From Candidatus Lutacidiplasma silvani (GTDB lineage: Archaea > Thermoplasmatota > Thermoplasmata > Lutacidiplasmatales > UBA184), in the NCBI GenBank assembly GCA_022750295.1, contig JAKIVZ010000016.1:1-52591 (forward strand): a stretch of DNA of 52,591 nt, written 5' to 3'. Both the position numbers and the translations under genes were made by a program. Shown here piece by piece: positions 1 to 52,591 of this stretch. How positions within the stretch are numbered: the first letter of the stretch is position 1; every line of letters begins with the position of its first letter. The notes below the pieces were generated by a model. The model did not search any database, was not told where the DNA came from, and was given only the letters and a program-made list of their open reading frames with translations.

Positions 1-999
1 CTAGGTGAGCCGATACTCGCGACGTCGGGAGTCCACGAGAGAGACCCCCTCGCGGACGAGTCCCTGGCGTCGGAGCGACTCGAGGCCGCTCTGGACCGTC
101 CGTCGAGGAAGTCGGGAGAGGCGGACGAGCTCCGACTGGTCGAGCCCCCGGTAGGTCTCGAGGAGGAAGTAGAGGAATTTCGTCGCCGGCGGACCACGGA
201 CCGGGCGGGACGACCGGATGTTCCCGAACGTATCTCCCCGGAGGCCCAGCCGTTCGGTGGCGAGGGGCGCGACCGATTGGAGCGCGATGTTGCCAAGGTT
301 GGTGCCGGAGCCGAGCTCCTTCAGGAGGGCGATCTGCTGGGGCTCCTGCGGCGCCTCGAAGATCAGATCCTCCGCGGGGTGGTCCGCCACGATCGCGCGG
401 ACCCAGTCCCACTTGATGGCTCCCTCCCCGTCGTAGATCCCGACCCCGCGGCCGGATTCCCGGCTCTCGATAATCACTTTTCGGGGGTTGAGGCCCCGGG
501 CGTGGCCGATCCGGTCGAGCGTCTCTCGCAGCGAGAGTTGATTCTGGGGATTTTTCTTCCCGACCTCGATGAATACGTCCATCCGGTGGGAGCGGACCTC
601 CTCCGCGAGCTTGGCGATCTGCGGAGGGGCCATCTCGATCACCCCGTCGGACACCTCGACGATGTCGAAGCCGAGCTCCTTCGCCTCGGTGATCGCGGCC
701 GACGCCCGATCCCGAGCGACGGCGTACTCGAGCAGCGTTCCGCCGGTCGACACCTCGACCCCGAGGTCGTGGTAGAACCGGATCCGCTTGCGGACCAACT
801 CGCGTGGGAGGAGGAGCGGGAGTCCCCACCCGATCTTGACCACGTCGATGTACCGCGCGAGGGGGCGCAGCCACTCGTCCGAGAGCGAGTCGAGTCGGTC
901 GAGGACGTGGGTCATTCCGGTCTTTCGGGGCCGTGTCGGAACGGGAGGGTCGGACGGAAAGAACGTAGGAACTGCCTTCCGATGCGCCGGGACTGCCAT
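1..999 (-). CDS. comA: Phosphosulfolactate synthase (ComA family) with C-terminal winged helix
   Basis: Predicted to join phosphoenolpyruvate and sulfite to give phosphosulfolactate, the first step of the archaeal coenzyme M route; the same family also serves sulfolactate formation elsewhere. The 332-residue protein has the family blocks in order: VVKIGWG near residue 54, STGGTLLEYA near 84, EVSDGVIEM near 115, EVGKKNPQ near 145, ESRESGRGVGIYDGEGA near 178, LIFEAP near 211 and GLRGDTFGNI near 252. Family members usually end about there. Here another 65 residues follow that read like a winged-helix DNA-binding domain (LDQSELVRLSRLPRRTVQSGLESLRRQGLVRE). The first ATG is used; ATG at residue 29 is an alternative that would drop a basic, proline-rich leader. 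The stop codon occupies bases 1-3, so the gene is complete. Confidence 0.85.
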   Translation of the reverse strand: MAVPAHRKAVPTFFPSDPPVPTRPRKTGMTHVLDRLDSLSDEWLRPLARYIDVVKIGWGLPLLLPRELVRKRIRFYHDLGVEVSTGGTLLEYAVARDRASAAITEAKELGFDIVEVSDGVIEMAPPQIAKLAEEVRSHRMDVFIEVGKKNPQNQLSLRETLDRIGHARGLNPRKVIIESRESGRGVGIYDGEGAIKWDWVRAIVADHPAEDLIFEAPQEPQQIALLKELGSGTNLGNIALQSVAPLATERLGLRGDTFGNIRSSRPVRGPPATKFLYFLLETYRGLDQSELVRLSRLPRRTVQSGLESLRRQGLVREGVSLVDSRRREYRLT

Positions 1000-1039
1000 C
1001 TTCGCGGGTCCTTGGGCGCAGGACCGTGCGTTTTAGACT

Positions 1040-1049
1040 ATAATATTTT
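1040..1049 (-). promoter_or_regulatory. TATA box for comA
   Basis: On the minus strand the A/T run AAAATATTATAG stands out from the very GC-rich surroundings. It predicts a transcript start near 1015-1020, giving a short leader before the ATG at 999. Confidence 0.6.
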
Positions 1050-1171
1050 CCCGGCGCCGCCCACCGGTTCGCCCTGGGCCGGCGGGATGAGATTGCGGGG
1101 TGGACCCCTTCCACGTCTGAATCGGGGCGTCACCCGTTATTTGCCGGGGCACGGTGGGCCGAGGGGTCGTC

Positions 1172-1816
1172 ATGAAAGTCGGCATCATCGGCTCGGGCGA
1201 GGTCGGGCAGCATCTGGGGATCGGGTTTGCGGCCACTGGTCACACCGTCAGGATTGGGAGCCGGGAACCGTCGCACGAAAAGCTGACGAAGTGGAAGGCG
1301 AGCGCGGGCGCGAACGCGTCGACCGGCACGTTCGAGGAGGCGGCTCGGTTCGGGGAGCTGGTCGTCGTTGCAACGTTGTGGAGCGGGACCGAGAACGCGC
1401 TGCGACTCGCAGGGGCGGGGAATTTTGCCGGCAAGGTCGTCATCGACTCGACGAACCCCCTCGTGTTTCGGGAGAACGCTCCGCCGGGGCTCGCGCTCGG
1501 GCATACGGACTCCGGGGGCGAGCAGGTGCAACGTTGGCTGCCGAACTCCCACGTCGTGAAGGCCTTCAACATCGTTGGCAACGGCGATATGTTCCGGCCC
1601 ACCTTCGCCGGCGGGCCGCCGGATATGTTCTTCTGCGGGAACGACGCCGCCGCGAAGAAGTCCGTCTCCGGGATCCTGCAGTCGTTCGGCTGGAATGCGA
1701 TCGACATCGGAGGGATTGAGGGGGCCAGGGTCCTCGAATCGCTCTGCATGCTTTGGGTCGGGTACATGTTCAGCACTGGATCGCAACACCACGCCCTCAA
1801 GATGCTCCACGGCTAG
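1172..1816 (+). CDS. F420-dependent NADP reductase-like protein
   Basis: A 214-residue Rossmann-fold protein that resembles F420:NADP oxidoreductase (Fno/NpdG), which moves hydride between reduced coenzyme F420 and NADP. It begins directly with the dinucleotide-binding motif (MKVGIIGSGEVGQHLG), followed by GHTVRIGSREP, where the NADP phosphate is normally recognised, then VVIDSTNPL and VKAFNIVGN, both typical of the family. Length fits the roughly 210-225 residues usual for Fno. An ATG six codons upstream (1154) is in frame, but the start at 1172 puts the glycine motif at the N-terminus as usual. Several related reductases of this fold do not use F420, so the cofactor is inferred. Confidence 0.75.
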   Translation: MKVGIIGSGEVGQHLGIGFAATGHTVRIGSREPSHEKLTKWKASAGANASTGTFEEAARFGELVVVATLWSGTENALRLAGAGNFAGKVVIDSTNPLVFRENAPPGLALGHTDSGGEQVQRWLPNSHVVKAFNIVGNGDMFRPTFAGGPPDMFFCGNDAAAKKSVSGILQSFGWNAIDIGGIEGARVLESLCMLWVGYMFSTGSQHHALKMLHG

Positions 1817-1895
1817 GACCTCCCGCGCCCGGCGGAGTCCGCCCCCCCGAGGCGCCCCGGCATGACCGTACGGGCGAGGGTGGCGTCCCGCGGGC

Positions 1896-1923
1896 TTTAA
1901 CTATGCATATGCATATGGCTATG
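1896..1923 (+). promoter_or_regulatory. vapB promoter with ATGCAT-rich operator-like repeats
   Basis: TTTAACTATGCATATGCA supplies a TATA element about 26 bases before the vapB ATG at 1925, so the mRNA is probably leaderless. The box is embedded in overlapping palindromic CATATGCATATG/ATGCAT units that reach the start codon. Such dyads are where VapB-type antitoxins usually bind to repress their own operon; that role here is inferred. Confidence 0.6.
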
Positions 1924-1924
1924 C

Positions 1925-2140
1925 ATGTCGTCCCGAAATGTGGCGATCCGGAAGGACGTCTACGACGCACTGCACAAAGAAAAGCGACCCCAGGAGAGCT
2001 TTACCCGGCTTTTCCTTCGCCTGCTGAACCAGAAGGCACCGCTTGACCAAGCCGTCGGAGCGTGGGGGAGCCTCGACCGGCGACGAGCCAACCGGCTCCT
2101 CCACCAGCTGCGCGGCACCCCGGCGAGGAAGGGCGAATGA
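1925..2140 (+). CDS. vapB: VapB-type antitoxin
   Basis: A 71-residue protein whose N-terminus (SRNVAIRKDVYDALHKEKRPQ) matches the short DNA-binding segment of archaeal VapB/UPF0330 antitoxins, followed by the helix ESFTRLFLRLLNQ and a basic tail that would contact the toxin. It should neutralise the adjacent VapC and bind the operon promoter. The start at 1925 is set by a TATA element 26 bases upstream. Its stop overlaps the vapC start as ATGA, so the two are translationally coupled. Confidence 0.8.
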   Translation: MSSRNVAIRKDVYDALHKEKRPQESFTRLFLRLLNQKAPLDQAVGAWGSLDRRRANRLLHQLRGTPARKGE

Positions 2141-2535
2141 AGGGACTAGATACCCCCGTTCTTCTCGAGATCCTCGAGGGACGGCCGACGGCGGTGAAGC
2201 TCCTGAAGCGTCTCACCGGGGAGGAGCTCTGCACAACGGAGTCGAACCTGTTCGAGCTAGAGGCGATCGCCCGCCTCGACAAAGGGGCGCCTTTGGAGCG
2301 TCGGCTCGCTGCGGTCGAACGGATCCGTCGAGGGGTCACCGTCCTGCCCTTGGACGAGCGCGCGGCGCGAGCCGCAGGCGCTCGGTGCCGGGGAGGGGGG
2401 CAAGGATTGAGTTCGCAGACGTGGCTGATCTACGGGGCTCTCGAGGCGAACGGCTGCACCGAGTGGCTGACCTCCCGATCCGCGGCCTTCCCGACCGTCC
2501 CCGGGAAGGTCCGCGTAGCGCGTTGCGTACCTTGA
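2137..2535 (+). CDS. vapC: VapC-like PIN-domain toxin, probably degenerate
   Basis: A 132-residue PIN-domain protein, the usual size for VapC ribonucleases. The first acidic residue is present (MKGLDTPVLLEIL) and so is the central glutamate (TTESNLFELEA). In archaeal relatives the C-terminal part reads like IGDMDALIAAIAL..NG followed by a TR(N/D)..F motif. Here the matching stretch is LSSQTWLIYGALEANGCTEWLTSRSAAF, so the aspartates that complete the metal site are missing. The protein may be an inactive relic or may act only as a partner or co-repressor of VapB. ATGA overlap with vapB fixes the start. Confidence 0.75.
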   Translation: MKGLDTPVLLEILEGRPTAVKLLKRLTGEELCTTESNLFELEAIARLDKGAPLERRLAAVERIRRGVTVLPLDERAARAAGARCRGGGQGLSSQTWLIYGALEANGCTEWLTSRSAAFPTVPGKVRVARCVP

Positions 2536-2548
2536 GGCTATAGCCTCA
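2533..2548. repeat. Perfect 16-bp palindrome at the vapC stop codon
   Basis: TGAGGCTATAGCCTCA is a perfect palindrome whose first three bases are the vapC stop codon. It could be a regulator binding site or a very tight RNA hairpin acting at the 3' end of the operon. No neighbouring gene explains it. Confidence 0.55.
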
Positions 2549-3545
2549 TAGGAGCGCACATTGGAGTCTTACGCGCGTGACTCTTCCGGGTTATCGTCGG
2601 TGAGCTCGCCCGTGGCCCACGGAGCTTCGATCGCAGGAGGGAGCGCCAAATGGGGCGGAAGGTCGCACCAGGGCTCAGTCTCCAATCCGGGGTGTTTCGT
2701 CTCCAAAGTGCGCGACTATTCATTCTTAGATGGATTCAACCGAGACTCCTAGGCAAAGCGGCTCCCCATCCTGGATGGAATCGGGAGATCTCCCAGAGAC
2801 TCTCCGTCGAGAAGTTGTATAACACGAGTTATACGAACCCCATTGGCGGGCACCGGACCGCCGGAAACCGGGCTGGGCCGCTGGGTTCTGGGTCGGGACT
2901 GCGTGGGCAGGGCGGGGTCGATAGGAACCACCCCGTCGTCGGTGATGACGGGAGCAGGCGGTGGGGCGAACATCGAATTCCGTCGTCTGAAGCCCCGGGC
3001 CGACCAATTCCGGCGTTTGATCGTCCAATCTGGGGTCGGCCATGGGTCGCCGTCGGCCGGTCTGGCTCAGTTGTCAAGATTCGAAGTCGAGCGCATTTGC
3101 GACCCGAGCGATAGTCGGAGGCGCGTTCGGTTCAGATCATGTGGCTTCGAGGACCGACCCCCCGTACGCCTCCGACTGCCGGGTCACTCACGCACGCGGA
3201 TTCGCAACTCGCGCTGCAGTCAATATATGAGTATACATATGTGGATTAGCACCTGCGAAGCGAGTCGAGCGTGTAATTTGACCCTTCGAGTGCTCGGGGG
3301 CGAAGTACCCGTACGCCCTCGAATTGATCGGTACTTGTGGCGTGCAGGTCGGCGGGTTCGTCCCCCGATCCTATTCACGTAATTCCAAGACGGGGACGGG
3401 CCGGAGATCGATTGAGGCCGTTCCGGCTTACGAGGGTGCGGGGATGCCGGGCCAGAGGTGGGAGGTCGAAATTCCGGTCGCCGCGGAATCGCGCGAGCTG
3501 TCGCAACTCCGACCCCGTGCCGCTCCGTCGAATACGTCGGGCGCG
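2549..3545. other. Gene-free kilobase with inverted repeats
   Basis: No open frame here carries recognisable protein signal on either strand. Visible structure includes an inverted repeat GTATAAC-ACGA-GTTATAC at 2817-2834 and an A/T-rich patch ATATATGAGTATACATATG near 3223-3241 that looks like a promoter or operator with no obvious gene behind it. The stretch may be a degraded gene or a regulatory/ncRNA region. Confidence 0.5.
2817..2834. repeat. Inverted repeat GTATAAC-ACGA-GTTATAC
   Basis: Seven-base arms GTATAAC and GTTATAC are exact reverse complements separated by ACGA. The site is A/T-rich within a GC-rich gene-free region, so it looks like an operator or recombinase site. No regulated gene lies directly beside it. 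Confidence 0.5.
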
Positions 3546-3556
3546 ATTTATATATC
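3546..3556 (+). promoter_or_regulatory. TATA box for the sulfatase-like gene
   Basis: GATTTATATATC is a near-consensus archaeal TATA element. Its centre is about 26 bases before the GTG at 3576, which points to a leaderless mRNA and excludes the longer in-frame reading that begins upstream. Confidence 0.7.
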
Positions 3557-3575
3557 AGTAACTCACGCGACGGCC

Positions 3576-5195
3576 GTGGCGGCGGGAGCCTCGGGAGGCC
3601 GGAACGCCCGTCCCCCGGATGTCGTGGTCGTCGTTCTCGACTGCGTGCGGGCGGGGTCGTTCCCCGGTACCGGGGGCCCGGAAGGGGCGTTTCCCGTCCT
3701 GGAGGCGATCCGGGACGAGTGCACCGTGTTTACGCACGCCTCGACGGTGGCGCCCTGGACCCTCCCCTCTCATGCCAGCCTGTTCACAGGTCGGTACCCC
3801 TGGGAACACGGGGTCTTGGGAGAGGGGCGGCTCCAGTACGAGAGCTCCCTCCCGACCGTCGCCGGAGCCCTGCGGGAGGCCGGGTACGCGACACTCGGGC
3901 TGAGCGCGAACGGGCTCCTCTACCCCCTGTTCGCCTCGGCGGGCTCGTACGAGCAGTTCCGGTGCGCCGAATGGTGGGAGAAGTCGTTTCGGTGGATTCG
4001 CCCCGAGTCGCTCGACCGGGCCACCGCCACGCGACCCCGGAACGGACGGAACGCGCTCGCCATCGTCGCTCGAGGGAGTCTTCCCGGCCACGATCGCACC
4101 CCCTCGCTCTCGTACCTTCGACGGGAGGAGGCGACCGGGTCGCTCCCGGACGCCATCCGGTCGACTCGACCCGAGGAGGTTGCGCTGGGTCGGACGGCCG
4201 GAACCCTCGCGTGGGCCGGGCTCGACCTCTCGAACCGGCTGGCCCGGGTCTTTCGGACGCCCGATGACCCGCATCCGCTTCCCATCGCACCCTGGATCGA
4301 GCCCACGTTCGCGGCCTGGCTCGCCGGGCAATCTCCGGAGCGGCCGATCCACTGTTTCGTCAACTTCCTCGACGCCCATGAGAAGTATCTCAGCGACGCG
4401 GCGCTCGTGCGCGGGCTCGGTGACTGGGGGAAGTTCGTCCGGATCCCTCAAAATCCCCGGCTGTGGCTCGAGGGGGACTGGTCCCCGTCGCCGGACGAGC
4501 TCGCCCTCCTGCGGCGCCTTTACGAAGCCACCATCGATCGGCTGAGCCGCCGGGTGGAAGGCCTCATCTCAGCCCTGAAGGCCGCTGGGCGATGGGAGAA
4601 CACGTTGCTCATCGTGACGAGCGACCACGGCCAAGCGTTCGGGGAGGAGGGCGAACTCTTCCACGAGCGGAGCCCGATCGAGCCGCTGCTCCACATTCCG
4701 CTCTGGGTCCGCTGGCCGCGCGGGTTCGAGGCCCCCCGGGTGCGGACGGACCGGGTCAGCGTGATCGACATCGCGGCCACCGTGCTGGTGGCGGCCCACA
4801 TGGAGAACCCGTTTCCGAACTCCGGGGTTCCACTGCAGACGGTCCCAGCCGAACCTCGAGAGCCCCCGGTACTGGCGATGGCCGACGGGTACCCGACGAT
4901 CGAGAACTACCGCAAACGGCTCGACGGAGACCTCCTGCGCCGTCTCCAGCGTTCGTACGGCGTGGCGTACCACGTGGGGGTCAAGGCGATCGTCGGAGTC
5001 CAAAATGGAGACATCCGAACGTTCCGCGTGGGCTCCGGCTCGGAGTCGGCCTCGGTTCCCGGGAGTGGAACCGATGCGGCGACGGCCCGAGCCACCGATG
5101 CGGCGCGAGACGTGGCGGAACTCCTCCGCCGGGCCGCCGAGGGAACGATGGATTCGTCGGTGGAGGACCGGCTCCGATCGTGGGGCTACCTATGA
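3576..5195 (+). CDS. Sulfatase / alkaline phosphatase superfamily hydrolase
   Basis: A 539-residue member of the sulfatase branch of the alkaline phosphatase superfamily. The N-terminal metal ligand motif is PPDVVVVVLDCVRAGSF, the active-site loop is APWTLPSHASLFTGRYPWEHGV and the distal metal site is LLIVTSDHGQAFGEEGELFHE. The Cys/Ser of classical formylglycine sulfatases is not in the usual C-x-P-S-R form, so it may act as a phospho- or sulfo-hydrolase or transferase with the loop threonine or serine as nucleophile. No signal peptide is seen. It is the first gene of the surface-glycan block and is followed after 150 bases by the GT39-like gene, so a role in modifying glycans or lipids is likely. 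The GTG start at 3576 is set by the TATA box. Confidence 0.8.
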   Translation: MAAGASGGRNARPPDVVVVVLDCVRAGSFPGTGGPEGAFPVLEAIRDECTVFTHASTVAPWTLPSHASLFTGRYPWEHGVLGEGRLQYESSLPTVAGALREAGYATLGLSANGLLYPLFASAGSYEQFRCAEWWEKSFRWIRPESLDRATATRPRNGRNALAIVARGSLPGHDRTPSLSYLRREEATGSLPDAIRSTRPEEVALGRTAGTLAWAGLDLSNRLARVFRTPDDPHPLPIAPWIEPTFAAWLAGQSPERPIHCFVNFLDAHEKYLSDAALVRGLGDWGKFVRIPQNPRLWLEGDWSPSPDELALLRRLYEATIDRLSRRVEGLISALKAAGRWENTLLIVTSDHGQAFGEEGELFHERSPIEPLLHIPLWVRWPRGFEAPRVRTDRVSVIDIAATVLVAAHMENPFPNSGVPLQTVPAEPREPPVLAMADGYPTIENYRKRLDGDLLRRLQRSYGVAYHVGVKAIVGVQNGDIRTFRVGSGSESASVPGSGTDAATARATDAARDVAELLRRAAEGTMDSSVEDRLRSWGYL

Positions 5196-5345
5196 TTCGG
5201 GCCCCCGAAGGTCCGGGTCGGACCGTGCGCGAATCGGAAGGGGCAACGACGTCTCCGGAGCGCCGCTGGGAGCGGGAGGGCCCTCTGTCTCCCGTGGCGT
5301 GGAGGCTGACCAACTTGCCGAACGTCGAATCAGCGAGGCGCGCCC

Positions 5346-8129
5346 ATGGATGACGCGTCGAACGAGTTGGACGAAATCCACGCCGCGCGACAGGCCGCGG
5401 GGAGAGTCCAGGCCCTCCGTGCTCGCGGGATTCCGTTCGACCCGGTCACCCAGATCGTGGCGCTCCGGAAGTCGCTGTCCGGGGCGGGCCCGGAGAGCAC
5501 CGCCCGCCTCGCGGCGGCGCTCGAAACCACCTGCGACCGGGTCGAGGTGACGTGGAACGAACTCGAAACCCTCCGGCCTTCGATCTCCCGCCTCTCCATC
5601 GCAGTCCGGCGTCGTTGGGGCCGGTCGGCGCCTTCCCTCCTCGTCGCGGCGGAGTTCCTGCGAACGTGGAGCGACCCGTTCGTCGATTCCGCCGGCATCG
5701 AGACCCGGCTCGAGCTGGCCCGGCAAGCGCTGACCGAGCTGCAGCATCAGCTGGGGGTGGAGGCGGGTTCGTCAGCCGTGACCCCGAGTGCGGCCCCGAC
5801 GCGACCGTCCGCGCCGGTGGCCCCGAAGCCCCCAGCCGCCCCGCCAGCCTGGTCCGAGCGGCCTCCGTCAGCGGCCCCGACTCGTCCGAGGGTGTCAGCC
5901 CCGGCGATTCCCGCGCGTCGACCCGTCCAATCCTCCCCGAGCCGTCTGTCGGACTCTCCGGTGGCATCTCCCGGGGCGCCTCCGGGGCCGATTCCGCAAC
6001 CCCTCATCGCCTGGCTCCAGACCGCGGGCGGAGCGACGTTCCTCGTTGTCGGGGTCCTGGTCCTCATCGGGGCGTATGACCGCCTCCACGCGCTCGGCGC
6101 CCTCTCCCTGTGGAACGACGAGGCGCAGTCGACCCTCCTCGCGTTCAGCGTCCTCCGGACCGGGTATCCGGTGATTTCGTCGCAGCACCTGATCAACAAC
6201 TACGAGCCCCTCTATCCGTACTTTGAGGCCGCTTCGATCCGCCTGTTCGGACAGACGAACTTTGCCTACCGACTCCCGTCCGCCTTCTTCGGGATTGTCC
6301 TCATCCCGGTCGCCTACTATGTCGGCTCCCGACTTCGGGACCGGTACGTCGGGATCTCCCTGGCCGCGATGACGGCGTTCTCCTCGGAGTTCATCGCGTG
6401 GTCGCGCCAGGCGCGGTGGTACATCCTCCTCGTCCTGATCATGGCCATTGCGTTCCTCTTCGCCACCGCGTGGGCCCGGACCGCAGTACGACGGGAACGC
6501 TGGCTTCTATTCCTCGGACTCGTGGCGCTGGCGGCGTTGGGGTGCCTTGCGAGCTTCGGCCTGTTCCTCGTCTACGTCCCCGCCATCTTTGCCGGCGGAT
6601 TCACGTACTATGTCGCCCGCCACTGGGAGGGAATCCGACGGCAGTTCGGCCTCCCGTCGATCTCGGACGCACCGCTTCCGCGGGCCCGCTTCCTTTCCTA
6701 CCCGCAACGCCGTTGGCTCGCGGTCCTACTGCCACTTGGGGTTCTGGGATTCGTGGCGATCGCGTACGCCTCGCTTTCTCAACTGACGACGAGACTGATC
6801 TCGAGGGTCGTGGGCTTCACGCCTTACCCCATCGTTTGGAGCTCGAACTTTGGGACGTACCTTGCCCAGTACTACCTTGGGGTTCTCGTCCTCGTGGCCA
6901 TCGGGGCCATAGTCATCGTGATTCGCCGGAACCCCGTCGAACTGGCCCTCCTAGCGTTCTGCGTGACCGGGTTCGTTGGAGTCAGCACACTCGCCTCCCT
7001 CACGAACGATATCGCCACCATCGACTCGTCGTTCGAGCGGCACCTGGTTCCGCTGCTCTTCTTCCTGTTCCTCGTGGCGGCGATCGGGATCGTCGAGATC
7101 CTTCGGTACGCCCGCCAACTTCTCACCCACGTGCCGACGTTCGGCCGGCCACGCCGTCGGGCTTGGCGCCCTCTCGCGTTCGGGGTCATCGTCGTGGTCC
7201 TCCTGGTGCTTCCAGGAGTGGTCGTGCCGTCCGGGCAAACCGTCAATCAGCGACCTGCCGCGTTCCCCACCGGGACGCTCATCGCTTGGAACCCATTCTC
7301 CATCGACCCCAAGCAGCCCTCGATCATCTACCAGGCGGAGCAGGCCGATTACCAAGGTGCGGCGGAGTACGTGTTGGCCCACCGGACGGCCAATCAAGTC
7401 CTGGCCGCAACCAATCCGGGTCCCCCGCAAATCTACCTGGGACAAGTACAGTACTGGGTTCGGGGAAATCCGGACAACAATACGATCGTCTACGTCGGCG
7501 GTCAGGCAACTTTCTTCCAGACAGACTCCGACCTGATCGACAACACGTCCTTGATGGAGGGGATGCTGTTCAACAGCTCCGGCTGGTTCATCAGTGACGT
7601 GCCGGCCGTTCCGTCGCCGAAGGGGATTGTCTTTCCCGGGGCGATGTGGGACTTGCTGATTCTATTCTTCTCGAACGTCACGGCCGCAGACGGTCCGTCG
7701 ATCGTACTGTACGAATGGAACCAGACTTCCGTTCCCGGCATGCTCCTCACCCTCGGGCAAAAGCTCGCTCCGCTCCACCGATTCGGCACCAACTTGTCCG
7801 CCATTACCGACTGGGCGGCGACATCGGGCGTCACCTGGAGCCAATGGCGCGACTTCTTCGTCTCGATCGAACCGTATTTGGTCCGTCACGCCTCCAGCTC
7901 CGCGCTCCCGCTCGCCGTGCTCTTCCAGCTCTACAACGACAATCCGTCCTTGCAGAGCGCGTTCCCGCAGGTCCTGACGGGGATCCAGCACAATCCGACG
8001 GAGATCAATCAAGGGGCGCTGGTCCAGTGGGCGATTGGCACCGCCGAAGGCAAGAATCCGACGCCCGTGGTCCCGGGAGCCAGGGCGATGTTGGCACCCT
8101 ATCTTTCCGAGTATGAGTCCGATGAGTGA
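5346..8129 (+). CDS. GT39-like membrane glycosyltransferase with long soluble N-terminus
   Basis: A 927-residue protein in three parts. Residues 1-145 are soluble and largely helical. Residues 145-220 form a proline/alanine/serine-rich linker. From about residue 225 there is a polytopic membrane region with roughly a dozen hydrophobic segments. Just after the first membrane helix, WNDEAQSTLLAF and NNYEPLYPYFEAASIRLFGQTNFAYRLPS have the acidic loop and layout of GT-C enzymes of the GT39/ArnT/PMT type, which use lipid-linked sugars at the outer face of the membrane. The C-terminal 300 residues look extracellular. The soluble N-terminal domain is unusual for GT39. The ATG follows the sulfatase stop by 150 bases, and the stop overlaps the next gene. 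Confidence 0.75.
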   Translation: MDDASNELDEIHAARQAAGRVQALRARGIPFDPVTQIVALRKSLSGAGPESTARLAAALETTCDRVEVTWNELETLRPSISRLSIAVRRRWGRSAPSLLVAAEFLRTWSDPFVDSAGIETRLELARQALTELQHQLGVEAGSSAVTPSAAPTRPSAPVAPKPPAAPPAWSERPPSAAPTRPRVSAPAIPARRPVQSSPSRLSDSPVASPGAPPGPIPQPLIAWLQTAGGATFLVVGVLVLIGAYDRLHALGALSLWNDEAQSTLLAFSVLRTGYPVISSQHLINNYEPLYPYFEAASIRLFGQTNFAYRLPSAFFGIVLIPVAYYVGSRLRDRYVGISLAAMTAFSSEFIAWSRQARWYILLVLIMAIAFLFATAWARTAVRRERWLLFLGLVALAALGCLASFGLFLVYVPAIFAGGFTYYVARHWEGIRRQFGLPSISDAPLPRARFLSYPQRRWLAVLLPLGVLGFVAIAYASLSQLTTRLISRVVGFTPYPIVWSSNFGTYLAQYYLGVLVLVAIGAIVIVIRRNPVELALLAFCVTGFVGVSTLASLTNDIATIDSSFERHLVPLLFFLFLVAAIGIVEILRYARQLLTHVPTFGRPRRRAWRPLAFGVIVVVLLVLPGVVVPSGQTVNQRPAAFPTGTLIAWNPFSIDPKQPSIIYQAEQADYQGAAEYVLAHRTANQVLAATNPGPPQIYLGQVQYWVRGNPDNNTIVYVGGQATFFQTDSDLIDNTSLMEGMLFNSSGWFISDVPAVPSPKGIVFPGAMWDLLILFFSNVTAADGPSIVLYEWNQTSVPGMLLTLGQKLAPLHRFGTNLSAITDWAATSGVTWSQWRDFFVSIEPYLVRHASSSALPLAVLFQLYNDNPSLQSAFPQVLTGIQHNPTEINQGALVQWAIGTAEGKNPTPVVPGARAMLAPYLSEYESDE

Positions 8130-9333
8130 GGCGCCCCGCCTTCGGGTCCTGTTCGCCGGCGCGAGCCTCGAACCGGACTGGCAGGGTGGTGAGCCGGTCG
8201 TCCTCGACCTCCTGAGACGGGGGCTCGAGCACCTCGGCGTCGAGGTCGTGGAACGCGGGTCCCGCCGTTCATTCCTCGACCTCGTGGCGCTGACGGCGAC
8301 GCCGTACGACGCGGAGATCCGACGTGTTCGCTCGTACCGGAAGACGCTTCGCGAGCTGCGGCCCGACGCGGTGCTGGTGTTCTACGACTTCGACTGTTCG
8401 TGGGTGATCGCCGCTCGGAAGGAGGGAATTCCGGTGCTCCCGGATATCCAGATCTACTGGGCGACTTGCCCCGTCGGGACCCACTACATCGAGGGTGTCG
8501 GAACCTGCGCCGGGCCGGAACTCGGAAAATGCCTCCGCCACATGGCTCGGGCGCCCCCTTCGCCGAATCTCGCCCTTCCCGTCCCGGGTCTCCCGGCGCC
8601 CCTCGGTTTCGCGCTCTACTCCAAGCTCTGGACCCGCCCCGCCGCCCTCGGCCAGGCCGATGCGCTCATCGCGAACAGTAGATTCACGGCGGGGGTTCTC
8701 GCCCGGGCCGGATACGAGAAGATCGTGACGATTCCCAATTCGGTCGACGCCGAGCTGTTCCGGGAGGGGGCCTGGGCGGGCGGGAGCAAGATCGTGCTCT
8801 ACCCCGTGGCGCGCTCGCTTCAGGAACGGAAGGGGTACCCGCACTTTGTCGAGCTCGCCAAGGCCGTGAAGGCGAAGATGCCCGAGGTCCGGTTCCAGGT
8901 ACTCAACCATGCGGGCGACGACCTGCTCGAGGGGACGGCGTACCTCTCACGCCAGGAGCTTTCCGACAAGTTCCGCTCGGTGTACCTCGCGGTGCTGCCG
9001 GGGCTCTGGGATGAGCCGTTCGGACTCGTCACGGTCGAGGCGATGGCCGCCGGTCGCCCCGTCGTGGCGTACGAGGGCGGGGCGATGTCGGAGATCATCG
9101 AGAACGGAGTGTCCGGGGTGATCGTGCCGCGGGGTAACGTCGCCGCGCTCACCGCCGCGGTCGTGGACCTGCTCAACGATGAGGAGAAAGCCCGCCGGAT
9201 CGGCCACGCGGCCCGGGCGCGGGTCGAGGCGGAGTACACTTACCAGAAGATGGCGGGTCGGTACCTGGCGCTCCTTCAACGGGTCATCCAGGAACGTTCC
9301 GCCCCCGATCGCCGCCCGGCCGCGGCGGGATGA
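8113..9333 (+). CDS. Glycosyltransferase family 4
   Basis: A 406-residue retaining GT-B glycosyltransferase likely to act on the cytoplasmic side in surface-glycan assembly. Visible GT4 landmarks are the N-terminal GGEPVVLDLLRRGLEHLG loop, ADALIANSRFTAGVL, VTIPNSVDAELF, the donor-domain start KIVLYPVARSLQERKGYPHFVELAKAV and the conserved DEPFGLVTVEAMAAGRPVVAYEGGAMSEII, which holds the E-x7-E catalytic pair. The gene overlaps the end of the GT39-like gene: ATG codons at 8113 and 8122 give overlaps of 17 or 8 bases, both typical of a coupled operon. A further upstream start would add a basic stretch unlike the family. Confidence 0.85.
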   Translation: MSPMSEAPRLRVLFAGASLEPDWQGGEPVVLDLLRRGLEHLGVEVVERGSRRSFLDLVALTATPYDAEIRRVRSYRKTLRELRPDAVLVFYDFDCSWVIAARKEGIPVLPDIQIYWATCPVGTHYIEGVGTCAGPELGKCLRHMARAPPSPNLALPVPGLPAPLGFALYSKLWTRPAALGQADALIANSRFTAGVLARAGYEKIVTIPNSVDAELFREGAWAGGSKIVLYPVARSLQERKGYPHFVELAKAVKAKMPEVRFQVLNHAGDDLLEGTAYLSRQELSDKFRSVYLAVLPGLWDEPFGLVTVEAMAAGRPVVAYEGGAMSEIIENGVSGVIVPRGNVAALTAAVVDLLNDEEKARRIGHAARARVEAEYTYQKMAGRYLALLQRVIQERSAPDRRPAAAG

Positions 9334-9385
9334 ACATTCCGCGGGGGGGGGCGAGGAGCCCGGAGGCAAGGGCACGCCAGCGGCG

Positions 9386-10318
9386 TTAGGGCGAAGAGAA
9401 CGGACCGGTCACCGGCAACTGGTGGTCGGATTCGGCCGGGTCTCCGGCCAACGCGGGGAGCGAGGTGCCGTTCGTCGCGTCCCGGTGGAACTCGCGCCAG
9501 ACGCGGAGGAGCGCGATGAACTGTTGGGCCGAGACCTTGCTGATGACCGACCTCGCCGCGACCTTGCTCTTTCCCTGGTAGCGGGGGAGGTGGCGCACGG
9601 GGACTTCCGCGAACGAATAGTTCTCGGCCCGCCACCGGACCATGAACTCGTTCCAGAAGCTCCCGTTCATGTATCGCGTCCGGGCCGCGACGTTCCGGAT
9701 CGTCTCGGTGCGGCCCGCCCGCAATGAGGTGGTCGGGTCGTGGGCCGCGTGGTGGAAGAACAAGAACAGGAGCCCCCGGAACCCGACGGAGATCGCCGTC
9801 CGAACGAACGGGTCGGCCCGTTGCGTTCTCCACCCGAGGGCGAGCTCGTTGCCGCTCTCGAGGACGGCGAGGAGGATGGGGAGGTCGCGCGGGTCGTACT
9901 GGCCGTCGGCGTCCGTGAACGCCACCCACCGAGTTCGGGTGTTCGCAATTCCGACTTTCAGCGCGCCGCCGAAGCCGCGAGACACCGGGTTACGGATCAC
10001 GCGGATGGGGAACTCCGACTGAAGTTCCCGAAGGATCTTCGGGGTGTCGTCGGTGCTCGCGTCGTCGACGACGAGGATCTGCATCGCCACCCCGCGGGGC
10101 CGGTCGGCCCAGCACTCGCGCAGGACGTGTCGGATCGACTCCGCCTCGTTGTGGCTCGGGACGATGAGGGTGAGCTCGTCCACCCGAACGACGGGAGGGC
10201 GCGCCCGTCGGCTCGGGCTGCTGGTGGCCCGCACCTCGGGGGTCTCGACGGGGGCCACCTCCGCGGAAGGCTCGAATTCCGGGGAAAGGAAGGGCAGGTC
10301 CTGGGCGTCGGCCGACAT
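9386..10318 (-). CDS. Glycosyltransferase family 2, DPM1-like
   Basis: A 310-residue GT-A glycosyltransferase of the polyprenyl-phosphate sugar synthase type. After a disordered 45-residue leader come LTLIVPSHNEAESI, ILVVDDASTDDTP, a glycine-rich SRGFGGALKVGIA segment and the metal-binding FTDADGQYDPRDLPIL. DPTTSLRAGR and YMNGSFWNEFMVR follow, and then RYQGKSKVAA. It probably loads a sugar on dolichyl phosphate, the donor used by membrane GT-C enzymes such as the GT39-like protein encoded nearby. No C-terminal membrane domain is present. It is transcribed away from the epimerase gene, with its own TATA element. Confidence 0.85.
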   Translation of the reverse strand: MSADAQDLPFLSPEFEPSAEVAPVETPEVRATSSPSRRARPPVVRVDELTLIVPSHNEAESIRHVLRECWADRPRGVAMQILVVDDASTDDTPKILRELQSEFPIRVIRNPVSRGFGGALKVGIANTRTRWVAFTDADGQYDPRDLPILLAVLESGNELALGWRTQRADPFVRTAISVGFRGLLFLFFHHAAHDPTTSLRAGRTETIRNVAARTRYMNGSFWNEFMVRWRAENYSFAEVPVRHLPRYQGKSKVAARSVISKVSAQQFIALLRVWREFHRDATNGTSLPALAGDPAESDHQLPVTGPFSSP

Positions 10319-10371
10319 GATGATCCTTCCTCGCCCGATACGCGGGCGTGTGGGTTCCCTAAAACCGCGCC

Positions 10372-10381
10372 GTTATAAAGG
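10372..10381 (-). promoter_or_regulatory. TATA box for the GT2 gene
   Basis: CCTTTATAAC on the minus strand predicts a transcript start near 10350 and a leader of about 30 bases. A purine-rich GAGGAAGGAT lies just before the ATG at 10318 and could serve as a weak Shine-Dalgarno site. Confidence 0.6.
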
Positions 10382-10444
10382 GTCGCGCCGAAGAAACACG
10401 GTTCCGGGTTCCGTGAGACGCGTACTATCACGGCACATCGCCGC

Positions 10445-10469
10445 CTAGGATAAGGGGCCCCTCCCCTAG
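10445..10469. repeat. Imperfect inverted repeat between GT2 and the epimerase
   Basis: CTAGGATAAGGGG facing CCCCTCCCCTAG forms an imperfect dyad in the divergent intergenic region. It may be an operator shared by the two divergent genes. Confidence 0.35.
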
Positions 10470-10553
10470 CACAGTTTGATGCCGGGAGTATCCGCGGTCG
10501 ACGGTCGCGCGGGTACCCTCCCGCGCCCATGGATCCGGGGAGATCGCTGACGC

Positions 10554-11477
10554 ATGCGAGTGCTCGTCACCGGAAGCAGCGGTCTCCTCGGACGACCGCT
10601 GTGCGAGGCGTTTCGCGCGCGGGGGGACGTCGTCGACGAGTTCGACCTCGCGCCCCGACCCGATCGGACCCGGCCAAGTTCGTTCCGGTCCCGGGATATC
10701 CGGGATCCGAATTCCCTCGGGGCCGCGGTCGCGCAGGTCGACGGGGTCGTCCACCTCGCCGCGATCTCCCGGTGCGCTCCCGCCGAGGCGGACCCGGCAA
10801 TGGCCCGCGAGATCAACGTCGGGGGCACGCACAACGTGCTGGAGGCGCTGCGCGCGGCGCGCCGTCCGTCCTGGTTCGTCTTCGCGAGCAGCCGCGAGGT
10901 CTACGGCGAAGCGATCACCCTTCCGGTCACCGAGATGTTTCCGGTCCGCCCCAAGGCTGTGTACGGCCAGACGAAAGCCGACGGCGAAGCGGAGGTCCGG
11001 CGGGCCGCGGAGTCGACCCCTCGACCGTCCACGATCCTTCGATTCTCGAACCTGTACGGCAGCCGGTGGGACTACGCGGATCGAGTGATCCCCGCGTTCG
11101 TCTCTCGAGCGCGACGGAACGACCCTCTCGAGGTCCGGGGTCCCGGTCAGGTACTCGACTTCCTCGATGTGCGGGACGCCGTCGGGGCGATTCTTCGCGC
11201 CGCCGACCGCTCCACCGCATCCGGTGGGGGGGTCGAGGTCGTGAACGTCGCGAGCGGGCAGCCGTTCACGCTTCGCGAGCTCGCGGACCGGGTCGTCCGA
11301 TTGACCGGTTCGCACTCCACGGTACGCGAAGTCGCCCCGGTGGCCTGGACCCCGTCGAAGTTCGTCGCCGATATCTCACGGGCCCGGAGCGTCCTCGGAT
11401 GGGAGCCGTCGATCCCGCTCGACCAGGGGCTCGCCGACCTTTCGGCGGAATACGCCGCGGCTCCCGCGGCCGGGTAG
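10554..11477 (+). CDS. NAD-dependent epimerase/dehydratase (GalE-like)
   Basis: A 307-residue extended short-chain dehydrogenase acting on a nucleotide sugar. The NAD-binding motif GSSGLLG is at residues 7-13. VDGVVHLAAIS follows, then the catalytic serine segment FASSREVYGE, and the YxxxK pair as VYGQTKADGE near residue 140. RFSNLYGSRW and the C-terminal LGWEPSIPLDQGLADL are typical of GalE and related epimerases. The exact substrate cannot be read from sequence. It lies between GT genes and the UDP-xylose genes, supporting a role in sugar-nucleotide supply. The ATG start is immediately followed by the Rossmann strand MRVLVTG. Confidence 0.85.
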   Translation: MRVLVTGSSGLLGRPLCEAFRARGDVVDEFDLAPRPDRTRPSSFRSRDIRDPNSLGAAVAQVDGVVHLAAISRCAPAEADPAMAREINVGGTHNVLEALRAARRPSWFVFASSREVYGEAITLPVTEMFPVRPKAVYGQTKADGEAEVRRAAESTPRPSTILRFSNLYGSRWDYADRVIPAFVSRARRNDPLEVRGPGQVLDFLDVRDAVGAILRAADRSTASGGGVEVVNVASGQPFTLRELADRVVRLTGSHSTVREVAPVAWTPSKFVADISRARSVLGWEPSIPLDQGLADLSAEYAAAPAAG

Positions 11478-11504
11478 GGCGGGGCGCCCTGGACGGGCCC
11501 CCGT

Positions 11505-12809
11505 CTACCCGCTGTCGCTCGCGCCGGCGACCCCGCGGACCTGCAACCCGGAGCGCGGCGCGTTCGCGACCGGTTGGGAAAACCCCGAAAGTTCGCCGCC
11601 GACGATCTTGACGTTCGTGATCGAGCCGACCGGGTTGAATCCGAATCCGAACATCTGGGCCGAACCGGTCGTGTCGTGGGACCGGCAGTTCTCGAACGTC
11701 ACGCGGTCGGTCGTCGTGCCCCGGCTCGAGGCGACCCCGAGACCGGCGGCGTTGACGAACTTGAGCCCGCGTCCGCAGTTGGTGGCGACGCAGTTGCGGA
11801 CGGTGATGTCCGCGATCGATTCGGTCTGGCTTCCCCCGTCCCCGACGAGGATTCCCACCCCGTTGCAGTCCTGGGCGACGCAGTCGGAGACGACGGCGCG
11901 GGAGGCCACGCACGAGACGAGGTCGCAGCAGCGGTCGCCCGTCACAGCGCTGACCTGCACGTCCACGCAGTGGTTGATGTCGAGACCATCGGCGAGGCCG
12001 GCCGACGGGACCGGGATCGAGTTCCGGAGCTGGAGGTTCGCGCACTTCACGCCCGCGATGTTCCCCGCCCCCGGGGCCCCGAACACCCGGACCAGCCCGG
12101 AGACCTTCTGGATCCCGCCGCCGTCCATCTGGCAGTCGTGGACGCTCACTCCGCCCGTGGAGCCGGCCGCCCCGTCGCTCATCACCGCGACCAGCGCGAG
12201 CGGGACGACGGCCGTGAGGCCCCCGGGGGCCGTGTGGACCCCGGAGACGTCGACCTGCGACCAATCGTTCGTCCGGATCACGGTCGAATCGAGCGTGACC
12301 GTCCGCCCGCGGAGGGTGAGGTTCCGACCGCCGGTCGGGCCCTGGGGATTGCAGTTGATCAGGAATTTGCCGGGGGAAGAGGCGAAGTCGGAGACCTGGC
12401 ACGTCCAGTCGAAGAGGACGTTCGAGCATCCGTTGAGGAGGAATCCGAAGCCGGCGAAACCGGCGCTCCGACCCCCGGCGAACCGGACCGTTCCGGAGAA
12501 TGTGAGATTCGACTGGCCCCCGGCCTGGAACATATTGACACTCCCGCCGAGCGTCAGGGTCGCGTCATCGAATTCGAGGTGTACGTTCGACCCGAGGTTG
12601 GTCGGGGCCGTCACGGTGAACGCGCCCCGGACGACGACCTTCGCTGCCCCGGACCGGAGCGCCTCGAGGAATCCGTTCGTCCCGCTCGCGGAGTTTCCGG
12701 GGCCGAAGTCGACGCCGGCGCAGGGCCCGTTTGAGGCCACGACGACGGTCTTCCCGCCGTCGGCGGACGCCGAGTTCGAGGCGGGTAGACGGTTCTCGAC
12801 GTTCGACAC
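11505..12809 (-). CDS. Right-handed parallel beta-helix protein
   Basis: A 434-residue protein built from short repeating strands rich in V/I-x-N/D/G (for example NLTFSGTVRF, NLTLRGRTVTLDS, DITVRNCVATNC, RVTFENCRSHD), the signature of pectate-lyase-like or right-handed beta-helix folds. Several rungs contain cysteine. An early GVDFGPGNSASGTNGFLEAL segment resembles the start of many such folds. No catalytic signature of a known polysaccharide lyase is evident and no signal peptide is seen. Its position directly downstream of galU suggests it binds or trims the surface glycan. It starts with GTG at 12809, about 33 bases after a TATA-like CCTATAACC. Confidence 0.7.
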   Translation of the reverse strand: MSNVENRLPASNSASADGGKTVVVASNGPCAGVDFGPGNSASGTNGFLEALRSGAAKVVVRGAFTVTAPTNLGSNVHLEFDDATLTLGGSVNMFQAGGQSNLTFSGTVRFAGGRSAGFAGFGFLLNGCSNVLFDWTCQVSDFASSPGKFLINCNPQGPTGGRNLTLRGRTVTLDSTVIRTNDWSQVDVSGVHTAPGGLTAVVPLALVAVMSDGAAGSTGGVSVHDCQMDGGGIQKVSGLVRVFGAPGAGNIAGVKCANLQLRNSIPVPSAGLADGLDINHCVDVQVSAVTGDRCCDLVSCVASRAVVSDCVAQDCNGVGILVGDGGSQTESIADITVRNCVATNCGRGLKFVNAAGLGVASSRGTTTDRVTFENCRSHDTTGSAQMFGFGFNPVGSITNVKIVGGELSGFSQPVANAPRSGLQVRGVAGASDSG

Positions 12810-12840
12810 GGGTTCGACCGCGGTCTCCCACTCCGATCGC

Positions 12841-12849
12841 GGTTATAGG
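12841..12849 (-). promoter_or_regulatory. TATA-like element before the beta-helix gene
   Basis: TCCTATAACC on the minus strand lies about 33-36 bases before the GTG at 12809. The gene can therefore be transcribed on its own as well as from the upstream galU operon. Confidence 0.5.
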
Positions 12850-12902
12850 ACCCCGGCCCGAAACCCCCGTCCGATCGGTTCCGGCGTTCGTCGGGCGGAG
12901 CG

Positions 12903-13799
12903 TTAGCCGACCGGAGCCGACCCGGTGGATCGACGGGTCGGCGGTCGTCGTGGAGGGGGAGCGCCGACCTCCTCCGTGAGGAACGTCCGGAGCCGCTCGC
13001 CGAACTGCGGGTCGCGGAGGGCGAACTCGAGATTCGTCTTCAGCCAGAGGAATTTGTCCCCGATGTCGTACCGGGTCCCCTCGAACGTCACGGCGTAGAC
13101 CGGTTCCTTTTCGAGGAGGAGCTTCAGCGCGTCGGTCAGCTGGACCTCGCCATTCCGGCCCGGGGGAGTCTTGCGGAGGCACTCGAAGATCGCGGGGGTC
13201 AGCCAGTACGCCCCCGTGATCCCGTAGCGACTCGGGGCGTCGGCGAGCGCCGGTTTCTCGACGAGCCCAGTGACCTTGATGACCCCCGGCGAGACCTCGT
13301 CACCCGCGACGATCCCGTAGTCGGAGACCTTCGAGTCGGGGACCACATCGACGGCGATCACGCTCGCCTTCCCCCCGAGCTTCTGGAAATGGTCGTACAG
13401 CTGGCGGAGGAGCGGCGTATCGCAGACGTTGATCGTGTCCCCGAGGAGGACCCCGAACGGCTCGTTGCCGACGTGGCGGGCCGCACACGCCACGGCGTCC
13501 CCGAGGCCGCGGGGCCGGCGCTGCCGAACGTAGAAGATCTTGGCTCGTTCGGAAAGCTCGTCGAGGTGGGCGAGCGCTGCGTGGTCCCCATGCTCCGGAC
13601 TGTAGTCGAAGTGGTCCTCGACCGCCCGCTTCGACCGGCCGGTGACGATGATGATGTCGTCGGCGCCGGATTCGACGGCCTCCTCGACGACGTACTGGAT
13701 GATCGGCCGGTCCAGGACCGGCAACATCTCCTTCGGCATGCTCTTCGTCGCCGGCAGGAAGCGCACGCCCAACCCGGCCGCGGGGATGACGACCTTCAT
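12903..13799 (-). CDS. galU: UTP-glucose-1-phosphate uridylyltransferase
   Basis: Makes UDP-glucose from UTP and glucose-1-phosphate. The 298-residue protein has the nucleotidyltransferase start MKVVIPAAGLGVRFLPATKSMPKEMLPVLDRPIIQYVVEEA, which binds the nucleotide and is diagnostic of GalU. FGVLLGDTI (metal site), GLVEKP and ITGAYWLTPAIFECL follow, then EVQLTDAL and TRYDIGDKFLWLKTN near the end. Length matches the family. The ATG overlaps the stop of the nucleotide-sugar dehydrogenase as ATGA. UDP-glucose made here feeds that dehydrogenase. Confidence 0.93.
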   Translation of the reverse strand: MKVVIPAAGLGVRFLPATKSMPKEMLPVLDRPIIQYVVEEAVESGADDIIIVTGRSKRAVEDHFDYSPEHGDHAALAHLDELSERAKIFYVRQRRPRGLGDAVACAARHVGNEPFGVLLGDTINVCDTPLLRQLYDHFQKLGGKASVIAVDVVPDSKVSDYGIVAGDEVSPGVIKVTGLVEKPALADAPSRYGITGAYWLTPAIFECLRKTPPGRNGEVQLTDALKLLLEKEPVYAVTFEGTRYDIGDKFLWLKTNLEFALRDPQFGERLRTFLTEEVGAPPPRRPPTRRSTGSAPVG

Positions 13800-15274
13800 C
13801 CCGTTCCCTCCGAACGGGCGGCGCGAAGCGCCGGACGGGGAACTCCCGCGTCCGGGGCCCCCTGTCGGGCCGAACCGGAACTCGCCGGGGGAACGGTCCC
13901 AACTCCGGGCCGGCCATCGCCGAGCCGAACCAGCCGCAGATGCTCGGCCGCCGCGCGGTCCTCGGAGAACGCCCGGCGGAGGTCGACGAGCACCGGGTGG
14001 CGCATCGCCCGGGTCCAGGCGCTCGGCCAGCTCAGATACTCCGGCCAGGGGACCTGGAGCGCGGCGACGTCGGCCCCGGTGACGGTCTCTTCGGCCGCGG
14101 CGCAGATCCGAACCCGATCGCGGATGTCGACCGGCCGGCCCTGGAGCCAGGTCGCGAATTTTCCGGAGGAAACCGGGTCATGGGCCCGAACCTCGATGCC
14201 GGCCCCGGCCAGCCGCTCGACGATCGGGAGCGCCCGGGATTCCCGGAGGTCGTCGGTCCCTTCCTTGAACGCGAGTCCGAGCAGGGCCACGGTCCCCTTC
14301 CCCTCGGGAAGCTGGCCGGCGATCAGGTCCCCGGCGTGGCGGGTCTGGGCGTCGTTGACGGTCATGATCTGTTCGACGAGCGAAAGGCGGACCCCCCGAT
14401 CCCGTGCCGCGCGCGCGAACGCCTGGACGTCCTTCGAGAAGCAGCTGCCGCCGAAACCGGGACCGGCCTGGAGAAACCGGTGGCCGATGCGCGGGTCGCT
14501 CCCGACCCCCCGGACGACGTCGTCGACGTTCACGCCGACTTGTTCGGCAAAACGGGCGAGCTCGTTCGCGAACGAGATCTTGAGGGCGAGGAACGAGTTC
14601 GAGGCGTACTTTGTCATCTCGGCCCCGGCGGGGGTCACGACGATGAGCGGCGAATCGAACACGGCGTAGAGCGAGCGGAGCAGCTCGGCCGCCCGCGGGT
14701 GGGAGACTCCCACCACGATGCGGTCCGGGTGAAGGGCATCCTCGACCATCCGCCCTTCGGCGAGGAACTCCGGGTTCGAGGCGACGGCGATCTGGTCGCC
14801 GGTTTTCCCCGAGGCGCCAAGGAGCGCGGGTCCGACGACCGTCTCGGTCGTCCCGGGGACGACCGTGCTCTTGACGACGACGACGCGGAACCCGTCGACT
14901 CGGGCGAGCGCTCGCCCGAGCTCGGCGGCGCCCCCTTCGATCGGGCGGAGGTCGATCTCCCCATCGTCCCGCGGGGGAGTCGGCAGGCAGAGGAAGATCA
15001 CCGCCGCCCGCTCCGCCACATCGGCCATCGTCTCGGCGACCGTCAGTCGCCCGCTCCGAACCTCGGTCTGGAGCAGCTCCTCGAGGCCGTCCTCGTGGAA
15101 GGGCGACATCCCCGCGCGGACCGCGGCCCGACGGTCCGGGAGGACGTCGTAGCCGACCGTCGTCACCCCGTGGCGGGCGAACGCGGCCGCCGTCGCGAGC
15201 CCCATGTAGCCGAGCCCGAGGATTCCCACGACGGGGGGGGAGTCGGACCGGGGAGGGCGCGGTTCAGGCGACAA
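13796..15274 (-). CDS. ugd: UDP-glucose 6-dehydrogenase
   Basis: Oxidises UDP-glucose to UDP-glucuronate with two NAD. The Rossmann motif is VGILGLGYMGLATAAAFA. VVKSTVVPGTTE and ASNPEFLAEGRMVEDALHPDRIVVG follow. The active-site cysteine is in GPGFGGSCFSKD, and GLAFKEGTDDLRESRALPIVE closes the family pattern. Two starts are credible. A TTG at 15274 overlaps the decarboxylase stop by 11 bases and gives 492 residues. A GTG at 15229 begins exactly at the Rossmann strand and gives 477. The C-terminal 50 residues are an extra low-complexity tail. Downstream overlap with galU as ATGA shows one operon. Confidence 0.9.
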   Translation of the reverse strand: MSPEPRPPRSDSPPVVGILGLGYMGLATAAAFARHGVTTVGYDVLPDRRAAVRAGMSPFHEDGLEELLQTEVRSGRLTVAETMADVAERAAVIFLCLPTPPRDDGEIDLRPIEGGAAELGRALARVDGFRVVVVKSTVVPGTTETVVGPALLGASGKTGDQIAVASNPEFLAEGRMVEDALHPDRIVVGVSHPRAAELLRSLYAVFDSPLIVVTPAGAEMTKYASNSFLALKISFANELARFAEQVGVNVDDVVRGVGSDPRIGHRFLQAGPGFGGSCFSKDVQAFARAARDRGVRLSLVEQIMTVNDAQTRHAGDLIAGQLPEGKGTVALLGLAFKEGTDDLRESRALPIVERLAGAGIEVRAHDPVSSGKFATWLQGRPVDIRDRVRICAAAEETVTGADVAALQVPWPEYLSWPSAWTRAMRHPVLVDLRRAFSEDRAAAEHLRLVRLGDGRPGVGTVPPASSGSARQGAPDAGVPRPALRAARSEGTG

Positions 15275-16328
15275 CGGTCCCTCGAAGCTCGGTCCGGAAG
15301 TGGGCCAGCGTTGCTTCGATCCCGTCGCGCAGCGGGACCTCGGGACTCCAACCGAGCCACTCGCGCGCCCTCGAGATATTTGGGCACCGCCGCCGGGGGT
15401 CGTCGACGGCGCGGGGGCCGTTCTCGACATGGAGCGGAACGCCCGCCAACTCCGCCACGATGCGGGCGAGTTCGCCGACCGTGGTCTCGGTCGGGTTGCC
15501 GAGGTTGACCGGTCCCCCGTCGGGGACCTTCTCGGCGTCCATGAGGGCGCGGAGACCCCGGACGAGGTCGGAGACGTAGCAGAACGAGCGGGTCTGGGAG
15601 CCGGTCCCGTAAATCGTCAGCGGACGGCCCCCGATCGCCTGGGTCACGAAGTTGGAAACCACGCGGCCATCGTTCGGGTCCATCCGGGGCCCGTACGTGT
15701 TGAAGATCCTCGCGATGCGGACGTCGAGGCCGTACGTGCGCCGGTACGCCATCGAGATCGCTTCGGCGAACCGCTTCCCCTCGTCGTAGCAGCTCCGAAT
15801 CCCGATCGGATTGACGCTCCCCCAGTAACTCTCGACCTGGGGATGGACCTCGGGGTCCCCGTACACCTCGCTCGTGGAGGCCAGCAGGACCCGGCAGTCG
15901 GAGCGTCGGGCGCTCTCGAGGACGTTCTTCGTACCCGCCGCGTTGACCCACAGGGTCTCGATCGGACGCGCTTGGTACCCGGGCGGCGACGCCGGGGACG
16001 CGAGATGGAAGATCCCCCCCGATTGCGGAAAATCGGGGGAGCCGCTCACGTCGGCCTGCACGACGTTGCACTTCCCGGTCGCGACGGCGGCGGCGAGGTT
16101 GCGCGACCGGCCGGTGACCAGGTTGTCGAAGACGGCCACCGACCGGCCGGCGCCGAGCAGGCTATCCACGAGGTGGGAGCCGACGAACCCGGACCCCCCG
16201 GTAACGACGATGGGGAAGGCCCCGGAAGCGCCCAAACCGACGTCCTCGGGAGCCCGGGGGACGGACGGTATAAGGTCCTTTCCACGCGGGCTCACCTCCG
16301 GGCTCGTCCTCGCATCGAGCATCGTCAC
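15264..16328 (-). CDS. UDP-glucuronic acid decarboxylase (UDP-xylose synthase)
   Basis: Converts UDP-glucuronate to UDP-xylose with bound NAD. The extended SDR motif is TGGSGFVGSHLVDSLL. IFHLASPASPPGYQ, the serine segment LASTSEVYGDPEVHPQVESYWGSVNP, and YDEGKRFAEA with the catalytic YxxxK follow. GPRMDPNDGRVVSNFVTQAIGG and IYGTGSQTRSFCYVSDLV are highly characteristic of UXS rather than GalE. The ATG at 16328 is used here, but the first 35 residues look unlike the family. A TATA-like CCTTATACC at 16267-16275 lies inside them, so an internal TTG at 16235 may be the true start. Its product chain is GalU, Ugd, then this enzyme. Confidence 0.85.
   Translation of the reverse strand: MTMLDARTSPEVSPRGKDLIPSVPRAPEDVGLGASGAFPIVVTGGSGFVGSHLVDSLLGAGRSVAVFDNLVTGRSRNLAAAVATGKCNVVQADVSGSPDFPQSGGIFHLASPASPPGYQARPIETLWVNAAGTKNVLESARRSDCRVLLASTSEVYGDPEVHPQVESYWGSVNPIGIRSCYDEGKRFAEAISMAYRRTYGLDVRIARIFNTYGPRMDPNDGRVVSNFVTQAIGGRPLTIYGTGSQTRSFCYVSDLVRGLRALMDAEKVPDGGPVNLGNPTETTVGELARIVAELAGVPLHVENGPRAVDDPRRRCPNISRAREWLGWSPEVPLRDGIEATLAHFRTELRGTVVA
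16267..16275 (-). promoter_or_regulatory. Possible internal TATA box for the UXS operon
   Basis: CCTTATACC on the minus strand lies about 36 bases before an in-frame TTG at 16235 that begins the conserved part of the decarboxylase. It would give the UXS-ugd-galU genes a promoter independent of the flippase gene. Confidence 0.4.
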
Positions 16329-16380
16329 GACCGCTGCGACCGGCGCCCCGGACCCGTACTTCCGGCTCGTGCGGTCTCCA

Positions 16381-18060
16381 TCAGCCGATCACTCCCGCGG
16401 GGAGAACGGGAGCCCCCGCCTGGTGGCTCTCCAGGTAGTTCTCGAGCCAGGGGGACCGGAATCCGAGCCGCTTCTGGACGGTGCGGTAGAGGACGATGTC
16501 GGCGTGCTCCACCGACCGGGTCAGGGGGATCGCGGCGAGGCAGACCACGAACGCGACGATCACCAGGCCGAAGAGGAGAACGTACGACGCCCCGGGGACC
16601 GGAATGAGCAGGAAGAGCGGGGTCAGGATCGCGAGCGACACGATCAGCGGGCGGGAGAACGGCCGCGCGAACGGGGTCATCCCGTAGACCCGCCAGATGA
16701 ACCCGAGGCAGAGGCCGATGTAGATCAGTCGGGCCACCGACCACGCGACCGCCGCGCCCACGAGGCCGTACGATGGAATCAGGGCGAAGCTCAGGGCGAC
16801 GTTCGCGACGAGGGAGGTCCCGGCGGAGATCATGTTCGCGATCGGGTGGCCCAGACCGCTCAATCCCGCGTTCGCCGGCCCGATGACGACCGAAACGAAT
16901 CCGGCGAGGCTGAGGATCCGCAACGCGAGGACGCCGTTCGCGTAGTTCGAGCCGAAGACGAAGGTGAGCGTCGCCCCCGGGTCGAAGAAGAAGACGCAGA
17001 AGATCGGCAGCGTGATCACGGTCACCCACCGGGCCGAAGTGACGTAGCTCCGGCGGAGGCCGTCGAAGTCGCGCTCGCGGCGGAGCCGGGTGGACACGGG
17101 GAGATAGATGTACACCAGTGAGGACGCCCCCGCGAGGAACAATCGGGCGAGTGTCATCCCCGCCGCGTAGAGCCCGACGATGGAGGTCGAGCGATAGGCG
17201 CCGAGGATCAGCGTGTCGGCGAACTGGGTCAGCAGGTTCAGGCTGGCGGCCCCGAACAGGGTGATCGTCATGACGAGCAGGGAGACCCGGCCCGACGGGT
17301 CGGCCTCCTCCGCGTGCGGGCTATGGGCGAGGGCCGGCGGGAGTTTCCGCCACGTGTAGACCGCGACCGCGCCGCAGGCGACCCCCGCCGAGAGCGAGTA
17401 GGCGACGAGGATCCCGAAGAAGCCGGTGTCGAGGACGAGGGCGACGACGACGAAGCCGAAGAAGAGCCCCGGGTTGAGCGCGTTGTTGAAGATCGCGTTC
17501 GGAGCGACGCGTTCCATTCCCTGGAAGTACGCCGCGAGGACGGTGGAGATGACCGTGAATCCGATCGCAGGGGCGAACAGCTCGAAGACGATCGTCAGGT
17601 GAGCGTCGTGGAAGACGCTCGCGAGCGGGGCGGCCGCGACGTAGACGACGACGGTCCCGCCGATCGCGGAGAGGATCGAGGCGATGAGCGTGATCCGGAC
17701 GATGGCGCGACGCTCCTCGTGCTTCGGTTCGTAGGAGAGCGCCCGGGAGACCGCGCTCGGGAGGCCGAGGGCGATGATGATCGCGAGGAGGCTGGAAAGC
17801 GCGAGGCCGAGGGAGAACTCGCCCCACTGCTGGAGGGAGACGGTCCGGGCGATCGTGACCCGTGCGAGGAAGCTGAGGAAGACGAACGCCGCCGTGGAGA
17901 TGATGAGAGTCGCCGTCCCTCCGCCGACGGTCTGCATCGTGTGGTCCATCTTCGCCGCGCCGGGCCCCGCCGGCTCCGGTGCTTGGACCCGGGGGAGCGA
18001 ACCTTCGTCGATCACGATCGGTCCCTCCATGGGGTGGGTCGGGTTTCGCGTCGGAGCCAT
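16381..18060 (-). CDS. Oligosaccharide flippase (Wzx/PST type, MOP superfamily)
   Basis: A 559-residue integral membrane protein with about 14 hydrophobic helices, the hallmark of polysaccharide flippases that turn lipid-linked oligosaccharides across the membrane. The region begins with TATLIISTAAFVFLSFLARVTIAR, which matches family N-termini, and WGEFSLGLALSSLLAIIIALGLPSAVSRAL is also typical. A 45-residue soluble leader precedes the first helix; Met11 or Met38 are possible alternative starts. It stands at the head of the UXS-ugd-galU run, 53 bases before UXS, so UDP-xylose and UDP-glucuronate are likely built into the glycan it exports. Confidence 0.85.
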   Translation of the reverse strand: MAPTRNPTHPMEGPIVIDEGSLPRVQAPEPAGPGAAKMDHTMQTVGGGTATLIISTAAFVFLSFLARVTIARTVSLQQWGEFSLGLALSSLLAIIIALGLPSAVSRALSYEPKHEERRAIVRITLIASILSAIGGTVVVYVAAAPLASVFHDAHLTIVFELFAPAIGFTVISTVLAAYFQGMERVAPNAIFNNALNPGLFFGFVVVALVLDTGFFGILVAYSLSAGVACGAVAVYTWRKLPPALAHSPHAEEADPSGRVSLLVMTITLFGAASLNLLTQFADTLILGAYRSTSIVGLYAAGMTLARLFLAGASSLVYIYLPVSTRLRRERDFDGLRRSYVTSARWVTVITLPIFCVFFFDPGATLTFVFGSNYANGVLALRILSLAGFVSVVIGPANAGLSGLGHPIANMISAGTSLVANVALSFALIPSYGLVGAAVAWSVARLIYIGLCLGFIWRVYGMTPFARPFSRPLIVSLAILTPLFLLIPVPGASYVLLFGLVIVAFVVCLAAIPLTRSVEHADIVLYRTVQKRLGFRSPWLENYLESHQAGAPVLPAGVIG

Positions 18061-18108
18061 GCCATCATGCGCATCGAGGACTCCGACGACGCGCGACGGG
18101 AAGCCGTT

Positions 18109-18119
18109 GATTTATAAGC
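18109..18119 (-). promoter_or_regulatory. TATA box for the flippase operon
   Basis: GCTTATAAATC on the minus strand lies roughly 50 bases before the ATG at 18060, predicting a leader of about 25 bases. Because TTATAA is self-complementary it could also fire rightward, where only an unrecognised 63-codon frame (18148-18339) follows. Confidence 0.65.
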
Positions 18120-18337
18120 GAACCGGGGAGCGCACGAACGGTCGCTCGTGCCGACTCACGACGGGATGTTCGAGGGGCCCGAAGCACCCCCGGAGACCTC
18201 GTGGGGGAGGATCTCGTCGCGGCGTCCGGCTCGGATCCCAGGCTTCGCGGCGCGGAACGTCGCCCGGCTCACGAACCAACCGTCGACGGCGGGTTCCGGA
18301 GGGGACGGAAGGGCGACCGCGGGAAATGGAACGGGTT
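18120..18337. other. Intergenic stretch between flippase and surface protein
   Basis: Apart from the promoter at its right flank and the hairpin at its left flank, nothing convincing is seen. A 63-codon rightward frame beginning with GTG at 18148 has no recognisable domain. Confidence 0.3.
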
Positions 18338-18365
18338 GAACCCCCTCGGTCGACGGGGGGGGTTC
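18338..18365 (-). terminator. Hairpin after the surface-protein gene
   Basis: GAACCCCC and GGGGGTTC are perfect 8-base arms separated by 12 bases. They lie just past the stop of the gene ending at 18388, consistent with a 3'-end structure. No T-run follows. Confidence 0.45.
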
Positions 18366-18387
18366 CGATACGGCGGGTCCCTCCGGT

Positions 18388-20442
18388 CTACGTGAAGGTA
18401 CCCGTGACGGTCCCCGCGCCGTCGATGGTCACGTAGGTCGAGGCCTTGGTCGACGAGAATGTGATCGTCCCGGTCGTGACGGTCTTGCTCCAGGCGCTGA
18501 ACGGCACGCCGGTGCCGTTCTCCGCCATGAGGGGCAAGATCGTGTTCCCGAGATAGTAGGCCGTCCCCGAGGGAGAGATCGTGCCGCCGACGGTGCCGCC
18601 TGTCTGGAACGTCACCTGGAACTCCTTCGCGTAAACGACCGCGACGTACGCCTCGGTCGGGACCGCAATCCCGCCCGAGGTGTCGAGGGCGTCCCACTGG
18701 ACTCCCTTCCCGCCGTACATGGTCGTCGAGGCGCTCCAGCCGTAGGAGCCGTACGGGACGCCGGTCACGTTGATCCACGGGGAGGCGGAATAGTAGTTCT
18801 GCCCCGAGAGCGAAACCCCCCAGGTCGTCCCCTTCGGAAGGCCGTACTCGACGTAGTGGGCGGTCGCCGTGGGCACGACGAAGTTGGCCGTCAAAGTCGC
18901 CGGGCCCTTCACCGTGAACGCAGTCGACGCCTTGCCGGCCGCCGTCAGCGTGAGGTTGGCGTTGCTCGCCGTCCAGGACGAGAACTTGTACGACGCCGTC
19001 CCGACCGCCGAGTTGGTGGACTGGCTTCCCGCGACGTACCAGCCGGACCCGTAGCTCACGCCAGCACCGGAATACTGGGGGTTGACCGCCATCGTGACGT
19101 AGTATTCCTTCACGTAGACGAAGGTGATCGAGGCCGTCTCGCCGAAGTACCAGTAGCCGCTCGCCGTCTGGCTTTCCGGGTAGTATTGGACGCCGTACTG
19201 GCCGCTCCCGAGGGGGGAGTAGGCGCTCCAGCTCGCGGCCGCTGTAAGCCCGGTGACGGCAATCGAGCCGTTCTTGGTCGTGTATTGGTTCCCGTTGAAC
19301 CCGACGCCCCATCCGGTCCCCGTCGGAAGGCCGACTTCGTAGAACGTCAGGGAGCAAGTCGTGCACGCCGTTCCCGATACGAATTTCGCCGTCAACGTCC
19401 CGGTCCCGGCAATCGTCGCGTTGGTCCCGGCCGTCGTCTTGCTGTTGATCCCGAGGATGGCCGCGTTGCTCGACGACCATCCGGAGAACTGCCAGGTGCC
19501 CGAGTCCCACGCGGTGATCGGCAGGTTGGTCCCGTTCGTGTAGTAGGCGGAGCCCACCCCGGGGGTCGTCGACCCGGAGGACGCGGGGTTCGTCGCGATC
19601 GTCACGCTGAACTGCTTGACGAACACGATGGTCTGGGTCGTCAGGTACGGGACGCTCATACTGCCCGAGGCCGGGCTGGCCGCGTACGAGACGCCGTGCG
19701 GGAGGGCGACCGATGCGACGGTCCAGGCGATCGAGCCCGCCCCGTGGGAACCGGTCGCGACGGTCGAAGTGCTGCTGAGATAGGACGTGCCGCCGTAGAC
19801 GACCGACCACGCCGTTCCCGTGGGGAGCCCGACTTCGGTGAAGGTGGTCGCGTACTTCGTCGCGTTGAAGTGGGCGGTCACGGTGCCGGTTCCGAGGACC
19901 GTGAGTTCGGTCGCCGCGCGCGTCGGTACAGCGAGGACGAAATTGGAAGTCTTCGTCGCGGTCCAGTCGTGGAAGGCGTAGCCGTACGTCGCCGCCGACT
20001 GGATCTCAATCGTCGAGTCGTTGGTGTACCAGTTCGTGCCCGGGTACGCCGAACCCGAGCTCACGGGCGTCACACCGAACGTCACGGAGTACTGGGTGGT
20101 GAACGGGTCGGTGACCGTCAACTGGTTCGGAACGGTGATGCAGCCGTACGTCGAGTACGCCGCGTACCGGGTCGTCGAAGGCGAGCCCGAAACGGGGCTC
20201 GTCACGGTGTAGCAGTACGAGCCGGCGGAGAGACCAGAGTACGTCAGGCTCGTCCCGGTTCCCGAGTTCGTGACGCCGTTGAACACCGCCGTCCAGCTCG
20301 TCCCGGACGGCAGACCCGTCTCGTTGATGGCGACCGAGTAGGTCGTCGTCGCGGAGACCAGTCCGGTCCCGAGGTTCCCCAACATCAATGCCACGATCGC
20401 CACGCCGGTCAACGCCGCCCAAAATCGCCAATTCTTCGTCAC
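18388..20442 (-). CDS. Secreted four-module repeat surface protein
   Basis: A 684-residue exported protein. Residues 1-31 (basic start, hydrophobic core IVALMLGNLGTGL, then VSA) form a signal peptide. The rest is four tandem modules of about 165 residues. Each has a first half with GLPxGTxW (ETGLPSGTSW, EVGLPTGTAW, EVGLPTGTGW, EYGLPKGTTW) and a second half like the divergent InlB B-repeat, with an aromatic F..W and a GTGTVTAHF-like end. The GLPxGTxW unit is common in secreted Thermoplasmata proteins; function is probably adhesion or S-layer related. It is rich in T/S/N, so heavily glycosylated in principle. The start codon is GTG. There is no C-terminal anchor. Confidence 0.8.
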   Translation of the reverse strand: MTKNWRFWAALTGVAIVALMLGNLGTGLVSATTTYSVAINETGLPSGTSWTAVFNGVTNSGTGTSLTYSGLSAGSYCYTVTSPVSGSPSTTRYAAYSTYGCITVPNQLTVTDPFTTQYSVTFGVTPVSSGSAYPGTNWYTNDSTIEIQSAATYGYAFHDWTATKTSNFVLAVPTRAATELTVLGTGTVTAHFNATKYATTFTEVGLPTGTAWSVVYGGTSYLSSTSTVATGSHGAGSIAWTVASVALPHGVSYAASPASGSMSVPYLTTQTIVFVKQFSVTIATNPASSGSTTPGVGSAYYTNGTNLPITAWDSGTWQFSGWSSSNAAILGINSKTTAGTNATIAGTGTLTAKFVSGTACTTCSLTFYEVGLPTGTGWGVGFNGNQYTTKNGSIAVTGLTAAASWSAYSPLGSGQYGVQYYPESQTASGYWYFGETASITFVYVKEYYVTMAVNPQYSGAGVSYGSGWYVAGSQSTNSAVGTASYKFSSWTASNANLTLTAAGKASTAFTVKGPATLTANFVVPTATAHYVEYGLPKGTTWGVSLSGQNYYSASPWINVTGVPYGSYGWSASTTMYGGKGVQWDALDTSGGIAVPTEAYVAVVYAKEFQVTFQTGGTVGGTISPSGTAYYLGNTILPLMAENGTGVPFSAWSKTVTTGTITFSSTKASTYVTIDGAGTVTGTFT

Positions 20443-20530
20443 AGAGCCATCCCATTGGGCTCGGCCCCCCGGGTCGAGCGAGCCGCATTGGGGTCCCGCC
20501 TACTTCAGGGAAGTGAGCCCGGTCGGTGAC

Positions 20531-20541
20531 TATTATGAGCC
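20531..20541 (+). promoter_or_regulatory. TATA-like element for the TrmB-like gene
   Basis: GACTATTATGA lies about 45 bases before the ATG at 20581, giving a leader near 20 bases that contains a purine-rich GAAGAAGGAAAT. The element also reads as ATAATAG leftward and may be shared with the divergent surface-protein gene. Confidence 0.45.
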
Positions 20542-20580
20542 CGCCCCTACATTCGTCGCCGCTCCGAAGAAGGAAATCGC

Positions 20581-21489
20581 ATGGCTCCCGTTCCCCCCCC
20601 ACCCGATGCGGGATCGTCGCTGCGCAACCTGCTGGAGCTCGACCGGAGCCTCAGCCCCTCCGACCGGAAGATCCTCGAAGTCCTCCTCCTCCGAGGTTCG
20701 GAGCTCAGCGCGCGCGACTTGAGTCGGGCGACGGGGACGAACCTCCAGGCCCTGTACGGAGCGCTCGACCGGCTCGAGCTCCGTGGATTCGTGACCCGCG
20801 ACCGCCGGGGCGGTTCGACCCAGTTCCGGTCGGCCCATCCGAGCGTGATCCTCCACTCGCTGCTCGAGCCCGGAAAGCGGGCGGCGGCCCTCGCGGGCCA
20901 CTTGGAGTCGGACCTCCGGAGGATCTACGAGGGCGGGGACCCGGACGGGGCCGACCCGCGCGAGCGGCACGCGACCTCGACGGCGTCGCTTACCGCTGCG
21001 TCGAGTTGGCTCCACGACCTCATCGGCCGAGCGGTCGGCGAAGTGTGGTTCCTCGGCGACGAGTCGCCTTGGTTCGTCCCCGGGGCGAGCCTCGAAGGCG
21101 AGATCGCCGCCCGCGGGGGGTTCGAGAACGGTGTCCAGGTTCGGATGCTCGTTCCCCCTCCGTCGGCGATGGACCCCGACCGTGCCCACCTCGATCGCCT
21201 CGGACGTGCGGGCGTCGACGTGCGGTATTCGCGACAGTTCAACGCCGCGACGGTCATCGTCGACCGGAGGTGGCTGCTCCTCCGGAGTGGGACGTCCGAA
21301 GCCGGCGGCCGGGGCCGACCCGTCTACCTCCGTTTGGACTCCCCGGACCTGTGCCGTGACCTCCTTTCGGTGGGCCAGGACGTCTGGTCAAGATCGAGCA
21401 CCCGCGAAGCCACGGAGCGCCGCAGAGCGGATGGCCCCCGCTCGTCGCCCGGCCCCTCCCCGACGGTCGGGTCCCGTCGTCGAACCTAG
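20581..21489 (+). CDS. TrmB-family transcriptional regulator
   Basis: A 302-residue DNA-binding regulator. Residues 20-90 form a winged helix (LSPSDRKILEVLLLRGSELSARDLSRATGTNLQALYGALDRLELRGFVTRDRRGG) of the TrmB/MarR type. The C-terminal domain (WLHDLIGRAVGEVWFLGDESPWFV ... VQVRMLVPPP ... NAATVIVDRRWLLLRSG) resembles the phospholipase-D-like sensor domain of TrmB proteins, which usually binds sugars. It is divergent from the large surface protein and may control it. The last 35 residues are basic, low-complexity, and overlap the convergent gene, so the natural stop or a sequencing error in this overlap deserves a check. Confidence 0.75.
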   Translation: MAPVPPPPDAGSSLRNLLELDRSLSPSDRKILEVLLLRGSELSARDLSRATGTNLQALYGALDRLELRGFVTRDRRGGSTQFRSAHPSVILHSLLEPGKRAAALAGHLESDLRRIYEGGDPDGADPRERHATSTASLTAASSWLHDLIGRAVGEVWFLGDESPWFVPGASLEGEIAARGGFENGVQVRMLVPPPSAMDPDRAHLDRLGRAGVDVRYSRQFNAATVIVDRRWLLLRSGTSEAGGRGRPVYLRLDSPDLCRDLLSVGQDVWSRSSTREATERRRADGPRSSPGPSPTVGSRRRT

Positions 21490-22273
21490 TCGAGACATCC
21501 CCGGCCACCCGTCCGGGAACGGTGCCCGGCCCGTCCGGGTCGGAGACCTCGAAGATCAGGGGGGTGTTCGTCCTCCGGTCGGCCGACGCCGGTGCGGCGA
21601 CCTGGGCGGCCGTGAGCGCCGAAAGCGACGGGATCCCGGCCGTGCCGGCGGGGTTGGGGAAGACGCTCCCGTTCGTCACCGGCACGACGACGAGGCTCCA
21701 CCACGCGTCGACCTGGTGGAAGTTCGTCGTAAGGGAGTGGGTCTGGCCGGGGAGGGGCACGAGACCGCGCCCCGGCACCTCGATCGTCGCCGAGGGGTCC
21801 GAACACGTGGCCACCGTTGCCGGGGCGCACATCTCCCGGATCCCGCAGACGGCGGGATTGCACCCAGGGGCGTTTGAGTCGTTCGCGGGGCCCCTCCACG
21901 GCACCACGACCGGGAAGTCCTGGGGGGTCGCCTTCGCCGCCGGGAAGACGTTCGGCGTGACGCCGATCGCGGCCGGCCCGGCCATCGGCTCGAGGCCGTG
22001 GGTCGGGTTGTTCGCGTTGAACGTCCCGACATCGTTCCCCGGCCGGGAGATCGTGTTGACGATCGACCCGCTTGGGAACGCGGGCGTCCGCTCGGCGTCG
22101 CGGAGCAGACGCTGGGGGGCGGGTTGCGGGGCAAGCCGCAGCGCGCCCACGGGGATGTTCGTCGTCCGGTTGGCTCCGGAAGCACTCGGGACCGCGATCC
22201 GGCAGGCGATCGCGAACGTCGCAATCACGCTCGCAATCGCCAACCCGACGGTCCGTTTTCTAGGGTTGGTCAT
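21254..22273 (-). CDS. Secreted protein of unknown function
   Basis: A 339-residue protein with a clear signal peptide (KRTVGLAIASVIATFAIACRIAV, then PSASGA). The mature part contains four closely spaced cysteines (GCNPAVCGIREMCAPATVATC) that probably form disulfides. The segment VDAWWSLVVVPVTNGSVFPNPAG looks folded. No domain is recognised. The ATG at 22273 is chosen because it starts the signal peptide; an in-frame upstream start would add about 100 unlike residues. The last 90 residues are low-complexity and overlap the TrmB-like gene on the other strand by 236 bases, so the reading frame probably ends earlier in nature or a frameshift is present. Confidence 0.55.
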   Translation of the reverse strand: MTNPRKRTVGLAIASVIATFAIACRIAVPSASGANRTTNIPVGALRLAPQPAPQRLLRDAERTPAFPSGSIVNTISRPGNDVGTFNANNPTHGLEPMAGPAAIGVTPNVFPAAKATPQDFPVVVPWRGPANDSNAPGCNPAVCGIREMCAPATVATCSDPSATIEVPGRGLVPLPGQTHSLTTNFHQVDAWWSLVVVPVTNGSVFPNPAGTAGIPSLSALTAAQVAAPASADRRTNTPLIFEVSDPDGPGTVPGRVAGDVSTRFDDGTRPSGRGRATSGGHPLCGAPWLRGCSILTRRPGPPKGGHGTGPGSPNGGRRVGPGRRLRTSHSGGAATSGRR

Positions 22274-22469
22274 TTGACCGCTCTCCGGCACGGCCGACCG
22301 AGTTGCGTGAGATGGCTCTCGGTTGTCCGAGTTCGGACCACAGCCCGTCCGGGCCGAACCCGACGCCTCCGGACCGCCCCGCGGGACAGGCGCTGGACAA
22401 TCGAACAAAACGTCCTCGGGCGGGCGCGCCGCGTCGACCAACGCGTGGACGTACGCGCAGTTTTGGGTG

Positions 22470-22479
22470 GTCTTATAGG
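22470..22479 (+). promoter_or_regulatory. TATA-like element for ilvE
   Basis: GTCTTATAGG lies about 62 bases before the ATG at 22536, giving a leader of about 35 bases. Confidence 0.45.
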
Positions 22480-22535
22480 GGCGGCCGCCTAGTGAGTTAC
22501 CGTCGGAGCGCGCGCGCCGGCAGAGGGTCAGAGCG

Positions 22536-23507
22536 ATGATGGCCACGCAGGGCAAGAAGGTCTGGATGGACGGCACCCTCGTCGACTTCGCCGACGCGAA
22601 GGTCCACGTTCTGAACCACTCGCTCCACTACGGAGTCGGGGTGTTCGAGGGGATCCGTGGCTACGCCGGCCCGAACGGTCCGGTCATCTTCCGGCTTCCC
22701 GAGCACGTCAAGCGGCTCCTCGATTCGGCCCGCCTCTACCGGATGTCGGTCCCGTTCACCGCCGAGGAGATCGCCCGCGCGGTCCTCGAGACGCAGGCCG
22801 CGAACGACTTCGTCCCGTCGTACATCCGACCGATCCTCTACCGGGGGGAGCCCGCGCTCGGGGTGAAGAACCGGGGCGGGAAGGTCTCGCTCGCGATCGG
22901 GGCGATCCCGGCGAAGAAGTACCTCGGCGAGGCGTCCGAGACCGGGGTCCGCGCGAAGATCTCGCAATACCGAAAGCCACGGTCGGACGCGATCCCGTCG
23001 TACGCGAAAGCCGCCGGGAACTACCTCAACAGCTACCTGGCCGGCGTCGACGCAGCGGACGATGGGTACGAGGAGGCGATCCTCCTCGACGCGAACGGGT
23101 ACGTCGCCGAGGGTTCGGGGGAGAACATCTTCCTCGTCCGGGACGGCAAGCTCTACACCCCGGGACTCGAGTCCGACATCCTCCTCGGGATCACCCGGAC
23201 TTCGGTCCTGCAGATCGCGAAGGACCTCGGCTATCCGGTCGTCGAGAAGCTCGTCAGCGTCAACGAGCTCCTCACCGCCGACGAGGTGTTCTTCTCCGGA
23301 ACGTACGCCGAGATCGCGCCGGTGCGGGAGATCTCCCACTTCCCGGTGGGCGATGGACGCGCCGGACCGGTCACGCGCGACATCATGGACGTCTTTTACC
23401 GCGCCGTACGCGGCGAGGAGCCGAAGTACGCGTCCTGGCTCACTCCCGTCCCGCCGCTCGCCCGGGTCGTCCCCCGGGCGACCCGACGGGAAAAAGGGTC
23501 AGCCTGA
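22536..23507 (+). CDS. ilvE: Branched-chain amino acid aminotransferase
   Basis: Transfers amino groups between glutamate and the 2-oxo acids of leucine, isoleucine and valine using PLP. The 323-residue sequence matches class IV aminotransferases from the first residues: KKVWMDGTLVDFADAKVHVLNHSLHYGVGVFEGIRGY, then YIRPILYRGE. The PLP lysine is in IPSYAKAAGNYLNSYLAG, and EAILLDANGYVAEGSGENIFLVRDG and the phosphate-binding LLGITRTSVLQIA follow. DEVFFSGTYAEIAPVREI is near the end. Length is a little over the usual 290-310 residues. Two adjacent ATG codons (22536, 22539) are possible starts. No other amino-acid gene lies beside it. Confidence 0.93.
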   Translation: MMATQGKKVWMDGTLVDFADAKVHVLNHSLHYGVGVFEGIRGYAGPNGPVIFRLPEHVKRLLDSARLYRMSVPFTAEEIARAVLETQAANDFVPSYIRPILYRGEPALGVKNRGGKVSLAIGAIPAKKYLGEASETGVRAKISQYRKPRSDAIPSYAKAAGNYLNSYLAGVDAADDGYEEAILLDANGYVAEGSGENIFLVRDGKLYTPGLESDILLGITRTSVLQIAKDLGYPVVEKLVSVNELLTADEVFFSGTYAEIAPVREISHFPVGDGRAGPVTRDIMDVFYRAVRGEEPKYASWLTPVPPLARVVPRATRREKGSA

Positions 23508-23909
23508 GTCGTCGTCTGGGTCGAGCGGAGGCGCCGGCGGCGCCGGGTTCGCGCACTTGTGGGTCTCCGGGTCCGGCCGGTAGACGAGCTCGATCCGGAG
23601 CCCATCGGGACCCTTCAGGTAGAGCGAGCGGGAGTTGTCTCGCTCCTTCTCGGCGGTCACCTCGATCCGGGCCCGGGTGATCCGGCTGCGAAGCCCGAGC
23701 CAGGAGTCGACCCGCAGAGCGATGTGGTCGACCCCGGACGCCCGGTCACCCTTCTTGGCATCGCGGAGGCCGAGGACCTGGTTGCCGAGGAGGAGGAACG
23801 TGTGGTCCGGCCCCTCGCCAAGGACATCGAGCCCGAGCTGTTCGACGAAGAACCGCCGCGCCTTCGCCCGGTCCGGGACGCGCAAGTCGACGTGGTCGAA
23901 TCCGGTCAT
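23499..23909 (-). CDS. VOC-family (glyoxalase/dioxygenase-like) protein
   Basis: A 136-residue vicinal-oxygen-chelate domain protein. It shows the two beta-alpha-beta-beta-beta halves: MTGFDHVDLRVPDRAKARRFFVEQLGLDV ... HTFLLLGNQVLGLRD, and then GVDHIALRVDS ... RSLYLKGPDGLRIELVYRP. The histidines after FDHV and VDHI and the glutamate in RIELVY are the usual metal ligands. The substrate is unknown; small VOC proteins act in detoxification or aromatic breakdown. A TATA-like CATATACC at 23969-23976 predicts a start near 23945, so a GTG at 23936 or the ATG at 23909 may be used. The tail is proline/aspartate-rich. Confidence 0.75.
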   Translation of the reverse strand: MTGFDHVDLRVPDRAKARRFFVEQLGLDVLGEGPDHTFLLLGNQVLGLRDAKKGDRASGVDHIALRVDSWLGLRSRITRARIEVTAEKERDNSRSLYLKGPDGLRIELVYRPDPETHKCANPAPPAPPLDPDDDSG

Positions 23910-23968
23910 TCCGAAGTCGACGCTTTTCCGGACCACTCCGAACTCCTCGACGTCGGTGAAGGAGCCCG

Positions 23969-23976
23969 GTATATGG
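23969..23976 (-). promoter_or_regulatory. TATA-like element for the VOC gene
   Basis: CATATACC on the minus strand predicts a transcript start near 23945. This supports the short reading of the gene (ATG 23909 or GTG 23936) over a longer open frame. Confidence 0.45.
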
Positions 23977-24044
23977 AGGCTTTCGGACGCCGTGGGTCCG
24001 GTCGCACCCCGCACCGTCATCCGCGCCTTCGATTCGGGGGGATC

Positions 24045-24833
24045 GTGCCGCGACCCCCGGCCGAGGCGACGACGTCGTCCCCCCGGGTCGTCCTGTTCGA
24101 CATGGACGACACGCTGTTCGACCACACGTTCGCGCTCCGGCAGGCGCTCGTCGCGACCTGGCGGCGGGATGCGGGCCTGCGTCGTCGGCCATTGCACGCG
24201 GTCGTCGACGAATACGCCCGGCTCCTAGACGACATCCACCCGGACGTCCTGCGCGGCCTCCGAACGCATGCGGAGGCCCGGGCCGAGCGGTTTCGCCGCC
24301 TGTTCGAGTGGGCCGATTCGCCGCGCACCGCCGAGGAGATCGCGGGCCTCTCGGCCGCGTACCGGGCTACGTACCAATCCTCCCGCCGAACGGTCCCCGG
24401 CGCCATGCCGCTCCTGCGCGCGCTCCGCGGCCGGGCGACGGTCGGGATCGTAACCAACAACCACACCGTGGAACAGCGAGAGAAGCTCGAGGCGACGGGG
24501 CTCGCACCGTGGATCGACTTCCTCCTCACGTCCGAAGACGCGGGGTTCGAGAAACCGGATCCGGCGATCTTCCGGATGGCGCTCGAGCGCGCCGGGGCGG
24601 CCCCGGTCGACGCGGTGATGGTCGGCGACCGTTGGGAGGCCGACGTCGTCGGCGCGCGGGCGGCCGGGATCCGCCCGGTCTGGTACAACCCCACCGGAAG
24701 GGCCCGGCCCGAGCCGGGGACCGACGTCGTCGAGATCCGATCGTTCCGGCCGGTGCGCGCCCTCGCGCCCCGACTCCTCGCGCCGGGAAGCGATCCGGCC
24801 GTCGGGGGCGGGAGTTCGAGTCCGGGGTTATAG
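24045..24833 (+). CDS. HAD-superfamily hydrolase
   Basis: A 262-residue haloacid-dehalogenase fold phosphatase. Motif I with the nucleophile is VVLFDMDDTLFDHTF. Motif II is VGIVTNN and motif III the lysine in AGFEKPDPAIFRMAL. Motif IV is VMVGDRWEADVVGARAAG. A helical cap of about 90 residues follows motif I, as in the phosphoglycolate-phosphatase and YjjG-like groups. The substrate cannot be told. GTG at 24045 is chosen because it directly precedes motif I; the reading frame is open further upstream but that part is antisense to the VOC gene. tldD starts 24 bases after its stop. Confidence 0.82.
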   Translation: MPRPPAEATTSSPRVVLFDMDDTLFDHTFALRQALVATWRRDAGLRRRPLHAVVDEYARLLDDIHPDVLRGLRTHAEARAERFRRLFEWADSPRTAEEIAGLSAAYRATYQSSRRTVPGAMPLLRALRGRATVGIVTNNHTVEQREKLEATGLAPWIDFLLTSEDAGFEKPDPAIFRMALERAGAAPVDAVMVGDRWEADVVGARAAGIRPVWYNPTGRARPEPGTDVVEIRSFRPVRALAPRLLAPGSDPAVGGGSSSPGL

Positions 24834-24834
24834 G
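24826..24834 (+). promoter_or_regulatory. TATA box for tldD-pmbA
   Basis: GGTTATAGG spans the stop codon of the HAD gene and is centred 27 bases before the tldD ATG at 24857, the spacing of a leaderless archaeal promoter. Confidence 0.6.
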
Positions 24835-24856
24835 GAGCGGGGATTCTGACCCCCCG

Positions 24857-26251
24857 ATGTCGGGCCTCCGGGATTCGGAAGACGCCGTCACGCGCGCGCT
24901 CGGCCGGATTGCCCCGAATACCTCGTACGCGGAGGCCATGGCCGAGCGGAGCGACGGACTCCGTCTGCGGCTCGACCGGTCCCAGACGTCGCTCGGTGTC
25001 GACCCCCGGCTCGAGGGGGCGGTCTTCCGGGCGTGGGCCGGCGACGAGTGGGTCGAGGCGGCGTCGAGCGGACTCGATGCGGCCAGTCTCACGGCCACCG
25101 CCGACGCCCTCCGCTCCCACCTGGGCGCGAAGGCGAAGTCGACTCCCCCGCCGGGGATCTCGGCGACCGGGAGCGGGGAGCGGCAGACGCACGCCAAGCG
25201 GCCGGTCGCGGCGCTGTCGCCCGAGGAGCGGCTCGAGATCGCCCGCCGGATGTCCGAGACCGCGAAGTCGGTCGGTGGGATCCACGACGTCATCGTCACC
25301 TTGGTCGGCCAGACGGAGGAGCGGCTGTTCGTGTCGACCGCGGGCGCCCGACGGTGGCAGCAGATCGAACGCACCCGGGCGGCCGTCGTCCCGATCGCGA
25401 TGGAGAACGGAAAGGTCGAGTACGACTACGTGAGCCTCGGCGGAACCGGCGGCCTCGAGGTCCTCGACGGCCTGACCGACGACGAGATCGTTCGGACCGC
25501 GAAGGAGGCGAAGGCCCTCCTGATGGCCGGCTCCGCCCCGACGGGGTCCATGAACGTCATCCTCGACCCCGGGACCGCCGGGACGTTCGCCCACGAGTCG
25601 TTCGGCCACGGCACCGAGGCCGACCAACTGCTCCGGGACCGGTCGTACTTGAAGCCGCTCCTCGGGGAGATGGTCGGACCGGAGTTCCTCACCCTCGTCG
25701 ACGACGGCTCGTACCCGCAAGGGTGGGGGTCGGTGTTCTTCGACGACGAGGGCCACCCGTCCCAACGGACGGTCCTGGTCGACCACGGGAAATTCGTCTC
25801 GGTGCTCCACGATCGCGAGTCGGCTGCGTTCTTCGGCCGGACCGCCACCGGGAACACCCGACGGGCCGATTTCCTGAGCCGACCGTTCGTCCGGATGACC
25901 AACACGTTCGTCGAACCCGGGGATTGGTCGCTGGACGAGCTCGTGAAGGAGGCGAAGGACGGCCTCCTCCTCCAGAACTGCACGAGCGGGATCGAGGACC
26001 CGCTCGGCGGTCAGATGCAGATCAAGGTGAAGAAGGCCCGCCGGATCGTCCACGGCGAGCTTGGAGCGGTCGGCCCCTCGATGGCGCTCTCCGGGAAGGT
26101 CCTCGACTTCCTGAAGGGGATCCGGGGGGTCGGCAGGGCCGACGTCTTCGGGATCTTCCCCGGTTCGTGCGGGAAGGGCCATACCGACCTCATTCCGGCG
26201 GGAACTGGCGGCTCGTACCTCCTCTCCCACGCCGTCGTGGGGCCTGCATGA
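24857..26251 (+). CDS. tldD: Metalloprotease TldD
   Basis: Catalytic subunit of the TldD/TldE (PmbA) protease, which digests unfolded peptides and, in bacteria, matures microcin B17 and processes CcdA. The 464-residue protein carries the metal-binding HExxxH motif in TFAHESFGHGTEADQLL near residue 250, followed by GSVFFDDEGHPSQRTVLVDHGKFVSVLHDRESA. RPFVRMTNTFVEPGDWSLDELV and LLLQNCTSGIEDPLGGQMQIKVKKARRIV come next, all typical of the family. The ATG start is set by the leaderless TATA spacing. Its TGA overlaps the ATG of the partner gene, so the two subunits are made together. Confidence 0.92.
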   Translation: MSGLRDSEDAVTRALGRIAPNTSYAEAMAERSDGLRLRLDRSQTSLGVDPRLEGAVFRAWAGDEWVEAASSGLDAASLTATADALRSHLGAKAKSTPPPGISATGSGERQTHAKRPVAALSPEERLEIARRMSETAKSVGGIHDVIVTLVGQTEERLFVSTAGARRWQQIERTRAAVVPIAMENGKVEYDYVSLGGTGGLEVLDGLTDDEIVRTAKEAKALLMAGSAPTGSMNVILDPGTAGTFAHESFGHGTEADQLLRDRSYLKPLLGEMVGPEFLTLVDDGSYPQGWGSVFFDDEGHPSQRTVLVDHGKFVSVLHDRESAAFFGRTATGNTRRADFLSRPFVRMTNTFVEPGDWSLDELVKEAKDGLLLQNCTSGIEDPLGGQMQIKVKKARRIVHGELGAVGPSMALSGKVLDFLKGIRGVGRADVFGIFPGSCGKGHTDLIPAGTGGSYLLSHAVVGPA

Positions 26252-27663
26252 CCGATCCGACGTTCGGCGCCGAGACCGCGTACCGGGCGGCCGACCACCT
26301 CCGGAAGACCTCGCTCGCCGGTACCTGGGACGTCTTCGGCGAGAAGGCCGAGCGGTTCGAGATCCACCTGAACGGCACGAAGCGGGAGATGGTCCGGGGG
26401 CCGGTCCGCATCGAAGGGATCGGGCTCCGGGTCCTGCGGCCGGTCGACGGCCAGCTGGGGATCGGGTTCGCGGCGACCTCCGACCGCTCGGCCGAGTCGC
26501 TCTCTCGGGCGGTCCAGGACGCCGAGGCCGCGGCCCGGTACTCGCGCTTCCCGGCGGCCCACGTCGAGCTCCCGGCGGCGGCGCCGAACGCGGGTCCGGT
26601 CGATTCGGTCGACCGGGGCGCGTGGGCGAAGCCGCTCGAATCGCTCAACGCCTACGTGCACGAGCTCGTTTCCGCCTTCGAGGGCCGGCACGGGGTCGTG
26701 CCCAGCTTCGGTTCGGTCCACCTGACGCTCGGGGAATCCACGCTCGCGAATTCGGCGGGGCTGGAACACCGGGCCAGCCGGACCCTCGTCGACGTCGAGG
26801 TCGCGGTCAAGGCGTTCGGGGGCCCGGAGGGCCGGCCGCCGGGGGAATACTGGGTCGTCGGACACAGCGTCCGGCTCGACCCGTCGAACGTCCGGTCGGA
26901 CGTGGAGACCTGGTGCCAGCGGGCGAAGGACGTCCGGGTCGCGAAATCCCCGACCGCGGGGGAGCAGACGGTGGTCATCCCGCCCCGGGCCCTCGCCGAC
27001 GTCCTTCCCGACATTCTGAGCTTCCGACTCTCGGGCGCCGCCCAACTTCGGGGGATGGCCCCGAAGCCGGGCGAGACGATCGGGGCGGAACCGATCTCGA
27101 TCTGGGACGACGGGACGCTTCCGTTCGCCCTCGGCACGGCGACCGCCGACGACGAGGGGCACGCCCAGAGCCGTCGACGGCTCGTCCACGCCGGCCGGGC
27201 CGAGGCGACCCTCTACGATGTCCTCCATGGGGGCGCCTCGCAGGTCCCCTCCACCGGCAATGGGCGCCGCGACATTCTCTCCTACCCAGACTGGGAACGG
27301 TTCTCCCATGCCCCGGGACCGATGGCGACGACGCTGGTCGTCGGCACCGGCGACGTGGCGACCGACGCCGAACTCGCCGAGGTCGCGGGGGAGGGGATCT
27401 GGCTCGACCAGCTCGGATACGCGTTCCCCGACGCCCTGAGCGGCGCCTACGGCGGCGAGATCCGGATCGGCTACCGGATCCACCGGGGCAAGATCACAGA
27501 GCCACTGCGCGGTGGCACCATCGGCGGTCTGGTGGTGGCGGGAACGGGCGAACGGTCGCTCTTGAACTCCGTCGTGGCCATGGGGTCCCGAGCCGAGCTG
27601 ATGCCGCACCTCTCGTGCCCGACGCTCGTGGTCGAAAAGATGGGCGTCGGCGGCGCGGACTAG
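26248..27663 (+). CDS. pmbA: TldD-partner protease subunit PmbA/TldE
   Basis: The non-catalytic partner that forms a heterodimer with TldD. The 471-residue protein lacks the HExxxH motif, as expected for TldE/PmbA. It has the family features HLTLGESTLANSAGLEHRASRTLVDVEVAVKAF, VVIPPRALADVLPDILSFRLSGAAQLRGM and SIWDDGTLPFALGTATADDEGHAQSRRRLVHAGR, plus a C-terminal GEIRIGYRIHRGKITEPLRGGTIGG. The start overlaps the tldD stop as ATGA. Confidence 0.9.
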   Translation: MTDPTFGAETAYRAADHLRKTSLAGTWDVFGEKAERFEIHLNGTKREMVRGPVRIEGIGLRVLRPVDGQLGIGFAATSDRSAESLSRAVQDAEAAARYSRFPAAHVELPAAAPNAGPVDSVDRGAWAKPLESLNAYVHELVSAFEGRHGVVPSFGSVHLTLGESTLANSAGLEHRASRTLVDVEVAVKAFGGPEGRPPGEYWVVGHSVRLDPSNVRSDVETWCQRAKDVRVAKSPTAGEQTVVIPPRALADVLPDILSFRLSGAAQLRGMAPKPGETIGAEPISIWDDGTLPFALGTATADDEGHAQSRRRLVHAGRAEATLYDVLHGGASQVPSTGNGRRDILSYPDWERFSHAPGPMATTLVVGTGDVATDAELAEVAGEGIWLDQLGYAFPDALSGAYGGEIRIGYRIHRGKITEPLRGGTIGGLVVAGTGERSLLNSVVAMGSRAELMPHLSCPTLVVEKMGVGGAD

Positions 27664-27726
27664 CCGGTCGGCGCGGCGACTCGGGGCTCGATCTGCCCCA
27701 CGCCCCGGTCGGGGCGGGGCGATCGC

Positions 27727-27954
27727 CTACCGCTTCGGGCCGTTGAGCTCGATCGAGCCGCAGGCCGGGCATCGCGAGCCCGGGAGGTTGGCCGAGTAGG
27801 TGCCGCTGAACCCGGTGCCGACGAGGACCTCCAGACCGTTCGGCCGGAGCCGGGAGGCGGTCGACTCCCGCGACCAGAACAGGCCGGAGCCGTTCGAGGT
27901 CGCCACGAAGCCGCTCTCGAGCTCGCCGCCGCACTTTGCGCACCGCCCTGCCAT
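27727..27954 (-). CDS. Small zinc-ribbon protein (DUF6487-like)
   Basis: A 75-residue protein with an N-terminal CxxC (RCAKCGGELESGFV) and a C-terminal CxxC (SRCPACGSIEL) that together can hold one zinc. Between them GSGLFWSRE resembles the conserved aromatic W of DUF6487-type zinc ribbons. Function is unknown. ATG at 27954 is preferred over one eight codons upstream because relatives start just before the first CxxC. It stands alone on the minus strand, downstream of pmbA. Confidence 0.6.
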   Translation of the reverse strand: MAGRCAKCGGELESGFVATSNGSGLFWSRESTASRLRPNGLEVLVGTGFSGTYSANLPGSRCPACGSIELNGPKR

Positions 27955-28064
27955 TGGATCGGAACCCGGGCGCCCCACCCCCGGTCGGGTATCTGTGGTT
28001 TGCGCTCAAAAGAATGGGAAGGGGGGTCGGACGCCCCCCAGAATTGGACCGCCCCTACCGGGGC

Positions 28065-28087
28065 CCCCCGCGCGTCTTCCGCGGGGG
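28065..28087. repeat. GC-rich hairpin
   Basis: CCCCCGCG and CGCGGGGG are perfect 8-base arms with a 7-base loop. This is the first of two strong hairpins in the 208-bp space between the zinc-ribbon gene and the small-protein operon. It could mark the 3' end of the leftward small-protein transcript or be part of a small RNA. Confidence 0.5.
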
Positions 28088-28096
28088 AAAACACGA

Positions 28097-28129
28097 CCCC
28101 CGCCGAGCTCCGGGTAAGCCCGGCGGGGG
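28097..28129. repeat. Second GC-rich hairpin
   Basis: CCCCCGCCG and CGGCGGGGG form a perfect 9-bp stem around a 15-base loop that can itself partly pair (CCGGG/CCCGG). It is only 10 bases from the previous hairpin, so the two form a compact structured block. Confidence 0.5.
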
Positions 28130-28162
28130 CCAAAGACATCGTGATTAGAGACCCACCAGCAT

Positions 28163-28375
28163 CTATTCGCTCCGAGCGGAAGGGAGGGAGGCGACGGCGC
28201 CGCTGCGCTTCCAGCCGGCGTCGACAGGGGCCAGCCACGAGGGCCAGCGGTACGCGGCGAACATCGGGACCGTCGGCTCGCCCTCCGCCGAGGGGTACGA
28301 CCCCTGGCGGAGAGCGGGCGCCCGCCGAACACGCGGCAGGCTGGGAACCCCGGGCCCTTCTGGAAGCAGCATCAT
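28163..28375 (-). CDS. Small protein coupled to the 115-residue gene
   Basis: A 70-residue protein of unknown function. Its ATG at 28375 overlaps the upstream stop as ATGA and is preceded by the Shine-Dalgarno-like GGAGGAG, the best evidence that it is translated. Codon third positions are strongly G/C as in the neighbours. It is basic and proline-rich at the start and contains MFAAYRWPSWLAPVDAGWK, an aromatic segment that could be amphipathic. No cysteine and no membrane helix. Lies under the same promoter as the 115-residue protein, divergent from the STAND regulator. Confidence 0.55.
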   Translation of the reverse strand: MMLLPEGPGVPSLPRVRRAPALRQGSYPSAEGEPTVPMFAAYRWPSWLAPVDAGWKRSGAVASLPSARSE

Positions 28376-28719
28376 AGGAACTCCTCCGACTGGGTGGGCA
28401 TCACCCAGGGGATCGAGAGGCCCGAGCGGCGCGCGTTGAGCACGGGGCTCGCGACGACCTTCGCGGGGGCCGGGAAGACGAACTCCGGCTCGGAGGACGC
28501 GAGGTCCTCGTCGCCGGCGACCTCGCCGGCTTCGGTGGTGCCGAAGCCGGCCATCATCGGGAAGGCACCGAGGATCGCGGGGCACTCCTCGGAGGGCTGG
28601 GCGCGGAAGCGGAAGAGGTGGTCCTCGTGGACCCGGCCGCACGCCGTGCAGACATCGGTCTGCGTGAGCATGGTGCCAATCCCCGAGAGGTAGGCACCGC
28701 TTGCCGCCGTCCGCGCCAT
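28372..28719 (-). CDS. Small protein of unknown function, divergent from STAND regulator
   Basis: A 115-residue protein with no recognised domain. It has a CxxC early on (DVCTACGRVHEDH) followed by a third cysteine (SEECPAIL), then an acidic middle (GEVAGDEDLASSEPEF) and a C-terminal segment SGLSIPWVMPTQSEEF. The CxxC..H could bind metal. The ATG at 28719 lies about 30 bases from a clear TATA-like GATTTAAATACTC, so the mRNA is leaderless. It shares an A/T-rich divergent promoter with the large ATPase regulator to its right, which suggests the regulator controls it. Confidence 0.6.
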   Translation of the reverse strand: MARTAASGAYLSGIGTMLTQTDVCTACGRVHEDHLFRFRAQPSEECPAILGAFPMMAGFGTTEAGEVAGDEDLASSEPEFVFPAPAKVVASPVLNARRSGLSIPWVMPTQSEEFL

Positions 28720-28742
28720 AGCAAGAGGGAGTGGGCGTTTTT

Positions 28743-28790
28743 GAGTATTTAAATCGAATTTGATATTTTGTACAAATTAACGATATGTAG
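28743..28790. promoter_or_regulatory. A/T-rich divergent promoter
   Basis: The most A/T-rich stretch of the area. On the minus strand TTTAAATACTC (28744-28754) serves the 115-residue gene about 30 bases away. On the plus strand TTGATATTTTG or AACGATATG can serve the STAND regulator, whose GTG is at 28816. Confidence 0.6.
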
Positions 28791-28815
28791 TCGAGGGCCC
28801 CTATTCCGGGTACCG

Positions 28816-31254
28816 GTGCCCGTCCAGACCTACCTCCCGACGGAGATCCTCGACTACGTCGAGACGCACGCCCCTCCCGCCGACAGTGCATTCGGGATCA
28901 GCCAGCGGGAGCTCGCCAAGTCGCTCGGCTACCACCCCTGCTCGATGTCCCGCCCCCTTGCCGACCTCGTCCGGGACGGGCTCCTGAACCGCCAGCGGGG
29001 CCACGTCCGGGGGGGGGAGCGCCGCCAGCTGGTCTACGGGCTCACCGAGCGGGGGCGGGAGAAACTCAAGGCGCAGACCCGGGACGTCCCGGTCCTCTCC
29101 GGGGACCTCCCCGCCCCTCCGAACCCGTTCGTCGGCCGGAAGCCGGAGCTGAAGGAGCTCTGGAACTACTCGAAGGAAGGGGGGGCGATCGTCTTTGTCC
29201 AAGGGTCGAGCGGGATGGGAAAAACCGCCCTGGTCAGCCGCCACGTCCGCCGGTTCCGGGGCGGCTGGGTCCCGTTCTGGTTCACGATCCGGGTCGGAAG
29301 CTCGGTCCGCCAGTTCACCTCCGCCCTCTCCCACGCCCTCGCGGTCCTCGGGGCGCCCCAGCTCGCCTACTACTCCCAGCTTCCCCGCCAGCCCGTCGGT
29401 CGGGAGGTCGCCGACCTCGCCCAACGGGCCCTCGGCGACCGCCCGCTCCTCGCCGTGGTCGACGACCTGCAGAACGCCGACCCGGACCTCAAGGCGTTCC
29501 TCCGGGACATGGTCCAAAGCCTTGGACCGGAACACCGCCACCTGTTCGTTTTGATGGGCCACGACGGCCCGTACTTCCAGCCGCAGCGGATCGCGACCCA
29601 CCACTTCGTCCTCGGGGGCCTCGACCGGTCCGCGGCCCACGAGCTGACCGACCGCCACGGGGGCCTCGCGGACCGGTTCGAGTCGATCTACCAGGCGACC
29701 CTGGGAAGTCCGCTCCTGCTCCAGCTCTCGGTCACGAACCCCGGGCTCGACGCCTCCCCCCAGGCGTTGCCGGCGGCCGTCGTGGAGCGGCTCCCGCTCG
29801 ACGAGGCGACCGCCCTGCTGCCGGTGGCGATCGCGCACGAGCCGCTCCCGCTCGCCTTTGTGCGGGACACCTGCGGTCTCGAGTCGGGGCGGATCGACGA
29901 GCTCCGGCGGATGGGGATCGTCCAGACGACCGTCGAAGGGCACATCGAGCTGCTCCAAGTCGTGCGGGCGGCGCTGATCGGCCGCCTCGGGCCGATCGAG
30001 GAGCGCGAAGCCCACATCCGGCTGGCGGCGTTCTACGGCCGCAGCCACCGACCGGAGGCGATCCGCGAGCGGTTCCTCCACCTGACGTCGGGCGAGCGGT
30101 GGGACGACGCGGTCCAGGTCCTCACCCGGCACGAGCGGGCGCTTCTCGCGCTCGGGTACGCCGAGGCGTTCCGGAGCGCCCTCAGCCACATGACGCTCGC
30201 CATGCCGACCGGCCTCCACCGGGTCCGGGCGCTCCGGATGGAGGCGATGGTGCTCCGGTCCCACTCGGAGTACCCCGAGGCGATCCTCGCCTTCCGGCGG
30301 GCGATCCTGGAGGCGACCGGCGACGGTCGGATCGAGGCGGAGTGTCTCAACCAGATCGTCGACCTCTACGTCCGACTCCACCAGGTCGACGAGGCGGAGC
30401 GGGCCCTCATCGAAGCCCGGAGCCGTGGTACGTCGACCAAGCGGCAGCAAGCGATGCTCCTCCTCTCCGAGTCGCGGATCGTCGAGTCCCGCGGCGACCT
30501 GTTCCGGGCCAAAGGGATGTTCCAGGAAACGTTCGACTTCGCCCGGCGGTCCCGCCTGCCCGACCTCGAGCTCGAGGCGGTCGCCGCGTGGTCCCGGCTG
30601 GCCGCGATGGGAGGCGACCACGAAGCGGCGCTCCGCGTCGTCGCCCAGGGTCTCCCGGAGGCGCGGCAGGCCGGTCGGATCGACATCGTGCTCCACCTCC
30701 TCCTCGTCCGGGCCCGGAGCTACGCCGAGACCGGCCGGCGCGAGATCGCCGAGCAGGAGATGCAGGCGATGCGGGTGGAAGCCGAATCGCTCGGGTACCT
30801 CGGCCAGCTCGCGTACACGCTGAGCGGTCTCGCGGCGATGGCGACCGAAGCCGGCCGGTGGGCCGAAGGGATCAGCTACGCTCGGCAGGCGAGCAACCTC
30901 GCCGAGCGGCTCGGGAACGACCTCGTCCTCGGCCACACCCTCGGGCTCATGGCGTCCGGCGAGACCCGGCAGGGGCTGTTCCAGGAGGCGATCCAGCACG
31001 CCGAGCGAAGCGTGACCGTCCTTCGCCGGCTGCCCGCGTCGGACTCGCTCGCGATCTCGATCGCCTACCTCTCGGAGGCGTACCTGGCGAGCGGGGAACT
31101 GACGCTCGGGAAACGGTACTACACGGAGTCGCTTCGGGTCGCCGACTCGCTCGGGATGCCGCAGTGGCGCGAGTCGATCGAGCGCGAGCTCGGCGCGATG
31201 ATCGCGAAGCTCGAGAGCGCCGGGGGAGAGAACGAATCCGGAACCCCCAACTGA
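28816..31254 (+). CDS. STAND-type ATPase regulator: winged helix, NB-ARC-like ATPase, TPR repeats
   Basis: An 812-residue signal-transduction protein. Residues 15-90 are a winged helix (FGISQRELAKSLGYHPCSMSRPLADLVRDGLLNRQ). Residues 105-330 form a P-loop ATPase, with Walker A in IVFVQGSSGMGKTALVSRHV and Walker B in PLLAVVDDLQNADPDLKAFL. The rest, to the C-terminus, is an alpha-helical TPR array with repeated A..Y..A...A pairs. This is the layout of MalT/NB-ARC regulators, which form oligomers on ATP and ligand binding and then switch transcription, but with the DNA-binding domain at the N-terminus. GTG at 28816 fits the A/T-rich promoter; a TTG at 28768 is possible. It is divergent from the two small proteins and convergent with the micro-ORF. 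Confidence 0.78.
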   Translation: MPVQTYLPTEILDYVETHAPPADSAFGISQRELAKSLGYHPCSMSRPLADLVRDGLLNRQRGHVRGGERRQLVYGLTERGREKLKAQTRDVPVLSGDLPAPPNPFVGRKPELKELWNYSKEGGAIVFVQGSSGMGKTALVSRHVRRFRGGWVPFWFTIRVGSSVRQFTSALSHALAVLGAPQLAYYSQLPRQPVGREVADLAQRALGDRPLLAVVDDLQNADPDLKAFLRDMVQSLGPEHRHLFVLMGHDGPYFQPQRIATHHFVLGGLDRSAAHELTDRHGGLADRFESIYQATLGSPLLLQLSVTNPGLDASPQALPAAVVERLPLDEATALLPVAIAHEPLPLAFVRDTCGLESGRIDELRRMGIVQTTVEGHIELLQVVRAALIGRLGPIEEREAHIRLAAFYGRSHRPEAIRERFLHLTSGERWDDAVQVLTRHERALLALGYAEAFRSALSHMTLAMPTGLHRVRALRMEAMVLRSHSEYPEAILAFRRAILEATGDGRIEAECLNQIVDLYVRLHQVDEAERALIEARSRGTSTKRQQAMLLLSESRIVESRGDLFRAKGMFQETFDFARRSRLPDLELEAVAAWSRLAAMGGDHEAALRVVAQGLPEARQAGRIDIVLHLLLVRARSYAETGRREIAEQEMQAMRVEAESLGYLGQLAYTLSGLAAMATEAGRWAEGISYARQASNLAERLGNDLVLGHTLGLMASGETRQGLFQEAIQHAERSVTVLRRLPASDSLAISIAYLSEAYLASGELTLGKRYYTESLRVADSLGMPQWRESIERELGAMIAKLESAGGENESGTPN

Positions 31255-31307
31255 GCCGCAGGTCGCCGCCAGCCCGACCCGCTCGCGTGGAGTCGAACTG
31301 GCGGCGA

Positions 31308-31325
31308 GAGGGGCCGGAGCCCCTC
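31308..31325. terminator. Hairpin between the STAND gene and the micro-ORF
   Basis: GAGGGGC and GCCCCTC form a perfect 7-bp stem around CGGA. It lies 16 bases past the micro-ORF stop on the minus strand and 53 bases past the STAND stop on the plus strand, so it could end either convergent transcript. Confidence 0.5.
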
Positions 31326-31341
31326 AAGTCGTCGAAGGAGT

Positions 31342-31386
31342 TTACAGCTGCTCGGTCGGAACGGGGGGCACGCAGGGGATGTACAT
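31342..31386 (-). CDS. Micro-ORF of 14 codons with strong Shine-Dalgarno and promoter
   Basis: Reads MYIPCVPPVPTEQL and stops with TAA. It is preceded by GGAGGTGA (31394-31401), a full match to the archaeal anti-Shine-Dalgarno, 7 bases before the ATG, which is the best ribosome site in this window. A TATA-like ACATTTATCTACC at 31424-31435 predicts a transcript start near 31404, just ahead of that site, and a hairpin follows the stop. The four signals in the right order make a real translated unit likely in spite of its size. The peptide is hydrophobic, proline-rich and has one cysteine. Function unknown. Confidence 0.5.
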   Translation of the reverse strand: MYIPCVPPVPTEQL

Positions 31387-31393
31387 CGGTGGG

Positions 31394-31435
31394 TCACCTC
31401 CGAGCGTCCCCGCGGAAAGGCGGTAGATAAATGTT
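31394..31435 (-). promoter_or_regulatory. TATA box and Shine-Dalgarno of the micro-ORF
   Basis: On the minus strand AACATTTATCTA (31424-31435) is followed, 22 bases later, by GGAGGTGA (31394-31401) and then the ATG at 31386. Confidence 0.55.
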
Positions 31436-31752
31436 CTGTGAATCGTTCGACGCCGATGCGCGGTTATACGCCACGCATTCGTGAGGGTGAATGCGCACCC
31501 AGATAAGAATCCTCAGAACGTCCGACGCGCGCTGTATTCCGTCTCACGAAACCCACCGCTCGTGAGCCGGACGACGGACCCGGCGGCCGACGCTCGTACC
31601 CGCTCCGGGAGTTCCACGTCAGCTCCCGTCGGGAGATTGGAAGGCCCCTCCCGGCCCCGTTCGGACGGACCCGAAACCGGAACGGGCTCCGACGAACTCC
31701 GGTTCCGCACTGCCGTTTCCTTAATGGCGGCGATCTCGCTCCCCGAAACCGA
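31436..31752. other. Gap before the secreted protein gene
   Basis: No convincing gene is seen on either strand. Frames present here lack protein character. The only clear signal is a TATA-like TTTCCTTAATGG at 31716-31726, about 31 bases before the ATG at 31753. Confidence 0.4.
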
Positions 31753-32595
31753 ATGGTCGCGCCGCCGATCCTGCGCTCGAGGCACCCACTCTGGATCGGG
31801 GTCGTCGTCGCCGCTCTGGCGATGGTGCTCCTCGTGCCGTTGGCGTTCGGCGGGGGCCTCGCCGTGCACTCCGAGTGTACGCTCGCCCCCGTGGGCACGG
31901 AATCGGTGTGGACTCCCGGGGTCACCGTGAACTCTCCTCCAAATGGGACGGCGACCGGGTGGGCCAACGGAAGCGTGCTCGGGGCGGACGAGGAAAGTTC
32001 CCCCATGCACAACGGTTCGGCGGGCGTCCTAGAGGTCCTCATGAATTGGACGGTCGACCGTACCACCATGGACTGGACGACGGGCCCGGGGCTTCGCGAC
32101 GCGTGCACCCGACCGTACTGGGCGACGGCCGCCGGACCGGTCGGAGCCACCGCCGACGCCGTGTGGTGCCTCCTTCAGGGTCCTGGCAACGGCTCCGATA
32201 TCGGGCTCTCGACGGAAACTCCGGTGACCGGCTGCCCGTTCCTCGGCACTCCGCAGGCGGCGGAGTTCAACGAATCCTTCGGGGTGGGCTGCCCGTCCGG
32301 TTCGGCTCTCGAGGGCGGCTGCGGCGCCCGGACCCTGGAGGACGGCGGGAGCATTCGGAGCACGTTCCACGCGTCCGTCGTCGGACTCTCCGTCGAGATC
32401 CCCCTACCGCGGGGTCCGGCCGGCTCATGGATCGAAGTCGCCGACCCGATGAACCAGGCGGTGACCTACACAACGTTCGGCCCCGGGTGCTGGGTCTATG
32501 AATCCCCGGCGGGCCCCGAGTCCGGGTTGCTCACCTGGGGCCCGTACGCGGCGATTCCCCCCCCCGGGCCCAACGCGGTCTGCACGTTCGGATGA
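31753..32595 (+). CDS. Secreted or membrane-anchored protein of unknown function
   Basis: A 280-residue protein with a basic start and a strong hydrophobic helix (PLWIGVVVAALAMVLLVPLAFGGGL, residues 12-36) that acts as signal peptide or anchor. The exterior part has paired cysteines (SECTLAP, DACTRPYW, VWCLLQ, TGCPFLG, VGCPSGSALEGGCGA, PGCWVYE, AVCTFG) suggesting disulfides, and many NxS/T sites suited to N-glycosylation. No domain is recognised. The mRNA is probably leaderless, from the TATA-like CCTTAATGG about 31 bases upstream. Confidence 0.6.
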   Translation: MVAPPILRSRHPLWIGVVVAALAMVLLVPLAFGGGLAVHSECTLAPVGTESVWTPGVTVNSPPNGTATGWANGSVLGADEESSPMHNGSAGVLEVLMNWTVDRTTMDWTTGPGLRDACTRPYWATAAGPVGATADAVWCLLQGPGNGSDIGLSTETPVTGCPFLGTPQAAEFNESFGVGCPSGSALEGGCGARTLEDGGSIRSTFHASVVGLSVEIPLPRGPAGSWIEVADPMNQAVTYTTFGPGCWVYESPAGPESGLLTWGPYAAIPPPGPNAVCTFG

Positions 32596-32624
32596 TCCGG
32601 CCCAGAGGCCGGGCCGTCGCCGGA

Positions 32625-33698
32625 CTACTTCGATGCGCCGCGGCGGACCGAGACGTCGACCTCGTCGCCCGTCCAGTCGAAGCGGAGCCGCGAGCGGGGT
32701 TGCCAGACCTTTCGACGGTCCCAGAGCGCCCCGATCAGGAGCGGCAGCCCGATTGACGCGTCCAGGTGGGCCATCGAGCGGGTCGCCGTCTTCGAGATCT
32801 TCCCCCACGACTGCGCCTCGTCGAGGGTCGACCCCGAAAGGCCCCCCCAGTGCGGGACGTCGGTGGTGATCTGGAGGGCATAGAAGTGGCCCTCGCCTTC
32901 ACGCCCGAACGCGTAGTTCGCCATCACAATCCCGTCGTTGATCCAGTTCTTCGGCGTCCCCCCGCCGATGTAGACGACGGCGGTCCGGGGCGAATGCGCG
33001 AGGATCTGGACGAGCTCGTAGTTGTCCCGGACCGAGTCGAGGAGGAACCGGGCCTTGTCGCGGTTCTTCTGGTAGTGGAGGGTGAGGCCGATCCCGATCG
33101 AACTGTCGATCAGAGCTGGGGAAAAGACCGGGACCCCGCGCCGGGCGGCGGTGCTGACGATCGAGTCCGGGTTCGGGAATTGCTCCCCGAGGAATTGGAG
33201 ATACTCCCGGGACGAGGCGGGGCGCGGAGGGAACTTCTCGGTGACGGCTCCGATCGCCCGGTCGGTGTCCTCGAACTTGAGTTCATCGACGTACGTGTCG
33301 TAGATCCGGTCGAGGTACAGCTCCCGGAGCTGGACGTCGTCGGCGCTCGGGGTACCGACCCAGTGCTTCCCCCCGATCGTCTGGTAGATGTCCTGGTAGA
33401 GGACCGCCCCCGTGGAGACAACGACATCGACGAGTCCCCAATCGATCGCGTCGCGAAGGACCTTTCGGAGGCCGGCGGCGATCAGGGGCCCGGAGAGGCC
33501 GAGAAAGATGGTGGGCCGCTTCGGGTCGGTGAGGGCGTTCTCCCACACCTCGAGTGCCCGGCCGAGGTTCCGCGCCTGAATCGAGGTTCCCTGGAATTGG
33601 CGGAGGAGGGCTCCGAGGCCGTCGACCTTCGTGACGTCGATCGGGGCGACGCTCTTCTTCAGGATCGCCCGCCGCGCCGCGTCGACCTTCTTCGACAC
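32625..33698 (-). CDS. dys: Deoxyhypusine synthase
   Basis: Transfers the aminobutyl group of spermidine to a lysine of translation factor aIF5A, an archaeal and eukaryotic modification. The 357-residue protein has family blocks: NLGRALEVWENALTD, IFLGLSGPLIAAGLRKVLRDAIDWGLVDVVVSTGAVLYQDIYQ, and VFSPALIDSSIGIGL. The active-site lysine region is VVYIGGGTPKNWINDG, and YALQITTDVPHWGGLSGSTLDEAQSWGKI is near the end. The GTG at 33698 is set by a TATA element 26 bases upstream; the open frame continues upstream but that part is not family-like. Homospermidine synthase-type relatives share the fold, so substrate is likely but not certain. Confidence 0.88.
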   Translation of the reverse strand: MSKKVDAARRAILKKSVAPIDVTKVDGLGALLRQFQGTSIQARNLGRALEVWENALTDPKRPTIFLGLSGPLIAAGLRKVLRDAIDWGLVDVVVSTGAVLYQDIYQTIGGKHWVGTPSADDVQLRELYLDRIYDTYVDELKFEDTDRAIGAVTEKFPPRPASSREYLQFLGEQFPNPDSIVSTAARRGVPVFSPALIDSSIGIGLTLHYQKNRDKARFLLDSVRDNYELVQILAHSPRTAVVYIGGGTPKNWINDGIVMANYAFGREGEGHFYALQITTDVPHWGGLSGSTLDEAQSWGKISKTATRSMAHLDASIGLPLLIGALWDRRKVWQPRSRLRFDWTGDEVDVSVRRGASK

Positions 33699-33719
33699 GG
33701 GCGTCCGAACGACGGCCCG

Positions 33720-33729
33720 TTCATAAACC
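33720..33729 (-). promoter_or_regulatory. TATA box for deoxyhypusine synthase
   Basis: GGTTTATGAA on the minus strand is centred about 26 bases before the GTG at 33698, so the mRNA is probably leaderless. Confidence 0.6.
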
Positions 33730-33789
33730 GGCCGGGGTCGCGGGCCCCGACGCACGGAAGTAGGGGAGCGTTGCTCTTCCTTCCCGCCG

Positions 33790-36060
33790 ATGCCGTTGAC
33801 CCGCGCCCCGGTCGCCCGATCGCTCAGCGGTCTCGCGGAGGGGAGCGGGCGGACGCTCGTCATCACCGGCCCGCCGCTCTCCGGGAAGAGCGAGCTCCTC
33901 GCGGAGCTCCGTTCGGCGCTCGCGGCCCGCCCGGTCCGGATGATCGAGCTGCGGGGCACGTACCGCGACCGGACGACCCCGTACGCCACGTTTGCCGCCG
34001 CAGAACCCCGTTCGGCCGATGCGCCCGAGCCGGACCCCGTGGTCGGCCCGTTCGCCGAACCGGAGCCGGAGATCGCCCCTGAGGTCGTCTTGGAGCTCCC
34101 CGCGTCCCCGTTCGCGTTCGGACCCGTCGACGACCCTCCCCGGAGCCGGCGCCGCCCGGAGCGGGGCCGGACCTCGTTCTTCGGACCGTCCCGGCCCCGC
34201 GGGGAGGCAATGGTCGACCCGCGGGAGTACTACCGGAATCTTGTCGAGGGGTTCCGGACCGACCCCGGTACGGCCGTCGCGATGCTCGTCGAGGACGCGA
34301 CCCTCGTCGACGCGGAGAGCCGCGACGTCGTCCTCCACGTCAGCGAGCGGACCCGGTGGCGACCGCTCCTCGTGGTCCTGGTCCTGGACACCTCGTTGCC
34401 GGCGTACTCGGCGTGGGAAGAGCGGCTCCTCGGCCGTGGCGACGTCGACTGGGTCCGGATCCCCCAGGCGAAGCCCGACCCCCGCGAGGCGCATCGCCTC
34501 GGGGAGAACTTCGAGACGATCCCCGACGCAACCCGTCGGGTCCTCGTCTTCACCGCGTTGATGGGGGGGTCGGTCACCGAAGTGAGCCTGGGACGGGCCA
34601 CCCGCCTCAACTTCCGGGCGCTCGCCGAGACGCTGGCCCCAGCGGTCGAGGCGAACCTGGTGCGGGTCGCCGACGGCCGGGTGACCATCCCCCATCTCGC
34701 CTGGGTCGGGCTCCTTCCCGAGCTCGTCCCCGAGCCGGTCCGGAAGGAGATGGAACGTGAGATCGGGGACGCGCTGGCGGCGCTGAACCCCGAGCCTGAC
34801 CTGAAACGGCGGATCGAGCTCGCCAACCACTACTACGCCGCGGCCCCGGACCCCACCGCGCTCCGGTACCTTCTCGAGACGGCGGAGATCAGCGAGCGCC
34901 TGGCCGCGTACGACGCGAGCGAAGAGGCGGTGGCGAAGGCGCTCACCTGCCTTCCGTCCCTCCCGGCCGCCGACCGCCCGGAGGCCGAAGCCGAGCTCGA
35001 GATGTTCCACGCTCGGACGCTCGTCTTCACGGGCCGGGTCGCCGAGGCCGAGCTCGCGCTCGAGGAAGGAATCTCCACCGCCCTGAACGAGAAGGTGCCC
35101 CCCGAGAGACTCGAAGAATGGGTCGAGCTCCTCCTTCCGGCGCTCCGGGCCGGAGGACCCCGCCCGTCCCTCGTCCTGGAGCTTTCGGAGCTTGCCGACC
35201 GGTGTCACGATTCCGGAGCGATTGCCGCCGAGGTCCTGCTGCTCATCGCGTTGAGCGAATTCGCCATCGACCGGGAACAGCGGGACCGCGCCCGGCTGGA
35301 CGCGGAACGGGCGTTGAAAATGGCCCGGACCCTCGGGCCCGGGCCGGTCCAGGGCCTTGCCCTCCTCTCGATGGGAACGATCCTCGCCGAGGGGACCGGG
35401 CCGGAACGGGCGTTGGCGCAACGGTTCTTCGCAAGCGCGCGGAGCATGCTCGCCGCCTCGCGGCGGTACGGCCTCGAGCAGATCGCGGAGGAGCTCCGGC
35501 TTCGGATCCTCGAACACCGGCGCGACGCCAAGGACGCCATCTCGGGGCACGAGCGCGCGATCCCCGTTTCCCAACGACTCCGTGCGGGCGTGGTGGAACT
35601 GTACCACCATCTCGACGTCGCCAGCCTTCTCTACGACGGGCCGGAGACCGGGTATGGCCGGGCGACGAAGTCGGTCCAACGGGCCCGCGAGCTGACGGAG
35701 ACCCTCCACCTGCTCCCGCCCTCGTCGGGCTTCCTCCGCGAGTGGGTGCTCGAAGGGCGGCTGGCGGCGGCGGACGAGCGGCTCGACGTCGCGCGGGACC
35801 GGTGGACGGCCATCCTCGACCGACCCGGACCGGTGCTCTACCCGCGGATCCGGGCGGAGGCGGCGCTCCGACTCGCGTTGCTGGAATTCGCCGACCACCG
35901 ACCGAACGAGGCGCGCGCGTACCTCGACCGGCTCCACGGCGAGGAATTGGAAAAATCGCTGCCGAAGAGCTGGGTGATCGGGCCGGAGACCCTCGAACAG
36001 AAGGCGGAGGGTCTCCACCATGGGGCCGGGCCGCTCCCGACGACGAAGTCGTCCCGTTAG
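33790..36060 (+). CDS. AAA/STAND-like ATPase with helical repeat C-terminus
   Basis: A 756-residue protein built like the regulator at 28816 but without an N-terminal winged helix. Walker A is TLVITGPPLSGKSELLAEL (residues 22-40). A proline- and acid-rich insertion (residues 75-145) separates it from a Walker B-like VAMLVEDATLVDAESRDVVLHV. From about residue 330 to the end it is alpha-helical with TPR-like A/L/Y spacing. VRVADGRVTIPHLAWVGLLPELV may be a degenerate winged helix that follows the ATPase core. Likely a signal-responsive scaffold or regulator. The ATG at 33790 directly precedes the ATPase domain. It is divergent from deoxyhypusine synthase, and its stop overlaps that of the Gdt1-like gene. 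Confidence 0.65.
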   Translation: MPLTRAPVARSLSGLAEGSGRTLVITGPPLSGKSELLAELRSALAARPVRMIELRGTYRDRTTPYATFAAAEPRSADAPEPDPVVGPFAEPEPEIAPEVVLELPASPFAFGPVDDPPRSRRRPERGRTSFFGPSRPRGEAMVDPREYYRNLVEGFRTDPGTAVAMLVEDATLVDAESRDVVLHVSERTRWRPLLVVLVLDTSLPAYSAWEERLLGRGDVDWVRIPQAKPDPREAHRLGENFETIPDATRRVLVFTALMGGSVTEVSLGRATRLNFRALAETLAPAVEANLVRVADGRVTIPHLAWVGLLPELVPEPVRKEMEREIGDALAALNPEPDLKRRIELANHYYAAAPDPTALRYLLETAEISERLAAYDASEEAVAKALTCLPSLPAADRPEAEAELEMFHARTLVFTGRVAEAELALEEGISTALNEKVPPERLEEWVELLLPALRAGGPRPSLVLELSELADRCHDSGAIAAEVLLLIALSEFAIDREQRDRARLDAERALKMARTLGPGPVQGLALLSMGTILAEGTGPERALAQRFFASARSMLAASRRYGLEQIAEELRLRILEHRRDAKDAISGHERAIPVSQRLRAGVVELYHHLDVASLLYDGPETGYGRATKSVQRARELTETLHLLPPSSGFLREWVLEGRLAAADERLDVARDRWTAILDRPGPVLYPRIRAEAALRLALLEFADHRPNEARAYLDRLHGEELEKSLPKSWVIGPETLEQKAEGLHHGAGPLPTTKSSR

Positions 36061-36656
36061 CCGAGGGCCGACGGGAACCAGCCCGGCATCAGGGCGTACA
36101 CGATCGTCACCACGCCCGCGACGGCCAGGATCACGACGACCACCCGCTCGAGGAGCCTCGGCTCGACCCTCGCCCCCAACCGGGATCCGATCAGCGAGGC
36201 GGTGGCGGCGACCCCGGCGAGCGCGGTCCCGGCCGCCAGGCCAACGAGGACCGGATTCTGGATCGTGCTCACGAAGAGGATGGTGAAGATCATCGTGGTA
36301 TCGCCGAGCTCGAGCAGGAAGATCAGGAGAAAGGCGGTGGCGAACGCCGATCGACCGGCGGGGGGACGCCGGTCGGCCTCCGGGACGACGACCAGGTACG
36401 CGGCGTAGCCGAGAAGAAAGAGACCGCCCCCGAGCCGGAGATAGATCAGGTGGCCGCCGAGCGCGTCCAGGAGGGCGGTCCCGACCGCAACCGCGAGCAG
36501 CGTGGTCAGCGCGAATGCGCTTGCCGCCCCGGCCCACGTCGGACGAGGGTCCTGCTTCGCGGCGAGGCCGATCAGGGCAAAGTTCGTCCGGTCGAGGAAC
36601 TCGAGGCCACCCACGACGACGAAGACGAGCGCGAATTCGGCGACCAGGTCGGCCAC
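36057..36656 (-). CDS. GDT1/UPF0016-family cation transporter
   Basis: A 199-residue membrane protein with six hydrophobic helices in two halves, the layout of the Gdt1/TMEM165/MneA family that exports Mn2+ or Ca2+. Each half should contain ExGD(K/R)(T/S). Here the first reads GLEFLDRTNFALIGLAAK and the second LLELGDTTMIFTILF, so the first glycine is replaced by leucine and the second basic residue by threonine. The substitutions may alter ion choice. The gene is convergent with the ATPase gene and overlaps its stop by four bases. It lies 20 bases upstream of nothing else on its strand except pyrI, whose stop precedes its start region by 18 bases. Confidence 0.75.
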   Translation of the reverse strand: MADLVAEFALVFVVVGGLEFLDRTNFALIGLAAKQDPRPTWAGAASAFALTTLLAVAVGTALLDALGGHLIYLRLGGGLFLLGYAAYLVVVPEADRRPPAGRSAFATAFLLIFLLELGDTTMIFTILFVSTIQNPVLVGLAAGTALAGVAATASLIGSRLGARVEPRLLERVVVVILAVAGVVTIVYALMPGWFPSALG

Positions 36657-36674
36657 GGCCCGAGACCTACTCGT

Positions 36675-37133
36675 CTAGGCGAGGTGGAGCAGGAAGTCGT
36701 CGACGAGCCGCTCGCAGTAGGCGCAACGGAGGACGACGGGCCGACGCCGGGCGACGTCGAATTCGCTCTCGACCGGCTCCCGCTGGTTCGTAATGCAGCT
36801 CGGGTTGGGGCACCGGACGACGCCCACGATCCGCTCGGGAAGGTCGACGACCCGTTTCTCCCGGACCTTGAACTCCCGAATGATCGAGATCGTCGCCGTC
36901 GGCGCGATGAGCGCGATCGCGTTCACCTTCCGCGGGGAGAGCTCCATGTTCTCGACCTTCACGATGTCCTTCCAGCCGAGCTTCTGACTGCGCACGTGCA
37001 GGACCACCGAAACGGTCGAGTCCTTGTCGAGGTCGTTGACGCCGATGATCCGCAGGACCTCGAGCGACAGCCCGTTGCCGATGTGGTCGATGACCGTCCC
37101 GTTCTTGATCGGCGTGATCTTCAGCTCGCGCAT
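36675..37133 (-). CDS. pyrI: Aspartate carbamoyltransferase regulatory chain
   Basis: Binds nucleotide effectors and, through a zinc domain, the catalytic chain PyrB to control pyrimidine synthesis. The 152-residue protein starts with ELKITPIKNGTVIDHIGNGLSLEVLRIIG, the allosteric nucleotide-binding domain. It continues with LSPRKVNAIALIAPTATISIIREFKVREKRVVDLP and ends with the zinc-binding VVRCPNPSCITNQREPV ... RCAYCERLV, four cysteines in the expected C-x4-C ... C-x2-C pattern. The ATG at 37133 lies 8 bases after the pyrB stop, so the two form an operon. Confidence 0.93.
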   Translation of the reverse strand: MRELKITPIKNGTVIDHIGNGLSLEVLRIIGVNDLDKDSTVSVVLHVRSQKLGWKDIVKVENMELSPRKVNAIALIAPTATISIIREFKVREKRVVDLPERIVGVVRCPNPSCITNQREPVESEFDVARRRPVVLRCAYCERLVDDFLLHLA

Positions 37134-37141
37134 CGCAGCCG

Positions 37142-38074
37142 TCACACCGCCTTTCCGGTGAGGATCAACGAGAGGAGCGCCATCCGGGTGGGAACCCCAA
37201 GGAACGCCTGTCGGAAGTACGCGGCGTGGGGGCTCCCATCGACCTCTGGGGCGATCTCGGTCGTCCGGGGAAGCGGATGCATGACGATCAGTCGGGGCTT
37301 GGCCCCGGACAGGAGCGCGGAATCGACCCGGTAGGAGCCGGCGACCTTCGCGTACTCCGACTCGTCGGCGAACCGCTCCCTCTGGATGCGGGTCACGTAG
37401 AGCACATCGGCCTCCCGTACCGCCTGATGGAGCTGGTCGACCTCCGTGACCTTGGCGCCAAGGTGATCGAGGTCCTCGCGGACATCCTCGGGAAGGGCGA
37501 GGGAGGAGGGGGAGGCGAGAACGAGCTCGGCCCCGAACACCCCGAGGGCGTGGGCCAGCGAGTGGACCGTTCGACCGTACCGAAGGTCGCCGAGGAGCAC
37601 GACCCGAAGCCCCGTCAGGGTCCCGAACGCTTCCTGCATCGTCGCAAGATCGAGCAGGGTCTGGCTGGGATGCTGGCCCGCTCCATCCCCGGCGTTGATG
37701 ACCGGTTTGTCCGACGCCTGCGCGGCCAGACGTCCGGCGCCCTCGTTGGGGTGCCGAAGTACGATGGCATCCCCGTACGCGGAGAGCATCCGCGTGGTGT
37801 CGTACAGGCTCTCGCCTTTCTTCACCGAGCTCGCCGCCGGGTCGGTGATCGATGCGGTCCGGCCGCCCAGCCGCTGCATCGCGGTCTCGAAGGAGAGGCG
37901 GGTGCGGGTGGACGGTTCCAAGAACGCCAGCATGAGCAGTTTGCCCGCCAGCTGCTGACCGACCTTGGATCCCTCGGCGTACGGGATCATCCGTCGAGTT
38001 CCTTTCAGGACCTCCTCGATGTCCTCCCGAGAAAGGTCCCGGATGGAGATCACGTCGCGGCCCTTCAGCCCCAT
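37142..38074 (-). CDS. pyrB: Aspartate carbamoyltransferase catalytic chain
   Basis: Condenses carbamoyl phosphate and aspartate, the committed step of pyrimidine synthesis. The 310-residue protein has the carbamoyl phosphate motif AFLEPSTRTRLSFETAMQRLGG, SVKKGESLYDTTRML, INAGDGAGQHPSQTLLDLATM, VLLGDLRYGRTVHSLAHAL, DVLYVTRIQRERF and VMHPLPRTTEIAPEVD, all canonical. ATG at 38074 is chosen because the family starts there (GLKGRDVISIRDLSREDIEEVL) and a TATA element lies 29 bases upstream. An in-frame upstream ATG would add 41 unlike residues. Confidence 0.95.
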   Translation of the reverse strand: MGLKGRDVISIRDLSREDIEEVLKGTRRMIPYAEGSKVGQQLAGKLLMLAFLEPSTRTRLSFETAMQRLGGRTASITDPAASSVKKGESLYDTTRMLSAYGDAIVLRHPNEGAGRLAAQASDKPVINAGDGAGQHPSQTLLDLATMQEAFGTLTGLRVVLLGDLRYGRTVHSLAHALGVFGAELVLASPSSLALPEDVREDLDHLGAKVTEVDQLHQAVREADVLYVTRIQRERFADESEYAKVAGSYRVDSALLSGAKPRLIVMHPLPRTTEIAPEVDGSPHAAYFRQAFLGVPTRMALLSLILTGKAV

Positions 38075-38097
38075 CCGAACGGCCGAACGGGGGGCCC

Positions 38098-38107
38098 AAC
38101 ATAATCG
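38098..38107 (-). promoter_or_regulatory. TATA box for pyrBI
   Basis: CGATTATGTT on the minus strand is centred about 29 bases before the pyrB ATG at 38074, consistent with a leaderless pyrBI mRNA. Confidence 0.55.
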
Positions 38108-38194
38108 TTTGGCCGACGGGCCCCGAGTCGCAGCTCCCCAACCTACCCGGCCGGCCGCCGGAGCCGACGCAGGGAATGGGGGAGGAGCGGAGAA

Positions 38195-38204
38195 CAATTA
38201 TTGG
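38195..38204 (+). promoter_or_regulatory. TATA box for the small membrane protein
   Basis: CAATTATTGG precedes the ATG at 38244 by about 45 bases, giving a leader of about 18-20 bases. Confidence 0.5.
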
Positions 38205-38243
38205 ACTCTAGGACATTCCCCGAACGACACGGGTCCGTCGGGA

Positions 38244-38468
38244 ATGGCGAGAATCGGTCCCTTCCGCGGCATGGCGGCGATCCTCTCGGGGTTCATTCTT
38301 CTCATCACCCTCCTCTTCGTTCTCTCGAACGTCCCTCTGAGCTTCCTCCTCGTCGGGTGGATTCTCCTCTGGTGGACCGGATTCCTGTGGGGCGTGGGAC
38401 TCCTGGCCTGGCCGTTCGGAGGGCTCGCCCACGCGCCCGCGAGGACCGACCTCGCCGACGACCGGTAA
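38244..38468 (+). CDS. Small two-helix membrane protein
   Basis: A 74-residue protein with two strongly hydrophobic helices, AAILSGFILLITLLFVLSNV and SFLLVGWILLWWTGFLWGVGLLAW, and a short charged tail (HAPARTDLADDR). It has a TATA-like element at the right distance and basic residues before helix 1, so the N-terminus is probably inside. No family is recognised. Its last 164 bases overlap the end of the MarR gene on the other strand. Confidence 0.6.
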   Translation: MARIGPFRGMAAILSGFILLITLLFVLSNVPLSFLLVGWILLWWTGFLWGVGLLAWPFGGLAHAPARTDLADDR

Positions 38469-39036
38469 CCCGTGCGGGTTCTGAACCGGGCTCGGTGCGA
38501 CGGACCCCGGCGGGCCCTCCGCCGAGGGCGGAGGGAGCCGGGAGGGAATCCGGCGAATCGGACGCAGACCGGCTCCGCAAAACTTTGCTCAAAACTTCCA
38601 GCTCCGCTCGAAGAGAGGTGCGGTGGTCGACAGGTAAGTCCTCGTAGACCTCGGCGAGCCTCGCCCGATACTCCCGACGAGCTGCGTCCCGCACTCGTCT
38701 CCCGGCGGCCGTGAGGTCCAGGAGGTAGGCCCGACCGTCGGAGGGATGGGGTCGTGTCTGCACCCAACCCTTCCCGCGAACCTGCGCCACGAGGTCGGTC
38801 ATCGACGCCGGGGCGAGCCCGAGGTTTTCCGCGAGCTGGGAGGGCGTGCGGGGTCCCTCCACGAGCCGATTCAACACGCGGTACTCTCCGAGATGGATCC
38901 CGCGGCGGGCGACGCCGGCCCGGAGCTCGTCGCGGATCCGACGATGGCAGTCCCGGAGGGTGTCCCAGAGGGAATCGCTCCCATCTTCCGTCTGGAACGA
39001 AGCGTTCGGGTTCGGGGACGTGGGGTGTCGAGGCAT
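38305..39036 (-). CDS. MarR-family transcriptional regulator
   Basis: A 243-residue protein with a MarR winged helix over residues 20-155: DSLWDTLRDCHRRIRDELRAGVARRGIHLGEYRVLNRLVEGPRTPSQLAENLGLAPASMTDLVAQVRGKGWVQTRPHPSDGRAYLLDLTAAGRRV. The recognition helix is ASMTDLVAQVRGKG and the wing RPHPSDGRAYLLDLT. MarR proteins usually end near there, about 150 residues. The extra 90 residues are arginine-rich and antisense to the small membrane gene, so the natural protein may be shorter. The gene is divergent from the ABC transporter genes at 39236 and may repress them. Confidence 0.8.
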   Translation of the reverse strand: MPRHPTSPNPNASFQTEDGSDSLWDTLRDCHRRIRDELRAGVARRGIHLGEYRVLNRLVEGPRTPSQLAENLGLAPASMTDLVAQVRGKGWVQTRPHPSDGRAYLLDLTAAGRRVRDAARREYRARLAEVYEDLPVDHRTSLRAELEVLSKVLRSRSASDSPDSLPAPSALGGGPAGVRRTEPGSEPARVTGRRRGRSSRARGRALRTARPGVPRPTGIRSTRGESTRRGGSSEGRSRERRGG

Positions 39037-39204
39037 CTCAGCTCCTCTCGAGAACCGGCACGGCGCTCCGGCCGGGGCACTGATCCCACGGTGGGACATC
39101 GCCAACGCGGGTCGAGAATTCGCGCGGCTCGAAACTTGAACACGGCACGTGCTCGGCGACTCCCGTTGGCTTGACCCCCACCGTCCCGGCTCAGGGACCC
39201 AAGA

Positions 39205-39214
39205 ACTATTAAGG
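39205..39214 (+). promoter_or_regulatory. TATA box for the ABC transporter operon
   Basis: ACTATTAAGG is centred 27 bases before the ATG at 39236, giving a leaderless mRNA. Confidence 0.6.
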
Positions 39215-39235
39215 TTCCGTAGCAGTTGGGCGGTC

Positions 39236-40039
39236 ATGGAGAGTTCGGCCGCGGTCCTCGTGGAAGGGCTCACCAAGGAGTACGGGCCGGTACGGGCCCT
39301 CGACGCGGTCGACCTCACCGTCCGGCGCGGGGAAGTCTTCGCACTTCTCGGGCCGAACGGCGCGGGCAAAACGTCGCTGCTGCGCGTCCTCGTGACGCTC
39401 ACGCTCCCGACGTCGGGATCGGTCGAGGTGTTCGGGCACGACGTCCGGAACGAGGCCAGCCGGGTCCGAGCTTTGCTGGGCTACCTTCCGCAGCAGCTCT
39501 CGGTCGACGGCGCGCTGACCGCGCGCGAGAACGTTTGGCTCTTCGCCGGTCTCTACGACATCCCCTGGCGGGAGCGTCCTGCCCGCGTCTCGGAGGCACT
39601 CGACCGGATGGGGCTGACGCCGGCCGCCGACCGGCTCACGTCGACCTTCTCGGGAGGAATGGTGCGTCGCCTGGAGCTCGCCCAAGCCTTGGTCCATGGC
39701 CCGAGGCTCCTTGCGTTGGACGAGCCGACGGTTGGCCTCGACCCCATCGCCCGAGGCGATTTTTGGGCGCGGATTCGAGAGCTCCGCGACCGGGACGGGA
39801 CGACCGTACTCCTGTCGACCCACTACCTCGAGGAAGCGGAGGACTTCGCCGACCGGGTCGCTCTGCTGCACCATGGAAAGGTCCAGGCGGTCGACACCCC
39901 GTCGGCGCTCGAGTCGAGGTTGGGCGAGGGGAGCAACCTCGAGGACGTGTTCCGCTCCTTCGCGAGCGACGATGCCGCGACTTCCGGGGGGTGGAAGGAC
40001 GTCCGCGCGACACGAAGAACCGTTCAGCGAGTGGCGTAA
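39236..40039 (+). CDS. ABC transporter ATP-binding protein (DrrA-like)
   Basis: A 267-residue ABC ATPase for an exporter. Walker A is LLGPNGAGKTSLLRVL, the Q-loop LGYLPQQLSVDG and the signature STFSGGMVRRLELAQAL. Walker B is RLLALDEPTVGLDPIARGDFW, followed by the switch histidine in LLSTHYLEEAEDFADRVALLHHGKV. This subgroup works with ABC-2 permeases in drug or lipid-linked substrate export. Start from the TATA spacing. The permease gene follows at once, and the MarR gene is divergent. Confidence 0.9.
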   Translation: MESSAAVLVEGLTKEYGPVRALDAVDLTVRRGEVFALLGPNGAGKTSLLRVLVTLTLPTSGSVEVFGHDVRNEASRVRALLGYLPQQLSVDGALTARENVWLFAGLYDIPWRERPARVSEALDRMGLTPAADRLTSTFSGGMVRRLELAQALVHGPRLLALDEPTVGLDPIARGDFWARIRELRDRDGTTVLLSTHYLEEAEDFADRVALLHHGKVQAVDTPSALESRLGEGSNLEDVFRSFASDDAATSGGWKDVRATRRTVQRVA

Positions 40040-40055
40040 GTTGAGGGCCTCGGCC

Positions 40056-40826
40056 GTGGGGCTCCCGAGGCTCCCGCTCCGGCTCGCGACGTTCGCCGTG
40101 ATCGAATTGCGACGGATCGTCCACGACCCGTGGGAGATCGTCAGTCGGATCATCCAACCGGTGCTCTGGCTCCTTCTCTTCGGAGAGACGCTGACCCGGC
40201 TCCACGCGTTCCCGACGCCCGGTGAGATCCCGTACCTGACGTACCTCGCGCCCGGGATCATCGCCCAGTCGGCGGTGTTCGTCGCGATCTTCTACGGGAT
40301 CATGCTCGTCTGGGACCGGGACGCCGGCCTGCTCGCGAAGATGCTGGCCACGCCGACCCCCCGCTCCGCCATCGTGGCGGGGAAGGCGTTCGCCGCGTCG
40401 GTCCGGGGGCTCGTCCAAGCGGTGGTGATCCTGATCTTGGCTGCCCTGCTCTCGGTGGGCATCCTCTGGGACCCGCTGACGCTCCTCGCGGCGGCGGTGT
40501 TCGTTGTGCTGGGAGCCTCGTTCTTCGCGTGCCTTTCGATGGTCCTTGCCGGGCTCGTGCGCCACCGGGATCGGATGATGGGGATCGGGCAGGCGATCAG
40601 CCTCCCGCTCTTCTTCGCCTCGAACGCCCTCTACCCGACTTCGGTGATGCCCGTGCCTTTGCAGTACGTCAGCGCCGGGAATCCGATGTCGTACGAGGTC
40701 GACGCCCTTCGAGGCCTGCTCGTCGGGACCCCGTGCCATCTGGCTTTGGACGCCGTCGTCTTGCTCGGCTCGACCGCCCTCATGGTCGTACTCGCGTCGC
40801 AATTGCTGATGCGGCTCGTTCGCTGA
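40056..40826 (+). CDS. ABC-2 family permease
   Basis: A 256-residue ABC-2 membrane subunit with six hydrophobic helices. It has IVSRIIQPVLWLLLFG at the first helix, YLTYLAPGIIAQSAVFVAIFYGIMLVWDRDAGLLAKMLATPTPRSAIVAGKAFAASVRGL (the ABC-2 core with the conserved coupling region) and a last helix VVLLGSTALMVVLASQLLM. It pairs with the ATPase just before it. A TTG at 40041 and this GTG at 40056 are both possible starts; either lies just past the ATPase stop at 40039. Confidence 0.85.
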   Translation: MGLPRLPLRLATFAVIELRRIVHDPWEIVSRIIQPVLWLLLFGETLTRLHAFPTPGEIPYLTYLAPGIIAQSAVFVAIFYGIMLVWDRDAGLLAKMLATPTPRSAIVAGKAFAASVRGLVQAVVILILAALLSVGILWDPLTLLAAAVFVVLGASFFACLSMVLAGLVRHRDRMMGIGQAISLPLFFASNALYPTSVMPVPLQYVSAGNPMSYEVDALRGLLVGTPCHLALDAVVLLGSTALMVVLASQLLMRLVR

Positions 40827-40830
40827 CGGA

Positions 40831-41823
40831 TTGGGGACCCGTGCACCGAGTCTGGCCATCGCCGGGACGGTAGGCGGAGCCGCCGACCTCGATTGGCGCG
40901 GAGCGGTATCCGATGACAATTCACCGGCCGTCGGTGTTGCTCGCGGGGTAGGGGTTCTCCCCGTCCTGAGGTCCCCGCCCCGTGCCGAAGGGGTTGTCGT
41001 CTTCAGAGGGGTGCGCGTCCGACGGAAAGAGGACGACTGCGACTCCCCGGTCGAACGCAATCTAGACACGCGTTTCCGACGAATTCCTTCCCTTGGCCTC
41101 GTCGGCGACCCTCGTCGACGACCTCGGACACTCCCGCTCGACTCCCATTGTTTGAGCTTTCATTCCTCGGAGCAGGAGGCGACCCGACACGCCGTCGACT
41201 TCCTTGCGGGTGCACCCCCGGGCCAGGAGGTGCGGGAATGGCTACGCGACGAGCGACTCCGGACGTACTACGACCAATGGGTCGGGTCGGAAGTTCCGGA
41301 GCACGTGGGTTGCGTCGCCGTGCTCGACGGCGAGCAGGGGGGGACGTCGGACGACGGAACTCTGCCGCGAGTGGGCGAGATCAGCGAGTTCGTTCGGCCC
41401 CACCCGGGAGGGGTGAGCGCAGGCGGGGACGCCCTGAGCCACTACCGGAGCCCGGGGAACGTTCCCGAGCATCTCGAGTACGAGAGCCGGTTCGACCGCC
41501 AGCCGCGCGCCGGATCGCGGTTTCTCTGCCCGCACGACCTTCGAAGCGTTCCCGCCGAGTGCGCCGACGAGATCCTGGGGGAGCTCGGTTCGGCCCACTC
41601 GCACGTGGTCCTGTCGAGTTCCCACGAGCCCGGGGCCCGACTCTCACAACTGTTCCTCTTCTCCCCGGTATCGGCCCTGCCGGTGGCGTTCGACGAATCA
41701 CTAGGGTGGGCGGTCCGGAGGGAGTTGGTGGACGCCGGTGGCTCGGAACACGAACTCCAGATCACTTCCGGAGGTGAGGTCGTAGTGCGCGATTGGTCTG
41801 CGAGGGCCATTTTCGACTGGTAA
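40831..41823 (+). CDS. MEDS-like sensory domain protein, divergent
   Basis: Recognisable protein signal starts at about base 41130 (SHCLSFHSSEQEATRHAVDFLAG). It continues with REWLRDERLRTYYDQW, an aspartate-rich DGEQGG segment, and SHYRSPGNVPEHLEYESRFDRQPRAGSRFLCPHDLRSVPAECADEILGELGSAHSHVVLS. The order and the last segment recall the MEDS (DcmR-type) sensory domain found in archaeal regulators. The first 100 residues are arginine-rich and unlike the domain, so the true start is uncertain; a GTG at 41011 is an alternative and a start later still is possible. No DNA-binding domain is present. It follows the ABC permease by 4 bases in this reading and may sense a ligand for that operon. Confidence 0.5.
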   Translation: MGTRAPSLAIAGTVGGAADLDWRGAVSDDNSPAVGVARGVGVLPVLRSPPRAEGVVVFRGVRVRRKEDDCDSPVERNLDTRFRRIPSLGLVGDPRRRPRTLPLDSHCLSFHSSEQEATRHAVDFLAGAPPGQEVREWLRDERLRTYYDQWVGSEVPEHVGCVAVLDGEQGGTSDDGTLPRVGEISEFVRPHPGGVSAGGDALSHYRSPGNVPEHLEYESRFDRQPRAGSRFLCPHDLRSVPAECADEILGELGSAHSHVVLSSSHEPGARLSQLFLFSPVSALPVAFDESLGWAVRRELVDAGGSEHELQITSGGEVVVRDWSARAIFDW

Positions 41824-41984
41824 CGTGAGTGCGAACTTCTTCCGCGGGTTCGCGCGAGGGAGCAATCTCATTCGGGAGGACTCGTTGATGCTCGAGGAAC
41901 GGGATTCGGCTCCCCCATCGGACCGAAGCCGGCCCCGTGAACCCCGCCCATTGCATGGCCCCCCTTGCCCGGGGAAATCTGGGT

Positions 41985-42158
41985 CTAATCCCAAGTAGCC
42001 ACGACTACGAAGAGCCCGAGCCCCGATCCCACCACCGCCACGATTCCTCCCCAAGCGGCCCCCGTTGCAAGTCCGACCAACGCCCCACCCACCATCATGG
42101 CGATCGCCGCCACCGACAGGAGCCTCCATTCGAGCTCGAGTTCGGACCACTTGACCAT
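41985..42158 (-). CDS. 57-residue two-helix membrane protein
   Basis: Short gene read by hand on the minus strand. It starts MVKWSELELEWRLLSVAA and contains two hydrophobic helices, roughly LLSVAAIAMMVGGALVGL and GGIVAVVGSGLGLFVVVA, joined by a glycine/alanine-rich turn. It ends ATWD with a TAG stop. A TATA-like CTGATATGAATC is centred about 27 bases upstream of the ATG, as in the other leaderless genes here. Family unknown. Confidence 0.55.
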   Translation of the reverse strand: MVKWSELELEWRLLSVAAIAMMVGGALVGLATGAAWGGIVAVVGSGLGLFVVVATWD

Positions 42159-42178
42159 CGCGGGCCGGGGAAGCCTTC

Positions 42179-42190
42179 GGATTCATATCA
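42179..42190 (-). promoter_or_regulatory. TATA box for the 57-residue protein
   Basis: CTGATATGAATC on the minus strand is about 27 bases before the ATG at 42158. Confidence 0.5.
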
Positions 42191-42464
42191 GAACCGCGCC
42201 CTCGAATGTCGGTTCCTTGCCCATCGTCACGAGGGAGGCGGGTCGATCACCCTCGGTGCAACTCGAAAATTGAACGGGCCAGCCCGTCCTCCGGCCTCCC
42301 GGCGCCCGGGCCGCTCTCATCGGACTCCAGAGCACACCCGGACCGGTAATCGAACCTGTTCCGCTATGTTGGGGGGCTGGGACGCGACGGGCGGGCTCTC
42401 GCAGGTTTCCTAGGGGCCGACAAGCGGGGCGGCAGGGAGCACTTGGGTGGGTTCTACACCCTTC
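42191..42464. other. Unassigned stretch between small membrane gene and RNase P RNA
   Basis: No credible gene is visible. A minus-strand GGTTCGATTACC resembles a tRNA T-loop, but the flanking bases cannot form the stem and no acceptor or anticodon arm is found. Confidence 0.3.
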
Positions 42465-42493
42465 CCGGCCCGGAAACGGTGTTTCCGGGCCGG
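42465..42493 (-). terminator. 13-bp hairpin after RNase P RNA
   Basis: CCGGCCCGGAAAC and GTTTCCGGGCCGG form a perfect 13-bp stem with a 3-base loop, the strongest hairpin in the window. It lies just downstream of the RNase P RNA 3' end in the direction of transcription, so it probably marks transcript termination or processing. Confidence 0.6.
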
Positions 42494-42499
42494 CGGCAC

Positions 42500-42830
42500 C
42501 CCACTTTACTGACGTGCCGGCCAGGTCGCAGTAGTAAGCCCCATTCTGGTTCAGGCAGCATTCGACTGCGCGCTCTCCTCGACGGTCGGGAGACCTTCTT
42601 CCTCCCGTCACTCAGGGCTTGCTCCCGGGGAGACGGCCGTTTCACCAAATCCCGACGGAACCTCCGGCGCATCGCCTTCACCGTACCGTTGGGCTGTGTC
42701 GTTGCTGCTCCGTGGCTCGGGCTCTCACCCGGCGGGCTCCCACCCGCCCCCGTGGTCTCCGGAGTGGGGACTTTCCTCAGCGGGGTATCGTTGCCGATGA
42801 CCTCCACCGTCAGCTGCCCTCTGCCTCCTG
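42500..42830 (-). ncRNA. rnpB: RNase P RNA
   Basis: The RNA subunit of RNase P, which trims tRNA 5' ends. On the minus strand it has the universally conserved GAGGAAAGTCC near the 5' end (about 42770-42785), the ACAGCC..AACGG-type and GGTGAAA core segments, and near the 3' end CCAGAATGGGGCTTACT, the classic P-RNA motif. The 5' GCTGACGG and 3' ACGTCAGT can pair to close the molecule (P1). Ends are estimates from this pairing and the following hairpin. Promoter is probably at 42857-42865 (CCTTACGACG). It is divergent from the HisA-like gene. Confidence 0.88.
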
Positions 42831-42882
42831 GCGAGAGGAGCGAGGTTCGGCCTCGTCGTAAGGCTTGTGCCGGCCCCGCGGC

Positions 42883-42892
42883 TCCGATATCT
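42883..42892 (+). promoter_or_regulatory. TATA-like element for the HisA-like gene
   Basis: CCGATATCTA ends about 26 bases before the GTG at 42918, so the gene is probably leaderless. Confidence 0.4.
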
Positions 42893-42917
42893 ACCTTCCG
42901 GAGTCTCGCCGGGCACG

Positions 42918-43643
42918 GTGTCGGATTCGACGCGCGCCCCTGGGCGAGGTCCGCTGCTCCGGGCGGGCCTCGCGATCTCCCATGGCCACCTGATGACCTC
43001 CGACGGGAATGCCTTCTCGCCGGTCCGTGGACCCGACGGGCAGTTTCGGGACATCCTGGACGTCGCCGACGCGGTCACCCCGCAGTACGACGGCCTCTAC
43101 ATCACCGACTTGGACGGTCGGCGGAAGGGGGAACCGCAGCTCGACTACCTGCAGGAACTCGCGCGGGACGCCGACGTCTGGCTCGATGCGGGAGTCCGGG
43201 TGGCGGACGAGGCGATCGACGGGCTGGTGACCGGGGCTCGTCGGGTCGTACTCTCCACGGCCACGCTTTCGAGCGCCCGCGACCTCCGGCGAGCGTGGAA
43301 GATGTCGACGGAGATCGTCTTCGAGATTGTGGTCGCGCTCGACGGCTCTGTACTGGCGATCGACAGCGATTGGGGAGGCCACCCTCCGTCGGAGGTCGCG
43401 GCCTCCGCCCGTGCCGTCGGCATCGACACGATCCTGTACACGCCGCGAGCCCCCACCGTCGATTGGGGCCTCGTTCGGATTCTTGCCGCCGTCGGGCCGA
43501 CTTGGGTCGGCGGTGGATATCGGCCGGTCGAGGCGGCGTCGCTGGCGGACTCCGCTGCCGTCGGGGCCGTCTACCACCTACCGGCCGAATTGCTCATCGG
43601 ATCGGCCGCCGTACCTCCGGAGGAAGGCGAAGTCTCCCAGTAA
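42918..43643 (+). CDS. HisA/HisF-related TIM-barrel protein
   Basis: A 241-residue protein of the archaeal HisA-related group rather than HisA proper. Visible TIM-barrel strands are DGLYITDLDGRRKGEPQLDYLQELA (which carries the aspartate typical of these isomerases), VWLDAGVRVADEAID, ARRVVLSTATLSSARDL, IVFEIVVALDGSVLAI and TILYTPRAP, with a closing VGPTWVGGGYRPVEAA. HisA-related archaeal proteins have been linked to cofactor pathways, but the reaction here is unknown. No other his genes are near. The GTG start fits the TATA spacing; an in-frame codon 17 residues upstream would place the start inside the divergent promoter. Confidence 0.75.
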   Translation: MSDSTRAPGRGPLLRAGLAISHGHLMTSDGNAFSPVRGPDGQFRDILDVADAVTPQYDGLYITDLDGRRKGEPQLDYLQELARDADVWLDAGVRVADEAIDGLVTGARRVVLSTATLSSARDLRRAWKMSTEIVFEIVVALDGSVLAIDSDWGGHPPSEVAASARAVGIDTILYTPRAPTVDWGLVRILAAVGPTWVGGGYRPVEAASLADSAAVGAVYHLPAELLIGSAAVPPEEGEVSQ

Positions 43644-43703
43644 CCGGGGAGCCACGCCGACCGAACCCGGGCGGGACTCCTGACGTGCATTCGCAAGACT
43701 CCC

Positions 43704-43766
43704 GCGCGGTATGATGAAACCTAGAACCAGCTGAATCGTGATGAGTGATGGGCGAGCTGACCGCAC
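43704..43766 (+). ncRNA. C/D-box sRNA
   Basis: All four boxes are perfect and correctly spaced: box C ATGATGA (43711-43717), box D' CTGA (43731-43734), box C' GTGATGA (43738-43744) and box D CTGA (43757-43760). Flanking GCGG and CCGC form the terminal stem of the kink-turn. The guides are 13 and 12 bases: AACCTAGAACCAG before D' and GTGATGGGCGAG before D. Such RNAs direct fibrillarin to 2'-O-methylate rRNA or tRNA at the base pairing with the fifth guide position from D or D'. Targets are not identified here. The gene lies after the HisA-like gene and outside any reading frame. Confidence 0.75.
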
Positions 43767-44090
43767 CTCAGAGCCGTGCCCTTCGCACATAAGCCGCTAG
43801 GCAGACACCCGCAGGGCCGTGGACGTGCGAGGGGGCGGCGCTTCGAGCATCGCGAACCACTCTGCGACCACTGCGGCGAGGGTCAACCCTAGCGCGAAGA
43901 GCAGGTCCCGATCGCGAGGAGTCGGGGCATCATGACCGGTCGCGTTCTGGCAGGAATGTTCGTCGCGTCGGGGCTCGGCGGTGGTGGTTTCGGATGCGGT
44001 CGAGCATCTTGCTCCCTCGCGCGTCTTGCTCCCTCGCGCGGATAGGGACCAAGGGCGAGGCCCTGGTGGCCCCCAGCGCGGGGAGTGGAC
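43767..44090. other. Intergenic stretch left of the IS element, with possible gene remnant
   Basis: On the minus strand from about 43950 down to a TAG at 43797 a frame reads like a protein C-terminus with one membrane helix (RDLLFALGLTLAAVVAEWFAML), but no start codon precedes it. It may be a gene truncated by the mobile element. The stretch also contains a tandem 17-bp duplication described separately. Confidence 0.3.
44007..44040. repeat. Perfect tandem duplication of 17 bp
   Basis: TCTTGCTCCCTCGCGCG occurs twice back to back (44007-44023, 44024-44040) close to the left edge of the IS element. It looks like a slippage or repair product. Confidence 0.7.
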
Positions 44091-44107
44091 GTGAAAGCGC
44101 CTCTATC

Positions 44108-44200
44108 CACCCATCTCCCCTTCCGGGAGATGTGAATCCGGGCCTGGGCGGCCGAGCGGGTCCTGCGCTCCGAGCGCTCCGGGGAGTCTGGCCGCCCCAA
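44108..44200 (+). ncRNA. Candidate bridge-RNA region of the IS110 element
   Basis: The 200-base leader before the transposase folds well by eye. One stem-loop is CATCTCCC (44112-44119) with GGGAGATG (44125-44132). A longer stem GGGCGGCC (44146-44153) with GGCCGCCC (44190-44197) encloses a large internal loop containing GAGCG...CGCTC. A small 5' hairpin followed by stems with large internal loops is the architecture of IS110 bridge RNAs, whose loops pair with target and donor DNA. The assignment is by structure only. Confidence 0.35.
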
Positions 44201-44304
44201 CGACGGGTCCATCTGTGCCACCGGCCGCGAGGGCCAGGACGCACGTACAGGAGGGTGTCGAGACCCGGGCCCGGATTCGCGAACCCAAGGAGGAGGCAAA
44301 CAAC

Positions 44305-45237
44305 GTGAACGACGAGCGAGAGGCTTCGAGGACGCCGAACTACCTGCGACCGTGTGTGGGCCTCGATGTCCACAAGGGCTCCATCACCGCGACTCGGATG
44401 GAGCCCGGAGGGAAGGTCTCGAAGACCTGGACCCTCCCCACCACCCGGTCGGAGATCCACGCTCTCGCCGAAACCATCCCCGCCCACGTCCCGGTCGTTC
44501 TCGAGGCCAGCACGGCCGGGAAGGCGGTGGCGATGGTCCTGAACGCGATCGGATGCGAGCTCCACATGGCCGCGCCCAACAAGATCCCCAAGCCCGCGGT
44601 CAAAACCGACAAGCGGGACAGCGTCCGTCTTGCTCAGCTCTTCCAGAGCGGATCTATGCCGGAGTGCTACGTCCCTCCCTCCGAGATCGAGCACCTCCGA
44701 CTGCTGACCCGGAACCGCCGGGATCTCGCCCAGAAGGTGACCCTCGTCAAGAACCAGGTGCGCGCCCTCGTGACCCGGAACCTCCTCGCCGCCGAGATGA
44801 AGGGAGTCTCCCAGTGGTTCGGAGTCGCCGGGCTTCGCAAGCTGGTCCGACTCTCACTTCCCTCGGGGGATCGTGCCCACCTCGCCCGGTATCTCGAGCA
44901 GCTCAAGCTCCTCGCCCAGCAGGAGGAGTCGATGCAGATCGAGCTCGCGCAAGTGGCCCGAGATCGTGCGGACATCCAGCTGCTCATGACCATCCCCGGC
45001 GTCAGCTTCTACAGCGCCGTGGGGATTCTCGCCGAGATTGGCGACATCCGGAGATTCTCCGACAAGCAGCACCTGGCGTCCTACGCCGGGCTCGTTCCGA
45101 AGGCCGACAACAGCGGGACTCGAGTCGCCGAGCACCAGCCTCTAAAGAAGGGCAACGCCGTTCTGAAGGCGTTCCTCTTCACGACCGTTATGGCGATGCT
45201 GAAGGCGTCCCAGGAGACTGCTGTCACGCGATTCTAG
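44305..45237 (+). CDS. IS110-family transposase, truncated by an amber stop
   Basis: A DEDD recombinase. The N-terminal RuvC-like domain has VGLDVHKGSI, VVLEASTAGKAVAM and KTDKRDSVRLAQLFQSG with the catalytic acids. The C-terminal domain has LLMTIPGVSFYSAVGILAEIGDIRRFSDKQHLASYAGLVPKADNSG with the expected serine. The 310 residues stop at AVTRF then TAG (45235-45237), exactly where relatives have tyrosine, and the same frame continues with the conserved C-terminus (PPMLAQIAAARKLSGEVWMILT) to 45537. GTG at 44305 follows a strong AAGGAGGAGG. TAG is an ordinary stop elsewhere here, so this is a nonsense mutation rather than recoding. Confidence 0.8.
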   Translation: MNDEREASRTPNYLRPCVGLDVHKGSITATRMEPGGKVSKTWTLPTTRSEIHALAETIPAHVPVVLEASTAGKAVAMVLNAIGCELHMAAPNKIPKPAVKTDKRDSVRLAQLFQSGSMPECYVPPSEIEHLRLLTRNRRDLAQKVTLVKNQVRALVTRNLLAAEMKGVSQWFGVAGLRKLVRLSLPSGDRAHLARYLEQLKLLAQQEESMQIELAQVARDRADIQLLMTIPGVSFYSAVGILAEIGDIRRFSDKQHLASYAGLVPKADNSGTRVAEHQPLKKGNAVLKAFLFTTVMAMLKASQETAVTRF

Positions 45238-45537
45238 CGCGAAAAGGCGAAGACCCGGCCTCCGATGCTGGCCCAGATCGCCGCCGCCCGCAAACTCTCC
45301 GGCGAGGTCTGGATGATCCTGACCTACCAAGTGCCGTACCGGGACGAGGACGCCACCCTGACCGAGAAGAAGGAGCGACGAATGCAGAAGATCGCCGAGG
45401 AGCCGACTCCCGAGGTGTCGGTGGCAACCCTCGACTCGCTGGCCGATTGCCTGATCCACAAGGCCGATGTGCTCGATCACCTCGAGCAAGAGGCCGGAGA
45501 TTCGGAACTCGGTCGGGAGGTCGGCAATGACCGCTGA
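45238..45537 (+). pseudogene. C-terminal remainder of the IS110 transposase
   Basis: In frame with the transposase after the TAG. It encodes the family C-terminal helix PPMLAQIAAARKLSGEVWMILTYQVPYRDEDATL and a further unconserved acidic/basic tail to a TGA. An ATG at 45265 could start a 90-residue fragment, but it would lack all catalytic residues. Confidence 0.7.
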
Positions 45538-45565
45538 ACCATCACGGGGCCCGGGGCGCTTTCAC

Positions 45566-45807
45566 AGGAGGACCCGCGGTTGGCGGGTGGACTGAGTTGG
45601 GGCGCAGCTCAGGTCGAATAGCCCTACGGAGAGTCCTCCTTCCCACCGATGCAAGCCCCGGATCGCGCGGCCCTAGCGCAACTTCAGCCCGCGTGGCTGG
45701 TCGCGGAGATCGTAGACCCGGGTCGCCCTATGGTCGTGGACGCGAGGGGCGAGGTCGGCGGGAGCGCGCCCGCGCGAAATGGCTTCGGCCGCCTTGAGAT
45801 GAGTTGG
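45566..45807. other. Gap between the IS element and the island operon
   Basis: Nothing convincing. A frame opening with ATG at 45649 (MQAPDRAALAQLQPAWLVAEIVD) has a plausible N-terminus but runs into the next gene in another frame and is not recognised. Confidence 0.3.
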
Positions 45808-45817
45808 GCATTTATTC
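45808..45817 (+). promoter_or_regulatory. TATA-like element for the island operon
   Basis: GCATTTATTC lies about 26-30 bases before a TTG at 45840 that is in frame with the first island gene, pointing to a leaderless TTG start. Confidence 0.45.
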
Positions 45818-45839
45818 AAGCCGTCATTGGGGACTCTCG

Positions 45840-46823
45840 TTGCCGACGTCGACATGGGCAGGCTTTCTTCTTGGATCCCGCGGCGACTACGTACCGCCAG
45901 GAAGGGTGGCCCGGGGTTACGAGGAAGAGAGCTGGGGTCAACTCACCGCACTGAGAGCGGCCCTACCAGACCTTCCTGCCTTGTTCGAGGTCCCGATTGG
46001 TGTTCTTCAGGCAGGAGAATGCCCAAACGGCTCCCGCGTGTACTTTGAGCTCACCACGAATGTTCCTAGCGATGCGAACGCTCGTGCTCCCCAAGGGAGT
46101 CTCTTCGGGGAACCGTGCAACCTAACGCGACAAGATGCCGGCATGGTTTGGGACCGTGCAGTCAAGTCAGCCAACCAACACCTGAACAGGCATTTGCCGA
46201 ATCTGGCGGTTCCGTTGATGATCGCGGAGGTCCCGCAACAGGCCCTTCTTGATCACTACAATCGACAGCTTGCTGCGCTGGGTTCAATGGCAAAGTTTGG
46301 CAGGTTCTCTCTTGATTCGTACGAGCTGAAGGAGTCGCCCATCCCCCGTCGTAGGCGCCCATCTGGAGCGTCGGCCGCCCCGTCCAGTCCGACCACACCG
46401 GGACCGAATGTAGCCCCGGATGGCCACTGGATCGCGTTTGATGCAGTCCCTGCCTCGGGCGGAATCTTCGAGGCGAAGCTGACGCTCCCACCTGACAACG
46501 TGCTTCGAGGCATCTTTGCGGCGTATGCCTTGCTTGCGGAATGGTACTTCGAAATCGACTTCGACCTCGGGGTCTCGCTTTCCTGGAACGGTACGGGTGG
46601 TCGACCCCATGCTGCACCTCACCTAATAGGGCAAGCCGATCGCCAGCACTGCCTGTCAAACATTCCGCTGCTCCGCACTCTGATTGTCCAAGGGAGGAGG
46701 GCCTCCGGACTTCGCCGTAGGGGGGGCATTCAGTGGCACGACGTGTTAGACCAGCCGGAACGACCGTTGCGCCTCTCCACCTGTCCCACCTGCAAATTCT
46801 TCAGCCCGTGCAATCCAAGGTGA
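45840..46823 (+). CDS. Island gene A, unrecognised
   Basis: A 327-residue protein of unknown function. It appears to have two parts, residues 1-175 (EESWGQLTALRAALPDLPALFEVPIGVLQAG ... WDRAVKSANQHLNRHLPNLAVPLMIAEVPQQALLDHYN) and 195-310, joined by an R/P/S/T-rich linker. The second part contains GGIFEAKLTLPPDNVLRGIFAAYALLAEWYFEIDFDLGVSLSW; FEAKL could be the E-x-K half of a PD-(D/E)xK nuclease site, but the partner aspartate is not evident. The C-terminus ends with TCPTCKFFSPC, a three-cysteine cluster. Base composition is less GC-rich than the genes to the left. Start by TATA spacing; a TTG at 45804 is an alternative. The stop overlaps gene B as GTGA. Confidence 0.5.
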   Translation: MPTSTWAGFLLGSRGDYVPPGRVARGYEEESWGQLTALRAALPDLPALFEVPIGVLQAGECPNGSRVYFELTTNVPSDANARAPQGSLFGEPCNLTRQDAGMVWDRAVKSANQHLNRHLPNLAVPLMIAEVPQQALLDHYNRQLAALGSMAKFGRFSLDSYELKESPIPRRRRPSGASAAPSSPTTPGPNVAPDGHWIAFDAVPASGGIFEAKLTLPPDNVLRGIFAAYALLAEWYFEIDFDLGVSLSWNGTGGRPHAAPHLIGQADRQHCLSNIPLLRTLIVQGRRASGLRRRGGIQWHDVLDQPERPLRLSTCPTCKFFSPCNPR

Positions 46824-47593
46824 ACGCCGTGGGGGAGACCCTCGCAGGGATTCCGCACCTGAAACTGCCCCCGGCGAAGCTTCTCAACGTGCTGGACGCG
46901 GTCAAACGAGCCGGCCCGGAGCGGCCTTTGGTCGTTGCGGACATACGCGGCCTGTTTCCGGGAATGTCGGAAAAGAGCGTGATACGAGGCATGGCACTCC
47001 CGGCTGGCACACGCCTGCAGTTAGTCCGCGCGACTGATGATACAATCGTGCTAGCGCCGAACGGCGGAGGCGCGTTCCTATCTCGACTCAGCGGGGCCGA
47101 CTTCGTTGCGTTTGCGATTCGGGCGACAGCGATCACACGATATGGCATCCGACCAGCCCTACTGGCCGATCCGGGGGGGATGGAGTTCGAAATCTCTGGG
47201 ATGGGCAAGCGCAGCCGTGAACCCATTGCCAGATTCGTTTCATATCTTCGGTTTTTCCAGGAGCGGCGACTCGCTTGGTCTGCCGCCGGATTCAGGGTAC
47301 TTCCGGGTCCGAACTATCGCACCAAGCTGGACCTCAGAGAAGGCCGCTCGCTAATCGACGAAGAGCTTCCCAAGGGGAGGCTACTCTCGCTCGACGAGGC
47401 GAGGAGCGCGCTCCTTCGTCGACTCTGGAAAGACGGCGTCCTCGCAACGTCGTTCGACGTCGATGATCTCTTCGCCCAGTTGTACTCGGGCGACCGACCC
47501 CCGATCCAGCTCTGGAAACAGGCCGTACGCGGGATTGACGAGCTACTTATTGAGGGGACCTCCTACGGGAGCTTGATTGTCGCCCAAGAGTAG
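46820..47593 (+). CDS. Island gene B, unrecognised, possible winged helix
   Basis: A 257-residue protein without a recognised family. AKLLNVLDAVKRAGPERPLVVADIRGLFPGMSEKSVIRGM reads like a helix-turn-helix, with short helices and a turn before SEKSVIRGM. The C-terminal half holds a second helical unit (LDEARSALLRRLWKDGVLATSFDVDDLFAQLYSG ... QLWKQAVRGIDELL) of similar pattern. Likely a DNA- or partner-binding adaptor for the ATPase that follows. Start is a GTG overlapping the gene A stop as GTGA. The end overlaps gene C by 17 bases. The three genes are therefore coupled. Confidence 0.5.
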   Translation: MNAVGETLAGIPHLKLPPAKLLNVLDAVKRAGPERPLVVADIRGLFPGMSEKSVIRGMALPAGTRLQLVRATDDTIVLAPNGGGAFLSRLSGADFVAFAIRATAITRYGIRPALLADPGGMEFEISGMGKRSREPIARFVSYLRFFQERRLAWSAAGFRVLPGPNYRTKLDLREGRSLIDEELPKGRLLSLDEARSALLRRLWKDGVLATSFDVDDLFAQLYSGDRPPIQLWKQAVRGIDELLIEGTSYGSLIVAQE

Positions 47594-48734
47594 AGGACCA
47601 CGCCGGACAATCACCGTCCGGGATCTCGAACAGACGCCGTTCGGTGAGTTCACTGGCGTAGCCGCAGCGACAACCGGCAAGAAAACGTTCTTGAAACCTC
47701 GCTGGGCCGACGGGCTGATCCTGGGGACGATTGCTGAGCGTTCCCGGAAGACCGGAACCATTTGGATGCTGGCCGGAGACTATGGCACAGGGAAGACTTG
47801 GCTGCTAAGCTGGTTACTCCGTGACGGCCCGTCCCGTTTGGAGGCTTCTACGGGTGAGAAGTGGTCCGTCGTAGGGCTCTCATTCCTGCCCTCCGCGTCG
47901 CCCGATCGCTTGTTTTTCGAGGCGTTCTTCCGAGGTTCCGAGGCGGAACGATCCGCGATTCTTCGTCGGCGTTCCGAACAGACGCTACTGACTCCGAGCG
48001 GAAGCGAGTACGATAGGGCCATCAACGCGATTCTCGCCGATCCGGGGGCTTGGCAAGTGCTCACGGGGCACGCCTCCACCTTCCCGAAGCGGCGTGGGGG
48101 CCGGCCGTTCCCGCCATGGAAAAGCCCCGTGGCCCGTCTCGGCCTCTTCCGGTCTTTCCTCAGGCGCCTAAAGGACGCGGGGTCCGACCACGTCCTCATT
48201 CTGGTAGACGAGTTCGAAAACACGGTCCTTGGCACAGGCCCGTCGGGCCTTCAGAGACTCACCCATTTCTTCCGCCAGCTCATCGACCACCTCCAATCCG
48301 ATTTCGACCTTCCGAAGGTGCAGATAGTGCTCTCGGTCACTGCCGACGCAGCCAAGCGAATCAAGCCAGGTCAGGACTCTCAGGCGCTCACCCGATCGGG
48401 GAAGGTACCCGCAGCCGTACAGGCCTTCCAGGAGCGGCTCGGGGAGACGGTCTACGTCCCGCCCCTTGAGCTCGATTCCGCCCTCGACATTGCAAAGTTT
48501 CGGATTGAGTCGGTGGAGGGCGGAGACCGGGACCCTGCGCGACCGTACATACCATTCGAGCGTACAGCGGTTGAGCTTGCGTTTGGGGCAAGCAATCGAC
48601 TAGTCCGAGTGTTCTGCGTCCTTCTCGAGGCGATGTACGAGAAGGCGTACACAACGAAAGCCCCGCTGGTGACCACGGAGCTCGCCCGCGAGGTGTTGAG
48701 GGCAAGGGGTCTCGAGGCCCGACCGCGATCCTAG
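47577..48734 (+). CDS. Island gene C, P-loop ATPase
   Basis: A 385-residue ATPase. Walker A is IWMLAGDYGTGKTWLLSWLL near residue 65 and Walker B HVLILVDEFENTVLG near residue 205. A possible sensor segment is VQIVLSVTADAAKRI near 250. The N-terminal TPFGEFTGVAAATTGKKTFLKPRWADGLILGTIAE and the DEFENT Walker B recall ATPases of phage-defence systems such as the BrxC/BrxD group, but the resemblance is by eye only. No transmembrane or nuclease domain is seen. The start TTG at 47577 lies inside the end of gene B. It ends 30 bases from the convergent methyltransferase. Confidence 0.6.
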   Translation: MSPKSRGPRRTITVRDLEQTPFGEFTGVAAATTGKKTFLKPRWADGLILGTIAERSRKTGTIWMLAGDYGTGKTWLLSWLLRDGPSRLEASTGEKWSVVGLSFLPSASPDRLFFEAFFRGSEAERSAILRRRSEQTLLTPSGSEYDRAINAILADPGAWQVLTGHASTFPKRRGGRPFPPWKSPVARLGLFRSFLRRLKDAGSDHVLILVDEFENTVLGTGPSGLQRLTHFFRQLIDHLQSDFDLPKVQIVLSVTADAAKRIKPGQDSQALTRSGKVPAAVQAFQERLGETVYVPPLELDSALDIAKFRIESVEGGDRDPARPYIPFERTAVELAFGASNRLVRVFCVLLEAMYEKAYTTKAPLVTTELAREVLRARGLEARPRS

Positions 48735-48764
48735 CGATCCCGGCAATCGCGAGTCGAGCCCATC

Positions 48765-50012
48765 CTAGTTCGGCTGGAAGGTAAGCAGCGTCTCGTGAAG
48801 GATGGGGTCGGTCGAACTCCGTCGGCGCGAAGCTTGAAACCGTCGTCGAATGCGGTCGGTGACCGGGGGCATAAGCGAAGAGAGCCCCACGGAGCCTGCG
48901 AGATGCTCTGCAATGGACGTGAGCGGCACGCGTTGACGGCCCATCTCAGGATCACCCAGTACCACCCCGATTGTCCCGTCCCCAGAAACGTGGGCCGCGC
49001 AGGCGACGAGGAACTCGCGGAGGTCTGCGAAGTATTGGAGTAGTGCCTGGAACCGGAGACGGTCCCGGCTCTTCAGGGATCGGTACCACGCCTCTCGAGC
49101 GAACCGACGAGGGAGCTCCTCCACTTCATTGAGGTGACCAAGACGACCCATCATCTCGCTACGCGAAGCCGCGGACTCATCCCTGATAGCGAGGGCGCGG
49201 GATTGAAGGGAGGCGGCCCGCACGTAATCGATTCCCAAGCCGTACGGTGGTGAGGACAGGAGAACATCCACCTTATTCGCGGGCCATGTTTTTTCCGCAG
49301 TGGCGTCACCCTTCCAAACGCCGATGCCCGCAGTCGAAATGCCGAGTCTTCCGAGCGCACCTTGTGCGGCCAAGACGCGGGTTAGACGAGATCGGTAAGT
49401 CGCGAGCACCTCTCCAGGCAGGACACGCGGCACCCCTCGGGCGAGCTTGGAGTGGGTAGGGACCATGACGGTCGGATCGGCGCCGGAAACGTCCCAGCAG
49501 GTCTGTGAAAGGGCGACCCAGAGGTGGGCGAAGTAGGGTGACTTGTGTTTGGACTCGACGTGAACGTCCAAGTCCTGAAGGGCTCGGAGCGTCGACGGTT
49601 GGTACCAGGTTGACCAGCTCTTCCACGTCCACCGAGGACTCGTCCTGTACGAAAGCGGGTTTGAGTTCAGTTCGGACCGAAGTCGACGGAGGGACCCGGC
49701 GCTTAGTCGAGTCACCTTTGCCCGGGAGAGAAGAGTCGAGGAATCGAGAAGGTCGGATCCCATGACCTCGAAGCCTCGGGCACGGGCGACAAGGAGCGTC
49801 GTACCCGATCCGCAAAACGGATCGTAGAAGCGAAGCCCCTCCCCGGTGGTAGCCCCGAAGGCGGGGAGGGCAATTTGATCGAAGTAGTGCTCCGCCAAGC
49901 CAAGCGCCATCTTGGCCGGGAAGCGATGGATTCGGTCGGCCACCGATAGGTTCCCTTTCCACCGAGGGACGATTGCGGGGAGACCCCCCGACGATGGCGG
50001 GCTTGGGGGCAT
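48765..50012 (-). CDS. DNA methyltransferase (N4-cytosine/N6-adenine type)
   Basis: A 415-residue amino-methyltransferase. The N-terminal VPRWKGNLSVADRIHRFPAKMALGLAEHYFDQ resembles the substrate-region motif before the AdoMet site. Motif I is LRFYDPFCGSGTTLLVARARGFEVMGSDLL, and motif IV VDVLLSSPPYGLGIDYVRAA reads S-P-P-Y, as in N4-cytosine enzymes. DGTIGVVLGDPEMG may be a later motif. ATG at 50012 is set by a TATA-like GGGTTATGC about 28 bases upstream; a TTG seven codons earlier is possible. No restriction endonuclease is adjacent. It is convergent with the three-gene island operon, suggesting a shared system. Confidence 0.8.
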   Translation of the reverse strand: MPPSPPSSGGLPAIVPRWKGNLSVADRIHRFPAKMALGLAEHYFDQIALPAFGATTGEGLRFYDPFCGSGTTLLVARARGFEVMGSDLLDSSTLLSRAKVTRLSAGSLRRLRSELNSNPLSYRTSPRWTWKSWSTWYQPSTLRALQDLDVHVESKHKSPYFAHLWVALSQTCWDVSGADPTVMVPTHSKLARGVPRVLPGEVLATYRSRLTRVLAAQGALGRLGISTAGIGVWKGDATAEKTWPANKVDVLLSSPPYGLGIDYVRAASLQSRALAIRDESAASRSEMMGRLGHLNEVEELPRRFAREAWYRSLKSRDRLRFQALLQYFADLREFLVACAAHVSGDGTIGVVLGDPEMGRQRVPLTSIAEHLAGSVGLSSLMPPVTDRIRRRFQASRRRSSTDPILHETLLTFQPN

Positions 50013-50035
50013 GAGGGTTGCGAGGGCTGACAAGC

Positions 50036-50045
50036 AGCATAACCC
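50036..50045 (-). promoter_or_regulatory. TATA-like element for the methyltransferase
   Basis: GGGTTATGCT on the minus strand is centred about 28 bases before the ATG at 50012. Confidence 0.45.
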
Positions 50046-51327
50046 TGTTGGTAGAACCGCCCGACTTCAGGGAGACTCCGGCCATTTGTGGGGGACCCGC
50101 GGGAGTGAGATATCCCCGAATAGGTCAGACGACTGGACTCTGTCTCAGTACGAGAGATGCGAATCCGGGAGGGGTGGCGTCTGCATGTAGGCGGCCGCGG
50201 GGTTCTCTATCGGGAGTGGCGGGCGGAACCGCGGCGCACCTCTGTCAAGTCGGGCACTGGATTAGCCCACGGCTTGGGCTGGCTGCAAGCGTTCTTCGCG
50301 GCGGGGTAAGCGAGGGGGTCACTCCCGTAGGCGGCGGCCGCCGACACCGAAGTCCGGCCCCGCGGCGCCCAAATCCTGGCTCCGGGGCGAACCATCCTGA
50401 TTGCGACCGAGGTCAGTTGAGGGGGAAGTACCCTGTGGGCCGCCGTCGATGGGGCGGAAGCCGATTCACTCTGCCACCGATAGTCAATCCGCGTCGATAG
50501 TTACCCCGTGGCGGAACGGCGCCCGCGTGATGCTGAATCGCGCGGAGCACCCTGCTTCCGGCCGCCAATCTGCTCCCATGACGTCAGGGGCGCCCGGGAC
50601 CCTCTCGAGCGCCGCACGGGCCGCCCTGACGGGCCGGTGGTGGAGGTTCCCCAGCCTTGGTCGCCGCGCGCTCGGCCGCTTCACGGGAGTCGCCGGGGGC
50701 CCGTTCGTCGCGTCCCAGAGAGAGAACCAACGGTGGAACCAGCGATAATGGTCCGCCTCCTCTCCCGCAGAATGCGCCTTCCAAGCTTCGGCGCAGATGC
50801 GGGAACCATCCCGGGCAGGCTCTCGGGTCCCGACCTCGGCGCGGGGGGCGCGATTCAGGGGGGATTGGCCTAGCCAAGGGGGCGGGGCTCGTCACGGGCC
50901 ACGGACGCCTCCACGGGGCAATCAGCCCTCGCTGCGGACGCGCAGTTTATTCTCACGGGGGGCATCGCTCGGCGCGGCGTATCGACCCATGCTTTCGGTC
51001 GGGAGGTCCAAATTAACTCGTGGATCGCCGGCCTGGTGGCGGCACGGATTCAACCGCCACTTTCACAGCCCGGGGGGTGGAGCGCCGGGCATCACGGGTG
51101 GCGCAGGGCACGAGCATTCTCGTGTCTTTCAGTCCACGGTTCGGTGCCGAAGCCGAGCCGTCGGAGTTCTGCGGGCGCCAATGAACACCTCCGCGAACAA
51201 GCGAGACATTCGTCGCGGCCAGACCACAATCCTCGCCCATTCCGAACTAATCGGGTGGCAGAGGGTGAATAGCCCGACAAAGAGCGCCATCACGGGGGCT
51301 CAAACGGTAGGAAACGCGGATCTCGGC
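50046..51327. other. Gene-poor 1.3-kb stretch
   Basis: No frame on either strand shows recognisable protein signal. Structure seen includes a long imperfect inverted repeat at 50582-50631, a 12-bp palindrome CGGCGGCCGCCG near 50332, and A/T-rich patches at 50942-50953 and 51009-51020 that could be promoters. A short frame from GTG 51036 to 51272 lies behind the second patch but has no recognised domain. It may hold non-coding RNA or a decayed mobile element. Confidence 0.4.
50582..50631. repeat. Long imperfect inverted repeat
   Basis: CGTCAGGGGCGCCCG (50582-50596) and CGGGCCGCCCTGACG (50617-50631) are complementary over 15 bases with two mismatches, separated by 20 bases. It would form a stable hairpin in RNA and lies in the middle of the gene-poor stretch. 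Confidence 0.5.
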
Positions 51328-52515
51328 CTACTGAAGTTCTTCAACGACACCAGCCACATCTATCGCAATCCCGGTCCCGGTCCCGATCGAAGTCAGTTTG
51401 CGTGTAACGGTTGTTCCAGATTTTACGAGGGCAAGAGCTGAGGCCTGGAAGGTCGCGTTCAGCGCTGCGGTTCCCGTCGCACTTACCGAGCGAGTGTTGC
51501 TTGCCCAATCGGTCCAAGTAACGGTGTAGGTGATGGTGCCTCCCGGGGTGGTCACGGCTGATTCCAGAATCACTGCGGAGATGCGCATTACCGCGTTATA
51601 AGCAGGCGCAGTCGCCAAAGTAACCGCGGATCCGTCAACGGCGGCGAGTCCGGATCTGCTATCCAATCCCAGAATTGATGGGGTACCCAACCCAGTGGTC
51701 GACTGGCCGATGTTCAAAACGGCGTCATTTTGAAAAATCAACCCAATCGCGATCGTCAGCTGACTGGAGAAGGAGGTGTTCAAGAGAGGATTCGGATTGG
51801 CGGAACTGCTCGAGCCGTAGAAGGCAACCTCTTGCAGCGATAGGTTGTAGTTTGACCCCGCGGCAGAAGAATCAAAGAACACAGGAACCACGAGAGGACT
51901 TGGGTTGTTTTGAACGTAGTATCTCCCGCCGATCACCGTGAGATAGACGGTGTTTCCGGAGGTGTTGTTGACGACCGGCGTGTCGTCGCTGGGATTTTTG
52001 TAGCAATCAAAGAGGCACATCGCTGTCTGCGCTCCTCCCGAGACGATAATCTGCGAGTTCACCGTGACCGAGTACAGGCTGATAGCTTGGGCGTGAAGGT
52101 TCATCCCAGCGTAGGTGCCGCCAATGACCTTCACTCCACCACCGGGCGTTTGCCACTCTAACCCTACTGGACCTCCCGTCCCGGAGTTGGTCACCCAACA
52201 GTTGACCTCAATCAGGATCGAGCCTTGATTCTTGTTCATATTGAGCGCCGCGAACCCGGTATTGGACGTGGCCGTACCATCGAAATCGCAACGTTCGATG
52301 ATCGTAATGTGGCGCGCATCGCTGGCCTGAGAGAGATCTACAACCGCAGTTGCGGAGGTCCCCGCCGAGATTCCATATGAGAAGTATATGTCCCTAATCT
52401 TGATGGCACTCACGCTTGTCCCCCCCGCGCTGTTGAGGGTCAGCATGCTAGTTGCGGCATGAGGAAAGGTGGACTTGGTCGTGACGATTGTGCCGTCGAA
52501 CTCGGTGCTCCCCAA
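51328..52515 (-). CDS. Beta-helix, tail-fibre-like protein
   Basis: A protein of at least 395 residues, rich in S/T/N/G, with repeating short strands such as HITIIERCDFDGT, GVKVIGGTYAGM, VYLTVIGGRYYVQ and LSLQEVAFYGSS that form a parallel beta-helix. The C-terminal ITYTVTWTDWASNTRSVSATGTAALNATFQASALALVKSGTTVTRKL looks like a small beta-sandwich found at the ends of phage tail or appendage proteins. GC content is clearly lower than in the rest of the window. The start given is a TTG, and the frame continues open to a TAG at about 52588, so the true start may differ or lie beyond a frameshift near the window edge. It may belong to an integrated virus or be a secreted adhesin. Confidence 0.55.
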   Translation of the reverse strand: MGSTEFDGTIVTTKSTFPHAATSMLTLNSAGGTSVSAIKIRDIYFSYGISAGTSATAVVDLSQASDARHITIIERCDFDGTATSNTGFAALNMNKNQGSILIEVNCWVTNSGTGGPVGLEWQTPGGGVKVIGGTYAGMNLHAQAISLYSVTVNSQIIVSGGAQTAMCLFDCYKNPSDDTPVVNNTSGNTVYLTVIGGRYYVQNNPSPLVVPVFFDSSAAGSNYNLSLQEVAFYGSSSSANPNPLLNTSFSSQLTIAIGLIFQNDAVLNIGQSTTGLGTPSILGLDSRSGLAAVDGSAVTLATAPAYNAVMRISAVILESAVTTPGGTITYTVTWTDWASNTRSVSATGTAALNATFQASALALVKSGTTVTRKLTSIGTGTGIAIDVAGVVEELQ

Positions 52516-52591
52516 CGCGGAGGAGGAAGACCCCGATCCCTCTAGGAGCCTGTGGCGCAGCTCCGAATCCCCCTCGAGGGTCGTCTATTGT

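Follow-up and report, generated by a model that had tools for sequence, protein, structure and literature searches.

The 52,591-nucleotide contig of Candidatus Lutacidiplasma silvani taken here as a whole (the window) carries a block of three overlapping genes that converges on a DNA methyltransferase gene, raising the question of whether these genes act together as a defence system and, if so, whether that system is one already known.

Genomic context of the cassette

The cassette and the mobile element beside it comprise the following features:

IS110 transposase: 44215-45237, Pfam match at 1.6e-20, beside the cassette
Gene A: 45804-46823, plus strand, 339 aa, start codon TTG (uncertain)
Gene B: 46820-47593, plus strand, start set at GTG 46820
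Gene C: 47577-48734, plus strand, 385 aa
Gene M: 48765-50033, minus strand, 422 aa, N4/N6-type DNA methyltransferase

The open reading frame (ORF) calls bear out the three overlapping genes of the preliminary description, as well as the IS110 neighbour and the convergent N4/N6-type methyltransferase placed 30 bases away. The reading frame of B is open already from 46733, and its start was set at GTG 46820 because this codon overlaps the TGA of A (GTGA) and relatives of B start near there; B and C overlap by 17 bases (47577-47593). M, separated from C by a gap of 30 bases, is convergent with it and is not co-transcribed with A-B-C. A lower GC content had also been claimed, and A, B, C and M (0.597, 0.612, 0.622 and 0.625) each lie below all 26 other large window ORFs (mean 0.689, minimum 0.652), the latter being uncurated, mechanical longest-ORF picks of at least 250 aa left of 43.8 kb. 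The contrast is smaller in GC3, at 0.629-0.720 for A-B-C-M versus a mean of 0.789 and a minimum of 0.565 for the comparison ORFs. A scan of eight window proteins found neither PglZ nor a helicase, a PLD protein or a restriction enzyme among them, as had been stated; since the window is a whole contig that ends 2.5 kb past M, more parts could lie off the contig.

Conservation of the gene order

A, B and C occur in this order at six loci: the window; L199, on a virus contig carrying tail genes; L125 (from Dehalococcoidia) and L201, in two genomes that share one bacterial class; L151, in an Actinobacteria MAG; and L044, in a different member of the window's phylum. The synteny search proposed in the preliminary description thus finds A-B-C kept as a unit across archaea, two bacterial groups and one virus contig; the cassette is rare and widely scattered, and is not a one-off. 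An N4/N6 methyltransferase adjoins A-B-C in all three loci that are uncut inside A (window, L199 and L201), so that the pairing first noted in the window recurs in two other loci. In L199 and L201, M immediately precedes A and shares its strand, giving M-A-B-C operons; the end of M and the start of A in L199 both fall at 8103, with gaps of 2 bases between A and B and 3 bases between B and C. The contigs of L044, L125 and L151 end inside A, and no M is seen in the sequence available on the C side.

All three uncut cassettes are unlike their surroundings in GC content, with 0.334 in L199 versus 0.523 and 0.535 around it, and 0.445 in L201 versus 0.511 and 0.516. The L199 cassette sits among tail genes (Baseplate_J, 9.8e-35) and that of L201 amid genes that read by eye as housekeeping, with no defence gene recognised by eye beside it; both are placed as cargo is. 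At a further locus, L026, a Csa1-family A is followed by a middle gene and then by C, and no methyltransferase was recognised nearby.

Gene A and the Csa1/Cas4 nuclease family

A from the relatives matches Pfam Csa1 (L199, 6.3e-20 over residues 10-320; L125, 8.9e-20; L201, 2.1e-17; L151, 1.2e-14; L044, 8.2e-15), and A from these five loci and from L026 exceeds the PF06023 cut-off of 27 bits (54.8-88.7 bits). A in all five relatives belongs, by its sequence, to the Csa1/Cas4 family of predicted nucleases.

Window A has no match in Pfam, PF06023 included. Comparison with the relatives by hhalign gave E 0.0098 over 90 columns (probability 4%) and, in a second run, E 0.0066 over the last 15 residues only (probability 6%). 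In a profile test that excluded L026 from the A and C profiles, window A ranked second among the 307 window ORFs (E 3.6) and second among itself and 3000 shuffles; its AlphaFold model is uninformative (pLDDT 31.6). The Fe-S cluster of Cas4/Csa1 follows a pattern of four cysteines, one N-terminal and three in a C-terminal triad. The C-terminus of window A, CPTCKFFSPC, contains Cys327, Cys330 and Cys336 as a CxxCx5C motif, which occurs within the last 25 residues of one of the 307 window ORFs (at least 60 aa). The triad aligns in the window, L199, L201, L044, L151 and L125 and is absent from L026, and Cys73 of the window aligns approximately with the N-terminal cysteine of L199 and L201. The candidate residues of window A are:

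Candidate Fe-S cysteines: residues 73, 327, 330 and 336
Candidate E-x-K motif: E223-x-K225

The cysteines of the subunit first described as bearing a C-terminal Cys cluster are confirmed; their most plausible role is to form the Fe-S module of a nuclease of the Cas4 family. Window A is predicted to be a Cas4/Csa1-like PD-(D/E)XK nuclease, weakly by sequence and more by its position and cysteines.

Genes B and C

Against profiles built without the window, window B matched its relatives at E 3.6e-13 and 2.6e-12 (hhalign) and at 2.5e-10 (hmmsearch); window C matched its relatives at E 1.5e-9 (hhalign) and, with the window left out, at 9.9e-7 (hmmsearch), each ranking best by hmmsearch among the 307 window ORFs. 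Judged by these comparisons, the membership of window B and C in the A-B-C families is statistically secure.

The B family carries the signature EKSVxRGM...NG. B had been called unrecognised, and indeed nothing at E<=0.001 came from searches of Pfam (window, L044, L125, L151, L199 and L201), PADLOC (window, L125, L151, L199 and L201), NCBIfam (window and L044) and PHROGs (window). The AlphaFold model of L199 B has a mean confidence of 51, with blocks of 67-88 from about residue 190 onward, and Foldseek against the PDB returned nothing at E<=0.001; short matches to ORC1 winged helices (TM by target 0.55-0.58, rmsd 3.2-3.4 Å, E >3) give a hint that the C-terminal part of B is perhaps a winged helix. 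A sub-threshold match of L199 B to the Pfam nuclease family RE_LlaMI (0.0057, 16.6 bits, cut-off 25) was set aside because it is absent from the other B proteins. Homology of B with the middle gene of the haloarchaeal clusters compared below, and of L026 B with either, is non-significant (E 0.4, 0.055 and 0.074). One B profile held haloarchaeal rows, so haloarchaeal B matches to it arise by construction; L125 and L151 B are unmatched by that profile, and their kinship comes from other comparisons, including hhalign and hmmsearch. Weak matches of window B in G026 and G168 have no C adjoining.

The Walker A motif of window C, GDYGTGKT, starts at residue 67 and its Walker B motif, LILVDEFENT, at residue 207; the latter includes the DEFENT on which the ATPase had been called. 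Window C matches Pfam AAA_22 at 7.6e-6 (26.7 bits, cut-off 27) and Pfam BrxC_BrxD at 0.015, and the C relatives match BrxC_BrxD at 5e-4 to 2.2e-13. By these profile matches, C is classed as an AAA+ ATPase related to BrxD and of the ORC/Cdc6 type. In plasmids, tblastn found one Haloarcula record with C of L151, one Natronococcus record with C of L199, eight haloarchaeal records with C of L026 and none with C of L044. A broad C profile, of which the window genome and G086 are rows and are therefore matched by construction, pointed to 20 more loci in the window's class, 14 of which have a C-like ORF; no A, B or M (E<=0.1) occurs among the ORFs listed within five places of C at these 14, and they were rejected as A-B-C. 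L100 is a defence-like cluster; most of the others have, going by ORF lengths only, a common layout peculiar to them and look like a different, core ATPase. Further matches to the C profile lie in G342, G421, G504, G415, G154, G114 and G211, and those in G221, G442 and G355 were inspected and are not A-B-C.

The methyltransferase

Window M matches PADLOC MTase_II at 7e-15 and Pfam N6_N4_Mtase at 3.2e-5, below the cut-off; DPFCGSGTT from 71 is its motif I and SSPPYG from 260 its catalytic motif. Its best profile combines M of L199 and L201 with five plasmid relatives (97.5 bits), compared with 85.9, 73.5 and 55.5 bits for three other groups and 31.4 bits for M of L199 and L201 alone, and all five plasmid records matched by window M are also matched by L201 M. 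Several plasmid members of this subfamily sit in other defence-like clusters (for example with a Moraxella CARF protein, 4.2e-123). On a methyltransferase tree, M of L199 and L201 groups with plasmid methyltransferases on a branch supported at 95/95, and window M, on a very long branch of unsupported placement (73/36), falls outside it, suggesting that M may have been separately recruited. The tree and the profiles exclude L209, in which the frame of the methyltransferase is split. The f5-family methyltransferases have a common cluster layout that contains tRNA synthetase genes in L030 (the one tested); they are core genes and were set aside as not part of this system.

Proposed function and alternative explanations

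M-A-B-C is probably, if by no means assuredly, a horizontally spread restriction-modification-like defence cassette with a Cas4-family effector, for which the following mechanism is proposed. M would methylate a base in a host motif and so mark self DNA. C, as an ORC/Cdc6-type AAA+ ATPase, would assemble on DNA with B, whose winged helix would provide DNA binding in trans. Where incoming DNA is unmethylated, the complex of B and C would load or activate A, and A, as a Cas4/Csa1-type Fe-S nuclease, would degrade that DNA. We infer defence, methylation sensing, B-C complex formation and A activation; the cassette on a virus contig is a point against, as it fits a viral function too. The broader proposal, held tentatively and at a little under even chances, is of an undescribed restriction-modification-like immunity in which Csa1/Cas4 has been turned into a restriction effector, with an ORC/Cdc6-type ATPase and a new winged-helix partner as its loader, and in which the C family, since it is also found in haloarchaeal base-exchange (Dpd-like) clusters, may be a general module for checking marked DNA with various marks.

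A rather unlikely alternative is that A-B-C is a self-contained ATPase-nuclease system for defence or DNA repair, with M an occasional neighbour or a shield of the carrier element. The convergent orientation of M in the window, the failure of the three M proteins to form a single clade, the Csa1-family A and C without M in L026 and the presence of the M subfamily on plasmids beside quite different genes are consistent with this, whereas M adjoins all three uncut loci and in two of them is the first gene of a tight operon. Less probable again is a mobile-element or viral module, in which Cas4, ATPase and methyltransferase serve replication, recombination or anti-defence of a virus or integrated element. 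A review of Cas4 (PMC5704561) describes many viral cas4 genes and proposes anti-defence roles for them, and the L199 cassette lies amid the tail genes of a virus contig, as the window cassette lies beside IS110. However, the L201 cassette is flanked by the housekeeping-like genes, the GC content of the L199 cassette is far below that of its virus, a difference to be expected if the cargo was acquired late, neither C of L151 nor C of L199 has a tblastn match in 50,697 phage records, and L199 is the sole virus contig found by scanning viral_contigs. It is very improbable that A-B-C is a module related to CRISPR adaptation, as the membership of A of the relatives in Csa1, a family of type I-A adaptation, might suggest, together with L159 (Crenarchaeota), where genes that by eye resemble cas1, cas2 and cas4 adjoin a C-like gene and its wHTH neighbour. 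Against this, inspection by eye around the L199 and L201 cassettes picked out neither cas1 nor cas2, no repeats of at least 20 bases occur in the three stretches searched, and a methyltransferase is not known to be part of CRISPR adaptation.

Under the favoured reading of a restriction-modification-like cassette, an operon of Csa1-type Cas4, DNA methyltransferase and ORC/Cdc6-type ATPase would give solo Cas4 a testable non-CRISPR role; the review describes solo Cas4 nucleases as widespread and, as of 2017, without experimental study (PMC5704561). The operon also suggests that stand-alone BrxD-like ATPases may load a partner nuclease or helicase onto unmarked DNA.

Comparison with known systems

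No published description of an M-A-B-C cassette was found, and the early impression that it matches no recognised system holds: A-C match no known family set, and the cassette lacks the BREX hallmarks looked for. The C relatives resemble BrxD (PF10923, NF033438) as stand-alone AAA+ ATPases, but against the BrxD equivalog NF033438 (350 bits) window C scores 17.7 bits, far below, and L044, L026 and two haloarchaeal homologues score 18.3 to 49.9 bits. BrxD in type 2 BREX is described as tightly linked to the helicase BrxHI, and BrxC as an ATPase of 1200-1300 residues, in PMC12839542, whereas M-A-B-C has neither helicase nor PglZ and window C has 385 aa. PglZ is unmatched by window A, B, C and M in Pfam, PADLOC and NCBIfam (for M in PADLOC, among the best 25 of 32 matches) and by the L199 and L201 cassettes (for M, among the matches listed). 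Unlike BrxX/PglX, window M has 422 aa and is matched best, among the matches listed, by type II models; L201 M matches PglX at merely 0.0018.

ATPase similarity to Shango SngB (L044 C, 1.5e-5) and MADS mad8 (L125 C, 7e-4) in PADLOC is weak, as are the matches of M to the methyltransferase model mad2 (4.4e-5, 9.1e-6 and 4.4e-5 for the window, L199 and L201), and the cassette proteins of these three loci include no other Shango genes and no complete MADS set. A shares its family with Csa1/Cas4a (PF06023) in the five relatives and L026, and the CxxCx5C C-terminus in the window and five relatives; it differs from type I-A Csa1/Cas4a in that its operon partners are an ATPase and a DNA methyltransferase, with no cas1 or cas2 recognised adjoining. 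In haloarchaeal Dpd-like 7-deazaguanine clusters, a C homologue is likewise third in a three-gene operon (eight of eight plasmid records), but the first gene encodes a transglycosylase (Pfam TGT, 1.2e-26, L061) and not a nuclease, and the middle gene has no detectable kinship to B, so that C is, on sequence grounds, the only apparent common element. The transglycosylase neighbour in L125 reads by eye as an ordinary bacterial Tgt and was rejected as a Dpd link. The cassette resembles Type II restriction-modification in that the best PADLOC models for M, among the matches listed, are MTase_II and in that a methyltransferase is encoded with a nuclease: M adjoins an A of the Csa1 family in L199 and L201, and in the window it adjoins an A-B-C whose A is assigned to that family weakly. 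The cassette differs in that the nuclease side comprises three genes, including an AAA+ ATPase, in place of a single sequence-specific endonuclease.

Organization of the window cassette

The window is a complete contig of 52,591 bases from a 2.1 Mb genome, in which three overlapping plus-strand genes, A, B and C, face an oppositely oriented gene, M, whose end lies 30 bases from C.

45804-46823 (+), A, candidate Cas4/Csa1-like nuclease
46820-47593 (+), B, protein of a family that has no library match
47577-48734 (+), C, BrxD-related AAA+ ATPase
48765-50033 (-), M, predicted N4/N6-type DNA methyltransferase

The ORF coordinates bear out the preliminary description of three overlapping genes with a convergent methyltransferase 30 bases away, and the lower GC content ascribed to the block also holds: values in A, B, C and M are 0.597-0.625, and each of the 26 other large ORFs is higher (mean 0.689, minimum 0.652). 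Searched against the libraries by themselves, the window proteins gave little: C matched AAA_22 just below the cut-off and BrxD weakly, and M matched N6_N4_Mtase below the cut-off as well as models of type II methyltransferases; A had no match, and B had none at E<=0.01.

Beside the cassette, an IS110 transposase frame stops at 45237 and coding seems to continue at 45265-45537 in another ORF (window 44215-45537), so the element may be decayed. A serine/threonine-rich ORF of 395 aa (51328-52515, -) lies inside the window's lowest-GC kilobase (0.578) and has no match at E<=0.01 in Pfam, PADLOC, NCBIfam or PHROGs.

Conservation of A-B-C

Window C alone, searched against 101 genomes including its own, matched one distant relative, in G086, a genome of the window's class with a pair comparable to A-B ahead of C. 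A two-row alignment of these sequences gave matches in four other genomes among 292, one of which (G436, locus L044, an archaeon of the window's phylum) carries a pair of A-B-type genes ahead of C. A plasmid search gave eight haloarchaeal homologues, and a C alignment including two of these was run on a species-genome collection, yielding 89 relatives; 80 of them were retained, representing 78 loci. An A profile matched three of the 78: L119, which is the same contig as L026, L125 (Dehalococcoidia MAG) and L151 (Actinobacteria MAG). Tighter alignments led to a virus contig, L199, and then to L201, from another genome of L125's class.

The proposed search for conserved synteny thus recovered A, B and C in order, with a recognisable B, in six loci: the window, L199, L201, L044, L125 and L151. 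Using profiles built with the window omitted, window B (2.5e-10) and window C (9.9e-7) each scored top of the 307 window ORFs, and hhalign gave 3.6e-13 and 1.5e-9, respectively. Pfam assigns A of all five relatives to the Csa1/Cas4 family, with the Csa1 model aligned across residues 10-320 in L199. A-B-C is a real, conserved module.

The evidence for window A is weaker, and it has no Pfam match. By profile it comes second both among the 307 window ORFs and in a set made up of its own sequence and 3000 shuffled ones; hhalign gave E 0.0098 across 90 columns and, with a fuller set, E 0.0066 but over the last 15 residues only, with probabilities of 4-6% over both runs. Its length (339 aa) is like that of the two full-length relatives (337 and 334 aa), and it has in common with the other A proteins its position, an AAYAL stretch, an E-x-K and the CxxCx5C pattern at the end. 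Window A is very probably a diverged member of the Csa1/Cas4-family A group.

Within the window's class, a broad C profile matched 83 of 330 genomes at E<=0.001; the two strong matches, in the window genome and G086, are to sequences that the profile itself contains, and the next best is 2.8e-14. Loci examined from 20 of the other 81 matching genomes proved in no case to be A-B-C, and G221 was the only further one read. In L125's class the B profile matched two of 294 genomes, and in L151's class one of 198, query genomes included. Each of the three uncut cassettes (window, L199 and L201) differs in GC content from its surroundings. A scattered cross-domain pattern with deviant GC is typical of transferred defence cassettes, and it is also typical of mobile-element genes.

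Pairing with a methyltransferase

The pairing with a methyltransferase extends beyond the window: three of the six loci (window, L199 and L201) reach past the 5' end of A, and an N4/N6 methyltransferase is adjacent in all three, heading a compact M-A-B-C operon in L199 and L201. The L044, L125 and L151 contigs stop inside A and so carry no sequence upstream of it; on their C side, as far as they extend, no M is seen. Window M scored 97.5 bits against a profile of the L199 and L201 sequences with five plasmid relatives, versus 85.9, 73.5 and 55.5 bits against three other groups, and only 31.4 bits against the two-row L199/L201 profile alone. In a 30-row tree the three M sequences do not form one clade, and the branch of window M is so long (7.12) that its placement is unsupported. 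Support therefore extends to the pairing of A-B-C with a methyltransferase but not to a shared ancestry of the two.

Methyltransferases close to that of L201 occur on plasmids of Moraxella (L207), Bradyrhizobium (L208), Rhizobium (L209) and Sinorhizobium (L210), followed by a gene of ~320 aa, an ATPase-like gene of ~670 aa, which in L209 is split, and a gene of ~310-330 aa. In L207, the one examined, the last is of the CARF family (PADLOC CARF6, 4.2e-123) and the first appears phosphoribosyltransferase-like by eye; thyX is annotated close by in L208, L209 and L210.

Other gene settings of C

In L026, a Csa1 A is followed by a middle gene, unrelated to B by any test applied, and then C, and no methyltransferase was recognised in the flanks read. 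In all eight haloarchaeal plasmid records (L061-L068), C is third, after a transglycosylase and a middle gene with no detectable relation to B, and a transglycosylase lies directly ahead of the B-position gene in 32 of the 78 loci. C is therefore a member of an ATPase family serving several systems.

The haloarchaeal operon comprises, in 8/8 records, a 344-aa transglycosylase, a ~299-aa protein without an assigned role and the BrxD-like ATPase. A gene annotated as queuine tRNA-ribosyltransferase lies nearby in seven of the eight, and in L061, the one of these examined, it is DpdA by NCBIfam (5.2e-82); queuosine-precursor genes are present in L061, L065 and L068. From gene content, these loci read as a probable cluster for 7-deazaguanine modification of DNA that encodes an ATPase of its own.

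Further settings were labelled by eye. In L159 (9280-13203), cas1-, cas2- and cas4-like genes are immediately preceded by a wHTH gene and a C-like ATPase gene, and after them comes a repeat-rich stretch that resembles a CRISPR array. L100 (3-10845) carries a cluster in which two BrxD-like ATPases accompany a helicase, a fusion resembling UvrD-Cas4 and a methyltransferase resembling type III Mod. Beyond A-B-C in L151 (2705-4078) lie a gene that, again by eye, resembles the SRAP type and one for an HNH_5 nuclease (Pfam, 1.7e-7).

Proposed function and comparison with known systems

We infer a defence role for M-A-B-C, in which M would mark self DNA and B-C would recognise DNA; on unmarked DNA, C would assemble, driven by ATP, and load A, which would then degrade that DNA. 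A partly confident model hints that B may supply the winged helix that C is without.

No description of the methyltransferase/Cas4/ATPase combination was found in the literature searched, which lay largely outside subscription journals and included PMC5704561, PMC12839542, PMC12988326 and PMC4158269; an earlier description may exist. The main text of the BREX diversity paper does not mention Cas4; the paper assigns BrxD to the ORC/Cdc6 class and suggests that BrxD acts as a loader (PMC12839542). A Cas4 phylogenomic study describes solo-Cas4 beside restriction-modification genes in some DPANN archaea, and UvrD-Cas4 fusions adjoining type III systems (PMC5704561). The best reading, to which we give somewhat better than even credence, is that M-A-B-C is a new variant of restriction-modification-like immunity.
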